Shown: positions 1-64,000 of the stretch, one piece after another
Layout: every line of letters begins with the position of its first letter
Position numbering within the stretch: the stretch's first letter is position 1
From: Coprinellus micaceus
Lineage: Eukaryota > Basidiomycota > Agaricomycetes > Agaricales > Psathyrellaceae
Assembly: GCA_951394405.1 (NCBI GenBank)
Contig: OX596345.1
Location: forward strand, 1,240,001 to 1,304,000
Direction: 5' to 3'
DNA: 64,000 nt
Notes under the pieces: generated by a model
The model's input: the letters and a program-made list of their open reading frames with translations, nothing else
Database searches by the model: none
What the model was told of the DNA's origin: nothing
Translations under genes and position numbers: made by a program

Positions 1-1183
1 TACTCGATCCACAGCTTCGTAGGTAACATAGTCGAGGTAGAACGCCTGTAATTCGTCAGTAAGCGCGTTATGGTTCAATTTCACCCACCCCCCAAGGAAC
101 GTATTACCTGATCTCCGGTGCATTCAAGTATCGTCACCTCCAGCTTGTGTCCGTTTCGTGCATCTTCTGAAGTGAACGTGTGAGCGAAAAGGCGTTCCAG
201 GCTCCACTTTGTGCTGTTGGCTTTGTGCGTCGAGCCGAAATGCTGAATTACAGAGGGCGATCTACCCTCCACAGAGTATCGCACCCTCAGCCTTCCAGGC
301 CCGTGGTTCAGTGCTCCGTATACCGCCACTTTGGAACCTACGACGAAGTCAACAGATGCAAGAGACTAGCCACTCTCGAACTGACCTCTGAACTTTGTCT
401 CAAACGACGATCCTGTCCGGTTTAACCTCACCCAGGTGCCGCCGAATGGCAGCCCAGCAAGAGTGGGAACGTTCTCCAGTCGGGTGAAGCCGACCCCGTC
501 CCCACTGTTCCTGTACTGGATGTACGGATGGGTATCGTCCACGAGGACGACATCCTGGCGGTTAACTCGATCGCTCGCTGGCATATACGCTACATAGTCG
601 AGCTGAAGCTCGCCTTCGTACGGCGTGATCGAGAACACATTCTCCCAGAAAGGTGGAATGTCGTCGAGAGCCCAGATGAAAGGCGCCAGCCCGTCCTGGT
701 CATAGCAGAGTAAACATCCGAGGATCTTCTTGCGTGGAGGTCGTTCGGGCTACTAGAATGGCCGAAAATATGCGTACCTGTCCGACGGCAGTGGCAGATA
801 TGTTCATTCTGGCAGGGAACGTCTCGGGTTCTCGTTCAGCGTCGCCCCCCGGGTCGCGGTGAATAGTATAGTTCATCTTGAGGTTTGTCGTAGCTCGCCC
901 GACGACCCTCAGCTCCGTGCCTACCGTTTAAACGAGCAACGGTTAGAAACTTGTCGCTGTAAATTCAAGGTTCGCTCCGTTACACACCTCTGAAGCGGAT
1001 TGAAACTCGACGGTCGATGCCACGACCGAGTCTTGCGTCCAGACTCGACAGTGTGCGGTTGTATGCATTCTCGGCGTCGAATAACTGGTTCCACCCACCA
1101 CCTACGCGCGAATCGTCGAGGATGATGAACGGAGGACCCGGAGCTGAACCTGACGAATCCGAGTTCGTGGCGGCCATCCACAA
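1..1183 (-). CDS. two-module DDT/FxGT extracellular-type protein, 3' end cut by window edge
   Basis: This is a minus-strand gene whose 3' part lies beyond base 1. Exons read cleanly with short GT..AG introns. The start is near 1183 (MWMAATNSD) or at the next Met. Two copies of one module are visible. The first runs from FIILDD to FRGTELRVVGRATT, the second from VLVDDTHPYIQY through GTWVRLNRTGSSF to FRGSKVAVYGAL. A linker between them contains SITPYEGELQLDYVAYMP, and a second copy of that linker (AFYLDYVTYEAVDRV) begins at the left edge. The pattern 'V-DDT-P-I-Y ... F-GT ... V-GT' is common in a large Agaricomycete family of unknown function, often followed by a transmembrane helix. Here that helix would lie outside the window. 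Function is unknown and cell-surface location is inferred. Confidence 0.6.
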
Positions 1184-2117
1184 TCGGGTTCTGTACGACT
1201 AGGACCACCAAGTGTCAAGGTTCTCCTCAACTATGAAAGCGAACAGTGGGTCCGTCATCTTGGCTAGGTCGAAGCGCTGGGCAAAACCATGGGGTATAGA
1301 ATCCGATAAGGTGAGGCACGAGAACAAATTCAGCACCTTATCGGCGCTTCTTTCGAATCTTTGGGATCAAATCTTGACAAGTTGATGTGCTTGGATATCA
1401 CTTGCTCGCACCGCTTCGTGGCCTGGCCATTCAGGCTGGGGAACGCCAAGTGAGTGTGCAAAGTAAATGCTGCGTAACGGGCTTGGAAACCAAGAAAGAG
1501 ACATATTACACATTAGGTACCAGCAGGTAGGCTACAAAAATTATAAAGGATGGGGAAACAGTATTGTAGCTATTAAACAGGGGGTGTAGAGTAAGCAGCC
1601 GTAAATGAAAGTGCGTGAGTGGTCGTTAGGGTTCAAACATGAGGTGAGAGTGTCCAGGAGATGCAAAATGGGAGTGTCCACAACAAGCCGCCGCCATAAA
1701 TGTTCGATGGAGGGAAGGCGCATGGGGCATAATCATAGGCTGCATATCATCACGGAAATTGCCCCCCAATAGCCAATGCTCCGAGGAGTGATGCCTGCTG
1801 CCGCCAAAGCAATGGAACCATTGGTTGCAATGGGGGGATGGGGTTGGGGACCGGCAAGCGCCCTGATTAAGCGACGCGAGCGGGAGGCGTTGAGCAGAAG
1901 GTGCGCAACAACTGGTGCCAGTAAAACTGGAGTGTCGGATGGCCAGCCACGAGTAACAGTGTGTAAAGGGGTGCGTGCGGGAGAAGCACCACGGCTGGCG
2001 TAAAATCGAATTGAAAGGGTTAGAACTACTGCTGGGGCAAGTCCGGGAGCCGACATGAGTCCGGAAGTCTTCGGTATTGCGTGTTGGTGAATGATTTCCT
2101 TCTCATTTCTGGATGAT
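1184..2117. other. intergenic, no gene seen
   Basis: Only short overlapping reading frames without family features or plausible splice structure. It lies between the 5' end of the edge gene and the 3' end of the next minus-strand gene, so it should hold the promoter of the edge gene. Confidence 0.5.
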
Positions 2118-2907
2118 TCATGGCGCAAGAAGTTTGGGGCTGGCAGTGAACTTGGCGTAAAAGCCCGCCCTGTCCAAGACGTTGAGGAGTTGCTGCTGCC
2201 CGTTGCTATCCGACGAGAGGTAGATTACATCCCCTGGTGCGACGATGCAGTTCTTCTTGCTCTGGTTGGTAAGTACCGCAATTGAGGAGTAGTCGGCCAG
2301 TACAATGTTGATCTTCACTCCGTACTCGAGGGACGTGGCGAGCGCCTTGGAGATGATACGAGGGTCGTAGCGGATGCGGTCTCCATATGCGCTGCGCATG
2401 ACTGCCATGTCGACTTGGACTTCAGCGGATACCACTATAGAGAGATATGTAGGCCAGGACACGAGGATTTGATCGGACTGGAAGCGTACCTCGAACATCT
2501 GGGTGGGTATTGGACTCGAAGGTGGGCAAGGAAATGCGCCAGGTGTACTTGCCGCGGTCCCGGCCAGAGCGATACGAGCTATAGGGGTCGGTGAAAGAGA
2601 TGGTAGCGCTCTGCGTGACGGAGTCACGATAATCACTCTCCGAGTGCGATCCATAGGTCGACGACAAACATAAGTTCTGTCTGAACTCGTAGGAGCCCTC
2701 TGAGAGGAGAAAAGAGCCGTGTCCGTCTGCGGTATAGTGAAGGGGGAAGCCGGCGGGCATGTTAGACACCTGGCCTTGCACGAGCTGGGTTTTCAGGATG
2801 GCCTTCATGCACAGGAAGTTGTCCTTGGGGTCGGAGGGATGGCGGTAGGTGTTTCCGTGATGTAAGCGGGCCTGTGCGTAATAGAGACGAGATTCGTGAG
2901 CGAGCAT
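2118..2907 (-). CDS. hypothetical protein, two exons
   Basis: Two long open stretches in different frames join through one 55-nt intron. Exon 1 is 2907-2490 and exon 2 is 2434-2118. The donor is GTACGC and the acceptor CTATAG, and joining keeps the frame (..THPDVRVVSAEVQ..), giving about 244 residues. The start at 2907 (MLAHESRLYY) is supported by a TATA box at 3062-3068 and a pyrimidine-rich leader. No signal peptide or membrane helix is obvious. The C-terminal part has alternating hydrophobic segments (IVLADYSSIAVL, GDVIYLSSD) suggesting a beta-rich fold. I do not recognise the family. Confidence 0.6.
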
Positions 2908-3711
2908 GGCGACGGCCGGCGTGAATTAATAGATATAAAGAGGAATAGATAGAGAGGAGAGAAGGAAAAGAGAGAGAGAGAAATTGCACCAGGCAATGAG
3001 AGACCAAGCAGACGACGTCGGGAGATGGCAGACTGAAGCTTCCCGAAGTCGTAGCGGCAGTCTTTATACAACATGTTCGGTTGCTGCAAGTTGGTGGAAA
3101 ACAAAAGGGTCTTGTTCTCAGAGCACAAGACAAGAAGAATCGTCTCCCTCGACTTGATGCTCGACGCGGTTAAACGTGGCTAACGGTGCCCACAGGGGTA
3201 TGGATCACGGGCGCCATCACTCGAGCAAGACAATAACAGCACAAGGGAGTCGACTGCCAACTCCATCAGTAGTATGTGGGGCACCTAAAGGCACCCAGTG
3301 TTGTCCTAGCACCCATTCAATAGCATTGATCAGTTGTGACATACAAGACAAAGAGATTGGCGGACTGACTTGAGGGAGGAGCGAGGTTACTGGTTCCATG
3401 GTAAGCCATTGACAGACACTGCCAATCGACGCAGGACGATCACCATCAATGTTGAAGGACTTTGCGAATCTCGCGCATTGTTCAAGCGGTGCCAGTAGGA
3501 CTATACTATCACGTAAAGTGCGAGCTCGTGCATAGGCGAAGAGAGAGGACACACAGGCGCTCGCCGGACAAAAGACTGACCAAACGAGTGTCAAAGGCGC
3601 TATAGGGGCTAGGTTTAGGCTAGGCCAACTAGAGTTGCATAATAAACTGTGATGTTGCAAGCTTCTTGTTTCAAGACACAAAAAAGCGGTGTCCACTCAA
3701 TGTAATCAAAA
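2908..3711. other. intergenic between two minus-strand genes
   Basis: Contains the CT-rich leader and TATA box of the downstream gene and the 3' flank of the glucosyltransferase gene. No supported coding region. Confidence 0.5.
3062..3068 (-). promoter_or_regulatory. TATA box of the gene at 2118-2907
   Basis: TATAAAG on the minus strand about 155 bases upstream of the predicted ATG. It is followed by a long CT-rich leader typical of fungal core promoters. Confidence 0.45.
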
Positions 3712-6700
3712 TTACAACTCGTCTCTCAGCCTCTCCTCCTTCGTCGTAGGTTCTTCGGAGATGATACCCTCCTCCGCCTTCTCGCGTGGGTCCTGTTTCT
3801 TTCCAGATGAACCTCCGGCGAGTACGTTGGTATCAGCGGTCGACAAACCCGAGCTAATCTTGCCCTGTTCTGCGAGTCTCCGGGTAAGGTTAGCAATTTC
3901 GGTGTCGTATTCTTCCCATTCAGGAATTTGCCTTGCTCTAGAGAGCTTAGGCTCTTTCTGCTCACAAGTTTGTCAGTTGATATCGTGGTGGCACATGTAA
4001 AGAGGGGAACGCACGGTAAGGGGATTCTGACAGAGATCGATGGTCTTGGCCCTGTGGAGGCGATCCTTGCTACACCAGGTCTCGCACTAAGAGATACATA
4101 TTGGCCAAGTATTACGCAGCATAGATGGGCGGTACATACCCAGAGCCAATCTTCATGGAGAGAGTAAATAGGGACTTGCTGTTGAAGGTTATTGGGTAGA
4201 TCTTGGTCGAGATTGGCCAAGGAATTAGGATCGGCAGACAGAGCCTGGTATTGCTGGCGAAGGATATCCTAAAGACGAGATTGGATCAGATCCCTTCCAT
4301 ACATTCCAGCATTCGAGGACTCACCCCTGCAGCCATCTGTCTAAACTTGACCAAATCAATGACGTAGAGTGCACTTATATGATATGGGCGGCCCTCCAAG
4401 AAGTTCTTCCAGTATCCGGTCTTCCAGAACCTGAAGCCTTCCATGTCGGTGTTGTCGTCGCCCATAGGAGTGTAGCCGTATGGCGCTCCGTGAAGGTCTA
4501 AGTCAACGAGCTCCTTCAAGTCAGCTCGGACGATCTGGTCTGCGTCGACGAAGATAACCTTCTTGAGGTCCATCGGGAAGAGGACATCGAGGAATAGAAT
4601 CTTGTAGGCCCATATAATGCGCTGCTTCTCGGATTGTGCTCGGAGCCAGGATGGCCACTTGTATGTGACCAGTTCGTAGTCGAAACCGTATTCGGCGGCC
4701 ATGTGCGGAATAAATTCCTAGAATAAGACTTCAGTATGGCGTAGAATGGCGCGAGTTAAACGACACATACCAGGAACGACGGGGACAAGAAGTTCTCGAT
4801 GAACCAGAACTTGACGGTATGGTTTGTATTGTGAAGCACGCTGAGAATCATGATAGACGCAAAGCGCTCGTAAAGCAGACCAGAAGCTACCGTGAAGATG
4901 TTGATATCTGCCTGCTGCTTTACAGGTACAACTCCGGTCTCATCTTTCTTCTTGAAAATACCGAATACCCTTCGAAATGTCATACATAGTCAGCCTCTTG
5001 TCATTGAAAACTTTCGACTTGAGCACATACTTTGTTGCGATGTTCTCCAAAATCCCACTATCATCCGCGCGCTCAGCGAGCACGTCCTCCTTCTCCATTC
5101 CCGGACGCCTCTGCAGCCTTGGGTATAGCGTTACACCCTCAAAGCTCGTCAACGCGACCTCGTTCCCTTCCTCTTCGACGGTCGGGCTCTCCCAACCGGA
5201 TCCACCAACGCTCTCCGTTGTGTATATCTTGCGCCCTCGTCCTTCACGAATCTCGAGTCCGAACACCCCAGGGGCAACGCGGAACTGGAAGTAGCCCAAG
5301 TTCGCCACAATCTGCGTATCCTGGATGGGGACATTTTCGCCCTCTGGGGTTGGAGTGACGAGCTGTAGCTGGACGCCGCGCGGAGGGGTTTGGGTGGCAC
5401 CTTCACGAGCATGGCCATCGAGGATGAGCGCGTCGAGCGAGAAGATGGCATTGACAGAATCGTCCTGAGGGAGGAGGTGGCCAAGCTGAATATTGTCGAG
5501 ATCGTAGAGCGACTCGCGTGGCCGGACAAGCCAAGACGAAGGGACGTCCATGGCAAGTGTGTAAATGGGGTCAATTGGAAGGTCCCGGAAAAGGACTTCT
5601 GAGGAGAGTTCTTGGCTATTGGGGCATCAGAATGGGGTTTGCCCTCACGAAGAAACGACTCACCCTTCGACATCGTAGGTGAGCCTAGGGACAAGGTTGT
5701 ATCGGTAGTACCTCTTGAGGGGAAGCTAAGCAGAAAAGGTACGTCAACACATCATCGAAGATCCAGGGAGATGGGCTCACATTGGTATACGCCCCAGGAT
5801 TCATGTAGATCTTGAGGAATACATCTGGCACATTCGCCAACCACTTGAACAAGCTTGACCACTTCTGCCCATCCTCGCTCAGCGGATCTACAATGGCAGC
5901 GATGTGGTACAACGCGGTCTTATTATTCCCAAACTCGAAGGCCGTGTAGTCATCAGCAAGGATGTTGTAGTTCCTGTGCCTTGGCTTGGGGGGCGAGTCA
6001 AATAGGCCGCTCTCGCTGGGGTCAGGTTGCTGAATCTTTGCGATGACTGAAGAGGTCAGGGCAACCGCCTCGGCGAATTTGAGCCTGTAATATCCTTCAG
6101 CTCTTTTTACGCCAAGAGAGGGGGAGTGCACTCACTTGTCCTGAGTGAATGCGGGCGCGACTTCCTCCAAAGCGGCGGCGACGGATTCGGTTCTCTTTCG
6201 GAGCTCGTACCCTTCCAAGGCTTCGAAATCACCTGCACTGAAGGTTCCAGGGGCGATAGGAGAGACTACCTATCATCACCGTCGTGCATGAGCATCAGTA
6301 TCAAAACGGGGAAATCGCGAGCGTATGCGCACCCGTCCGTTAACAATCACAGCCAGCTGCCCAGATTCGATCTTCAACTGCTTCAGGAACACCTTTTCAG
6401 CCCTCAGACACTCCGCGTAGTTCTCCGCACTGAAATCAATCCCCTTTGAAACTTTCTCCACCGCATCGGGTCTCGAAAGGGGTGTTTGGGCACCGTCAGG
6501 CAAAGCCGGCGCGGTAATACCAAGCGCGGACTTGAGGACACTCATCGCTTCCTTCGAGGACCATTTCGTGAGGGACCCGCTCCTGGCAAGGATTGAAAGA
6601 AGGGCAGAACGCGATTCGGGTCCAAAGGTATCAACGTGAGTGGGGTTGGGAATGAAAGAGACCCGAGCATTGGAGGTCTCCGTTAAAGAGCTCAGGGCTT

Positions 6701-9427
6701 CTTTGACGAGATCCAGGCCACTCTCCGAGTCGAAGTCTCCGACGACGTAGGTGCTCAGAGGGTATGTTTCAGCGTCTGTGCATTGAGGACTCAGGACCAT
6801 TGAATTCTCGGAATGTGAAAAGCGGCAACGCACCAGAATACAGATAAGATCCAGGAAGGAAGAACAATCCGGCTTTTGAGAGAGCCTCGGGAAGGTTGAC
6901 GAGATGGAGGTCTGCGGGGGTTTTGGGGAAGATGTAGAGGCTGCGCCGTTTGGTTGTCGTCGGAAGGTCGTAGAGGTGTTCTCCGATTTCTGGTACGTCC
7001 TTGTCGCCGAGGATGCCGCTGTACACCTATCAGGGGGATTGATATTCCACGGTATGTTTGGACGATAGATGAAGAAACTCACAGCCTCCTGGTAGTACCG
7101 CTGGAACTCGGCAAAGTCGGTTTGCAAATATCTCAAGAATTGCTGTAATTCCGTCAGCTTAATATTTTGGTGAAGAGTTAATACACTCACCCCGTCAAAA
7201 ACGTATGGCTTTCCGTTGAAGAATGCAGTTCCCGTCTTTGAATGGGCGAGACCAGAGCCCAAACGGTCGTGGTACGATGTCAGCTTCTCCAGGCGCGCCT
7301 GCGTGGACTCATCTCCCTTCAGGATGGAGGCGAAGGGAACCTTCTCAGCGCCCGGATTTTCGGATAGCTCAATCCCCAAGAAGTTATTGTAGGTCTCTTC
7401 CACGACTGGCCAGTAGATAATGTCTGAGCTAGCCGTAGATCCTGGTTGAGAGATCTAGAAGACGGAAGCGGTCAAGTGGGACCATTGCGTAGAAACTGAA
7501 ATGGGTAGCCTACCGCCTTCAAAAACGCCAGTGTCTTCTTTCTTCCGAACGCTTGGACGAGGTGGTAGAACAATTTCGCCATCTTGGTTCCTAAAACGCA
7601 CTGTCAGCTCTCAACAACCTGAGCACGAGAAACGGACGTAATTCACCATCCTCTGTTTCCGCAATTGGGGCGACTCCGAAGCGGAAGGGTATGTTCTTTT
7701 CCAGAATGTTGGACATTGGGCCGACGATGAAGTGCAAGTTGGAGGCCTGAGAAAGGTCGAGTGCAAGAACGACGTTGAACAGGTTGCCCTTGATGCTAGG
7801 GAACTGTCCGGGGTACATTGGACGAAGGAGCTGGACGATACTATGAGTGCTAGTGGCTCAATGGAGACGAAGACAACTCACCGCATACAATGACGGATTC
7901 CAGCGCGCATACCTGTAAGTGAGGATGAGGATGGCGCTTATGTGAAGTGGGCTAGACGGGCTTACTTCTTATCTTTGTTGAAGTCATTCCAGTAGACAAT
8001 GAGGTCACCACCCTCCTGCCTGTCGCTCGCGTCAAACAAACCATCGGTGATGCCGCCTCCCTTACGCTGTGCGTTGGAGATGTTCGTATGTGTTAGCAGT
8101 TCCATCGCCTGCTCGCGGTCAAGTCCCAGCGAAATCAGCGACTGCATAACACCCCGCTCCTTCCTGAGCTGGCGCAAAAGTCCCAGCGGCTCCGTGTCTT
8201 TTCCGTCGAGCATCGCCCCGTTAATCCACATGACATTCATCCCCGGCTGGATCTGTTGACCATTGCTAGCTATCTCCTCCACGATACTTGCGTTCGCGAC
8301 GACACGCCTTGGGATCGACTTGGCATACTTGGGGAAGTTCTGCGAAAGGGTCATCCATGTCTCGAGAGGGTCGTTGGAGTCGGCGATGAGCTGCACAGCC
8401 TGGGGGCCAATAGCGATGAACTCCTCCTTCGTGAGTTGAGCTTCGGATGCCACCTTGTGTTCGGGATACGCTTCAATGAGTTTCGCGATAGGGTCCTCTT
8501 GCACGTCCCCCTCCGCAGCTTCTTCCGAGCTCTGCTTCTTTCCTGCCGTCGTCTTGGCAAGGCGGTCGTCCAGTGCCAGGTAGTCCATCTTCTTCAAGTC
8601 TAGACCGACCCCGTATCCAGAGAGGGTGCTCGAGTGGTTGGCAGGGTGTGTAGGGGGAACGTACCGCAGGACATATTCGACATGCGGATTGGGCTTGTTA
8701 GAGAGCTTATATAGGTACTCGTGCAGCTCGCGGAAGTTGAGCGAGTCCAGTGACGCATATAGAATGGCGGTGCGGTGAGGTCGCTCGAGGAGGAGCTCGG
8801 ATGAGGGGTGTATGTGGTCAAAGGTAAGTAGTTTGGGTCGAACGTAGATTCTATGTGGTGGTTAGACGATGTATAGTGAAGACGACAAGGACGTACCCAG
8901 ACTTCGCGTTTGAGTCAATGGTCTCGACGCCCGCCAGCCGCGCCAGGCTCTCGACGTCGCATACAACGTCGCCGTACCAATCGACCCAGGATCCGCACTT
9001 CCTCCCCTCCGACGCACCGAAGCGGGTATCGTACCAATTGTAAAATGCCTCGATCTTGGGCGTTGCGGCATGCATCGCAAGGTTCATCTCAATCATCTCC
9101 CTCGACCCATGTTGCTCCAATAGTCCTCCATTGCGTGCAACCTCGAATGTCGCCTCGTGCAGTCCCTCGGGGCTGAGTTTCGTCGACGGTAGCACCTCGC
9201 GGTTGGTGAGTTGATCAAGCAGTGGGAAGAATAGCGATGAGTCCTCTAAAGAGAATGTTTCTCTTGCGTTTTGGTCAGATCCAACTCGGCCCTGTCGACT
9301 TGAGGACTTACAAGAGCTCGACTAGCGAAGGCGGCGCCTTCCATGATGACTTCAGTGATACTTGAACCGGGGGGCTTGCTGCACTCGCAGCAACCACCGC
9401 AGCAAGCAGGTGAGGAATGTACCTCAT
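3712..9427 (-). CDS. UDP-glucose:glycoprotein glucosyltransferase (UGGT), GT24
   Basis: UGGT is the ER-lumen folding sensor that re-glucosylates misfolded N-glycoproteins so they re-enter the calnexin cycle. The gene is long and split by many short introns. It starts at 9427 with a signal peptide ([16 protein letters not shown]) followed by [20 protein letters not shown], the usual mature N-terminus. The N-terminal two thirds match the thioredoxin-like and beta-sandwich region. The C-terminal GT24 catalytic domain is very clear: [17 protein letters not shown], then the metal-binding DAD in [17 protein letters not shown], then [20 protein letters not shown]. The last exon ends [10 protein letters not shown], giving an RDEL ER-retention signal and fixing the stop at 3712. 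No breaks were seen. It shares a 269-bp divergent promoter region with the F-box gene. Confidence 0.93.
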
Positions 9428-9696
9428 TGGATCAGTTCATGAGATGTGGGCTGGATCTAAGGTTGTAAAACGGTAGAATAGCGGTAAGAAATGCAGTAGA
9501 CGCCCTTCTGTGACACGTCGGCTGCACGTCGTCGTGATCGTTGATGAGGCACTAAAGACTACGAAATAACGCCGAATGGTGTCGACCCCGCTTCCTCCGA
9601 ACCCTCGACAACGACGACCCGGACAACCCGGACGATCCTAACACCACCTCGAGTTTAGGCGTCGCGATTGGCACCAACGTGCATACCGACTGAATT
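9428..9696. promoter_or_regulatory. bidirectional promoter region between UGGT and F-box gene
   Basis: 269 bases separate the two divergent start codons, so regulatory sequences for both genes must lie here or in their leaders. No clear TATA box is visible. Confidence 0.45.
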
Positions 9697-11387
9697 ATGC
9701 ACAATCTTCCCATCGACCTTCAACTTCTGACCATCGACTATCTCGATCCATACGATATCGTGCGCCTTCAACAGGCAAGTCACACTATCATTCAAGCTCG
9801 CTAGTTTGGCATACTGACGAATAACAAGACTTGCAGGAATCTCTTTACAGCCGTCGAGGAGTCTGCTCAAACCGTCTGGAAGGCGTGCCTCTGGCGGCAG
9901 TGTCTCCGTAATGGTGTCTTCTGGCCCACATACAAAGACCTTAGCACTGCGCGCGAGTTCAAGAAGGCAGCGACGTCCCCCGCACGATATGTCAGAGCAT
10001 ATGATGAAGCCCTGGCTAGCGCTGGACAGGGTATTTCTTCCCATCAGTTTAGAGCGAAACTTCCAGGTATAAAACCGGAAAATCTGTACACGCATCTGGT
10101 CCCTGGTGGGCGGTATATGCTCGTCTCTGAAGAAACGAGGCTATCGATGTGGGACTTGGCTTCTCTGAATCCGGCAAACGAAGCAACGCAAGTGCTTGCG
10201 CATGGAACCAAGCAGACTGAGGATCTGTGTGCCGTCCAAATCTTCGACGCTTTGAGCATTCGCGTTTTGATCAGGGTCTCAGAGACAGAGTGGGCAAGTT
10301 CATAGTGAGTCTGCTCCTGATGTCAAATCGCTCGTGCAGTAACCTTACATCCCCCGTTTGTGCTACCGCAGTGCCCCTCCTTTGGAGTATCAAGTCTTGG
10401 AAATAAGCGCTGAAAGTAACGGGCACTTCATCGTTTCAAGGTCCAAGTCTCTCAAAGTGATCCCAGCCTGGAAACTGTCTCACGGGTTGCTGCCCATACT
10501 CTATCGGGGGCTGGTGGCTCTACCTGTCATGGAGAACGCAGTCGTAGTGTGGGACCACGAGCGTAACGAATACACTTTATCAGGAGTGACGTTCTGGGAT
10601 GCCCGTGCATTTGGCGTGAGTCGCAAGCCCGTACTCTTAAACTCGATCTCCGTAACACTAAGCCTAACAGCTGTTTATGAATGAGACCCATCTCTTTTAT
10701 ACAATCAAGAGCGGAATCCAAGCGGTCGAAATACCGCCTCTCATCCCTGTTCCAAGAGATCCTATCCTGGTTTCTCACAAATCAGCGCGGGGCTCGTTCC
10801 CAGAGAACTCATTCTTTTGCCCCAACGGGTACATCGCCCCAGCCACCCGAGACTTCGTTGGTCCAGAAATCTTCGATCCAGGGTACGCTTCAGACACCTC
10901 CAATGATGTCTACACCTTCGGCTTCATGGAAGACACGGACGAGATGGCCCGCCGCTTTCGCCGATACAATTTCACCTTTAACCCTGAGCACCCTCCAGAC
11001 AGTACACTCTGCCTTGTTGACATCTCTCAAGACCATACACGTTGCGGATATCATGTGCCGCTACTCGACGCCGTCCGCCATCGAGCGTGCGATGGGCGCT
11101 TGGCTACTTTGTGGATTGATGACACTGCAGAAGCCGATCCACCCACCTTCCTGACATCCGCTGGGGAGCCCTTCCAGAACGGACATGGCGACGGCCCCCC
11201 TATAGATCCTTCCCGCCCAAACTCGAATATTCAGCCCGTACACATCCAGTGGTCCCTCAACCCTGTAGATACTCCCTCCAACCCTGAACTGGCAGACATT
11301 CAGTTCTGTCCGATATCTGGGAAGATGACGATATTACGGACATCCCCTGATGATAACCTTCTCGTCGAGATATGGACCTGGATCTAG
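9697..11387 (+). CDS. F-box domain protein
   Basis: Four exons: 9697-9774, 9829-10304, 10372-10615 and 10671-11387. The N-terminus carries an F-box (LPIDLQLLTIDYLDPYDIVRLQQTCRNLFTAV), the motif that binds Skp1 in SCF ubiquitin ligases. The remaining 450 or so residues form a beta-rich substrate-recognition region with WD-like or kelch-like strands (YMLVSEETRLSMWDLASLN). Such single-copy-like F-box proteins are abundant in Agaricomycetes and rarely have known targets. Intron 1 is unusual: its donor reads CAG|GCAAGT, a GC-AG intron, with branch site TACTGAC. Using the downstream CAG acceptor instead brings in a stop codon. The other two introns are ordinary GTGAGT types. Confidence 0.8.
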
Positions 11388-11588
11388 TTCTCGTTCGATG
11401 GCCGCTTAATCACAATTCACCCTGAATGTACCTTGCAGGGAATGGGATGCAATAGAGCTGGAAAACTTGAAAAATCAGCGCGTGTCCCTACCCTGGGGAG
11501 CAGGGAAAGAAGCACTCCTGTTTGCGGTCGCCAATACGGTGTCCCGGGGTCGGCTCACGGGTCCTGGGCTGCCGTTGAGGGCTCATTA

Positions 11589-11596
11589 GTAGAGTG
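11589..11596 (+). repeat. 8-bp target-site duplication, left copy
   Basis: GTAGAGTG immediately left of the transposon; the same 8 bases follow its right end at 12345-12352. Confidence 0.8.
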
Positions 11597-11618
11597 TAGG
11601 GCTCCAACCATATACTAT
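11597..11618 (+). repeat. left terminal inverted repeat of the hAT-like element
   Basis: 22 bases, perfect reverse complement of 12323-12344. Confidence 0.85.
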
Positions 11619-12322
11619 CCCTATACGGGTCAGGCCATATAGGGATAGGGTATAGGGTAGTATAGGGTATTAATACCTATAAAGAGGGATAGGGATAGGG
11701 TTGTGCTGTTGACGCTGAGATCGGACACATGTTGCTCGTCCCGCCACTTGCCCTCCTCCAGCACATCCAATTTTTTCCAAAGCAAGGGTCCCAGAGGCCG
11801 TAATCTTGCTGGATAGCAACTACAGAATACATATGTGCACCTTTTTCCATTTTTATTCACGCTCCAGACGAGTTATTCGGGCTCAAGAGTCAACTGTGAG
11901 CGCTTGAGCTTCCATGAGAAGAGCGCACTTAGGCGCTTGTCAAAAACCTCCCACTTTATTGCCATTGTCGCCGGGAATCGGGATATTGGCAAACATGGAC
12001 TGAGTGCGGCCAATATTTTAGCAAGAGGGAGGGTCGCTGCCAGTTTAAGCGCCTTGAGTGTACGTGGGTAGTCACCTGACAACTACCGAAATCCGCTCCT
12101 GGTGCGTCGGAGGCCATGAAGGAAGGGGCGGGGCTAATTGGGTGACCCCTTATAGCTGGAGCGGACGCCACTCGGTCACTGCAGCACTCAATAACTGAGC
12201 TGTGGCCAACAACCCTATACACCCTATATTATAGTATAAATACAATATACTATACGGCCGACAAAAAAGGGTTATAGGGATAGGGATAGGGATAGGTTGA
12301 TACCCTATTAATAGGGTATCGT

Positions 12323-12344
12323 ATAGTATATGGTTGGAGCCCTA
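12323..12344 (-). repeat. right terminal inverted repeat of the hAT-like element
   Basis: 22 bases, perfect reverse complement of 11597-11618. Confidence 0.85.
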
Positions 12345-12352
12345 GTAGAGTG
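12345..12352 (+). repeat. 8-bp target-site duplication, right copy
   Basis: GTAGAGTG, identical to the left copy, followed by unrelated sequence. Confidence 0.8.
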
Positions 12353-12389
12353 ACGAGTCATTACCGGACGAACTTCGAAGCAAAACAGC

Positions 12390-12393
12390 AAAA
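12390..12393 (-). terminator. Pol III terminator of tRNA-Thr
   Basis: T4 on the minus strand 3 bases after the tRNA 3' end; a second T4 follows at 12382-12385. Confidence 0.6.
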
Positions 12394-12396
12394 GCT

Positions 12397-12468
12397 TCCT
12401 TCTAGCCGACTCGAACGACTGACCTCGTCATTACTAGTGACGCGCTCTACCAACTGAGCTAAGAAGGA
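12397..12468 (-). tRNA. tRNA-Thr (anticodon AGT)
   Basis: A 72-nt cloverleaf reads on the minus strand. The acceptor stem is TCCTTCT/AGAAGGA and the D-arm is GCTC..GAGC. The anticodon stem CGTCA/TGACG encloses loop CTAGTAA, giving anticodon AGT (read as IGU, decoding ACU/ACC/ACA). The T-arm is AGTCG-TTCGAGT-CGGCT. A and B boxes are intact and there is no intron. The hAT-like element is inserted 44 bases beyond its 3' end. Confidence 0.92.
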
Positions 12469-12621
12469 CCAATGGTAGGTTGGTTAGTTTGCGCAATATC
12501 AGGCGCTCGCGGTCCGCCCAGCGCGGTCGCGTGATCGCCCGTTCGACTCAGGTCCGAGGTCGTTCCTCCTCGTGCCAAGTTCCTGCCTCCACCGTCTCCT
12601 CTTGCTCTGTCACCCTCATGC

Positions 12622-13344
12622 ATGAATAAACTCAGGAAACCAGATACCCTCTCCCCCACAAAACCTTCCAGCATCGTCAAGTTCGTCGATCATGGATCCA
12701 ACATCACGGAGCTGCAGCCCTATTCCGCGAGGGAGCAACTATGGGCCACTCGAGCGCTGAAGGCAGAAGCACTGCTGGCTGCACAAGAGAACCACCACAG
12801 AGAGCTCAAGACAGTGACGATGTCCCAGGAGTTGAAGCGAACGGTGGGTGCTCGCTCGAATTTGCAGCAGGGAGGACTGCTGTTGAAGTTGGGGTCGGTC
12901 GGTAGCGAGAGCTGGAAAAGCTCATGGAACAGCACCAGGAGAAGCACCTATACCTAGAGAAGCTGGTGGTGCGTTATAAAGCCGAAACCCTAGCGATATT
13001 CCGCTAATTCCTCTTTAGATGGTCCTCGCCGGCGTGGTCCTGATCCTGATTCTCGTTATCATCTATCTGGCTACCCACCTCACACGACACGCGAGCAAAG
13101 CTCAGCGACACTGGCTGACCTTGCCATCCCACTTTACTATTCCCATCCTGTCCCCCTTCACCTCTGTTGTGAGTCCTCACGTATACGACGTTGTGCTTGT
13201 GATACTGAGAAGCCATCCCAGGTCGAGCAAGAAACGTCGGTATTCAGCACTCGGGTGATAGCCATCATCACAGTGGTCCTCGGTGTGCTAGCCTACTTCA
13301 TCTTCCGACATTGGTTCAATTCAGGGAGAACAAGACCGGGGTGA
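12622..13344 (+). CDS. coiled-coil protein with two membrane segments
   Basis: Four exons join through introns of about 55-60 nt. The 12843 donor (GTGGGT) splices to ..GGTAG near 12903, and GTGCGT splices to TTTAG at about 13018. The last intron opens with GTGAGTCC. The first part is charged and helical (REQLWATRALKAEALLAAQENHHRELK .. ELEKLMEQHQEKHLYLEKLV), a likely coiled coil. It is followed by a hydrophobic helix (MVLAGVVLILILVIIYLATHL) and, near the C-terminus, a second (VIAIITVVLGVLAYFIF). An overlapping four-codon upstream frame begins 4 bases before this ATG, so the true start could differ. No known family is recognised; a small membrane-anchored scaffold is the most that can be inferred. 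Confidence 0.6.
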
Positions 13345-15556
13345 CCTTAACGAACGACACCGAGGCATACCGAACCTCCCTCAAACTTGCTACCTGATCC
13401 GTGTACAAAATTTCAATGTAACGCGAGCCTTCCAGGTGTTCCGCTTTACTGTGCTCAGAAGGACCTCGCCTCGTTGTCGCGGCCTAGCCGGCCGACTTAC
13501 GTTTTTTTGGGACCTAGGCCGATCACTGGTCGCATACCGTGCTTTGACACCCTGTTCCGAGCCTTTCGTCATCATATGCGCCAATTCCACACCCTCAGAC
13601 GTCTGGGTGTCTGCCTGCCATGCAGTTCCGCCCTGTGATGACATGGCTGTTCGTGGTCCAGCTCCAATCGTCAGATCGCGATCATGGCCTCGTCGTTCGT
13701 CTGGGTAACAGTAACAGTGATCCATTCATTTGTCGACAACAGACGGAGGTTACAGTTACTGGGCTGGGTGTCGCGGTATTGGGATTCTCTAGGGATGACC
13801 ACGTAAATCACGGCGCTATCATCGAACTTGGATAACCGTCGGTCGTCGGGGATATTCATCCTCCTATGTACCTACCCTGCGCTCGCGATCGGAATTCCGC
13901 CCCTCATCGGTAAGACCCTCCAAACCAGCGGCGAACTCGACATTGCTCGAGTCCCCAGCTCACCTCGAACATTTAGGCGCATTGCTTGGCCCGCGTTACA
14001 CTGTCCTTGCGTCCTGTTTCCGAACCAAACGGTCTCATCTCACTTTCCAACAACAGCCTGCGGCGGCGGGCTCACTCTCCCGCAGTCACATGAAACGGGA
14101 GGCACGCTTGCCATCGACGAGCGCCTCTCGGCTCTGATCAATTGATCGTGGATCAGCGACGTCCCCGCCAGCGGCAAAGCAAACATGGACCTACTGTTCC
14201 AATCACCGATCTCGAGTCAACCATCTCTGGGCGTGTCACCCTCCCGGTTGCACGACTCCCAATAAGCGCCATGACAAATCTGGGTGAGTAATGCGGCAAC
14301 TAGCTTGGTGCCCATCCGATATTTCAAGTTGCTGCGGAATGGCCTTCGACGCCTGGGGATGACGGGAGAGTGCCGGCCACTTCGGACACCCACAAACGCG
14401 CATCCGTAGCTTTTGAGTCCAAAAAAGGATATATTTCTGCTCAGAGCAGTAACGTTAGTATGTGGGGAGGGTGTGGAGGGGCTCCCGAGGAAGTTATATT
14501 CGGGTCCGTCAGGCTGGCGAGCTTCCGCAGTCCCGTGTAGGGCTGTTCGCCGTTCCCTGGTGGCAGGAGGCCTGATAAATTGTTTTTCATAACGAATCCT
14601 AGTACCAGGCGCCTCGCATGGGTATTGGAAATTAGGATATCTGTCAAGGCTTAATGGCATCCAAAGTACTTGATGAGATTCTCCCACCGTGGTCCCATCG
14701 GAGAGAGTCAATCCATTGATCCGCTATTCGAGGTGGTACTATGCACGAGCCCGGGGACTATCATGGCAGTCACACGTCGGATCCGAGATCTCTACCATCG
14801 AACAAAGCTTATTCTTCTTTGTCCTCGAGACCCAAACACTTCCAAGTTTTTGACTCCAGCGTTACAACCACTTCAACTACGAAACCCGATTCCCTGTTCC
14901 ATTGTAGGGAACGTACATCCCACCATGTGAAGACAGAACAGCCTACTGGATAGAGGTCGCTGAGTAAACAGCCACCATCCCTACACATATTGTTGACAAG
15001 AAACGCTTACAGTACATGCCTGTGGCGAGGGAAGGGCTGGGAAGGGGCATCAAAGAGGAAATCCTTCCGCATTGATGAAACTATAGAGTCGTCCCCTGGT
15101 CCCATCACCCATACTGAGCCGCATCACAGCCAACGGTCTCCAACGGTGTCGTCGATCTCAGATTGGCGTTGCTCGACGTGGTCAGGGTACGTCATGCTTT
15201 GTGCTTTCGGCATTCAACCAAGGTCCGGAACCGAGTCGGAGAACGTCGAGGAGGGTGACTAGGTGCGGCCGCGGCAGGCAGAGGAATATCTGAGAGTGTC
15301 AAACTGGCATTTACAACAAAATAATAGTACACGAGCCAAAGTAAATTACAGTCCAGGCTACAACTTGAATCTACAAGGAAAGCAAAAGGTCCAATGGCGA
15401 AAGATGTCCAGGATTGCAAATGGATAGATCAATGCCGACCATCCTCTAATTGGTCGACAGAGGCGGGAGAGGTTGTCGCGATGTATCAGGAGAAGCAAAG
15501 GTCATAATGGAGAGTTCGCGTGTGTACCAAGTCCATGCTCATCAGGCGTAATTTGA
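13345..15556. other. gene-poor stretch, nothing supported
   Basis: Open frames up to about 165 codons occur on both strands but overlap each other and show no motif, signal peptide or splice-supported extension. I see no tRNA or transposon ends. Confidence 0.45.
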
Positions 15557-16331
15557 TTAATCGATGTTGCGACCGCACTGAAGGAGTAGGCAGGCCGTAA
15601 TGGTAGGTTCAAGGAGGCCCAGTTGCATCGCGTCCGCCGTCATCTCGAGTACGATGGCACCGTTGGATCGGTTAATGCGCGCCATGAACGTAGGTGTCCC
15701 AGTCGTCGCCGCGTACAACTATAAAAGGGTCGATCAATTAATCAGCGCTAGTTAAGCGCGCACGGTGCCACCAGTGGCGGCGCTACCGCACCGACATCGA
15801 AATCCCGTACTCACATTGATAGTTTTGTCTCTGGGAACCCACATGTACTTCATACCGCGAACCTCCATTGCACGGGAGCTAGATAACAATGGCGACGATG
15901 CGCGTGTCAGTGAGAAGATCAGATTTTCGGGGACATAGTTTGGAACACTCACTCTTGGGTTTGTGAGAGGCGCAACCAGTCCTTGACGTGCTGCTTGGAC
16001 ACCATGCCCCGGATTTCGACTGCGGGGTGCGCCTGCCATTCAACCAGTGAGACGTTCTGTCCTTGGACGTTCTTGACGACCGAGTATCCTGGCATGCTGT
16101 TGTCGGTGACAATTTGGTAGGCGGGCTGCGCTTTTGGCCCGACAATTGTGCAGTTAAATATGTTGGGGTTGTACGACGTGAAGAAGAACGAGTGCATTGT
16201 TGAGGGATCCGCGGGATACGGGAGTGCGCCAAAGACCGAAGGTGCGGGATTCGTGCCATCCCACATAACTGCACCGGTAGGCTGACCAGAGCCGGATGAC
16301 GCCCAGGAATCGAAGGGGTTGTTGTAGAACA
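15557..16331 (-). CDS. DUF6593 family protein
   Basis: Three exons: 16331-15953, about 15873-15813 and about 15720-15557. All junctions keep the frame (..SQTQDSRAMEVRGMKYMWVPRDKTIN then LYAATTGTPTFMARIN..). The start MFYNNPFDSWASSG is supported by a TATA box about 95 bases upstream. The protein follows the DUF6593 pattern: hydrophobic strands, an aromatic-rich YQIVTDNS segment, 'VSLVEWQAHPAVEIRG', and a C-terminal region ending VLEMTADAMQLGLLEPTITACLLLQCGRN. DUF6593 proteins are numerous in Agaricomycetes and probably adopt a tubby-like fold; none has an assigned function. Cytosolic location is inferred from the lack of a signal peptide. Confidence 0.75.
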
Positions 16332-16424
16332 TGGCTGCAGTGCGATATGAGGGAGAAGTGGACGTTGTAGACGAGCTATGAATCTCGAGACTGTGATGTC
16401 CATCCTCGGAGGGGCGCATGGGTC

Positions 16425-16431
16425 TTATATA
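16425..16431 (-). promoter_or_regulatory. TATA box of the DUF6593 gene
   Basis: TATATAA on the minus strand, about 95 bases before the ATG; decides the downstream Met as start over the longer upstream frame. Confidence 0.55.
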
Positions 16432-17667
16432 CCTTGCAATGTCTTGCAGATCTCGCGTACATATACCTATCCCCACTTTGATCCAGAGAGAGGCGGGCTC
16501 GTCGGGCGGCAGCTGTACCTTGTACACCCCACGGCCAATAGTGTCAGGGTGAGATGATTCCTTGATGTCCGAGAGCCTGAGTCCTTGCTGATCCTCGACC
16601 ACAATGATCATTTTGGTACAGCATGGACCATTTAGACACGACTGGTCGCGATTTCCTGCTACCTTTGGCGAGGGCAGACGCGTAACCGCGGCTGTGTAAC
16701 CGTCTCATCGCGGTGAGATGACTGCGTTTCATAGACCAGCTCAGTGTTCAAACTGGACTGCGCACTCCTCGCCATTTGGCGAGAATGCAACTGCCTCTCG
16801 CGGATCGGACGGAGTGCTGTGGAAATACCACGTCTTGGCAGCGTTGGCCGCTTTTCCGAGAGCGCTGCATCATAGAACGGTGCACCCACATCATCTTGGT
16901 CGAATCGGAGGCCGTAAGAACTCTAGGGCACATTCGAGGACAGATACACATACGAGGATGGTGAGAATCTCAGTAAATCATCTCTGGCGAGGTGGTGTCA
17001 GAGACGGAGATACAATTCAGCGATCGTTGCACCCAGAGTACGCTCGAAGGAGGTTCGGGTCCAACAATGGGCATCACGGTCTGTCAATGTTTGCCTCCAG
17101 AGGTGGTGCCACACAATGATCCTGTCAATGCCGTTGAAGGCTAACACAAGCCAACAAGCCGGGTCGGACTCAATCACCGCAAAGTTCGGACACTGTGTTC
17201 GCTGCCAGCGCTCAACTGAGCTCGTATGCTAGGTAAACCAGTCATTGAGTATCTCCTCTCCACTTGAAGCTAGTCATTCATTGACCGTTTGTCCATCGGG
17301 AGTCACGGTGGTGTTTACCATCGGTGGATATCCAGCAGCGAAGCAACCCCGGTGAGCGGATCGGAGGACTAGGTACTGACCCGGTACGGAGGCAATCTTC
17401 CATGGCATTCCATAGGTACCGTCCTCAGGCATCCAATATTCGGTTCAAATGGAAGCATCGATCTAACCCTCCATCCATTCCAGGCTCCCTCGAGTAGCCA
17501 AAGCCATCCGATCCAGAGGCAATCCGAAAAGCAGCATTTCTCATGCAATGGCCCACCGATGAATTACAAAATGCTGAAGATGATATATGTACAAGTTGGC
17601 TCCCATGGTAATCTACATAAGCGAGTGTAGGTGGGAGCGACGACCGAGCCCGACGAACATCGCCAAA
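16432..17667. other. intergenic, no gene supported
   Basis: Short overlapping frames only. It lies between the DUF6593 promoter and the 3' end of the E2 gene. Confidence 0.45.
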
Positions 17668-18369
<702 letters not shown>

Positions 18370-21300
18370 CTCGTCAAGTCAAAGGGGTAATTGGCTATTG
18401 AATCGGCAAAATCGCCCAAGATCGTGAGATGAGGAAGATTGAGCAATGAGCAGGCCGATGGGGTGTCGATTGGGAGAATGCAAAGTGCTGGACGTCAGAA
18501 AAGCGCCCTGGAATAACGGGGGTAGACTTACGGAGTGGAGAACGAGGACGACGAAACTGGCGACAACGTAGGTGATAGTAAAGGGATAAGGGGCACCAGC
18601 GCCGTCTGCCCTCCGTTTTGTAAGCTGTGAGCGTCACGCGCCCACAGGCTGACATAATCCCCCTATCCAGCCGACTTTACACCTTTGACACAAAAGCAGT
18701 CACCTCTCTACACCCACCGTCGCTACTGCTTTTCCCGGAACCAAGAGTCCAGGGACATTCTAGAAAGGCGGAAATATCTTCCACTCCTGGCAAGCACGTC
18801 TCCTGATTTGTCCCCTTCTCACACCGACAACTTGAACGAGGCTCGAATGCATCGAACTCCATGGTGCCACAGGGCCTGGTCGGCCTTCCTGGATTCCTGG
18901 TATAAAAAGGGCCGCTAGATCCCTTTCAAACTCAGGCCTTTATCTTGGTAAATGAAAGGGACACCCACGCAGTATGTCACACCGCTCATTCTTTCTTTGG
19001 ATCTGGTGCGGTATGAGGTCGTAGCTCTCGCGACACAGTGACATGGTGACAGACCAAATTACCCGCCATCTCATCGTGTTCGGACATAGAGTCAATATTC
19101 ATGATAGATTATACTCGGATGCTGGGGCTCTCGGCGCGCCCTCTCTGGCTGAACCTGGGGACGTGTATGCATCGCATGGATGAATGGTGACCGTCAGTCA
19201 GTCATCTACTTACTAGGAATGACGCCCAAGGCGTATCATGATATTCTAAAGTCTGTCTGGTGAAGTCCAACAGCAAACCAAGGAAACCGCTGATAGAAAT
19301 CTTTGCCTGTTCCATTGTTTGAGGAGCCTATGTCTTCCCAGACCCCTAGTGTCTCGACTTCTCTCAACATGAGCCCGGGTAAACGCCAACTTCATACCCC
19401 CTCCTGGAGGTTTGACGTTTCAGTGACAATTTCTCATAGCTGCAACTATCGTCGCGAACTTCCTGTAATCAAGATGGAGAAGCATCTTGTGCTCACTGGT
19501 AACTGAGCCCCACAGCATGGATCACAGCCTTACAGGGTTAGTCCATCCCTCTGTAACTTGACTCGAGGAGTACCGGTACTGCGAGTTCCGCTAAGCGCCG
19601 AAAAACTCATCTCTAACCCGCAATGGCAACTGATCATCCCATTTCAAAAGAGTGGAGACCCTCCTGTGTCAAACCGATCTCATGCTATCACGGTTCCCCA
19701 TAGTCTAAAGCTATCCAGAGGTCCTTGTGCGCGGGCACCGGTGAAGAGTATCCGGCCTTGGGGCACTTGGTGATGCCATCCACTCGAACCTAGGACGGTT
19801 CCCATCTCACATCTCTTCTTGCCGACTCGGGGCTGCTGCTGTCACAAAAGCTCTCAGAGACGGTTCCGAACCGACTCAAAGCGGAGAAGCCCAATGAATA
19901 CCCCGAACCATGTACACGAATAAACTCCACGCACGATCCAGGTTCTGCACGCGCTCGACAAACACGCCTTCCCCATTCACCCATTAAGCGCCCAACACCA
20001 GAACCTTCCTCCACTCCCATCTTTTCGCGGAAAGGGAGGTCCGAGCGCAGCTGCACACCACACTTCTCCGTACGCATTTTCCGAGGCCACTTGATGCACT
20101 CTGCAGGGGACTGAGCCAAGCCCAAGTCCGCCAAACCCATCGAGGCAGTGATCCCAGTGGGCGCATGTGTACGACTTCCGTAAGCTACCCTCCGAGCGAT
20201 CAGCAAAGGGTTTGGGCCTTGAAACGCACTTCAGGTTGACTGTATGCTGTCCATAACGGCTGGAATGGGCTCAGGGCCTCTAGCGTTTATTCTCCACGGA
20301 TATTCCCCTACTCTGCTGCGGATGACTGGGGTATGACGAGAATTTTGGGCTGAGCAGGGGGCGAGTTTGACTCAGTGACAAAATACGGGCGCTTCGGCGT
20401 GATTTAATTGCAGCTCCGAGTTGCGTTTCTGGGCTGTCTTACGGTGTACTTGTATACTCTCGCGACATACCTCCGGCGCAGAGTCCACACCCATGGTTTG
20501 AAGGCACGTATTAGTATTCTATCCCATGGAGGTCCACTGACACGGACTGACAAAGCAGGGCGCTCCATGCATTTCGGAGTCGTACTCACTATCGAAAAGA
20601 CCGCAAATTGCTTACAAGCCTGTCTTACTGAGGTACGGCCAGACCTCAGCTCTCTCTGACCCTCGGAGTAAGGGGCATGGGACGAGTTAATTTAGAAGTC
20701 CAATGTGTGCCTTGCACTGCGCACATCGATCGGCGGTTTCAGGGATACACGTCCGTGACTTACCTATAGCTCCGCGTAGTATGCTCTGCAGTTCACCCAG
20801 GCGTTCCTGCTGATTTATTGCGCTTCAAGATGCTGAAGAGACTCAGCTCAGTTTCATAAGATAGGTCCACGGGCCGTGTATCGGTACCCCGAATCGTCCT
20901 CGTACTTGTCAGCTCAATCCCGAAGTCCATGAATCCACGAGGGTGCTGCCACTTACGGTTCTTTCATCCAAAGAACCATTTCCTATCTTCCCGACGAGCC
21001 ACTTCACCCAAGGAGAATGCAGCGAGTCGGTTGATCGGGAACCTGGGATCCATCCCTCAACTGGAAGTTCCTCAGGATCGGACTAATAGGTCTGCCGGAT
21101 CTTTGGAGGGTTAGAGCCACCAGGCTCCGAGATATTGACGAATTTCTTGGATAGCGAGTTGTTTTCCGGACACCACGGAAGGCTAGCTGGATTTCTGGAA
21201 GCTAGGGCAGCATACACCAACAGCCCAGCCACGAGGCCTTCTCTGTCTTCGCGGTTCCCGGAGGTTTCGTGCGAGGACGAACGAAGTTGGACCACTTCCT

Positions 21301-22191
21301 TCCGATGCCAACGCCCAGATTCTGTCTCGAACCCAGGGAGGTATCGGAACCCTTCCGCAGGTAGGTGCCACAGCATTCAACACCACGAGGTGAGCAATCC
21401 GATTGTTCCAAAGAGAAAACGAGATGCGTTCCCAAAGTCCAAGCGCCACTCCCGCATTACACACGACACATTAACCAAATCCAACCCGAAAGTTCATTGC
21501 GACATAGTCATAGTACACACCCAAAATAAACAAGCCTGCATCAGACGTAATCCAGAAACTAATAAGAAGTCGAACTCCACAGCACAATCGTGGCAGAATC
21601 CTGGGCGCTGGCCCTGCATAAACCGTGTTATGACAGGGCTTCACATCCTTAGGAAGCTGTAAGTACTGCCTTGGGATCAAAACACAGGATTGCATGGTAG
21701 TCATAAGGGAAGAGAAGGATAGCCAGCCGATCGCAGAGCAAAGAATGATCGCCCTCGCCCAACGACTTGGCTGGCCCCAACCCATTCCGCTTTACCCCCA
21801 GCCGCGGGTCACAGTGTTCATGGGAAGCTCAAAAAGCAACCTGCCTTGCCGCACCTGGACCAGAGGTATTGGCCAATGGACGCATAGATACGGGTTGGAT
21901 ACGCGCCTGATTCGGCGAGAGGAGTAAAAGAGGAGAAAACGGGGTGAGCCATCGGAAGACGCTTCACAAAAGGCACTCACCTTGAAACCACTGCCTATGG
22001 GTGTCACCGAGTGCACCCCTAGAACAGTATTTCAGCGACGCGCAGGCCACGCAATTTGAGAAATATACTCCCGACGCTGTGAACCCTCCCAAGGCGGGCC
22101 CCCAAATTCCCCAGCCCTAACATCCCTTCATCCCTGTCCGACTTCGCGCCTGTCAAGCATAGAACATACATACCTCATCCGTCGACACACC
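18370..22191. other. 3.8-kb gene-poor stretch
   Basis: The longest gap in the window. Frames up to 175 codons occur on both strands but mirror each other and have no recognisable domain or splice-supported structure. A TATA-like element (TATAAAAAG, about 18901) has no convincing gene behind it. No transposon ends or direct repeats were spotted by eye. It may be decayed repeats or unannotated non-coding RNA. Confidence 0.4.
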
Positions 22192-24598
22192 CTACGCATC
22201 GTCGTCTTCGTCAGCTTCCTCATCGTCACTGATCATGAGGACGGTCCGGTGCTGGTGACTCGGCCAGGAGGGTCGCTGCAGTTGCGGCGCCGGAACGTAG
22301 TCCAGATTGATCTTGGCGGAGGGCTTTACATCCAGTTCCTTCGAGGCCCTGCAAGCAAGGTAAGCGGACCTACACTCCAGGTATGAGGGCCGACGCGGAG
22401 GTTGAGACAACGAGCATACCTATCTTTCCCCCTGAGGCGGGCCAGAATCACGTCTTTCTCTGCCTTCGTCGTCGCACTCTCGAGCTGGTCCATTAGCATC
22501 TTCCTCTCAGCGATCTCCTGCTCCAGGCGCTGATGCTTTTCGGCGAGGTCTGCTTTCATCAGGGCAGCGGAATTGGTCCTTGGGGGAGGCGGCGGTTTCG
22601 ATGGAGGTACCGCGGCCGGTACTCCCAATGCTTTAGCAATGAAATCAGCGGCGTCATCCATTTCAGGTGACGAGACCGGTTCTGTGGGAGGAGGGGCTCT
22701 GAGAGTGACACTGGGATTGGCCGGCGAATCTGGCTTTATGGGGACCCGGCTTTTACGAACGCGCGCGCGAAGGTCGGCTTCCATCTTCTCAGTCGAGGTG
22801 GAGGGGATAGGCGCCGAAAGGACCGAGGGTTGGGCTACGCCTCGTGGATTGGCCTCCTTGCCGTTTTGTTCAAGTGTGCGCTCCAAATAGGTGGGCTCGG
22901 TTTGGGTGATGCTCGTCATAGCCCGAGGCGCCGAAGGGATCCTGGAGGGAACAAATGGTCGGGCTTGGGGGTTCCAATTCGAGGCAGAACCAGGGAACGG
23001 GCTTGGGCCCTCTGGTGAATAGGGCGAAAATTCCATATCATCGCCATCGGGAGTGATGGCGAGGGGGAGGCCGTTTGTCGCAAGGGGTGGCAGTGGGAGA
23101 TGCGAGTGTGAAGGTAAAGGCGGGAAGGTATCAGGTCGTGGTGGCAGCCCGTTGTAGGTAAAACCAGCCATGGTTTGTGAAGGGATGCCCGATTGTGAGG
23201 AAGGGACTATCCTCGATGGACCTGGTGCGGCATCCCGTCGGGCTCGGTCCTCCTTCTCTCGTCGTTCCCTGTCCAGCTTCCTCTTCTGCTTTTTCGACAG
23301 CTTCTCTTCCGGCCCCTTCTGACCCGAGACCTCGATCTCACCCTCCTCAAGCTCCCCAACGCCATCGCTGATACCGTCGACGCGATACCAATAGGCCTGG
23401 ATAAGGTCTTCCCTTGGTTTGTCTTTCAATTGATGCGGCCTCAGGCCTTTAAGTGCCGTACCCAACTGCGGGCTCTCCCAGGCGTTCCTGGCGTCCTGAG
23501 AAGACGCAAACTCAACCAAAGCCTTGCTGCTCGGGCCATCGATAATCACCTTCGTCGGAAACGCCCCGGATGCACATCGAGCCCACCTCCTTACAAATTC
23601 AGGGGTCCTGTGCGTTTTGGGAAGCTTCTCAAGAACGAGGGTGAAAGCTGGGGTCGGGATATACGGCTTCTTGTCTTTGTCAAGAGCCGAATCTGGGATC
23701 TTGAACAGCCCACGCTTGCTATTAGGGTCCTCGTCGAGTGGCAACCCAATCCGCTTGGGCGGCTTCGCGGGGACTGATTGGGCGCCTAGATTGGCGGGCA
23801 TAGGGGGAGGTGTCATGGCCGAAGACATGAGTGGGCCGGCCGGTGGAGGGTGCTGGAAGGTCCAAGGCTGCGCCGGATCTTGGTAGTGGGACATTGTGTT
23901 TGGCGGCATCGACCACGCGGGGTGAGCATGTCGCTGTACCTCCTGGATGTTGTTCTGAGTTGAGAAATCGGCATTCAACAGTTGCTGGAGTTGCGGGTTG
24001 AAGTCGTGCAAGTACGTAAACGGGGTCGAGGCTTGTGCAAATAGCGGTGACACGCCAAGAGGGTACTGCGGCGCGAGATTGGGGGCATTCGTCAGCCTCG
24101 CAAGGCGTTGCAAGTACTGTTCCTTCTTTTTCTCCGCGTTGCGTCTGCGTTTCTTAGCCTTCCTGCTCTCTGGCGGTGGCCCGTTGAAGGCTCCATTCAT
24201 CGGGGGCTGTGTGCCCTCGCGGCGAGCGGGGCCTTCGTTGCTGGTGCTGCTTCCTCGGGAATTCATACTCGCCGACCTGGGCCGCTTTGTTCCACGGGCC
24301 GCTACAAAGTATGGTTTTGTCAGCGCACACTCAGGAGCTGAAAACTGGGAGGCTAACGTTGCGGGAAGTGAGACCCATTTTCTTTGTCGGTGCCGAGCGA
24401 CTGTTCGACTTGGCAGCTGCTTCCCGGAATTGGCCAGTTGGGCTCACCCGTACTGGGTGGCTCTGTTGGAGATTCCATTGGAGTCGTATCACACGATAGG
24501 TGGGTCAATTCGTTGATAACCTCGTCCTCGGATTCGTCGTCTGAGTCGACGGAGATTGGCGAGTTCATCGTTCCTGCGCCTGGCATGGTACGCAGCAT
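22192..24598 (-). CDS. RRM-like, proline-rich nuclear protein
   Basis: Three exons. The first (from 24598, MLRTMPGAGTMNSP) is acidic, with ISVDSDDESEDE resembling a SUMO-interaction motif. The second is about 620 codons. The last encodes ASKELDVKPSAKINLDYVPAP and ends ISDDEEADEDDDA. A basic stretch (ESRKAKKRRRNAEKKKEQ) is a likely nuclear localisation signal. Around the middle, AFTLVLEKLPKTHRTPEFVRRWARC .. PTKVIIDGPSSKALVEFASSQDARNAW follows the RRM beta-alpha-beta pattern, then AYWYRVDGISDGVGELEEGEIE. A charged coiled coil (KADLAEKHQRLEQEIAERKMLMDQLE) lies near the end. RNA binding is inferred, not proven. It lies head-to-head with PIG-L, 120 bases apart. Confidence 0.75.
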
Positions 24599-24718
24599 GA
24601 GGAGGGTGGTGGTTCTTTGTGAAGACGTCGTCAGAAAGTTCTGTGATCGAACCTCATTCACGCGGCGCTTAAACAGGACAAGGTTCCGGCTCCAGCCCCA
24701 TCCACCGGGATCTGTCTC

Positions 24719-25716
24719 ATGGTTCCACTCGCCCCTCTCGTCGTCGCGTTCCTCGCTGGGTTCCTCTACTCCCCAGCTTCAAATGTATTCCAGAGCGCAG
24801 ACCCAGCCTCTGAGCGGTACCTGCTTCTGACCGCTCATCCAGACGATGAAGCCATGTTTTTCGCGCCGACAATTCTAGGGCTTCAGGGGGCGGCCCCTGT
24901 TGTCCAAGCGCGGACGGACGCGCCTGAACAAACAGTTCTCTCGGGGAAGAGTCCGTCGGACTCTTCTCTGTACTCTCTGTGCTTGTCTGTCGGAAATGCA
25001 GATGGCTTGGGTAGCACCAGAAAGGAAGAATTGACCCAGAGCCTGAATGTTCTAGGCATAGACGCCGACAAGCGCTGGGTTGTCGACCATCCGTACGTGG
25101 CCCAAAAATTCTGTGATTGAAGCTGAACGAGTGGTAGTGAGCTTCAAGACAATATCACTGTTGAATGGGACCCTGCAGTCATCGCGGAGGTCATCAGGCC
25201 CTATGTTGTCCAACACGAAATTACGACCGTGCGTTCAGGGGCACAACCCTCGCCAAACCCCCGCTAACACCCATTTAGATACTCACATTCGACGCAAAGG
25301 GCATCTCCGAACACCCCAACCACAGGGCACTCCCCAAAGGCGCTAAACAGCTCGTGTCCACTCTCTCGGCCAAACCACGCCTTTTCACGCTCACCTCCGT
25401 CCCCACCCCCACCAAGTACACCGGCATTGTCGATGCAGTCATCGGCAAATTCCGGCTCTATACCTCCAAAATCCTCATCTACTACGACGGTTTGGTGACA
25501 AAGGGGCTCGAGCGCGCAGAGATCATCCTCCCAGGCTCCTCCCCCAACATTCCCCCGCATTTCTTCATGCCGGTGTTCGTCTCGGGAGCAAAAGCCTACA
25601 CCACCGCGTTCAAGGCGATGCTCGCGCATAAAAGCCAACTCGTGTGGTTCCGCTGGTTGTACATTCTCTTCTCCAGGTACATGTGGGTGAACGAGTGGAC
25701 CGAGGTTGAAGTGTAG
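24719..25716 (+). CDS. GPI12: N-acetylglucosaminyl-phosphatidylinositol de-N-acetylase (PIG-L/Gpi12)
   Basis: Catalyses the second step of GPI-anchor synthesis, removing acetate from GlcNAc-PI on the cytosolic face of the ER. The N-terminus has one membrane helix (PLAPLVVAFLAGFLYSP). It is followed by the zinc-binding motif AHPDDE within LLLTAHPDDEAMFFAPTI. After an intron (GTACGT at about 25093) comes LQDNITVEWDPAVIAEVIRPYVV. A second intron precedes ILTFDAKGISEHPNHRAL, which carries the conserved TFD and HxNH metal site. The C-terminus (WFRWLYILFSRYMWVNEW) is the family's usual aromatic tail. Length of about 300 residues fits the family and all catalytic motifs are intact. Confidence 0.92.
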
Positions 25717-25939
25717 CTTCTATGTATTACCCATTTATGTCGCCGCCTTTAAGCTGCGGAAGACCCTTCATTGAGACCGCATATGGGCACTCCGTCTCGT
25801 GTTCGATCGTTTCATACAGAAAAGGCCGACATTTCCGTTCAAGGTCGAGATATGTGTCGACAGTACGACGAGAACACCCCTTAATGGCGTCAAAGCCCCG
25901 CGAATAGTGTTTGATGCAGCACGCAAATGACCACGGTCT

Positions 25940-26783
25940 TCATTTCGCTATCTTGGAACTCGGAGGGGCGAACAGAGTTCGAAGCCAAGCAACAATGCTA
26001 CCCTCCTTGGCAGGCGCTTTTACTCGATCATGCACCGCAGACCCGAGCCTTGAGCCCAAGCCCCAGGATAACGGCGTCAAGTAATGACTTGCTATTGCCC
26101 TGTGGAAGTAACAGAAAGGCGAGTCAGTCGGTAGTTCGGGTATGATGATAGTCACTCCAAAATATACAACAAATAGAAGCCAAGTTGAACTCTTTTGGGA
26201 GTTCAACTAAGAACGGACGAAGGTGGACGTACCAGAGAGCGCCTTGTATCAGCGGACTTAGAAGCTGGTCCCTGGTAGTAGCCCACAGCACTTTCCCCCA
26301 CTGAACCTCGACAACCTCTTTCGTCGATGATACCACTGCCGCATGGGTCCCTGACTCTCTCACTTCCTCCTCCTCCTTGTCGCTAAACTGAACCTTCTCG
26401 TAACTGCGGTCATCATCGTCCCCTGGCGCTAACGAGCCTTCCGCACTCGTCGCCCGTTGGACGGATTTCACTTCAGTCGTCCTCGTGATCTTCACATATG
26501 GCTGGAGACTGCGCAGATAACTGTACTCGAAACGGAGGTCGGGGATGGCTGGTACAAGGCGTGGATTCGGATGTGCTGCTGCATGGTGGTTGTGGTGGCG
26601 GTGCCCATGCCCCCTGCCGACTAGCAGACGCTCCTCAAGATCTGCGACGAACTTGGGTTCGTGGAGGGTGAAATGAGGGTGGTTGGAGGACATGACGAGG
26701 AGTTTGGGCGCGTAACAGTGCAAGTGGCCTTCAGGAGTAGCGCCCGGCCGGCAGCTCTCGGCAAGTTCCGAGGTGTTTGACAT
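25940..26783 (-). CDS. Atg43/DUF1770-like protein
   Basis: Exon 1 (26783 to about 26231) ends QGALW. A 110-115-nt intron follows, then the exon ..AIASHYLTPLSWGLGSRLG.. ending APPSSKIAK. Segments APKLLVMSSNHPHFTLHEPKFVADLEERLL, IPDLRFEYSYLRSLQPYV and TTRDQLLSPLIQGALW match my memory of the fungal DUF1770 family, now linked to fission-yeast Atg43, a mitochondrial outer-membrane mitophagy receptor. An acidic DDDDRSYEKV looks like an Atg8-interaction motif (aromatic-x-x-V after acids). There is a His-rich GHGHRHHNHH stretch. The family name is from memory, the mitophagy role is inference, and a classical C-terminal membrane helix is not obvious. Confidence 0.55.
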
Positions 26784-26819
26784 GATCCGGAGTCCGGACG
26801 GCCAAATATGTACATCGGA

Positions 26820-26826
26820 TTAAATA
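26820..26826 (-). promoter_or_regulatory. TATA-like element of the Atg43-like gene
   Basis: TATTTAA on the minus strand, 37 bases upstream of the ATG; close spacing implies a very short leader. Confidence 0.35.
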
Positions 26827-28458
26827 GGGGCCAAGCGCCGATTCAAGCTTGCTCAGGTTCTCTCCCATTTGCTGAGGGGAATAGGCGTTCCGGATGGACA
26901 GTCCAGCACGGCATCCAGATGGGCCAGGACTGGAAAATCCTCGTATACCCACAGCGCGATTACTCAAGTCTAGACGGGGGAAACCGAGCAACCTACACCG
27001 GCGTATCTGAACAAATAGGCGCCCAGAAGCCTCTTGTATTGCTTGGATAACACTCGATGGGCACGGTCGTGTAGATAATTTTTTCACATCGAAGCCTCAT
27101 TGCCTCCACGCTGTTATCGTAGAAGCGAGCCCGTTCCACCCGCTTACACCGTTTACGAAGGTCCTCGGGCACTTAGGGCGCTTGCGGCAGAAAACCTGTC
27201 CAAGCAAAGTCATAACGACTAAGCCTGTTAGCCAAGAAGTTTCTGCCGTTGGGAGGCTCGCGTACAAATTAAACACTCTGGGCCACTTTTAGCCCTGTGG
27301 TGCCAAAGCGACGCGACGAACACTGGCCTTTCACCCATTCGGCCACTCGCTTCATAACGATGATCAGAAATCTAATTGGTACTCATATCGTTTATCACCG
27401 AGCACTTAGGGACTCCAGGCTCTGCGCATCGTCTCCAATGACTGACGTAACGTTGCGCAGTCAAAGCTTAAACATCCAATCCAATCGCAAGAGGAAGGAG
27501 TCCCCCATTATGCAGACTTTTCAATAGAGTATACAGCAGTTCTAATTTGAGCACTCGCCGCGGCTAAAAAATTACTATGGATGAAGTGCGGATCGGATTC
27601 TTGCCACTTACATTTGAGCCACCCCGGTGGCTACATACACTGCAGCGGAAGTCCAGTGGGCACGGTGTCACGGAGAATACAACTCACCATCAGCTTCACT
27701 CTGACAGACTATCGCCATATTTCAGCGGACTTGAAACGTGACACACCTTCCGTCGTAGCGGCTACCGCCTGCCGCTCTAACGCTGAGCACGCGCGGGGAT
27801 TCTGCTTGGACGGACGGTAACCCCCGGCCCACGGGCGCTTATGCTGCGAGGCTGTGTTTGGGTTGATGCATTGATCATCACGTCACGGCCAAAGCCGGCC
27901 GTTTCTTTGCTTGTCCGCAACCACCACTGCCCTCTGCCCCCAACTTGACAAAATCGGGCCTTTCAACAGGCCAGGTACTGCGCACTTGGGGACAAAACAC
28001 TGGAACAGCTCCAAGTTTCAAACAGGGCTCATTGGAGCGCCAAACGAAACCAGTGGGGACATCTTGGCCCACTCTAGCCCTGCGGTCGCTGCGGCGAGCT
28101 CCTGGTAACAGGTGACGTGGAGGCGGGTCAGACCGACGCGATGGCGGTGTTTACACCGGATCGTCACCACACGTCAAAAGCTCAAAGCTCTGCATGCCCG
28201 ACGACTTGTTGAATTCTAGCTGGCTCGGGTCCCACTATCCCGCCCCCTTCAAGCGGAGCGAAAGAATTTCCTATCAAATGGCTGTTCATGCAGTACGGTA
28301 TCTTCGTGTTCCAACTCCTGGATTCATTCTCTCTGTCCTTACGAAGGTTCTGGAAGACTGGAAGGCCACGTTCCATAGCGATGAACATATCGGTGCATGT
28401 GGGTCTTGAGGGTAACGCTCGTTAGGGTTTGCACAGCGAGTGACTAAGGGCCCCTTGG
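26827..28458. other. intergenic, no gene supported
   Basis: No frame with coding features on either strand; holds promoter regions of the two flanking divergent genes. Confidence 0.45.
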
Positions 28459-28465
28459 TATATAA
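28459..28465 (+). promoter_or_regulatory. TATA box of the DUF6699 gene
   Basis: TATATAA 78 bases before the ATG at 28543, followed by a C/A-rich leader. Confidence 0.6.
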
Positions 28466-28542
28466 CCTCTTTGTGTTGGTTCCAAACCCCCCAACCAAAC
28501 AACCACCCCAAACGCACCACCACCTAAAGGACCTGAGAACCG

Positions 28543-29076
28543 ATGACGCCAATCATCATCCACCAATACCTGCACTACTCTCAGCACCAACAGCCCAACG
28601 AGCCCGGCGTCTACTGCCCGCTTGTGTGGGATCTACGCGAGAGGCCAGCGGGAGCCGCGCGCCATGTCGCGAAACTCGAGACCCCGCTCACTGCCCGACG
28701 CCTCGGGGAACCGGCGACCTACCCTCCCGTCACTGCTCTCCAGATTACTTGCAACATTTTACCCGAGACTTGCCAAGTGATCGAGGTGACAAACAACGCG
28801 TTCGTGACCCTTTTGGATGTTATGCAAGCCATCTACGACGCGATTCACGCGCCTCTCGACGAGGCAGAGTGGAACCGGCTACAGCGGAAGCAACAGGCCA
28901 AGATCCAAGACGCGTTTGAGAAGCGATGCAGGATGGCTCTCGACCCAGCTGCCTGTACTGCTGGAGGGAAGTTGTTGATTGACTATTTGGTCAACCACCT
29001 CATCTTTGGAGGGCTTACCGTCTCTCTCGAGAAAGAGTACGCCGCGATTCTCAGCCTACGGCGGCCGCCTCCCTAA
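28543..29076 (+). CDS. DUF6699 domain protein
   Basis: Single-exon gene of 177 residues. The N-terminus MTPIIIHQYLHYSQ is followed by VYCPLVWDLRERPAGAARHV, the 'hxWDhR' signature of DUF6699. Then come PATYPPVTALQITC, VIEVTNNAFVTLLDVMQAIYDAIHAPLDEAEWNRL and a basic helical tail ending VSLEKEYAAILSLRRPPP. DUF6699 proteins are restricted to basidiomycetes and often form tandem or dispersed families of unknown function. There is no signal peptide. The ATG is supported by the TATA box and leader. Confidence 0.78.
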   Translation: MTPIIIHQYLHYSQHQQPNEPGVYCPLVWDLRERPAGAARHVAKLETPLTARRLGEPATYPPVTALQITCNILPETCQVIEVTNNAFVTLLDVMQAIYDAIHAPLDEAEWNRLQRKQQAKIQDAFEKRCRMALDPAACTAGGKLLIDYLVNHLIFGGLTVSLEKEYAAILSLRRPPP

Positions 29077-30324
29077 AATCGGCCTGGCACTCCCTCACAC
29101 GCAACTTCCTCGTGTGTGTCACGATGAATTGTTGGTGCAGCGGGTCCAGCCGGGAGAACCTGGGACATCTCTCGCCAGACCCCATCGCACTGGATGCGCC
29201 AGCTCGCAGTCCATGGAGCGCTCATTGCGATTTCCAGGCGGATAGGGACGAAGATGCGCGGACCAGGTCGTTCTGAGAGCGCCTCTCCCCTTTACAGAAC
29301 TGGAAGCATAGTCTTCCGTTCTAACTATACAACATCTTTTGTCGATCTTGGTACTTAAGAGTACCCTTTTTGATCAACTTTTTGGCATACTCGTCTCCTA
29401 ACCCCATCCCCTACGACATCCCACTCGGTTACTCTCTTTCTTCAGACAATCTACTTTTCCTTGCGTGCCTTTTCTGTCCCTACAGTTCTCTTGTACATTT
29501 TCGAAGCCCAAACCTATCTTGTTTTCTGAAATTGATTTATTTGACTTGGAATTTCCGACTAGCACCTCTCAGCTCTCAGGCCTCAGGGGCTGATTGTACC
29601 TTTTTGGAGAACCACCTCCCCTTTTAGGAGCCTAAGGACGTCATGGCCCAGGGATATATTCCCTGTTGGCCGCCACGCTCTGATACAGAAAGGACCTGGT
29701 AGTACCAATGGTCATTCGCGTATTGTCCCTGAAACCTTGAGAGTCAGAGTGTGGACCTTGAAGCGTCCGTTCCTCTCGACCCCGGATCTTGCGCACTTCT
29801 TCAATAGAGTTCACATCATAGTAGCCGGAGTATCTTGTGAAGACCTTTGGGGTCAGTCCGGTGGACCTGGACCTTGTCCGCCTCGCCCCGGCCATTACCC
29901 CGCATCAACGGAACCTTGCTCATGGTGTATCTCTAGATATCCATGCGACAGACATGTAGGACTCAGTGTAGAGGGTCCCCATTCCTGTCCAGCCGCAAAT
30001 TCGGAATACTTGCTTCTTCGCCCCCGACTTGAATAGAACTTAGATGTGATCTTGCTCCCAAGTTCTTTGTGCGATTCTTGCTATGGAGAGACCTTCCACG
30101 ATCACGAGTCGCAGGCACACAGATGCTGAGCTTGGCCCTCGTTGAGACAAATCAAACAATGCAGCGTGACGACATCTATTGGATGTTTCTAGTGTACAGA
30201 CAAGATAGAGGGTAGAAGGGGTGGAAAACGACGAACTACGGCACTCTTCCTTGTAAAAAGATGTGCGAAGATATGTTCCCAATGGCCAAGACAAAACGAC
30301 CCCGCCGCAGCCTCGGGCCAACAC
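29077..30324. other. intergenic between convergent genes
   Basis: 3' flanks of the DUF6699 and P450 genes. A pyrimidine-rich block spans about 29370-29590. An 84-codon minus-strand frame at 29641-29895 has no support beyond being open. Confidence 0.45.
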
Positions 30325-32218
30325 TTAGAGGAGAGCCTCCCGACGCTTGATACCAATCGGGCATCCTAAAGGCTTGCGCAAAAACCCTTCCCGAGTGTCC
30401 AGCTGACAAGAATGTCAGGAAAAAAGGTTGTAGCCGAGTAGCGGGCAACTCACAATGAAATCGGGATCTTCTAGAACGATGTCATAGCGTCGCATGATTG
30501 AGGCAATAATGATCTGCAGCTCCAGCATGGCGAGATTGCGTCCAAGACACGCCCTGAAGATCCGAGACTCAATTAACGCTGCATTTTATGTGGGACCAAG
30601 AATGAACGGACCTTGGGCCAACCGAGAAAGGATTGAAGCACTTGTTCATCGCTGCCGAGTCGCCTTCGAACCATCGCTCGGGTCTATACTCCTCGACATC
30701 CTCGCCCCAGATCGAGGGGTCGCGGTGAATGGAATAGCTAGGGACACTGAGGACGGTGCCCTCAGGGAAGAACTGTCCGCGAATCGTCAAGCCGCCTTCA
30801 GGAGCGGTGCGGGGAAGCCCAAGAGCCGAGGTCGAATGGATCCTGAGTGCCTCATTGATGCATGCATCAAGGTAAGGAAGGTCCTTCATTTGGGGGCCGG
30901 TGGCAACGGTTTCGTCCTCCACGCCGAGGCGCTCGTCCAATTCGCGGTGCAGGCGCTCTTGCGCGTAACGGTTGCGTGCCAAGTAATACAAGATTGCGCA
31001 TGTCGAGCTAAGTGGTGTTCACGTTAGTTTTGTTTCGAAATGTGCAAAAATGGAGTACAAACTTGGAGGTCGTGTCGGAACCAGCAATAAGAAGGGTCAG
31101 GGCTTCCGCAGTCAGCTCTTCGCGTCCCATGGGGTTTCCATCACAATCGCGGCCAGCTTGAAGTTTGCTGAGAAGATCAACGCGATCCGTCGGGGTTGCG
31201 AGACGCTTCGCCACAGCCATGATGGCGATACCGGCCAATGATTGAACATCCTTCAGACCCTTCTTGTACCAAGGAAGATGGCGGACGAAGGGACGCCAGT
31301 GCGGAGGCAGAACTCCCATAGACATCGAATACTCGCCACGGCCATTCAGAATCTGCACTGCGGGAATAGAAAACACCTCGGATTCCTCAAACTCTTTTCC
31401 GTAGGATTCCATTGCCTTCGCGGGATCCTTGGGAACCAAAGCGGAATCCCGAGCAGCCTCAAGCATGCCAAAAGGCGCCCCAAAGGCAAGGTCCCCCACG
31501 ATGTCGAAGGCGAGGTAGTTCGCCCCTATGTCGGTACCACGTCAGTAACACCCTTCAGGTATCTTGAACCGGAGTACGTACAAGGCAGGCAGTCAAGCCA
31601 TAGTCGGCCTTCTTCACCACGCCAGCCTCCTTCACCTTCGGGGCCAGACATCCCCTTGATCGCCATGTCAGAGAGTCTATCCCACTGCTTGAGCAGCATG
31701 CCCACGTAGAGTCGAACCTGGGGCTCAAACTCGACTACACTTTTCTGAGAGAAGATGTGAGAGATGATTTTGCGTTTGCGGGTATGGTCGGTCCTATCTC
31801 GAGTGTTGAAGACCCCACGGCGGATCGACACGAAGGCGTCATAGAACTCTGACTTGAGAGCACCGTTTCCATGGGCGTAAACGATAGCGAGTGCGTCAGC
31901 GTCGGCGATGGATATGTGATTGGGAGCTATGCGGACGAAAGGCCCTACACTCGGTATCAGTAACCCGGTGGGGGACCAACGAGAACGCAACGTCATACCA
32001 TACTTCTGATGCTGTTTGTGCACTTCCTCTGAGCGGTGTCCATGCTTGGCGACCAAACCTAGCCATGCATCCGAGAACTTGGCGATGAAAGGGCCTGGAT
32101 ATTGGCGAATGCGGTGAGGGTCGACGAAGTAGGGTACAGCGTGTGCAAGAAAGATAGCGGCGGGGACGAGATACAGGGCAGTTGAGGGATGCCAGTAGCC
32201 TGAGAGTATGTCGAGCAT
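30325..32218 (-). CDS. cytochrome P450, CYP53 type (benzoate 4-monooxygenase-like)
   Basis: CYP53 enzymes hydroxylate benzoate and related aromatics at the para position, an entry to aromatic catabolism and detoxification. The start MLDILSGYWHP is followed by an ER-anchor helix (ALYLVPAAIFLAHAVPYFV). Family blocks then follow: YPGPFIAKFSDAWLG, PFVRIAPNHISIADADAL, SEFYDAFVSIRRGVFNTRD and HTRKRKIISHIFSQK. The I-helix is LTLLIAGSDTTS, the ExxR motif is EALR, the PERW motif is present, and the heme loop is FSVGPRACLG, split by an intron after PR. The last small exon gives LDTREGFLRKPLGCPIGIKRR, the CYP53 C-terminus. A TATA box lies 72 bases upstream. About seven introns; all key residues present. 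Exact substrate is inferred. Confidence 0.88.
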
Positions 32219-32289
32219 GATGACGGGAATGTTTTGGAATGGAGAAAGGGGCGGAGCGCGTTGAAGGGGACCGGATCCATACCAGGCTC

Positions 32290-32296
32290 TTTTATA
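32290..32296 (-). promoter_or_regulatory. TATA box of the CYP53 gene
   Basis: TATAAAA on the minus strand, 72 bases before the ATG. Confidence 0.6.
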
Positions 32297-35039
32297 TGAG
32301 CGAGGCAGGCTCCGATGATACGAGTTACACAAACGAAGAGTAAACGCATCCAGGACGGGAGTTCGCCGGCTGCTGGATCGAACTTGAGATGACGGATCGG
32401 GACAAGGCAAATGGAGTTAACCGGATTCTGCCTCGTAGCTCTAAGTTTGACCTTCCTGTCATTTTAGGAGATCTGACCACAGGGTCCAAGTCCGAATCCA
32501 GATCCACCCGAGGGAACATGGACGCAGGGAACAAGAATATACCTCTGTACCCTATACACGATCGCAATCTATATCTGATTCGAATTTCCGTGAACAATGG
32601 ACCGAATGTGTGTTTTCGTGGTTGAGGTTGTGTGGGTCTGGTTAGCCAGCCGAAGACAATAACAGTGACTGCTAGCGCAAGTTGGCTTTCGGCCTTCATG
32701 ATCATCGCCTTGGAACGGGATGCACACGAACAGGCGCAGGAGAAGAGAGAAGTTAGAAGGAGGTCGGAAACGACGGACACGGGTCGTGTGCGATCCACGG
32801 CAACTCAGCAAATGATGATCACTGCGCGGTGAGCCTCTGTCTCCGGAAGGAATGCTACAGACTGCTCGCCTGACCTTTCTAGCCGGCACGTATTCTATGC
32901 AACCATCCCTAATAGAGCAACAAGAATTCAGTAACGTCAGGAAGCCGATCGTATTGAGAGCGTACAGTTTGTGTATGAGAGGTCTAACTTCTCGGACCAT
33001 GACGACATGAGGCCGCAGCCTTCTCCCAGAATTTTCACGATAGCCTATGGCTACTTACAGCCTTTCCTTTGCCCGGAACTCCGCGATTAAAGACCGTCTT
33101 GACGTTCCACGAAAACCGATAGCGTGGAGGTCATAGTTTGACAAGCATGGAGTGTGGTGGAGCACAGCTCGAGACCAAAAGAGCTGACGTGCCATAACTG
33201 TCACTAAGAAGAAGAGCCTTTTGCAGGCTTAAGTGGGCCTTCTGCATCACGGTTCTGCTCGGCGGCACGAAAAAATCCGGACAATCATGTCGGTAGAACG
33301 ATAGTCATAGTCGAGAAGTTGAATTCTAAGGGGACCCTATACGGCTACTGAATGGGGAGGCGTCATATGTCAATGCCAAGTAGTTTCTCCAGAATTCGAA
33401 CCAGAACTCGCCTCATGATTCTACCATGTTTCTGCCCTGGCCACAGTTTCGCTCGAGGGGGGATTCCGGGTCATACCTGGGTCTCCCGGTGGTAGAGCAC
33501 CCACGCGACGCTTTGACATTTGACGGCTCGACCCGGCAACCGTGCGGCACCCCGGCTCACCGGCTTCTTCCTTGTCTTTAGCGCCCATTGATCTCAGCCT
33601 CGCTTCATCTCTGAACTTGGTCGAACCGAAGGGATAATATGAGCCCACGCGGACCAAAGACCATCACACGAACATGTATCCTCGTTATCCGATCATACCC
33701 TAGAAAGGGCCTCTTTACATCCCTCTGGGAGGCGGTCCCGTTCGCGAGACACCTAACTTCGAAAATGATCAACTGGAATCTGTCAGAGTACCGCCAGAAG
33801 TCGGAGGTGACTTGAACACAGAATATGCCTACGCCCTCATGGGCTGCCACGGGCTCTACAGCCCAAGCTATTCTACGAAACTCTAAACTGATGATTTTCC
33901 GTAACACCTGAACACTTCGTGGGATGTGTGGCGGAAGGTCGAGGGTTCTTCTATCACACAATCGGTGCCCGCCCACCTCGCTTGAGAAATCAGGGGAAGG
34001 GACGTCTACGCACCTTCGCCAAGGAGCCCCCGAGGCTTAAAGGTAAAGCGATCGGGAGCTGCTTCCTCGAACCATTGCCAATCCTAACAGACTTAACGTT
34101 GACTTTTTCTTTTCATATAAGGTAGATGGCCGACCCAGGGAAGGCACGATCAGGTCCTCAACGTTCAATCTTTGCGGCCTCTTACACTCGGGCATCTCGG
34201 TGGTGTCTGAGTTTGCGTTCTCTAGAAATAAGAACAACGGTCTAGGATGCATCATGGGCGGATAGCCAAGGCCTTGGTTAGCCGCAATTGACGAGGCACA
34301 CGAGCCCGCGATATTTAGGTGCCTCAGCGACCTGCAACCGCCAGTAAGTTGCGTAACCCGAAAATGCACTCTACGATCATGAATATTTAAGCGTAACGTT
34401 AGAGGATTACTTGAAATTCACCAAGGCCGGTCACTCCCGGTTTCCCCATGGAGGATCTGAGATGCTGTAAATGGATTGTTCTTGGAACCACCCAAAAATT
34501 TCGCAAGTTCTCAAGCTCTCCTCGACCCCCGTAAGTTCGTTCTCTTCCTTGGAATCCTAGCACAGTGTGCTCATTTGATAAAATCAGTTTTGTTTACTGG
34601 GGTGGCCCCCCCCCTCCAGTACTTTAAAAGGGTCGGGAGGTCGCCTTTCGGGATCGAGTGAATGTAGCATAAGGTCTTCGGGACGGTTCAGAAATACAAA
34701 AAAGCGCTCGAGGGTCGGACTCCACGTTCTTGCACGGCGAGGCTCCCTACCGTGTCCGGGCTCTGCGGCCCTTCTCAAGAGTTAGTTTCTGATCCCTCCC
34801 TCGATTCCACGAGCTTAAGTTATCCACGGCCAGGCGATTTATCATCAGGGAGCACTTTATCAACAAGTAGGAGTCCTCCACGTTCCAGTAAGTCACAGTA
34901 GGCCCAGAGGTATGAAAGGGCGTGTTCGATGCCGCTATCGAAATTTTCACGTTGGATTCATATATAGGATTTACAATGACGAAGACAAAGGGAAAGGGGA
35001 CCGGCAAGTTCCCAAAGTTCCGCTGTGTTCGTTTTCTTG
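32297..35039. other. 2.7-kb gene-poor stretch
   Basis: Overlapping frames without motifs. A homopolymer-rich spot (C9) lies near 34607. The left part holds upstream sequence of the P450 gene and the right part the 3' flank of GHR copy 1. Confidence 0.4.
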
Positions 35040-36459
35040 TTACAAGGGCCGAATGGCGGGGATCGGTCCAACGGGCACGACCCTTGTTGGATTGATCTAG
35101 AAGGCGAACGATTAGAGATCTAGCCTCCTTCTCAAGGCGAAGTCGAAGTTTACAGACCTGCGAATGAGACCAGTAGTAATGGGTCTTGATATGATCAAAG
35201 TTGGTCGAGGACTTGAAAGCGTCCGAATTCCAGTACAACTTCCTCAACCACCTGTAGCAGAACCAGGCGGTCAGTAACCGGGGCGACTGATAGTATCAAA
35301 CAAGGACGACGTACAAGTCTATGGCAGGGTAGCCATCTCGAATTGTTCGGAAGTTGCACTTGAAATGTCCGACGTATACTGGATCAAATCGAACCTGGAG
35401 TGCAAGGTCAACCCTTGAATGCGCACGAAAATCGGAGGGAACATACAATCGTGACCCAGAGGCGGATGTCAGCTTCTGTGAGCCGGTCGCCCACAAGATA
35501 GTCCTTTCCGGCCAAGAGTTTCTCAACCTTGTCAAGAGCGTCAAACACCTCGTGGACCGCCTTCTCGTAGGCTTCCTGTGACTGAGCAAACCCAGATCTA
35601 TATACACCGTCTATAGACGTGAGATGAGCACCCCGGTCTGAGTAGAGCAGATTCGGAAGATGGCGACTTACTATTGATGTTAGGGTAGATCCATTCGTTG
35701 AGCGAGTCGATTTCGCTACGGAGTTCCTCAGGATACAAGTCCACTGCGGCCTTATCAGCCGGCAGCAAATGGTTGAACGCAGTGTTGAAGATGCGAAGAA
35801 TCTCTGAGCTCTCGTTGTTCACGATCGTCGCATTCTTCTTGTCCCACAGCACGGGAACAGTGAACCTGGGGAGGAAATGATTGAATGGATGGATACGATA
35901 GAAGGCGGCGCAGTTGATCAATAACTAACCTTCCCCCATAGTTGGGATCTGCCTTGAGGTAAAGATCTTTGACATGTTCAGACCCGTAGAGAGGGTCTGC
36001 ATCTGCGGCTGGGAATGAATCTATCGAAGCGAATGGCCACCCGTGGGCGCCCATGCGAGGGGAGACCACAGTCACGGCTAATCCAAAGCGTGAGATCTGA
36101 GGTCAACGTGGTCACGACGACTTGCACTTACGAATGAACTCCTCAAGCCCCTTCAGCTTGCGAGCAATCAAGGTCCGTGTTGCCCAAGCTGTAAGGACGA
36201 TAACTCAGGACTCTGATCGCAGGATCGGGTGATGGACCACGAACGGCAAGCATACGAAACATAGAGATGGTATCGGTCTAGAAATGCGGTTAGGCGCTGA
36301 CTCTGGGCAAAGAACAGCTAACGTACTGCTCTCGGGTTCGAACTTTCCCCCGCGCTCAATGACATCGCGAAAGGAAGAAGCTTGCCGCTTGAAAGAACCA
36401 TCGGGTTCCGTTTTCATGATATGGATGTTAGACTGAGTAGAAACGTCTCTGGTTGCCAT
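35040..36459 (-). CDS. glutathionyl-hydroquinone reductase (Xi-class GST), copy 1
   Basis: GHRs reduce glutathionyl-hydroquinones to free hydroquinone and are related to yeast Ecm4 and bacterial YqjG/PcpF. The start [15 protein letters not shown] leads to [20 protein letters not shown]. Two small exons carry [10 protein letters not shown] and [14 protein letters not shown], so the catalytic CPWA motif is split by an intron. Then follow [26 protein letters not shown] sequence, [70 protein letters not shown] and [12 protein letters not shown]. The end is [18 protein letters not shown]. About 330 residues, intact. A close paralogue lies at 57136-58578 in the opposite orientation. Confidence 0.92.
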
Positions 36460-36546
36460 GCTCGACCACTCTCTGGGGTGTGCTTGACGACGATAGGGAT
36501 TTGGAACGATGGAGGTCTTATTGAACAAAGGGACACCAATGCGCTT

Positions 36547-36553
36547 CTTTATA
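36547..36553 (-). promoter_or_regulatory. TATA box of GHR copy 1
   Basis: TATAAAG on the minus strand, 88 bases before the ATG. Confidence 0.55.
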
Positions 36554-37968
36554 TTGTACGCAGTGTACGACGTCAGGTGGCGAATCCGTATCGCACGTGA
36601 GGTTTCGGTGTGGGGACCCCTGTGTACTAAGCGCCTGACTGAGGCTTGGAGTTCAATTCGTCAACAATTCCAGAAGGTGTGAAGGACATACCATCGCTGG
36701 AAGGCGAACGGTAGCCCGGAAGTCATTTTTGCGAGAACGAGTATCTTACAACGGCAATCCAGAAGCCACGTCGTGATCTTGATTCCCAAGACCAGGGGTT
36801 GAGTGAACGGAGGTGGTCAAGATACAACCGAGGTATGACGAAGCCATGCGCAAATATGGTTATAGAGTTCCACGCATCATGAATGTTTGTCATGCTGCGA
36901 GCGTCAGCCGCTTGATGGGCTCTCACTAAGGCTGGCCATGGACGGTGCTAGGTTGCTGTACCGGAACTGTAGATAGGAAGCGGTAACGCGTAACGAAAAG
37001 ACCACACATTGGACCCAAATGAGTCTTTTTGGCCCAACTGTTTCCAAAATCGCAAGTCCCAGGACTGTAACACCCTTCCTATCTACAGTCCGGTACAGCA
37101 TGTACTTCTCCGCAATCCAATCCAATATGTCCGGGGGATTTAGTGCAAACCTACTTGGCGCTAAGTATGCGTCCTGGAGATCGGCCAATGCTATCATGCT
37201 TCCCTTGGACGTTGTACCGGTAACCGGACGGCCGACGAACCTTGATAATCATTTCCTCTCCAGCGCAGGGTAACTCGCCCAGCGACGGGTATGTCGGCGA
37301 CGTGATATGGGGAGTCGTCATATGCCGATGACATCTCATACTGTGCGTAGATGTGCGGCTTTACGGTACATTTACGGTTGCTCGATGCCCTTGGGACGGC
37401 TCATTCTACCTATCAATCCCAAGCGCGCTCCGACGGAGTTCTCGCCGATCGAAATTATTTGTGGTTCGAATCCAGAAGCCTTTAGAGTCAGATGCACCGC
37501 AAAGACTCAAAATTTGCGTCATGCGGCGAGCTGTTGGAAGCCCTCGCATATCCAATCGGCCCCATCACACCGTTAAGCGCCCAGTTGCGACGGCGTTACG
37601 GTCAGCCCAGCAGAATTGATGGCGAACTCTCGCGTTGAGCACTGCTCGAACGATCTCTAGGGTTGTTATCGACGCGATGCTGCTGAGATGTCTCCGTTAG
37701 ATGCTCACCAATGGTCTTGATACCCTCGGCTCAACTCGCTTCAATCCCCTGGTTCTTCGCTGAGGCGCGTACTTACCCTTATCTCCATCCTGTATCTCAT
37801 CAGGAGTCATTCTAAATCGCCGAAACTTGTGCGTATTACGAACCCGGTGTAGTCGACGTAGAGATGGCAGCCGGCGTCATCATATGAACATATGTATCCG
37901 CTCCTTGTCCAGCGTTCCCAGCCGCAGGGTCATTGAACGCTAGAACCCGTACATACCGTCAATAGGAA
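36554..37968. other. intergenic, no gene supported
   Basis: A 97-codon minus-strand frame (36904-37197) with a mildly hydrophobic segment is the best open frame, but it has no family or splice support. Confidence 0.4.
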
Positions 37969-39095
37969 TCACACCATAACAGTGACTGATCGATAGATGA
38001 ATCTGTGTCCAGACGCATGCATGAACTGAAATCCGAGGACTCCCTCAACGAACGCCAACACCATCGTAGGATTGATTGGTCCCGTCCTGCCGTATGCAAT
38101 CTTGGGCTCGATCCGCAGGGTGTCGTTAACGCCGACGGCAAAGTCAGATTCAATTAGATCGACGGCGTATACGTTGCGCTACATATACGAAGACATAGGG
38201 CCGTCAGCCGATGTACGAGTGAGGCGATGACTTGACTCACCCTTTGAGAATCGTTCTTGTTTGGCCTTCCCCACTTGTTCAAGTACTGCGCTAAGAGTTC
38301 GAGGGACCGTTGATGGCTGCACTGAACAAGCATCGGGTTTCCCACTTCCACAATTAGAATGTAAGGGGATGTATTTTGGAATAGATCCCCCGGCCGAGCG
38401 AGCATCGTCAAAGGAGGCAACGCCTTGGGTCCATCAGACTCATTCCGGGACCTCGGTAATATGACCTGTGGTCCGCGATGAGTGGAGGTACCACTAGCAC
38501 GAGTGACCTGAGTTGGACGCTCTGGCTCCTCGACATCGGCCCAGCCATCCTCATCAACGGAGAGAGATGGGGGTGCGTCGGCTTGCCCACCGCCAAAGAA
38601 CCGTGCAAGCTCCATGTCCAGGGATGACGAGAGCAAGGCTGAATCGGGCAACTGCCGGGGGATGTAGAAGTTGAACGACTGGAAGGAATCGTTCCAGGAT
38701 GTACGGATGGCACCAGAGTGAGAAGCAACCTGAACCTACAAATAACTCATCAGCATATGGCGACTTTCGTTACTGTGTAGTCAGATAATTACTTCAATGT
38801 GAAGAGAAATCTCCGTCCCCGCTGATACCTGGGAGAGAGCGGAGAGCAGTTGCTCTGTCCAGTCAGCGAATGCGTCGTTCTCAAGCCTCCAGTTCATCTG
38901 GTCATACCAAGCGGTAGTGTACGTAACCATCGCAGGTATGAAGTCGGCAGGGTCGGGCATGGCTTGTTTCGTTTCCTCCCATACATTGGGCCACTGAACC
39001 TGGGGAACAATCTTGTGGCCGAGTGTTGTCGTGAGGTTCGTGATCGCTTGCTGCAAAGGAGATTGTGTGTGGTTCCAGAGATCGCGAATATCCAT
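37969..39095 (-). CDS. hypothetical protein, three exons
   Basis: Exons join in frame through a GTAATT..TTTGTAG intron (about 38790-38737) and a GTGAGT..ATGTAG intron (about 38239-38180). The result is roughly 335 residues: MDIRDLWNHTQSPLQQAITNLTTTLGHKIVPQVQWPNVW .. DFIPAMVTYTTAWYDQMNWRLENDAF .. LHIEVQVASHSGAIRTSW .. NVYAVDLIESDFAVGVNDTLRIEPKIAYGRTGP .. FIYRSVTVMV. No signal peptide. The middle has a low-complexity acidic and proline part (SVDEDGWADVEEPERPTQVTRASGTS). I do not recognise a domain. Its length and clean splicing argue it is real. Confidence 0.6.
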
Positions 39096-40230
39096 GCGGA
39101 TTTTCAGGGGGCTACGAGGACGAATGCTCAGGAATGATATAGTGAGATCGAAAATGAGCCACCTACAGATCACTTGCGGGCATCGTGCCTTGTTAGAGGG
39201 AAACATGTCGCCTCTTGCAACCTTTTATCTGAAAGTCGGGCTGTGGTGCGGCAGCGAACGTGGGATCCCGTCTTCAGATCCCACACGTCTAAGTATGCAA
39301 GGTAGACAATGAGAGTCGCAAAGATCGACGCCACTGGCAGTGGTGACGATGCTAAGATAGCAGCACTACCGTCATCCTTCAATCCCAGCAAACACGAGTT
39401 GTCTTGGTTTCCAGAAACTCCACTGCCTGTGAGCCGCGACGCTCGAACCAGTCCTTTGCGGTGAAGGAAGGTCTCTTCTGCAACGGTCGGCACGTCGGGT
39501 CCAGACAAGGCGTGAGTGCCGGGCAAATCGTGTCTCGAAGGAAGCTGGAGCTCAGAGACAGACAGTGCAGCGGTGGTAGTGGGCGCTCGTGATAAAGATA
39601 CTTGGCAAGCGCCGAAATGACAAGGTTGATTCTATCAGTGATAAACATAAGTATTGCCAAAATAGCGAGTCCAGAGGAAAGCTAGGATGCACCAGTAACC
39701 ACACGGCTTCGGGGCCCCGTATGTATCCATAAGCGAGGCGGATGACCGAGTAGGTCGACTGACAGTGAGATGCGATATGGCATAATGTTTCGTGGCTTGA
39801 GTGTCGATCACTTGGGACCAAATGCTGTGAATTCCTTGGCTTCGCCTTCGCACACTTTGCCATCCCAGGCCTTCACCATGAACCGCGAAGAGTCATCCAT
39901 ATACTTCGCCCATTCACGTCGGAGCGTAGTGTGGCACATCGCTCTCAAAGTCCGGCGTCGTACTTGGTAAAGGAAGCCTTAGTGTGAGCGGCCATTGGGG
40001 AAGTAGGACGACCAAAGATGAGCATCACAAAATTCAGCCTTCAAGGGGCATATGTGGTTTTCATTCTCTCGTCTTCTTGAGGTTCACATTCGTCGCCTTG
40101 GCAGGGTCTGACGCCAGGGCGATGTCAGCTGTGGTATCGCTTCGCTCTCACGTCGACATCTCGCTGTCAGTGTCAGCACCGACTTTGGGGTGGCCCGTGA
40201 TCTGCTATGTATTAGCCGGGGACGCTGAGG
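39096..40230. other. divergent promoter region, no gene supported
   Basis: About 1.1 kb between divergent genes. Open frames of 60-118 codons lack any support. Confidence 0.45.
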
Positions 40231-40237
40231 TATAAAA
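40231..40237 (+). promoter_or_regulatory. TATA box of the gene at 40335
   Basis: TATAAAA 98 bases before the ATG, followed by a CA-rich leader (TCATCAACACCC) usual for strongly expressed fungal genes. Confidence 0.65.
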
Positions 40238-40334
40238 GCTCAGACGTAGCTCACTGTAGAACATCATCAACACCCTACACACTCTCAAAGCACCTCTCCT
40301 AACCCAGCCCTTTCTTCCACAAAACTCGATCACC

Positions 40335-41536
40335 ATGGCCAAGAAGGTTCCTTTTACTCCTCTCGCGCCCATCGAGAAGCTCCCTCTCGCTGTTCGCAAA
40401 GACAGTAAGCAACGGAATCGGTCAGCAGCAAGAGGAATCACTGACCGGAACCACCTAGTCCGCGACAACTATGACACCAAGAAGGACGAATTTGCCGCTC
40501 AAGCCTCTAAGCTAGTCGGCACCCCTTTCGTCATCAACTTCAACCCCAACCAGGTCATGGCGTATGCCACCGACTCGTCCACCACGGGGGGCTACATCTT
40601 CTCTGGGTAAGGATCCAGCAATGGTTGGTGTGGTAGGGTCTTGCTAACAACGGGGGGCCTAGATATGCTGAGGGCTTCATCTCCGGCCTGAAGCAGTTCG
40701 TTGAGTACTACGAGGACACCGGGAAGGAATACTTCAACAAAGTGGTCACCCAATCTGAGGTGACGCTTGAAGCCAACCCCATCGGAGACGAGGTGAGGTT
40801 GCGTTTTGTCTGTGGAAGTCCATGTCAATGTTAACACGCAGAATTATAGGCGGAGACCATCAGCCTCGACATCAAAGACGGCGTCATTCGCATCCTCTTC
40901 CACCACAAAAAATTGGGATACAACCAAAGCTGGCTTGACAAGGACAGCTTCGTCAAGGCAGTCGACGCTGCCACTACCGAGGCTCTCTCTTTGAAGGCCA
41001 AGGCCTCCATCGAGAAGGAGTGGGACGAGAACGTTGACGACGTCACCAAGGAAATTGGCGCCATCTTGAACCTGCCGGACGTGGTTCTCGATCCCAACTT
41101 TGAGGAGGTCTACACCACGTTGGTAAAGGAGAAGAAAGGCGACGATTCTTGGCAGACGTCCTTTGGGACTGCTGTTCTGGCCTACTTCAAGTGAGTTTTG
41201 GGGTCACTATAGCCAACTAGGGTGTGCTCACTCTCAATAATCAAGGGACGGTCTGCAATACCAGTTGAAGTCGACCGGGTTCAAGGACGACGATATGCTC
41301 CAGGAGGGATTTGCCGAGGTTGTGACCTCGAAGACCATCAAGCTGCGTATCGTCAAGGAATTCAAGACCGGATACAGGAACGAGGCCGTCATCGAGGACG
41401 ACATGCTCTATCTTCAGGTCGGTTAGCCGTTCCCCAACATACGAAAGCTTAGCTAACTTGCCGCGTTTAGACCAAGGCCGATTATTGGTACTATAACGTC
41501 TCCGACATGGGAGACAACGTTATCAAGCTGTTGTGA
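40335..41536 (+). CDS. conserved Agaricomycete-type hypothetical protein
   Basis: Six exons. Start MAKKVPFTPLAPIEKLPLAVRKD, then RDNYDTKKDEFAAQASKLVGTPFVINFNPNQVMAYATDSSTTGGYIFSG, YAEGFISGLKQFVEYYEDTG, then a long exon with GYNQSWLDKDSFVKAVDAATTEAL and KEIGAILNLPDVVLDPNFEEVYTTLV. Then DGLQYQLKSTGFKDDDMLQEGFAEVVTSKTIKLRIV and the last exon ending YWYYNVSDMGDNVIKLL. There is no signal peptide or membrane helix. The sequence is mixed alpha and beta, soluble and lysine/aspartate-rich. It looks like a family I have seen only as uncharacterised proteins in mushrooms; no function can be assigned. The strong core promoter suggests good expression. Confidence 0.72.
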
Positions 41537-42054
41537 GGCCTTGGTCGAATGGTCCATACTCTTGAAGAGTAGTCGGTGATTAGTTCTGGTCGATGTAGTG
41601 TAAAACTGAGGGTGCATATGCGATGGTGATCATTCGGTGCTGAAGACTCCTATCAACTCAATTCTCGAGGGAGAGAACCATGGACGTACCGGTAAAGGGG
41701 TAGGGATTGAGCGGCTTGCATGAAGGGTGTAGCTAATGGCTCTGCAATGCCGGGCGGATCCCATTGACGAACAGTTTACCTCCTGGGCCATGGCACTAGG
41801 ACGTAATCTCATTCCCCCTTCACGGCCGAAGCGGCGACAAGGGCTGATGACCATGATTTCATGAACCTTGCCTAGCGTCGGATCCTGGCACCCTCCGCTC
41901 ACCGGTACCACTCCAGACACTGCATAAAGTTCAACCCGCACATCCAATTAGCGCCAGACAAACCCCAGGGTCCCCCGGTACGTCTTCCCTCACTGAGAAC
42001 TATCTGCACTCAGTGCGCGCTCATTCAAAATGCACACAGCCGCTTCCGGTAACC
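41537..42054. other. intergenic
   Basis: 3' flank of the preceding gene and promoter of the small secreted protein; no other feature seen. Confidence 0.45.
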
Positions 42055-42243
42055 ATGCTCGCTGTGCACTTTCTCCTGGTATTCCTCGGAATCGGCGGGA
42101 CTGTTGCACTTCCAGCCTCGGTACCCCCGCAATTCCAGTGCAACCGCAACTGCTATCCGTTGAACTTTGAACCGTCATGCAACGAAATATCTCATCCAGT
42201 GTTCGAAGAAACGTGTTGGAGGTGCTGCCTGAACGACCCATGA
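42055..42243 (+). CDS. small secreted cysteine-rich protein
   Basis: 62 residues in one exon. The N-terminus MLAVHFLLVFLGIGGTVAL is a clean signal peptide with likely cleavage near residues 18-21. The mature part of about 42 residues holds six cysteines (29, 33, 42, 54, 57, 58), spacing C-x3-C-x8-C-x11-C-x2-CC, enough for three disulfides. No family match is recognised. Such proteins in Agaricomycetes are often called small secreted proteins or effectors, but that role is not shown here. The frame is open 14 codons further upstream without another ATG, which fixes this start. Confidence 0.6.
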   Translation: MLAVHFLLVFLGIGGTVALPASVPPQFQCNRNCYPLNFEPSCNEISHPVFEETCWRCCLNDP

Positions 42244-42723
42244 GGATGGGAGGGTATTAGAGGGTTTTGTAGCGTCTATAGATTTTGTTAGGAAGCGATG
42301 GAGAGCGATGGACGGCAACACACTGTAAAGTTCTACTCGGTCCCTCCACCCTCTGCTTGTCGTTCCTCCTAATACCGCCCTTCACTTATCTGAACGAGTT
42401 TAGTGCGGTTGAGGTGGTCTGTGCTGCCTGCTATCAGATGTGGGTTGTTAGTTTGTACATGGGGCCAAAGTCCCTGGAATGCATTTTGAAGTATGGGGCA
42501 AGCGTGATTGGCTGGGAGGTGCGGAAACAGAATCACCTCAAATTTCCCTCAACGCCGTTCACGATGACTATTTCCCTGGTTTCCCTGCACCAGTCCCCAA
42601 ACCTCCTTCAACTTGAAAGTTCCCGGTTGGACCCGCGCCGAACTGCAACAGCTCAACCCGCGCAAACGGAGTTTCCGAAAGAGTCTATAATGTGTGGTAT
42701 GCCGCTCATAGCCCAGATAACGC
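42244..42723. other. intergenic between convergent genes
   Basis: 3' flanks only; no coding or repeat feature recognised. Confidence 0.45.
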
Positions 42724-43273
42724 CTATTTCGAGGACTCCTCGCTCTCCCGCTTGATGAGCCCCACCCCGACGATGACTCCGTCTGCAAGTGCGTCCGCGG
42801 CCTTCTTGTGGTCCTTGGTCGCCTTCTCGACTTGACGATGGAGTTCCGCCTCGATGACTTGTGCCCTTGCCAGCTATTCGCAAGGACCGAGGAAAGGTAT
42901 AGTAGTGTCAGTGGACGGAATAGGAATGGGGTATGGGGTTGAACGGACCTCCTTAGGACGATGCAAGCACTCCGCGTAGTCGCCAACCTGAAGACTGCAT
43001 TGACTGGGGTGGTCAGCTTTGGCGTAGCACTGGAGATGTAGCATTTAACGTCAATTCAAATACGCTTCTCAAGACCCCAAGCTACGCACTTTCTGGAACT
43101 CCTGCCAGTACGCAAAACATCTCGGAACACCTGATAGGTTTGCGCAAATCACATTATGGCGTGTCGAATGGATTGGAACACGGTAAACGAACCTCCGCTC
43201 CAACTAAATCCTGACTTTACCTCCGTCAGTATCCACAGTCGCAAGGGAGTGTTCCAGTGCTACTCACTGCCAT
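42724..43273 (-). CDS. NADH:ubiquinone oxidoreductase subunit NDUFS5 (15-kDa), 5' end tentative
   Basis: Accessory subunit of mitochondrial complex I on the intermembrane-space side. Joining exons across short introns gives VPRCFAYWQEFQKCYAKADHPSQCSLQVGDYAECLHRPKE, then LARAQVIEAELHRQVEKATKDH and a tail ending KRESEESSK. Both CX9C pairs (C-FAYWQEFQK-C and C-SLQVGDYAE-C) are present, the Mia40-imported twin-CX9C hairpin, and ECLHRPKE is the family signature. The exon containing the first CX9C begins at 43130. The start exon is uncertain: an ATG at 43273 followed by a GTAGCA donor fits the phase but is weak. Divergent from Get5. Confidence 0.75.
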
Positions 43274-43670
43274 GGTCTGTGTCCAAGTACTCGTCCAACG
43301 CAGAGACGGCGATATCCAAGAATGGTCACGCTTTGTCGTGACTCATCTCACGTGATGCTGAGGACGACGTGACGAGCTGTCACAACCGCCTCCGACGTCA
43401 GTCCCAGGAAAGCTGTGGTGTGTTCTCGATCTCTCATCCCGCGAGGAAAACACAAGCTTCCTTGACCCCTGACCCGCTTTGTAACTGCTGTGAAGCCTCG
43501 AAGCGCTCTCAGGGAAGGTTCTATACCCAATAGGCTCGATATCCACTCAGCAGACCCAGAAGTACCACCACCAGGCAAATCGCGGTCAATCGCGACGACC
43601 CAGAGATCTTATCATCGCTCGGAACCCAGGTGGAATACTAGAGAAGGATCTACTGGAACGTTGGACAGCC
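43274..43670. other. divergent promoter region of NDUFS5 and Get5 genes
   Basis: About 400 bases between divergent genes; may also contain the true first exon of the NDUFS5 gene. Confidence 0.4.
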
Positions 43671-44847
43671 ATGGCAGATCAAGCCGAATTGGCCTTCGCA
43701 AAGACCTATTTAAACACGCTGGGGAGGCAGCCAGTGACATATGCTGACGATTATCAACAAGCGCCGGAGAACTGGCTCAAGAGAGTCCCTGTGCTCCCAG
43801 TATATACCCTTCGTTATCATATGGCGGTGCACGACACTGATTGACAACTGTAGGTCCCTGTCCCACCCGTACCAGAGCGTAAAGCCATTGAAAGTGGTTC
43901 AGCGAACGATTCAGGTACGTGACATATGTCCTTTTGTTTTTAATGAGTGTCTAAGAAGAATCCTTTTCTCGCTTCTGATGCTCCCCATGACGCCTCATTA
44001 TCGTCGATATTCCGGCCTTAATATGACCTGGCGAACACGACCCAACCACGACTCCAATCCCCTGACCCGATCCCAAACAATGCCACAGCCTCAGTGACCC
44101 TGACATTTAAATCCCTCAAACCGGCTCTCATCTACTCCCACCCCGTCTCTCTCACCGATACCATCCTCTCCATTAAAGAAGAGTTGCACACTCTTCACCC
44201 CGACGACCTCCCCACCGCCGAGAACCAGCGTCTGCTGCTCAAAGGCAAAGCACTCGCCGACCAGAAGTTGCTCAAGGAGTACAGCATCAAGGAAGGCGAC
44301 ACCCTCACACTTATGTTCAAGGCCCCTCCAGCCAAATCCACAGCTGCACAACCCCAACCCGTACACGCCGGCTCCATGACCTCCAACCCCTTTGCATCGG
44401 CCGGAGGCTCTCTGGACCCTGACGCCAAGCCCAGCGGCAGCGGCAGGCGACACCAGCGCATCCCCTCTGTCGTGCTCAGCCCCAGCCCCTCCAATGAAAC
44501 GCGAAGCCCTGGCGAAAAGCCGAAGGACCTCCTATTAGACCTGGACGCAGACATGAGTGTACCATTGAGCCCGGTACTGAAGGACGAGTTGCTTCTGGAC
44601 AGCACCTATCACGACACCATCTCCCAGCCCGAGTTCTGGGAGAAGCTGCTGACCTATTTGCGGTACGTGCTTCCTCTGGAGCCCGTGTATTTGAAGCTGA
44701 TCTCGGAGTAGTTCGCAATTCCAAACAGAAAGTGATGCGCACTTGGCGTTCGAAGAATTCTTACGCGCGAGTAAAACGAGTCTGACTGCTGGAGAAGTCG
44801 CGTTGATTCGAGATAGGACGGGAGTCGTCGGCATGGCTGGTACTTAG
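43671..44847 (+). CDS. GET5: Get5/Mdy2-like ubiquitin-like protein of the GET pathway
   Basis: Get5 pairs with Get4 and links Sgt2 to Get3 in tail-anchored membrane protein insertion. Four exons. The first two give MADQAELAFAKTYLNTLGRQPVTYADDYQQ and VPVLPVPVPPVPERKAIESG, the Get4-binding N-terminal segment. The ubiquitin-like domain follows: SVTLTFKSLKPALIYSHPVSLTDTILSIKEEL .. QRLLLKGKALADQKLLKEYSIKEGDTLTLMF. Then a Ser/Pro linker. The C-terminal helical homodimer domain is FWEKLLTYLRDAHLAFEEFLRASKTSLTAGEVALIRDRTGVVGMAGT, split by a GTACGT..AAAG intron. All three parts are in order and intact, about 290 residues. Confidence 0.88.
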
Positions 44848-47125
44848 AGAGGAATTGTAAAACCATTGTAACGGTTACTCACATGTTTTCTTCATGGGTT
44901 CTTGGGCTTATTTCCTTGGAGTATACCAGCACTTTACATGCGTCGTGACGGGCGCCGATTATCGTGGCCCCGACGTCGAGGCGGAAGTCGTGCATCTGAA
45001 ATTCCAGGTGTGTGGTTTGCGGACAGATGTTTAACAAGCACATATGCAAGCGTCGACGCCAAGGCTAGCAGCGTGCTCCTCCCGTTGTCGTTGCATGCGA
45101 CGCGATGGTCGACGTGATCCCACTGGGAGGGGCCATGTCCCAAAAAGAAGCTGATGCTTATCAGGGGCTTCCAGACTATTAGAGGGTCCTCCTGTAGCGC
45201 CATCTGGATATCCCAGCGCTTTAAAGACTCAGAATAGGCGCCCACAGGCCAGAAGCACCTGCTTCCACTTCCTTCGATGAGTAAGGGCTGGATCAGTCGG
45301 ACCTTTCGGCCGGAAGGTTCTCGTTCCTTGATGTGACTTGGCGCCGAAACTCCGGAAGCGCCCAGGTGGCTGAACTCTTCATTTACGGACTTACCTTTCG
45401 CCATGATGCTCATCGACTGAGACGACGAGGAAAGACCAAGATGCACGTTGCGCAACGCCCGAAATAGAGATCGACTTTCGTCCTCGCCGCGTGGCACCCA
45501 CGGTGGCGACGCGCCCTACTTAGTGTGTAAGCCGGAGATGGTGCTCCTGCGGAATTTAGTCTGGAGAAGCTGAGTGGAGCAACAAGGTGAGTCAGTACTC
45601 TGTATACGACAAGGGGAGCCCGAAAGCTGACTAGGAGGTACGAAGACCCCTAGATGTTGACCGTACGTGGTGCCCGGAATGGCCCAGACCTTCCAACACC
45701 CTGTGTTCAGTTGAGCTTTGGGCTTGGGTGTGCCCATATACCCTCGTCGACTCTCCCCAGACTTGGATATGTCATTCCGTTTCCATTCCGCGATGGAAAG
45801 ATAGACCACGATGTTAAGGCACGCTAGGCGATGGGATCACAAGGAGTCGAGGGCGGTCGGTAAGGAATGGTTCTCCGTCTGGATGCATCGGGGTTGGGTT
45901 TCGGGAACAGTCCCAGAGTAAACCTGGTGAGCTTTGCCGTGCGCTTTGTATAATAACTGATATGATCCGTCGAGAGAAGCTCAATAAAGGACCCTCAGCG
46001 TGCGAGGCCGCGATTATTTCAGGACCCCGACTTGCACATCCTCTATTGCAGGGACAATCGAACATTCGAATTTCGCCATTATCACAGATGATTCGCTTTT
46101 TGGGCCAATCCAAGTTGCGCACAAGCGGTTTATCTCGATCACCCAATGCCCATCCACCTCCGAACACGATGCCGTGAAGGGAGCACATGTTCAAAGAGGA
46201 GTCAATGCACTCCTTCGCCTTGGCACTATCGCGTTCTCTGTGAGTGACCTGGAGTGACACAGAAGCACGTCCCGAGTCGGTCTGCCCTGACTCTCCTCCG
46301 TTTCAACTTCAGGACAATAGTCGGTGGGTAGTGATGGTGTCCCACATGGAATCCAGGGCACCAAAACGCCCCATACCGCGCTCTGTGCCCATGTCGCTTT
46401 CGCGCCATATTCGAGAAATCTCGCTCAAGATTGAGGTCCCGCCTCGTCAATCCTACCGGCCAGCTCGGGACCCCGCCGCCTTCGGGCTCGTCGCCTCAAG
46501 GCAGCTCATCGCTGCTCGACTCGTCCCTGGTATCCACGACATCGAGCTTCCCTCGCGGATCCGTCCTCGATCCTTCCCAGACCCAGACCAAGAAGGCCGC
46601 CAATATATCAATCCAGCTTCCTGAACGCATCCCCCATTGACTACACGGGACGCATACCAAATCGACCTCCTTGGCATATACCATTTTCAAATATCTGCAG
46701 TCCGGACGGTACCCAATCCCGGGTTTGGAGTAACATGGGATGGCCGACTTATCAGCATGCATGTGGAATACGACACATACCGTATGCCCTCTCCACATGG
46801 GTCCCTCTCGAAACGACTCGAAAAGATCCTGTGCCCACCCCGCCAGCGTCGCGTCCATGCAAACATGGGAGCGTGACATCCCCAGATCGTAGAGGACCCA
46901 TGTGGATCTTCTATCGACAACTGGCTCCGGGTATCGTGCGCTTCTTTCATGCTCGGCGAATGAATCATTCTTATAGTCCCATACCCCGTTTCAGTGTTGC
47001 TCGAACGCGCTTGTTGCTCCATTCCCCCTCCTCCCCGCTGCCGCAGGTTTGCCTCTGTGCACCTCGCCCCCGTTCCTAGTCCACCGCTGTCTCTCAGCCA
47101 CTACCGAACGGGTAACTAGTTCAGC
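44848..47125. other. 2.3-kb gene-poor stretch
   Basis: Several open frames up to 187 codons on the minus strand (44934-45497, 45814-46260, 46496-46879), but none shows a domain, signal peptide or coherent splicing, and they overlap similar-sized frames on the other strand. The right end is the promoter and leader of the OPT gene. Confidence 0.4.
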
Positions 47126-49909
47126 ATGAGCACCGCCGTCGCCGAACAACCAACGCTGGAGCGTAAGAAGACCGAAGGCTCCAGCGAGGCCATCGACGAG
47201 AAGCGACCCCTCGACGACGCCTCAGGCTCCTTCCACGACTCCGAGGAGGCTTTCGACGGTCACGACGTGTAAGTTCTAGGACCTGGTATCTGGAGCATTC
47301 CAGCTGACATTAACTCTAGTTCGGTCCCCTTCCCTGTCGACCCCGATGAGATTGAAGAGACTCATCAACTAACCTTCCGGTGAGCCACCCCACTCAGGCT
47401 TCTATCCTTCCTGACAAAAATCTGACGGAACATGTCAGCGCCCTGTTCGTTGGTTGCGTCCTGGGTGCCATCGTCGGTGCATCCAACATTTATCTGGGTC
47501 TCAAGACTGGATTCACTTTCGGTCCCCAGCTCTTTGGTGTATGTAGCTGTCACAATCTCGGAGGAATATGTCACTTACCAAAATTTCCTTCATTTGATTG
47601 TTGACAGGCCATCTTCGGTTTCGCTATCTTGAAGCCTCTTTCGAAGCTCATTCCTGAGTCTGGGATTCTCGGCAAGTTCTTTGGTGGTCATTTCGGACCC
47701 AAGGAGAACTGTACCGTCCAGACGTAAGTGTCTTGGGCTTCTTCTCCACGGACATTGTCTGATTGATCTTCTATTCTAGTGCTGCGACTGGTGAGGGCAT
47801 TGCTGATCCATACAGTTCTATTCCCGTACTAACTCCAATCTATAGCCGCTGGTGGTCTTGGTATCCTCTTCGTCAGCGCTGTACCCGCGATGTACCGTAT
47901 GCACTTGCTGTCGGAACTTCCCTCGCAAGATATCGGACGTCTCATTGGGTTGACTTTCTGCGCTGCTTTCTTCGGTGTCTTCTTCGTCATCCCCCTCCGT
48001 CGCTACTACATCGTCAGCCAAAAGCTCACCTTCCCGACTCCTGCTGCTACCGTGAGTTTTATTGGCACATGGCGCAGCACTTTACTCTACGCGGGACCCG
48101 TGTACTCATTTAACATTTTGCAAATAGGCCTACACCATCAGGCAGCTGCACCGTGGTCGTGCCGGAGCCGAGGCTGCTCGTAAGAAGGCTTTGGCTCTGA
48201 CCTACTCGTTCGTTGCCACTTTCTGCTACAAGGTCGCGACTGGCTATGCTCCTGGTATCGTACGTGACTCCATTTCCCATGACATAATTTCCCTTTCTCA
48301 CCCAGTGCTCCCAACCAGATCTACGACTGGCATATCGGCTGGACCCTTTACCGTCTCGGTTTCACTGGTGCCATCGCCCTTGAGAACTACGGCTGGGTTA
48401 TTGAATTCACCCCCGCTTTCTTCGGTGCTGGTATGCTTTCCGGTCTCAATGCCAGTTGGAGTTTTAGTATGTCCATTGCACTCTAAGCCATATTGCATCC
48501 ACTGACCATTTTTCCTCATCGCAGTGGGTGGTGCCCTCCTTGCTTGGGCCATCATTGCTCCCTCCGTGATCAAGACTGGCGTCGCCATCGACAACCACTA
48601 CTCCGAGGATTTCCCCGAGCTTGCTAGCAACGTCGGTATGGTCTTCGATAACCTCGAGCGATATGTCACCAGCCCATCCGCTCGTTACTGGTTGCTCTGG
48701 CCCGGGGTCTTCATCATGTTGGTGTACTCCTTCGCGGACATCATCATCTCCTTGATCCCCTCCTTCCGCGCTGTCACCTTCAAGAAGGAAGATTTCGACC
48801 CCCGTCAGTGGTTCAAACGTTCTGTCGGTGAGGACGATGAGGACCAGACCCCAATTGAGGACCGCGTCCCTCACACCTGGTGGATTACCGGATTGCTCCT
48901 CAGCACCGTCGCTTGCTGCGCTATCCTCGCCAAGCTCTTCCACATGAACGTCGGCACCGCTCTCCTCTCCCTCATCCTCGGTTTCATCTTCTCGTTCATT
49001 GCCGTGCAGTCTTCCGGCCACACCGACGTCAACCCCGTCTCTACCGTCGCCAAGGCCTCTCAGCTCGTCTTCGGTGGTGTGTCCAAGGGTGCAGGAATGG
49101 CTCAGCAGCCTGCCCAGCTGCTCAACTTGGCCGCTGGTGTCGTCGCTGCCGGCTCTGCGGCTCAGGCCTCCGATATGACTGGTGACTTGAAGACGGGTTA
49201 CCTCCTCCGTGCGAAGCCCAAGAACCAATTCATTGCCCAAGTCGTCGGTGCCGTCGTCGCCGTCTTCTTGTCTTGCGGCCTCTTCATCCTCTTCACCAAG
49301 GCTACTCCTTGCATCCTGTGAGTTTTACTCTGACCACCAGCATACTCTTTCAATATTTACTCATCTTTTCCTTATCCAGGTACCCCGATGAGGATGGTCC
49401 CCCGTGTACCTATGGTGCCCCCTCCGTCGCTGCATGGGCTGCTGTCGCTCTCGCCGTCACTGCCCCCAAGCTCCCCATCCCCAAGAGCTCTGGATACACC
49501 GCCATCGCCCTCGGCCTTGTCAGCGTCCTCACCGTCATCGTCAAGCACTACCTCATCCCCAAGAAGTACTGGCACTGGGTCCCCAACTGGGTGAGTAATG
49601 CATACCCCTATATCGCAAAACTAGCCATTTAACCCAGCGTTTTCCTTTGTACAGAACGCCGTCGGTCTCGCCTTCGTCGTGCCCCAGACCTACTACCCCA
49701 TCGCCATGGCTGCTGGCTCCACCTTCAACTACTTCTGGCTGAAGCGCAACCCCAAGGGCTACGACATGTACATGTTCGCCATCTCTGCTGGCCTGCTTGC
49801 CGGTGAGGGTCTCGGTGGTGTCTTCCAGGCCCTCCTCGCCATTGCCGGTGTCGATGGTGGAAAATACGGAACCGCTATCGGTTGCCCCGCCATGGAGTTC
49901 TGCGGTTAA
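47126..49909 (+). CDS. oligopeptide/metal-chelate transporter, OPT superfamily
   Basis: Proton-coupled importer of small peptides or metal-chelate conjugates in the plasma or vacuolar membrane. The N-terminal tail (MSTAVAEQPTLERKKTEG..) is cytosolic and acidic and ends with ETHQLTFR. Membrane segments then follow across about 11 exons: ALFVGCVLGAIVGASNIYLGLKTGFTFG (the conserved NxYxGLKTG signature), AIFGFAILKPL, GGLGILFVSAVPAMYRM, FCAAFFGVFFVIPLRRYYIV and ENYGWVIEFTPAFFGAGMLSG. Later come MGGALLAWAIIAP, AQVVGAVVAVFLSCGLFILF, VGLAFVVPQTYYPIAMAAGS and AGEGLGGVFQALLAI. It ends CPAMEFCG. About 740 residues, without breaks. Codon bias is strong, unlike the neighbouring gap. Substrate cannot be told from sequence. 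Confidence 0.93.
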
Positions 49910-50237
49910 ATGCAGATACGATAGACGATTCAACAATATGATCTTAATGTGATACATGCATGTTTGTTCAACATCTCGCGCTCAGCACCCACCTCATCGA
50001 CATCTCGCTTTCGGGTTAATTCTATGTACTTACCTTTGTGTATTATAGTCAGTGTAGAGTGATACATATACCACCTCAAACCTCCATTCTCGGGCGAGAA
50101 TTTTTGCGAGTGAGCCGCGAGCAAGCGGATGTGACTCCAAGATAGCATTAAGAAATATTGACGATATATAAGGTAGTACTGGGTGTCCAAGCAAATTCTA
50201 CTAGACGGTCCGTGTGTGTCCTCCCTACCCATCCCGC
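49910..50237. other. 3' intergenic between convergent genes
   Basis: AT-rich 3' flanks of the OPT gene and the membrane-protein gene; nothing else seen. Confidence 0.5.
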
Positions 50238-51448
50238 TCAAGTCGCTTCAGCCATTCTTACAGTGGCGACACCAATCTGACACTCGGGTATTGAGGAGCT
50301 CGCTATCTTGTCTGACGAGGTTCCCAGTCCTGGCGGGCGCTTAATCGCCTCACTCGGCATCACCACCATCACAGCCACTTCTACATTCTTCTGCATCGCG
50401 CTCTCGTTAACCCCCTGGGTAACTCCTTCATCCCTTGTCAACGATCGATTCTGCACCTTTTCTCGGGCGGGGCGCATCGAGCCTACATCGAGATCGGGAC
50501 GGGGAAAGGTGATCATCGAGACGCGCTGCCCCACAGATCCAAGTCCGCCCTCCACGTTCGAACGCGACCTAGGAGACCACGCGGGGAGGATACGGTTGTA
50601 CCACGGGCTACGAGTGTCTATGGCCTCATAAGGGGGCAGCGAATCTCGGTCTGCTGCGCCCTGTGGCAGGAGAGGGGACATCCCAGTCGTAATCCGGGAA
50701 TCGTTGCGTGTATTCGCCGAGCCAGACGTGAGGTTATGGAGGTGTTGGTATGGCTGCAAGTCTTTCGGTGTTCGTACAACCGTGGCGGAGAGGGGCTGGT
50801 AGGCAAATGCAGCGATAATAAAAAGGACGTCAGTTTAGCTCTACTACTCAGACGAATCATCAAATCGATGCGACGCACTTCGATGGCGCACCACGCCTCC
50901 GTTCCCTTCCGTTGAAGATTACTGGAGCCCGCAGGCTTGTGCTTGAGGTCATCATAGGAATGGCCCTTCTCGTCTACTGGCGCGAGCCAGACCTCGTGGA
51001 ATGTCGGCTTCTTCTTCATCAGCTCTTCATTCGACGCATTCCTCCCCTCCCTCGCCCTCTGGGGCTGAGTCGACCCAGCTGCCAACAACCCTCGGAAGGT
51101 AATCGCCCCTGCGCCATACGGGGGCACTCCGCTCAGTAAATCGTCCCTTTCCCTCCTTCGGCGTGCAGCAGCGCGTCGCCGCGAGCCGATCCCGCACGCG
51201 ACGAAGAGCAAGAGGACGACTATGAATGTGACGAGGAATCCAAAGAAGTAGTTCGCCCCTCGCGTCATGTTGGCGGGGCCTCCAGGCTCATAACCCTTGG
51301 TGCTCCCCTGCGATGCTGGGCGGGACGTCGCTTCAGGGCCGTAGTGGTAGGAACCGCCGTAGGCGTACGTGTAGGCGCCGGAGTAGGAGCCAGTGGGGTA
51401 TGACCAGTCTGACTCGGGCTTGGGGCGAGAGGTAGCGGCGTCCGACAT
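50238..51448 (-). CDS. single-pass membrane protein with cytosolic PPY motif
   Basis: Two exons joined by an intron of about 91 nt (GTGCGT..CTACCAG, about 50889-50799). The N-terminal part is rich in Tyr/Ser/Gly (GSYSGAYTYAYGGSYHYGP) and is followed by one hydrophobic helix at residues 66-89 (YFFGFLVTFIVVLLLFVACGIG). An arginine cluster after it (SRRRAAARRRRERDD) sets the C-terminus in the cytosol. The cytosolic part has FHEVWLAPVDEKGHSYDDLKHKP and SLPPYEAID, the latter a PPxY-like site that could recruit a WW-domain (Rsp5) ligase. It ends VAVMVVMPSEAIKRP .. CQIGVATVRMAEAT. No named family is recognised. Confidence 0.7.
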
Positions 51449-53293
51449 GGTGTGTTTCTGGGCCTCACGGAGTGGTAGGGTGCTGGGGGTAGAGGTGAAA
51501 GAGGGAGTGTATAGGTGAGGTTGCGAGATTAGCTTTGGTGATAGGCTTCAGGTCACCGTGACCGGGAAGCCCGGAGAGATAGGTGCCCAGCAGCGGGAAA
51601 CTCAAGGTTGGAGACTGCGTATAGGATATCCAAGGTGAGAGTAGCTAATAAATAACGTCCCAAGGACGAGTTAAATAAGGAATCTAGACCGGAACCCCGG
51701 GTTGAAGTATGACAGTGGGCAAGGTATTGTCGATCGGGGTCCTGCTGTGGTCGCCGTACCTCCAGGTCGGTCGAAGGGCGTGCTGCGGGCTTCTGAAGCA
51801 AATCAGTACACAGAACCCAAGAACCCAGGAGAGCAAAAAGAGGAGAAGAGGTTTAGGCTAACACGTCGCCACGTCTTATACGAAGCCTCGGTGTCGCAGA
51901 CCATCCGAGTCATCAGTCCGAGGCCAAACCCCGTCGGACGCCCCCATAGGACCAAACGTAACGAAGAGGAGTAGGAATATGGAAGCTTAAACGTCGAATT
52001 TACACACCTGACCGACAGTATGTGCGGATGTATCTGGCTGTTGTGTTTCCGAGAGGGGTTTCGAGGTACGAGTTGGTAGCTGACCCTGTCGAACTGCAAG
52101 AAGTAGGAGCGTGTGCCCCAGAAACGAGCACGAAACTCAAAGGGCCGCTGGCTGTGGGCCGAACAGGGCTAGCTCTGCCGGGTCATGTCGTCTGCTAGAG
52201 TCACAGTATGAGAGTTCGGGCGCCTTGTTCGGGAGACGCCCGTCAGAGTCGCGCTGGCGGGGCTATTTATGGTTTTATAATCTAATCTAATCTTGTTTGC
52301 TTGTCTGCGGCATGTTGCTGTTTAGATCCAAGGCTTCTGCCCTTCCAACCCGGCAGATTTGCCATGACTCCTTGTTCCGTTCTTCCATGTTCTCCCTTTA
52401 TTTTCTGCGAGGCGACCTCTGAACACACGGGCACAACGGCTCAACTCACTGCTGCTGCTGGGATGAAGACCTGACCAGGGTTGTCGTACCTGCGCCACAA
52501 TAACCGATGAACTGAATACAACTATTCCCAGTCGTCCCAATCGGCCTTCACGGCTCTGCTGCGGAAGCTCTTCCTGCTGCTGGGTAATTCGTAAGCATCT
52601 TGGAGGACTGAATATGCCGGATCATGCGCATGATGAAGCAAGCGAATGTGGTGTCTTCTCACCGAACATATTTCCAGTCCGCTGGGCTAAAAGTGGGATT
52701 CGTACAAATCTCGAACGCGGCATTGAAGGCTTGGACAGGCTCGCACTCGCGTGCAGTGACTCCGATGCGCGTTTCCTAGCGTCACTCACCATCTTGTAGC
52801 CCTCTGTACTGCAAGCGACACAGTTTGTATCGAGGGCGGTTATTCATCGGGGCATAATATCTTTCCGAGGTTTATGATTGCCTTCTCATCCATGTGAACA
52901 CTCCCTCTTCCAATCCACACATTTTCTCCGGCTGGTTGGCTTTGCATTCATTTGCTCCTTCCCCGCATTGTTTACTTCATCTGTGAGTCTTCGATTCTTC
53001 CTTGTCCCAACTGCCGAGGGCTGATCTGTGACGTCGAATAGGATCCTTCTGCCCTGCCTCTGGGTCGGAGGCTCGGGATAGCCTTCTCTTTTACTTTTTC
53101 CGTGGTACAGGGTACAGGCCTGGATTAAATGCGGGACAACACAAGACACTATTGGCTAGGGGTTGAAGCTCCTCCCAGGAAACAGCTTCCGGTGGCACAT
53201 GTTCCCTGGCGTTCCCCCGCCAGTGCTTCTGCAGGAAACATACATAAGAGGGGGCAGAATGGTCTCTCGAATCTACCCCATCGATCACCAAAA
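51449..53293. other. 1.8-kb divergent intergenic region
   Basis: No supported gene. It must hold the promoters of the membrane-protein gene and of the LPMO gene; a weak TATA-like ACATACATAAG lies about 60 bases before the LPMO ATG. Confidence 0.45.
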
Positions 53294-54558
53294 ATGCGCT
53301 TCGCCCTCACCGTAACAGCAGTCGCCAGCCTCATCGCGTCGGCTTCCGCCCACGCCACCTTCCAGCAGCTCTGGATCAATGGCGTTGACGCCGGTGTTGC
53401 CTGCACAAGGAGGGTGCAAAGCAACTCCCCCGTGACCAGCGCTACGAGCAATCAGATCGCTTGCAACGCATACGACAACAACTCCAATGTTTGCCCCGTC
53501 AAGGCTGGCGATACCCTCAAGGTCGAGATGCACCAGCAGAACGGCGACAGGTCGTGCAAGAACGAGGCTATCGGTGGTCAGCACTACGGCCCCGTCACGG
53601 TCAGCCCAGGTTTCTCGACTCTCACGCTTCCCCGTGCTAACCAAGAAATCAGGTCTACATGGCCAAGGTCGACAACGCCGCTTCCGCCAACCCCAACTCG
53701 GCTGGCTGGTTCAAGGTCTCAGAGGGTGGCCTGATGTCCAACAACCCCGACTACTTTGCCGTCCAGGTTCTCAACGACAACTGTGGGCACTGGCAGTTCA
53801 AGATTCCTTCTGACATCCAGGCCGGTGACTACCTCATCCGTGCCGAAGTCATTGGTATGTTGAGCGCATTCGAACGTACAGCATTGATTTGAATGTTTCT
53901 CTCATAGCTCTCCACGCTGCTGGCGCCGGAGGAGGTGCGCAATTCTACCCTGGTTGCTACCAGGTTCGCGTCTCTGGTGGCGGAAGTGCAAGCCCACCCA
54001 CCGTCCGCTTCCCTGGTGCCTACAGCAACAGCGACCCCGGCATCGCTGTCAACATTCACCAGGATCTCACTACCTACAAGAGTACGTCGCCTCCACATTT
54101 TATTTTATTTTTCGCTTCCCTTTCAACAATCTAATCTCTTGTCTTCCTTACAGTCCCTGGGCCCGCTCCTTACGGCACCCCCGCTGCCACTGTCGCATCC
54201 ACCAAGTGGCCCACCACTGCTACCTGGAACACTGCTCAACAGCCTGTTGCCAACCCCACCACCTACGTCCCCGCCGATGGTGGATCCCCCCAACCTACCA
54301 CCGCTACCGTCCCCAACGTGCCCACCACCACCGCCGCCCCCCAACCCACTACGACCGTCGTCACTCAGCCCTCTGCCCCTGCTGGTGGCGCCGCCCTCTA
54401 CGGACAATGCGGTGGCTCAGGATACTCTGGCCCAACGACATGCGCTCAGGGCAGTTGCACTAAGCTCAACGGTGAGTGGACTCCTTCTCCGCGTTTCGAG
54501 AAACGTGGACCTGATCTGCGGGTTCCCAACAGACTGGTACTCTCAGTGCACACCTTGA
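53294..54558 (+). CDS. AA9 lytic polysaccharide monooxygenase with CBM1
   Basis: Secreted copper enzyme that oxidatively cleaves cellulose. Exons: 53294-53599, 53653-53854, 53908-54081, 54154-54471 and 54533-54558. The signal peptide ([19 protein letters not shown]) is followed directly by His20 ([13 protein letters not shown]), the N-terminal His of the copper histidine brace. The second His lies in [15 protein letters not shown]. The later motif is [27 protein letters not shown], then [15 protein letters not shown] with the axial Tyr. A Pro/Thr linker of about 60 residues leads to a CBM1 ([16 protein letters not shown] .. DWYSQCTP), whose last Cys and Trp are on the final 26-nt exon. All active-site residues are present. 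Confidence 0.95.
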
Positions 54559-55209
54559 ACGAACTAACGAACATCCGTATAAATCTACACATTGTAATAC
54601 CCCGGCTGAATCCACAATTATTTCCTCCGATCTGGAGGTTGAAAAAGGTCACTCTCAAACTCAACTCCGTTTATGTTAGTACTAGAAACACAAGCATTAC
54701 CGCATTGTGAGGACGTAAGTCTCCTCATCGCGAGTCCAGAAATACTCTCCCAAGAGCGCTCACACCTAAATCTAGACATGTACGCGTGATTCAAGGAAGA
54801 TTCTCGTCATAAGAAGTCGGCTTTCTGGGTTGACAAACGCTTCTCCCCGCGTACCCCACAAACATACGATCTTCGAATGCCTACTTTGACCTAACCACCG
54901 ATCTTCCACCTATTGTCGAGCGGGCATTCTCAGCTCGAAAGTGAGTACTATAGGGAGACTAGCGCCCGCTGCCCAAAGTGCCCTATCGCCCCCATTAGTG
55001 CGTAGTTATTCATGAGGACGTTCTAGAATGCACTTCAATGACACCCCATGACTATGTGCTGCTGGAATCTGCCCACAAACCCAGGTACCAGCGCAAATCT
55101 GTCCACTGACTGTGAGTACAAGTGTTCTCTATGTTTGCTCATAAAAACCCTTATCTTCACCTGCAAGGCAGCCGCAACTACTTCCCGTACTACTTCTCAT
55201 ACCTTCAGC
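54559..55209. other. intergenic, promoter of the borosin gene
   Basis: No coding support. A TATA-like TCATAAAAA lies about 70 bases before the borosin ATG. Confidence 0.45.
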
Positions 55210-56561
55210 ATGTCCACTGACATAAACGGAACCTCGCCGTCGAAGAGGGGTCAATTGACAATCGTCGGCTCGGGCATCGCATCCATCAGCCACCTTACTC
55301 TCCAAGCCGTCTCTGCGATCGAGAATGCAGATATCGTCTGCTATGTCGTCGCCGATGGCGCGACCGAGGCATTCATTCGCAAGAAGAATCCCAACTCTCT
55401 TGACCTCTATCACCTCTACGGGGAGGACAAGCAGAGGACGGATACTTACATTCAGATGGCCGAGGTCAGTCTCCCATGTCCGCTGGCTGCAAGGGAATGG
55501 TGCTGACATCTTCCACAATACCTCATAGTTCATGCTCATCCGCGTACGCCAAGGCCAGAATGTCGTCGGCGTCTTCTACGGGCACCCAGGTGTCTTCGTT
55601 TGCCCGACTCACCGCGCGCTTTATATCGCCCGCAGTGAGGGTTATAAAGCCAGGATGCTGCCCGGGTTGTCCGCAGAGGACTGCCTCTTCGCCGACCTCG
55701 GCATTGACCCGTCGAGCGTCGGTTGCGTTACTTACGAGGCAACCGACCTCCTAGTGTTCAAGAGGCCCATTAACCCTGCAAGTCACTTGGTCTTGTACCA
55801 GGTCGGTATCGTTGGGAAGTCCAACTTCAAATTCGACTATACCTCAGATGAGGTGAGCGATCCTCAGCTAAACGCAAAGCAGATTTGCTCACGCCTTGTC
55901 GCAGAACATCCACTTCACCAAGCTCCTCGACCGTCTCGAAGAGGCGTACGGCCCCGACCACGCCATCACGCACTACATCGCACCTCTCTTCCCTACCGAA
56001 GAGCCGATCGCGGAGGAGTACAGCATCGCCCAACTCCGTTTGCCTGAAATTCAGGACAAGATCCACACCATCTCCACTTTCTACGTCCCACCAAAGATGA
56101 GCGAGTTTCTCATTTACGACGAGGCTCTTCTTGCGAGCCTGGGCGTCACTCACAAGCCCTCCGTACCGTACCCTTGGAACCCAGAGGCTTTGCCCTACGG
56201 CCCGAGGGAGAAGAAAGCCATCGACCTCTTGGCTGAGCATGAGCCACCGAAGGGGTACAGGCCGCTGAAAGAACGTTCGGGTCTTCTCACCGTTTTGGAG
56301 AAGCTCTGCTTGGAACCCCTCGAGATGAAGAAGTATAACGAGGACCGTCAGGTGTACGCCGATGGTTTGAAAGGGTTAACCGAGGGTGAGAAGGAGGCAT
56401 TGGTTAGGGGAGACCACAGAACCCTCGCGGGCGCTTTGAAAGGTGTGTTTCTCCTCCTCGCTCAGGAACTACACTGACATATGGTCCACACATCAGTTGG
56501 AGACACGCCCACCAATCCGGCTGCGCTGGTGTTCACTTTCATTATCACGAGACTGGACTGA
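55210..56561 (+). CDS. borosin precursor: self-methylating alpha-N-methyltransferase fused to core peptide (OphMA-like)
   Basis: The enzyme uses SAM to methylate backbone amides of its own C-terminus, which is later released as a peptide. Exons: 55210-55464, 55529-55852, 55905-56442 and 56497-56561; 393 residues. The N-terminal tetrapyrrole-methylase-like domain opens [20 protein letters not shown]. It contains Y67, Y70, R76 and Y80, which align with OphMA Y63, Y66, R72 and Y76 as I recall that sequence. Then come [61 protein letters not shown] and a clasp region with [16 protein letters not shown] and STFYVPPK. Exon 4 adds 21 residues (373-393) ending [13 protein letters not shown], the predicted core. 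No prolyl oligopeptidase is nearby. Confidence 0.9.
56443..56496 (+). other. last intron of the borosin gene, readable through
   Basis: 54 nt, donor AAAG|GTGTGT, branch CACTGAC, acceptor CATCAG. If not removed, the frame stays open for 11 more codons and ends [11 protein letters not shown] at a stop at 56475-56477, giving a different hydrophobic C-terminus. Confidence 0.6.
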
Positions 56562-57053
56562 ACGCCTTCCTCGCACCTTTGCCCCGAAGTGTCGAACGTA
56601 AAGAAGAATGAGAAGGAACTTGTATCATAATTTTAGCAATCTGAACGTACGAAGTATGAGATCCGGTCACCCACCGAAGTCACGCAACTCGAGTGGCGAA
56701 GCAACGAAATAGTACAAGACGGCAGTACTTGTCAATACCAGGTGCTGCTCTACCCCGGCTCGGAGTTCACAATCGACTCAGCGAAAGCCCGGTGGCCGGG
56801 GCCAGCGTTCCCAACCGCGTGACAGTCTAACTGAGCTGACAAACCTGTTTATCAGCACCAAGCCCTGCACGGGCGGCTATCGTATCTCCTTCCTCATCGA
56901 GCCTCCCGAGAACCGCGGAACGTCCGAAAGAGTCTCGGCGTCGGTGCATACTTCCCCAGTGGCTAAGCTAGGCGTACCTCGAACCGTGGTAGCAATGGTG
57001 AGGCTGATAAACGATGGGCGATCTGGTCACTCTTCACGTGCATTTCCAGACTG
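56562..57053. other. intergenic
   Basis: 3' flank of the borosin gene and upstream region of GHR copy 2; no feature besides the TATA box that follows. Confidence 0.45.
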
Positions 57054-57060
57054 TATAAAT
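57054..57060 (+). promoter_or_regulatory. TATA box of GHR copy 2
   Basis: TATAAAT 76 bases before the ATG, followed by a CA-rich leader. Confidence 0.6.
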
Positions 57061-57135
57061 GGGAATCCCATTCGAAATTGACACTACCCACAGCAAACAC
57101 CAACCCCTCTTCAACCGACGCTCTTCCTCATATTA

Positions 57136-58578
57136 ATGGCAACCCGGAACGTGAATGCTAAGCCCGATGTTGAGAACATCCCAGCGGCTTCGGACGGCTC
57201 TTTCAAGCGCCCAGCGTCGACATTCCGTGGTGTCATCGAACGCGGAGGAAGGTTCGAGCCTGAGAAAGGTGCGTGGCCCTCCTATACTAGACTGCCAGCG
57301 CCTAATTCCGTTTTCCCCTTGTTATTGTAGATCGGTACCATCTATACGTCTCGTATGCATGCCGTGAGTGGCGTCCAAGTACCTGCAATGGCAGAACGAC
57401 TACTGACTTCGGTGACTTTAGCCTGGGCAACACGAGCTCTCATTGGGAGGAAACTGAAGGGCCTCGAAGATGTCATTTGTCGGTCACGTTCACTGCTGGC
57501 TTGTTCATTGGATCGGGATGCTCACAGCCGCTGACTCTAGCTGTTACCAAAGTGTCCCCTCACATGGACGAGGTCGGGTGGGCGTTCGCCTCCGTTCAGC
57601 CGTATCCAGGCGCCGAAGAGGATCCGCTTTATGGCTATGACCATGTAAAGGATCTCTACCTCAAGGCAGATCCCGACTACACTGGCAGGTCGGTGGTGGT
57701 GATGTGTCACCACACCCTCTCAATCCCGTACCTGACTGAAGGGCATTTATAGGTATACTGTCCCTATTCTGTGGGACAAAAAGACTGAGACGCTAGTGAA
57801 CAATGAGAGCTCCGAGATCCTTCGCATCCTGAACACGGGCTTCAACGAACTGCTTTCCGCGGATAAGGCGGCAGTCGACTTGTATCCTGAAGAGCTGCGA
57901 AGCGACATAGATTCTCTCAACGACCTGATTTACGCGGGGATAAACAGTGAGTACCATTCAGCAGCTCAAGGAACGATATGGCATGCTGGCTTGCTCACTC
58001 TCATTAGATGGTGTTTACAGGGCGGGTTTCGCAACTTCGCAAGACGCGTACGAAAAAGCCGTGCACGAGGTGTTCGATGCCCTTGATAAAGTCGAGGAGC
58101 TTTTGAAAGGAAAGGATTACCTTGTCGGTAGCCGCTTGACAGAAGCCGATGTCCGGCTTTTCGTGACAATCGTCAGTGCTTCAGTCCTATACTTCTCATG
58201 CCTTCATTTGACCAAAGTGAATTGTAGGTTCGCTTCGACCCAGTCTACCATGGACACTACAAATGCAACTTCCGCACCATTCGCGATGGGTACTCCGCTA
58301 TTGACCTGTACGAACTCTTATCTTTCATGGAAAATCCCCGTGAGCTGAGTAGAAAACTATCCAGGTGGTTGAGGAAGATGTACTGGAAGGTGGATGCATT
58401 CCAGTCGACCACCAATTTTGATCATATCAAAGAGTTCTACTACTGGTCGCAAATCAAGGTATTTACAACCTCAACACCTCATTATTGGATTCCACGTATG
58501 CTCACCGATGATACCCCTTAGATCAACCCTACAAGAGTGGTTCCCGTTGGTCCTGTGCCTCATATTCGGCCGTTGTGA
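57136..58578 (+). CDS. glutathionyl-hydroquinone reductase (Xi-class GST), copy 2
   Basis: Same enzyme family and exon plan as the gene at 35040-36459. The start MATRNVNAKPDVENI leads to GSFKRPASTFRGVIERGGRF. Small exons give [11 protein letters not shown] and PWATRALIGRKLKGLEDVI, again splitting the catalytic CPWA. Then [170 protein letters not shown]. It ends [18 protein letters not shown]. It is intact. The active Cys and the GHR-specific 'YLKADP' block are conserved. It lies 0.6 kb downstream of the borosin gene in the same direction. Confidence 0.92.
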
Positions 58579-58858
58579 CCAGATAAATGCGGCCAAGGTC
58601 TACCTGTAGTGTTTTGATTCTTTTTAACCATTTTATGCATGAATTGCCTAGTTTTTACTCCAGAAATGGCCTTGGAGATCCAAGCGTCGCCAGCAGACGA
58701 ACGGAGGCACCTCCAAGCGCCCGGCGCTGATCAATTGATGCTTGATGACCACGGATCAAACATACTTCCGGAGTTTATAGTGACCTGGACCGCTGGGCCC
58801 GACAAGGTTTGACACAGTCCACGTTCAACTCCTCCCCCCTTTCTCCCACTCACCCTTC

Positions 58859-59877
58859 ATGACCATGGCTTTATTCCGTGCCCCAACACGTTCATCTGCG
58901 GGTACCTCAGACGGGAAGTCAACGGCACCCTCGTCCGCCAACGAAATGACACCCTTGACAGCCTCACGCGCTGGGGGTTCCAGTCCTGTGGCGGGGCCCT
59001 CAAACGGGTCACCTCAGGAGAGGAAGCCCAAATTCGGGTTCTCTGAGGTCGCAAAGCTTTTCATCAAGATGAAGAGGCACAGGAGGAGGGCTTCAGTCTC
59101 ACAGGCTGCGCCGCAGGAGGGTGCTGGGCATGAGTCATCGACATCGGGCCAGGCTGGGGTGTCCAGTGCCCAGGGTTCCAACGATCTCCGCCAGGTTCTC
59201 TCGGTATCGACGAGTCTGACTCCACCCAACGGTGGGAGCGATGATATGGGGCTGGACGAAGACTTGACACCCCCTGCTACCCCTCATCGTGCACCCTCGC
59301 CACCTACAAGCCCCCGAAGAGTCCAAATCCGACACTTCGGACCCCACTCTATATTCCACCGCGACGGCAAAGCGAATAAACCTCACCACCTGTATTCGTC
59401 CTCTGGGGACCAATCGATTACGCACCCAGGCATGAAGGAGAGCGCTTTGATTTGTCCCGCCTTACCCGTCGAGTATACAGACAGGTTCGAGTGCGTGGGC
59501 GGTGTCAATGCCGTTACTTTGTTGAGGGCGACGAGGAACACGCTCTTGGAAACTGTCGGGGACCTCGGATGGAACGCTCTCGTTGATGAATCGTGAGTCG
59601 GGTCTTTACCTTGAAGTCTAAATTGAAATTGACACGTTTACAGGTGGGAATGCACGATCTGCGGGCCCAAGCACGGCAGCTACAAGGTCGAGGTACGTTT
59701 CGACGCAACTTCGTTCCCGAGCCATAGTAAATTCTGACCGTCCGTGATCTGAAACAGGTCAGCTACTCGGCCTCTGCAACACAGTCCACTCGCCCGGATG
59801 CCCATCGGCCCGTCGCACTTGACCGTGTCAAGGGCATCCCTGGCCTGATGACCATCGTCAAGCGCGAGGACGTTTAG
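58859..59877 (+). CDS. hypothetical basidiomycete protein with disordered N-terminus
   Basis: Three exons: 58859 to about 59593, a small exon WECTICGPKHGSYKVE, then VSYSASATQSTRPDAHRPVALDRVKGIPGLMTIVKREDV. The first 200 or so residues are Ser/Pro/Thr-rich and probably disordered, with a short basic helix (EVAKLFIKMKRHRRRASV) and several S/T-P sites (LTPPATPHRAPSPPTSPRR), likely kinase targets. The C-terminal part from ALICPALPVEYTDRFECVGGVNAVTLLRATRNTLLETVGDLGWNALVDES is ordered and looks like the conserved domain. No signal peptide or membrane helix. I do not recognise a function. A second Met lies two codons in. Confidence 0.68.
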
Positions 59878-60367
59878 TTCTGACACCCTTTCACGAAGTC
59901 TCTCAACTTGAACTTAACCCAGTCCTCTCCCGCTGGTTACTCTACAACTCGAATAATTATTCCGAGGAAAACCTCAGCCCTGGCTATGGCCAAATAGAAG
60001 CATCCCGCGTAGATACGCCATATTCCCCTGCTTTCCTTTACCCTGTCTTTACACCCTCATTGCACGACAACCCCTCGCGACAGTCCTACTTTCGACCTTT
60101 ATTCCTTGGTAAATAATGCATCACCTCACCGTTCATTTACATTTCACGCTACGGACTGTTTCATTCCACGGACTCCCTGTCATCTTTCATTCCTTTCCCC
60201 TCTTGCACTCTCATTGGCGCGCCCAATGGACAAATGTCCCCGTATCTTACCATAACTTCCTCTAATTCCTAATCATCGCGGTTCCCTGGACCAAAGATTC
60301 CCCTGTACAGTACCTCCCAAGTTTGTGGGTGCCACATTCATCATCCCGTCAAAGATACTCTGGAAAC
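59878..60367. other. intergenic between convergent genes
   Basis: CT-rich 3' flanks; no gene or repeat recognised. Confidence 0.5.
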
Positions 60368-61324
60368 CTACAAACAAATGTTGCAAAGGGAGATCCACAA
60401 TCCAATATACACAGGGACCGACCGTACAAAACTAGTTCCAGAACCGTCTGGTGAAGAACCTGTTGAACCGAACCAACGACGCGACATTCGAGAAACTTCG
60501 TCGTTCGTAGTTACCCCCGAGTTCTCGTCAGAGGGAGGCCCCGCACCCAACAAAGCCGTTAGAGGGTCGGCCGGAGGTCCTGCTATTGCTGGCTGACTGG
60601 CACCTGAAGGCGGGCTAGGTGTAGGAGCCGGCGGTCCCTCGCTTTCCGCGCTTGAAATGGTGCTCACAGAGCTCGTTGAAGCGTTGGGCAGTGTTGCCGA
60701 AAAAGTCGTGGCTGATGATGGCGGAGAAGTTGGGGAGGTTGAAGAAGGGGTCGAGGTTGAGGTTGGGATCGAAGTAACACTTCCAATCGTAAATGTCCTC
60801 GGAATTCCCGAATCGCCCGGGGTAGAGGTGAGGTGAGGGTTGCCAACGATGATGCGGTCCATATTTCTACCTCCCGCCCTGCAGAAGTTGATCAAATCTA
60901 TGGAACACGTATGTTGAGCCACGAGCTTCGTCGATTTATGAAAGAATCGAGGGATGTCGCACCATCCAGAACGTTCTGAAGTGTACCGAGGTCGCCGTTC
61001 GGGTTTCGACACATAGCGCAGGAGTATACGCCATTGGTGTAGGCATGGGTGCAGTGGAGGTTGACTTCGAATGGCTGGAGTCAGTCGTGAATCGTGAGTA
61101 TGGACGGAACACACATAAGTTGGAGCTCTTACCAGATTCTGTATCGCGTCTACGGGGTCACAAACGCCAGTGCAGTCTGCGCGCTTAGTTATTGCAGGTA
61201 GGGTGAGTCCATAAACGAAATGCAGGGTTGTATTCAATTGTAGTGGGCGTAAGGCAGGGGTAGAGCCGACGAGAATGTCGAATATGAAGGAAATGAGGAA
61301 CAGAAGGATGAAGAAGACAGCCAT
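60368..61324 (-). CDS. secreted Ser/Thr-rich, cysteine-containing surface protein
   Basis: Three exons. The start at 61324 (MAVFFILLFLISFIFDILVG) is a strong signal peptide; another Met lies 14 codons upstream. The mature region carries a cysteine-containing domain: DCTGVCDPVDAIQNL, PFEVNLHCTHAYTNGVYSCAMCRNPNGDLGTLQNVLD and DLINFCRAGG. It is followed by about 100 residues rich in Ser, Thr and Pro, likely O-glycosylated. A hydrophobic C-terminal end (SVPVYIGLWISLCNICL) could be a GPI-attachment signal. A cell-wall or surface role is inferred. Cys-domain plus S/T-tail proteins of this layout are frequent and uncharacterised in mushrooms. Confidence 0.7.
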   Translation of the reverse strand: MAVFFILLFLISFIFDILVGSTPALRPLQLNTTLHFVYGLTLPAITKRADCTGVCDPVDAIQNLVRAPTYVCSVHTHDSRLTPAIRSQPPLHPCLHQWRILLRYVSKPERRPRYTSERSGWCDIPRFFHKSTKLVAQHTCSIDLINFCRAGGRNMDRIIVGNPHLTSTPGDSGIPRTFTIGSVTSIPTSTSTPSSTSPTSPPSSATTFSATLPNASTSSVSTISSAESEGPPAPTPSPPSGASQPAIAGPPADPLTALLGAGPPSDENSGVTTNDEVSRMSRRWFGSTGSSPDGSGTSFVRSVPVYIGLWISLCNICL

Positions 61325-61693
61325 GGCTGAAATGGAGTAGAACGAGGTAGGGACAGAGATGCTCAAGAGTGGCTGGGAGTCAGTGGTGGGGGGGACAGAA
61401 GTATATCCCTTGCGCAGATGAGAAACAAAGTCAGGAAAGCCGGAAGATGTGGGCGGAGAACATGAGAGGTCCGTTTTCGCATATATGTGGGCAGTGGTCT
61501 GTGGGCGTGGTGATAGGGAAGTGTACTCTTGATACTGTCGGACGTATGACAGGGGGTGGTATCGGTCTCTGGTTCCGTGCGTACCAGCGGCGAGTTCGAC
61601 AATGATTGCGTGGTCTGGACATTTGGCATAAGATCGGTGGGCGACTCTATGAGCTGCCGCAGCCCCGGGGGACCGTCAAAAAGGAGACGCGGG

Positions 61694-62902
61694 TTATAGA
61701 CGGGAGCAACATGATGAAGTTTCGTGGGGAGGATCAAACGAATACGCTATAGGGGGGTTGCCGAAGGCATCGGAAGTGGCTCGCAGTAGTAGGTCCCTGG
61801 CAGCCGCGGGCCTTGGCATTTCTGGCGTTACGTTTTCGAGCATAGTTTGAAGCGTACAGTCTAGGCACGTCGGGCATGCCTGGGCTTCCCTACCAGGGTC
61901 GTTTTGGGGATGGTGTGGGCAGGAGGGACACCCACAATCGTCGCCGCACTTGCACATTGAGGGATATTCACCGTTTCGCAAGACCTCATTGAGTGGTTGG
62001 GGTGGTGGACGAGATGGGTACGCGGGCTGAAGGGCGTATGGGGGAATGTTCGGATCTGCGGCTACATCGTGGAGTGTACAGTCCAAGCAGGTCGGACATG
62101 ACTCCCCTGCCTTGTCTGGAGGACTCAGATGGGCGTGCTGTGGGCAGGCAGGGCATCGACAATTATCTCCGCATTTGCAATCTAAAGGGTATTCGCCAAG
62201 TTGCATGACCTCAGCGAACGATCCACTTGTTGACGGGTTTTGCTTTGCCGCGGAAGGTAGGGTGTCTGTAGGGTAATGTTGGGTTGGGGAAAGCGACGAG
62301 GGATAGGCGCCCGAGTCCAGAAAAGGTGTCACCAAGTACGAGTTCATAGTGGTGAGATCCGAAGCCACAGGGATTTGTGGAGCTATGGGACCCGCGTAAA
62401 TTTTCGGAAAGGGGTCGGATTGCTGCAGGGTGGGCTGAGGAAGAAGCGGACGGGAATGCGATGACTGGGCCGACTGGCTCTCACTTGTCTTCTTGGGAAC
62501 TCGCGGAGCAGACTTCCTGGGTATGCAGCAATTACACTCCCCTGTTGCCTCGCACATACATCCAGGAATGACATCTAGACCCCACACGCAACTCGCTAGT
62601 CAGACCTCGCAATCTCCACAGCTTTCCAACAGCGATAGACAACGTACCTTCACCCGTCCTGCTCTGGCACGTACACTTAACATGGACCTGTTTTACTTTG
62701 CGTAGTTCGCGGCAGTGGTTACATTGCGTCGCTGGGCGCCCTTTCTTCTTGACCTCGACCAGAGGTCGGTCGAAATGTTTGCAGGTCGATGATCTATGGC
62801 CTTTGATGCAGGCCTCACTGGAGACATTGTGAATTCCTATTCGGTCTGACAAGGCTACAACACGACGCACCATGCATACTTCTTCCCAGTCTCATCGCTC
62901 AT
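61694..62902 (-). CDS. copper-fist transcription factor (Mac1/Cuf1/Ace1-like)
   Basis: Copper-responsive DNA-binding regulator. Three exons. Exon 1 gives MSDETGKKYAC, and a GTGCGT..CTCCAG intron leads to EACIKGHRSSTCKHFDRPL and VEVKKKGRPATQCNHCRELRKVKQVHVKCTC. This is the whole copper fist, with the zinc ligands CxxC..CxH and the minor-groove KGRP. Exon 3 starts DVIPGCMCEATGECNCC. Two near-identical Cys repeats follow: CKCGDNCRCPACPQH..CPTCLDCTL and CKCGDDCGCPSCPHH..CPTCLDCTL. They are the C-x-C-x3-C-x-C-x2-C-x2-H copper-sensing type of Mac1/Cuf1. The C-terminus is SSCCSRL. Activation of copper uptake on starvation is the family role; targets are not shown. Confidence 0.92.
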
Positions 62903-63651
62903 GCTTTACAAACAACCGGGGGGCGTAATCGCGGGAGGAGGTGGTGGTGGTTCCGGTTCAAGCTGTAGCTTGTAAGGTTCGGGACGCGAAGCGAATTCCG
63001 TGGTTCCAGGCTCTTGATCCGTTCGATGATCCTCTTGGAGCCTGCCGGCGGGCGATCCCTTTTTGATTTTGACTGCCGGCGTGAATTGAATACCTTCCCC
63101 AAGTTCCCCTGCCCTGAGTCCGCGTTGTTCTTCACGATGGCCGGAAACGAAACACGCACACGCGTCTTATGCCGACTGAAACGAAGCGTCTTGATTGCCT
63201 TTTTCGTTATGCACTTACTCATACTCCTTTGGATCTCGAGTCATACCCAGTTCGGTTGCGAACTTTGAAAGGAATTTACTAGAAGCGAGGCCTTGCTATC
63301 GCGGGGGCAACGCGCAAGAGAGAACCCCTCCAAGGAAAAAATTAAAGCAAACCCCAGGGCCCTGAAGCTGGGGGCCTGACACCCGAAATTGCAATTCGGA
63401 GTCTCTGGAAGTGCTGCTCCGGGAGCATGAGTACTTGGGTACTGAGGATAGTCAAGTCGGGTGAGGAAGAGTCTCGGAGAAATCTCATCACCCATGCGCC
63501 AGCTTTCAGCTCGGCGCCTATCAGTACCTATCGCATTGCAAATCCAGGGTCACTCTCCGAAGCTCCAGTTGGGTCGGATGCAGAGCCCCATGTTCCCTAT
63601 AAAAAACATTCGAGAGCCCTAGACGGGCCTTGTTGGTCACCCCTCCCCCCC
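62903..63651. other. divergent promoter region of copper-fist and MFS genes
   Basis: No supported gene; open frames here have no motif. Confidence 0.45.
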
Positions 63652-64000
63652 ATGGCTAACGACTCGACGACGCAGCTCAAACGCACGATGACACCGAGCA
63701 CAGTTGACCAAGCTCCTCTCAAGCCAGTTGCATCGGGCACGCCGCTTGGGTCGAATGGCTTTGAGGACTCACCAGCCCATGCCACCCGCCCTTGCAGCCC
63801 AGTCATCCAGGAGAAAGTCGAGGTCTTCACCGAAACGGTATCCCACTCTACGAAGAGGGCTAGAAGACAGCGCCTTGTTGGTCATTTTCAGTATGGCACG
63901 TTGTGTATAACTCTGTTCATAATCGGATGGAATGACGGGACAATTGGACCTCTCATTCCTCGCATGCGCGAAGAATACAAGGTATGTGAGGTTTACCTCC
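63652..64000 (+). CDS. MFS transporter, N-terminal part only
   Basis: The first exon 63652-63981 codes an N-terminal tail (MANDSTTQLKRTMTPSTVDQ .. KVEVFTETVSHSTKRARRQR) and the start of the first membrane helix, GTLCITLFIIGWNDGTIGPLIPRMREEYK. The GWNDGxxGPLIPR block is typical of the fungal Bsc6-like branch of major facilitator proteins. The exon ends at a GTATGT donor and the rest lies beyond the window. Substrate unknown. Confidence 0.75.
   Translation, partial: MANDSTTQLKRTMTPSTVDQAPLKPVASGTPLGSNGFEDSPAHATRPCSPVIQEKVEVFTETVSHSTKRARRQRLVGHFQYGTLCITLFIIGWNDGTIGPLIPRMREEYKVCEVYL

Follow-up and report, generated by a model that had tools for sequence, protein, structure and literature searches.

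The analysed window, i.e. the whole stretch of 64,000 nucleotides, comprises bases 1240001-1304000 of contig C12 of the Coprinellus micaceus genome (50.3 Mb, 17 contigs) and contains at 55210-56561 (+) a spliced gene for a putative borosin precursor. With its three GT-AG introns (64, 52 and 54 nt) removed, the gene gives one open frame of 393 aa, from the ATG at 55210 to a stop codon that ends at 56561; the coordinates, the length of 393 residues and the C-terminal ending reported in a preliminary description of this DNA are thus correct (Table 1). The same description had named as neighbors a lytic polysaccharide monooxygenase (LPMO) and a glutathionyl-hydroquinone-reductase (GHR), and both were recovered, the former upstream as an AA9 LPMO by its match to PF03443 and the latter downstream as a GHR/omega-GST-like gene, the product of which is 86% identical to a glutathione S-transferase of C. 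micaceus. Beyond the window we found, besides a second OPT transporter gene, pieces of the Sec23/Sec24 family and a DUF6535 frame.

Table 1. Features of the borosin locus and its surroundings (positions in the window unless a contig is given)
Feature	Position	Strand	Basis and remarks
OPT transporter	about 47126-49909	+	Exon matches, ends by eye; about 5.3 kb upstream of the borosin gene
P450 exon match	30608-31018	-	E 1.8e-30; about 24 kb upstream of the borosin gene
AA9 lytic polysaccharide monooxygenase, CBM1-like end	53294..54558	+	PF03443, E 4.5e-11 within 53129-53731; gene ends and CBM1-like end by eye
Borosin gene, exon 1	55210..55464	+	Residues 1-85; start of methyltransferase domain; Y67, Y70, R76, Y80; ATG, open frame, GTCAGT donor; aligned to OphMA/dbOphMA
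Borosin gene, exon 2	55529..55852	+	Methyltransferase domain; Y102, S133, Q176 (equivalents of OphMA Y98, S129, Q172)
Borosin gene, exon 3	55905..56442	+	End of methyltransferase domain and clasp/borosin-binding domain up to K372
Borosin gene, intron 3	56443..56496	+	54 nt, GTGTGT...CATCAG; between clasp and core
Borosin gene, exon 4	56497..56561	+	C-terminal tail (21 residues), putative core, stop
GHR/omega-class GST-like gene, 8 exons	57136..58578	+	Exon model; stop one base past the last coordinate
Open frame, 435 aa	60371-61675	-	No Pfam match at E 0.01
Open frame, 301 aa	61697-62599	-	No Pfam match at E 0.01
Second OPT transporter	C12:1307780-1310471, beyond the window	-	Exon matches; about 11.2 kb downstream of the borosin gene

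The phmmer analysis confidently matched residues 7-372 of the protein, which cover the methyltransferase and clasp regions, to the solved structures of OphMA, the omphalotin precursor from Omphalotus olearius, and dbOphMA (DbiMA1) from Dendrothele bispora (E-values 1e-106 to 6e-111; identity 47-48%). The search against solved structures further reported the MroMA1 chains from Mycena rosella (E 6.5e-80) and the bacterial SonM (E about 5e-50, residues 14-274 only). Pfam identified the TP_methylase domain PF00590 (E 7.2e-20), and NCBIfam returned weak general methyltransferase matches alone, every one below its cut-off. The catalytic, SAM- and substrate-contact residues Y63, Y66, R72, Y76, Y98, S129 and Q172 of OphMA are all kept (7/7), as Y67, Y70, R76, Y80, Y102, S133 and Q176; this list was derived by a constant offset from the KchMA residues that a passage of PMC11395268 gives by comparison with OphMA, and the numbering is borne out for five of them by the titles of solved OphMA mutants, which name Y63, Y66, R72, Y76 and Y98. 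Between the enzyme and the core, the clasp or borosin-binding domain (BBD) is present and aligned through residue 372, and a profile built from eight clasp-plus-tail segments gave a strong match to OphMA and a weak one to SonA (E 2e-6 to 1e-5). A hydrophobic C-terminal segment follows, fused in frame, with a best 10-residue mean hydropathy of 2.48 in the tail encoded by exon 4. The match to OphMA/dbOphMA over residues 7-372, taken together with the seven retained residues, lends good support to the prediction that the gene encodes a fused, OphMA-like borosin-type precursor, and the OphMA-like methyltransferase, clasp and catalytic Tyr/Arg set claimed in the preliminary description are supported by the sequence. 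We regard it as highly probable, judging from sequence, that the protein is a self-methylating borosin precursor.

A tertiary model was built with AlphaFold (single chain) for the relative P0001 from Coprinopsis marcescibilis, using an alignment of 45 sequences including P0001 itself. The model has a mean pLDDT of 84.9, and its best structural matches are OphMA and dbOphMA (TM 0.79-0.82), then MroMA1 (0.76-0.80) and SonM. Five helices are found at residues 318-370, where the clasp/BBD is expected; the tail (residues 379-391) lies below pLDDT 50, with a tail helix at about 40.

The protein search yielded 2420 matches among 7994 scored candidates, and the closest of the 120 that were listed is P0001 (65% identity over 99%), which we take to be the protein called cmaMA. 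Its UniRef label starts with "Methyltransferase/ribosomally synthes", a beginning found also in the labels of the gymnopeptide precursor (P0014) and PocMA (P0064), and a genome paper on C. marcescibilis exists (PMC10182949). Identity between the two proteins amounts to 184/241 positions in the methyltransferase, 58/118 in the clasp and 10/20 in the tail. A quick tree was made from 58 rows (the C. micaceus protein and 57 hand-chosen matches of the 120 listed, with long bacterial fusions mostly omitted). It pairs the two proteins (SH-aLRT 98), followed by the metagenome protein P0003 (96), within a group of seven rows (95). This group lies outside the PocMA-type clade and also outside the OphMA/gymnopeptide clade, its junction with the latter having a support of 82. 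The gymnopeptide precursor GymMA1 (46% identity) is likewise a fused borosin precursor, but it belongs to the OphMA clade and has a tail of 44 residues. The PocMA-type clade and MroMA1 are fused fungal borosin precursors as well, but this clade is separate from the C. micaceus protein in the tree, and MroMA1, itself absent from the tree, is assigned to it solely by a strong match to P0056.

No second borosin copy was found in the genome in searches with the C. micaceus protein and with P0001; the TP_methylase matches on contigs C2 and C3 are not among the hits of the C. micaceus protein. Among the 120 listed of the 2420 borosin matches, many of them rows without an organism, none is named as C. 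micaceus, C. cinerea or Ephemerocybe, which hints that the presence of borosins among these mushrooms is patchy. Five of the matches (P0002-P0005 and P0011) are full-length borosin frames of fungal appearance, on contigs no longer than about 1.3-1.6 kb. Contigs of this size leave little room for introns, which suggests that they may be assembled transcripts and hence that the borosin family would be expressed in nature.

The tail encoded by exon 4 has no identical residue at the 21 positions aligned with OphMA (0/21), in agreement with the earlier statement that the C-terminus is unlike that of omphalotin. It had also been called a new core, and this is true with respect to the OphMA tail but not with respect to kind, since C. 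marcescibilis P0001 possesses a homologous tail in the same short-tail architecture; with 10/20 positions identical in its sister in the tree, the predicted core is not unique. The letters of the two tails nevertheless differ, NHAQLTFFFIISNL in one against those of the other. Ten matches were obtained in none of 200000 full shuffles, in none of 50000 when the best of five registers was taken, and in 4 of 200000 shuffles within halves, so that the similarity of the tails lends independent support to exon 4. If intron 3 were retained, another hydrophobic C-terminus would result, and alternative splicing could in principle alter the core. Retention as the main form was rejected, as the 11 residues gained in this way agree with the tail of C. 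marcescibilis at no more than 4 positions, compared with 10/20 for exon 4.

The tail comprises only 21 residues after the clasp, with Gly, Ala or Pro confined to positions 374, 377 and 380-382 and none beyond residue 382. Among 42 named fungal relatives in the alignment, which include some near-duplicates from a single species, the median tail length is 37, and 6 have tails of 25 residues or fewer. One of these six, P0018, with a tail of 7 residues, may be truncated. OphMA shows the same fused order of methyltransferase, clasp and core, but its tail of 41 residues includes a long linker, a Gly-containing core and a follower, whereas the C. micaceus protein has no evident follower. The split borosin SonM/SonA from Shewanella oneidensis differs in that enzyme and precursor are separate proteins, but it shares the methyltransferase fold, the LigA-like clasp/BBD and a similar spacing from the BBD to the core. 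According to the relevant passage of PMC8429565, a linker of 8 residues (54-61) precedes the core of SonA (62-71), which is methylated at L63 and I65; these two residues lie 12 and 14 positions beyond the end of the aligned clasp. Transfer of the register through the profile, which rests on a weak match and assumes native numbering of the 71-residue SonA chain with no intervening gap, places L63/I65 at residues 380/382 and the SonA core at residues 379-388, where the hydrophobic stretch begins; other SonA chains, if numbered from their own first residue, would shift the spacing by about 2. The spacing to the core therefore appears, from this alignment, roughly SonA-like rather than OphMA-like. 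Residue 380 is a proline and as such not open to N-methylation; the predicted onset of methylation is therefore at about A381 or A382.

Analysis of the genomic neighborhood did not reveal a biosynthetic cluster, either in the genome search for S9 peptidases, S9A N-domains, OPT transporters and P450s or in the Pfam scan of 20 of the 140 open frames of at least 120 aa in the window and 20 kb beyond, a sample that starts at 38 kb of the window and in which single enzymes could be missed. The preliminary description had proposed a natural-product locus from the position beside the LPMO and the GHR, a proposal that they do not support: both genes are of the lignocellulose/detoxification type, give no sign of such a cluster and were discarded as pathway genes. 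Omphalotin-type pathways have linked monooxygenase and O-acyltransferase genes; of the former kind, a single P450 exon match lies about 24 kb upstream of the borosin gene. It was not taken as a pathway gene, as 111 P450 exon matches were counted in the genome among the 92 scored of 304 candidates, and the presence of one in the vicinity says little. About 10 OPT genes in the genome resulted when 33 exon matches were grouped; the two that flank the borosin gene are suggestive but were noticed post hoc, and another pair about 25 kb apart exists on C11, so that the pairing is not special to this locus. The flanking OPT genes are possibly relevant to peptide traffic and possibly a matter of chance. 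The lack of a linked prolyl oligopeptidase (POP), pointed out earlier, proved right: none of the 12 PF00326 matches in the genome is on C12, and both PF02897 matches are on C4, where the sole S9A prolyl oligopeptidase gene found in the genome is located (C4:1385897-1388893). In this respect the locus differs from that of OphMA, which is clustered with OphP according to the part of PMC7878506 that deals with it.

A single copy by search and no cluster found would also suit a former borosin gene that has become inactive or is in decay after the loss of its cluster, but the intact frame, the regular introns, the 7/7 active-site residues and a tail conserved with a 65%-identical relative make this explanation very improbable. 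The gene encodes an intact new member of the known borosin family, not a new kind of system; its unusual points are the short tail, which is common to the C. marcescibilis protein, and the absent cyclization site.

By analogy with OphMA, the protein would form a mutually clasped pair in which the SAM-dependent methyltransferase domain of each copy would act on the C-terminal tail of the other, N-methylating its backbone amides from the N- toward the C-terminal side. The hydrophobic core (~A381-I389) would be held roughly where SonA holds its methylated residues, and with Pro380 excluded methylation would begin at A381 or A382. The product would then most likely be a linear N-methylated hydrophobic peptide, freed by a protease encoded elsewhere, for instance by a cut after Pro377, a residue common to the C. 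micaceus protein and P0001. Self-N-methylation from about residue 381-382 is what we expect by this analogy; the linear product is proposed with less confidence, and we give protease release of such a peptide, e.g. after Pro377, about an even chance.

The classical borosin pathway would follow self-methylation with excision and macrocyclization of the core, e.g. by the unlinked prolyl oligopeptidase on C4. The genome does contain this one S9A gene, with two open frames that match GmPOPB best, better than OphP, which one of them also matches, although it may be a housekeeping enzyme. A section of PMC12235650 describes OphP as largely independent of the follower and reports no activity on full-length OphMA, for which an initial cut by a host protease is assumed. 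Those fungal borosin products that the cited literature names (omphalotins, lentinulins, dendrothelins, gymnopeptides) are macrocycles, which favors cyclization and counts against the linear part of our proposal. At the C-terminal end of the core, however, no residue is found that would suit the P1 preference of OphP (MeGly > Pro > MeAla, given in the same section of PMC12235650). As Gly, Ala and Pro are missing after residue 382 and no obvious C-terminal P1 site is left, an OphP-style macrocyclization of the predicted core seems unlikely, and the linear peptide is favored on the same ground; we rate the classical pathway as a whole as quite improbable.

It is also conceivable that the methylated tail is never released and that the modified C-terminus is itself functional (anchoring, stability) or functionless. 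Neither a linked protease nor a tailoring cluster was found, and the very short tail is kept in the relative at a clasp-like identity (10/20 vs 58/118), both of which would fit such a protein. On the other hand, the fungal borosin products named in passages of PMC7878506 and PMC9233826 are released peptides, and the protease need not be linked, as the host protease thought to act first on OphMA (PMC12235650, in the section cited) illustrates. We consider a permanently retained tail improbable, and return to the self-methylating precursor from which a linear peptide may be cut. A broader reading, which we offer tentatively and hold to be rather doubtful, is that of a cluster-free one-gene borosin with a short linker, no evident follower and a core that is no OphP substrate, yielding either a linear N-methylated peptide or a permanently methylated tail; the C. 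micaceus protein, P0001, P0003 and perhaps a few others would then form a small subgroup with SonA-like spacing within the fused fungal family.

Borosins of types I-III were first found in fungi as fused proteins, as the introductory part of PMC11395268 states. A passage of PMC8429565 puts the tally by 2021 at more than 50 putative fungal borosin pathways with no known product, besides more than 10 validated precursors, while an excerpt of the review PMC11285071 speaks of over 50 borosins mined and 11 expressed. An "orphan borosin", as the locus was labeled in the preliminary description, is therefore a common situation. A borosin screen in four other fungi gave no matches, according to the portion of PMC9258550 concerned. 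Outside the survey by Quijano et al. 2019, our literature search returned no paper title on the C. micaceus gene, and the text matches to "cmaMA" fell in unrelated papers.

Peptides gain stability and membrane permeability from N-methylation of their backbone, and the number of mature borosin compounds known is small (PMC11395268). A minimal, short-tailed precursor would offer a compact tool to produce N-methylated peptides. The C. micaceus protein would also test whether macrocyclization is general among fungal borosins or belongs to the omphalotin-like branch.
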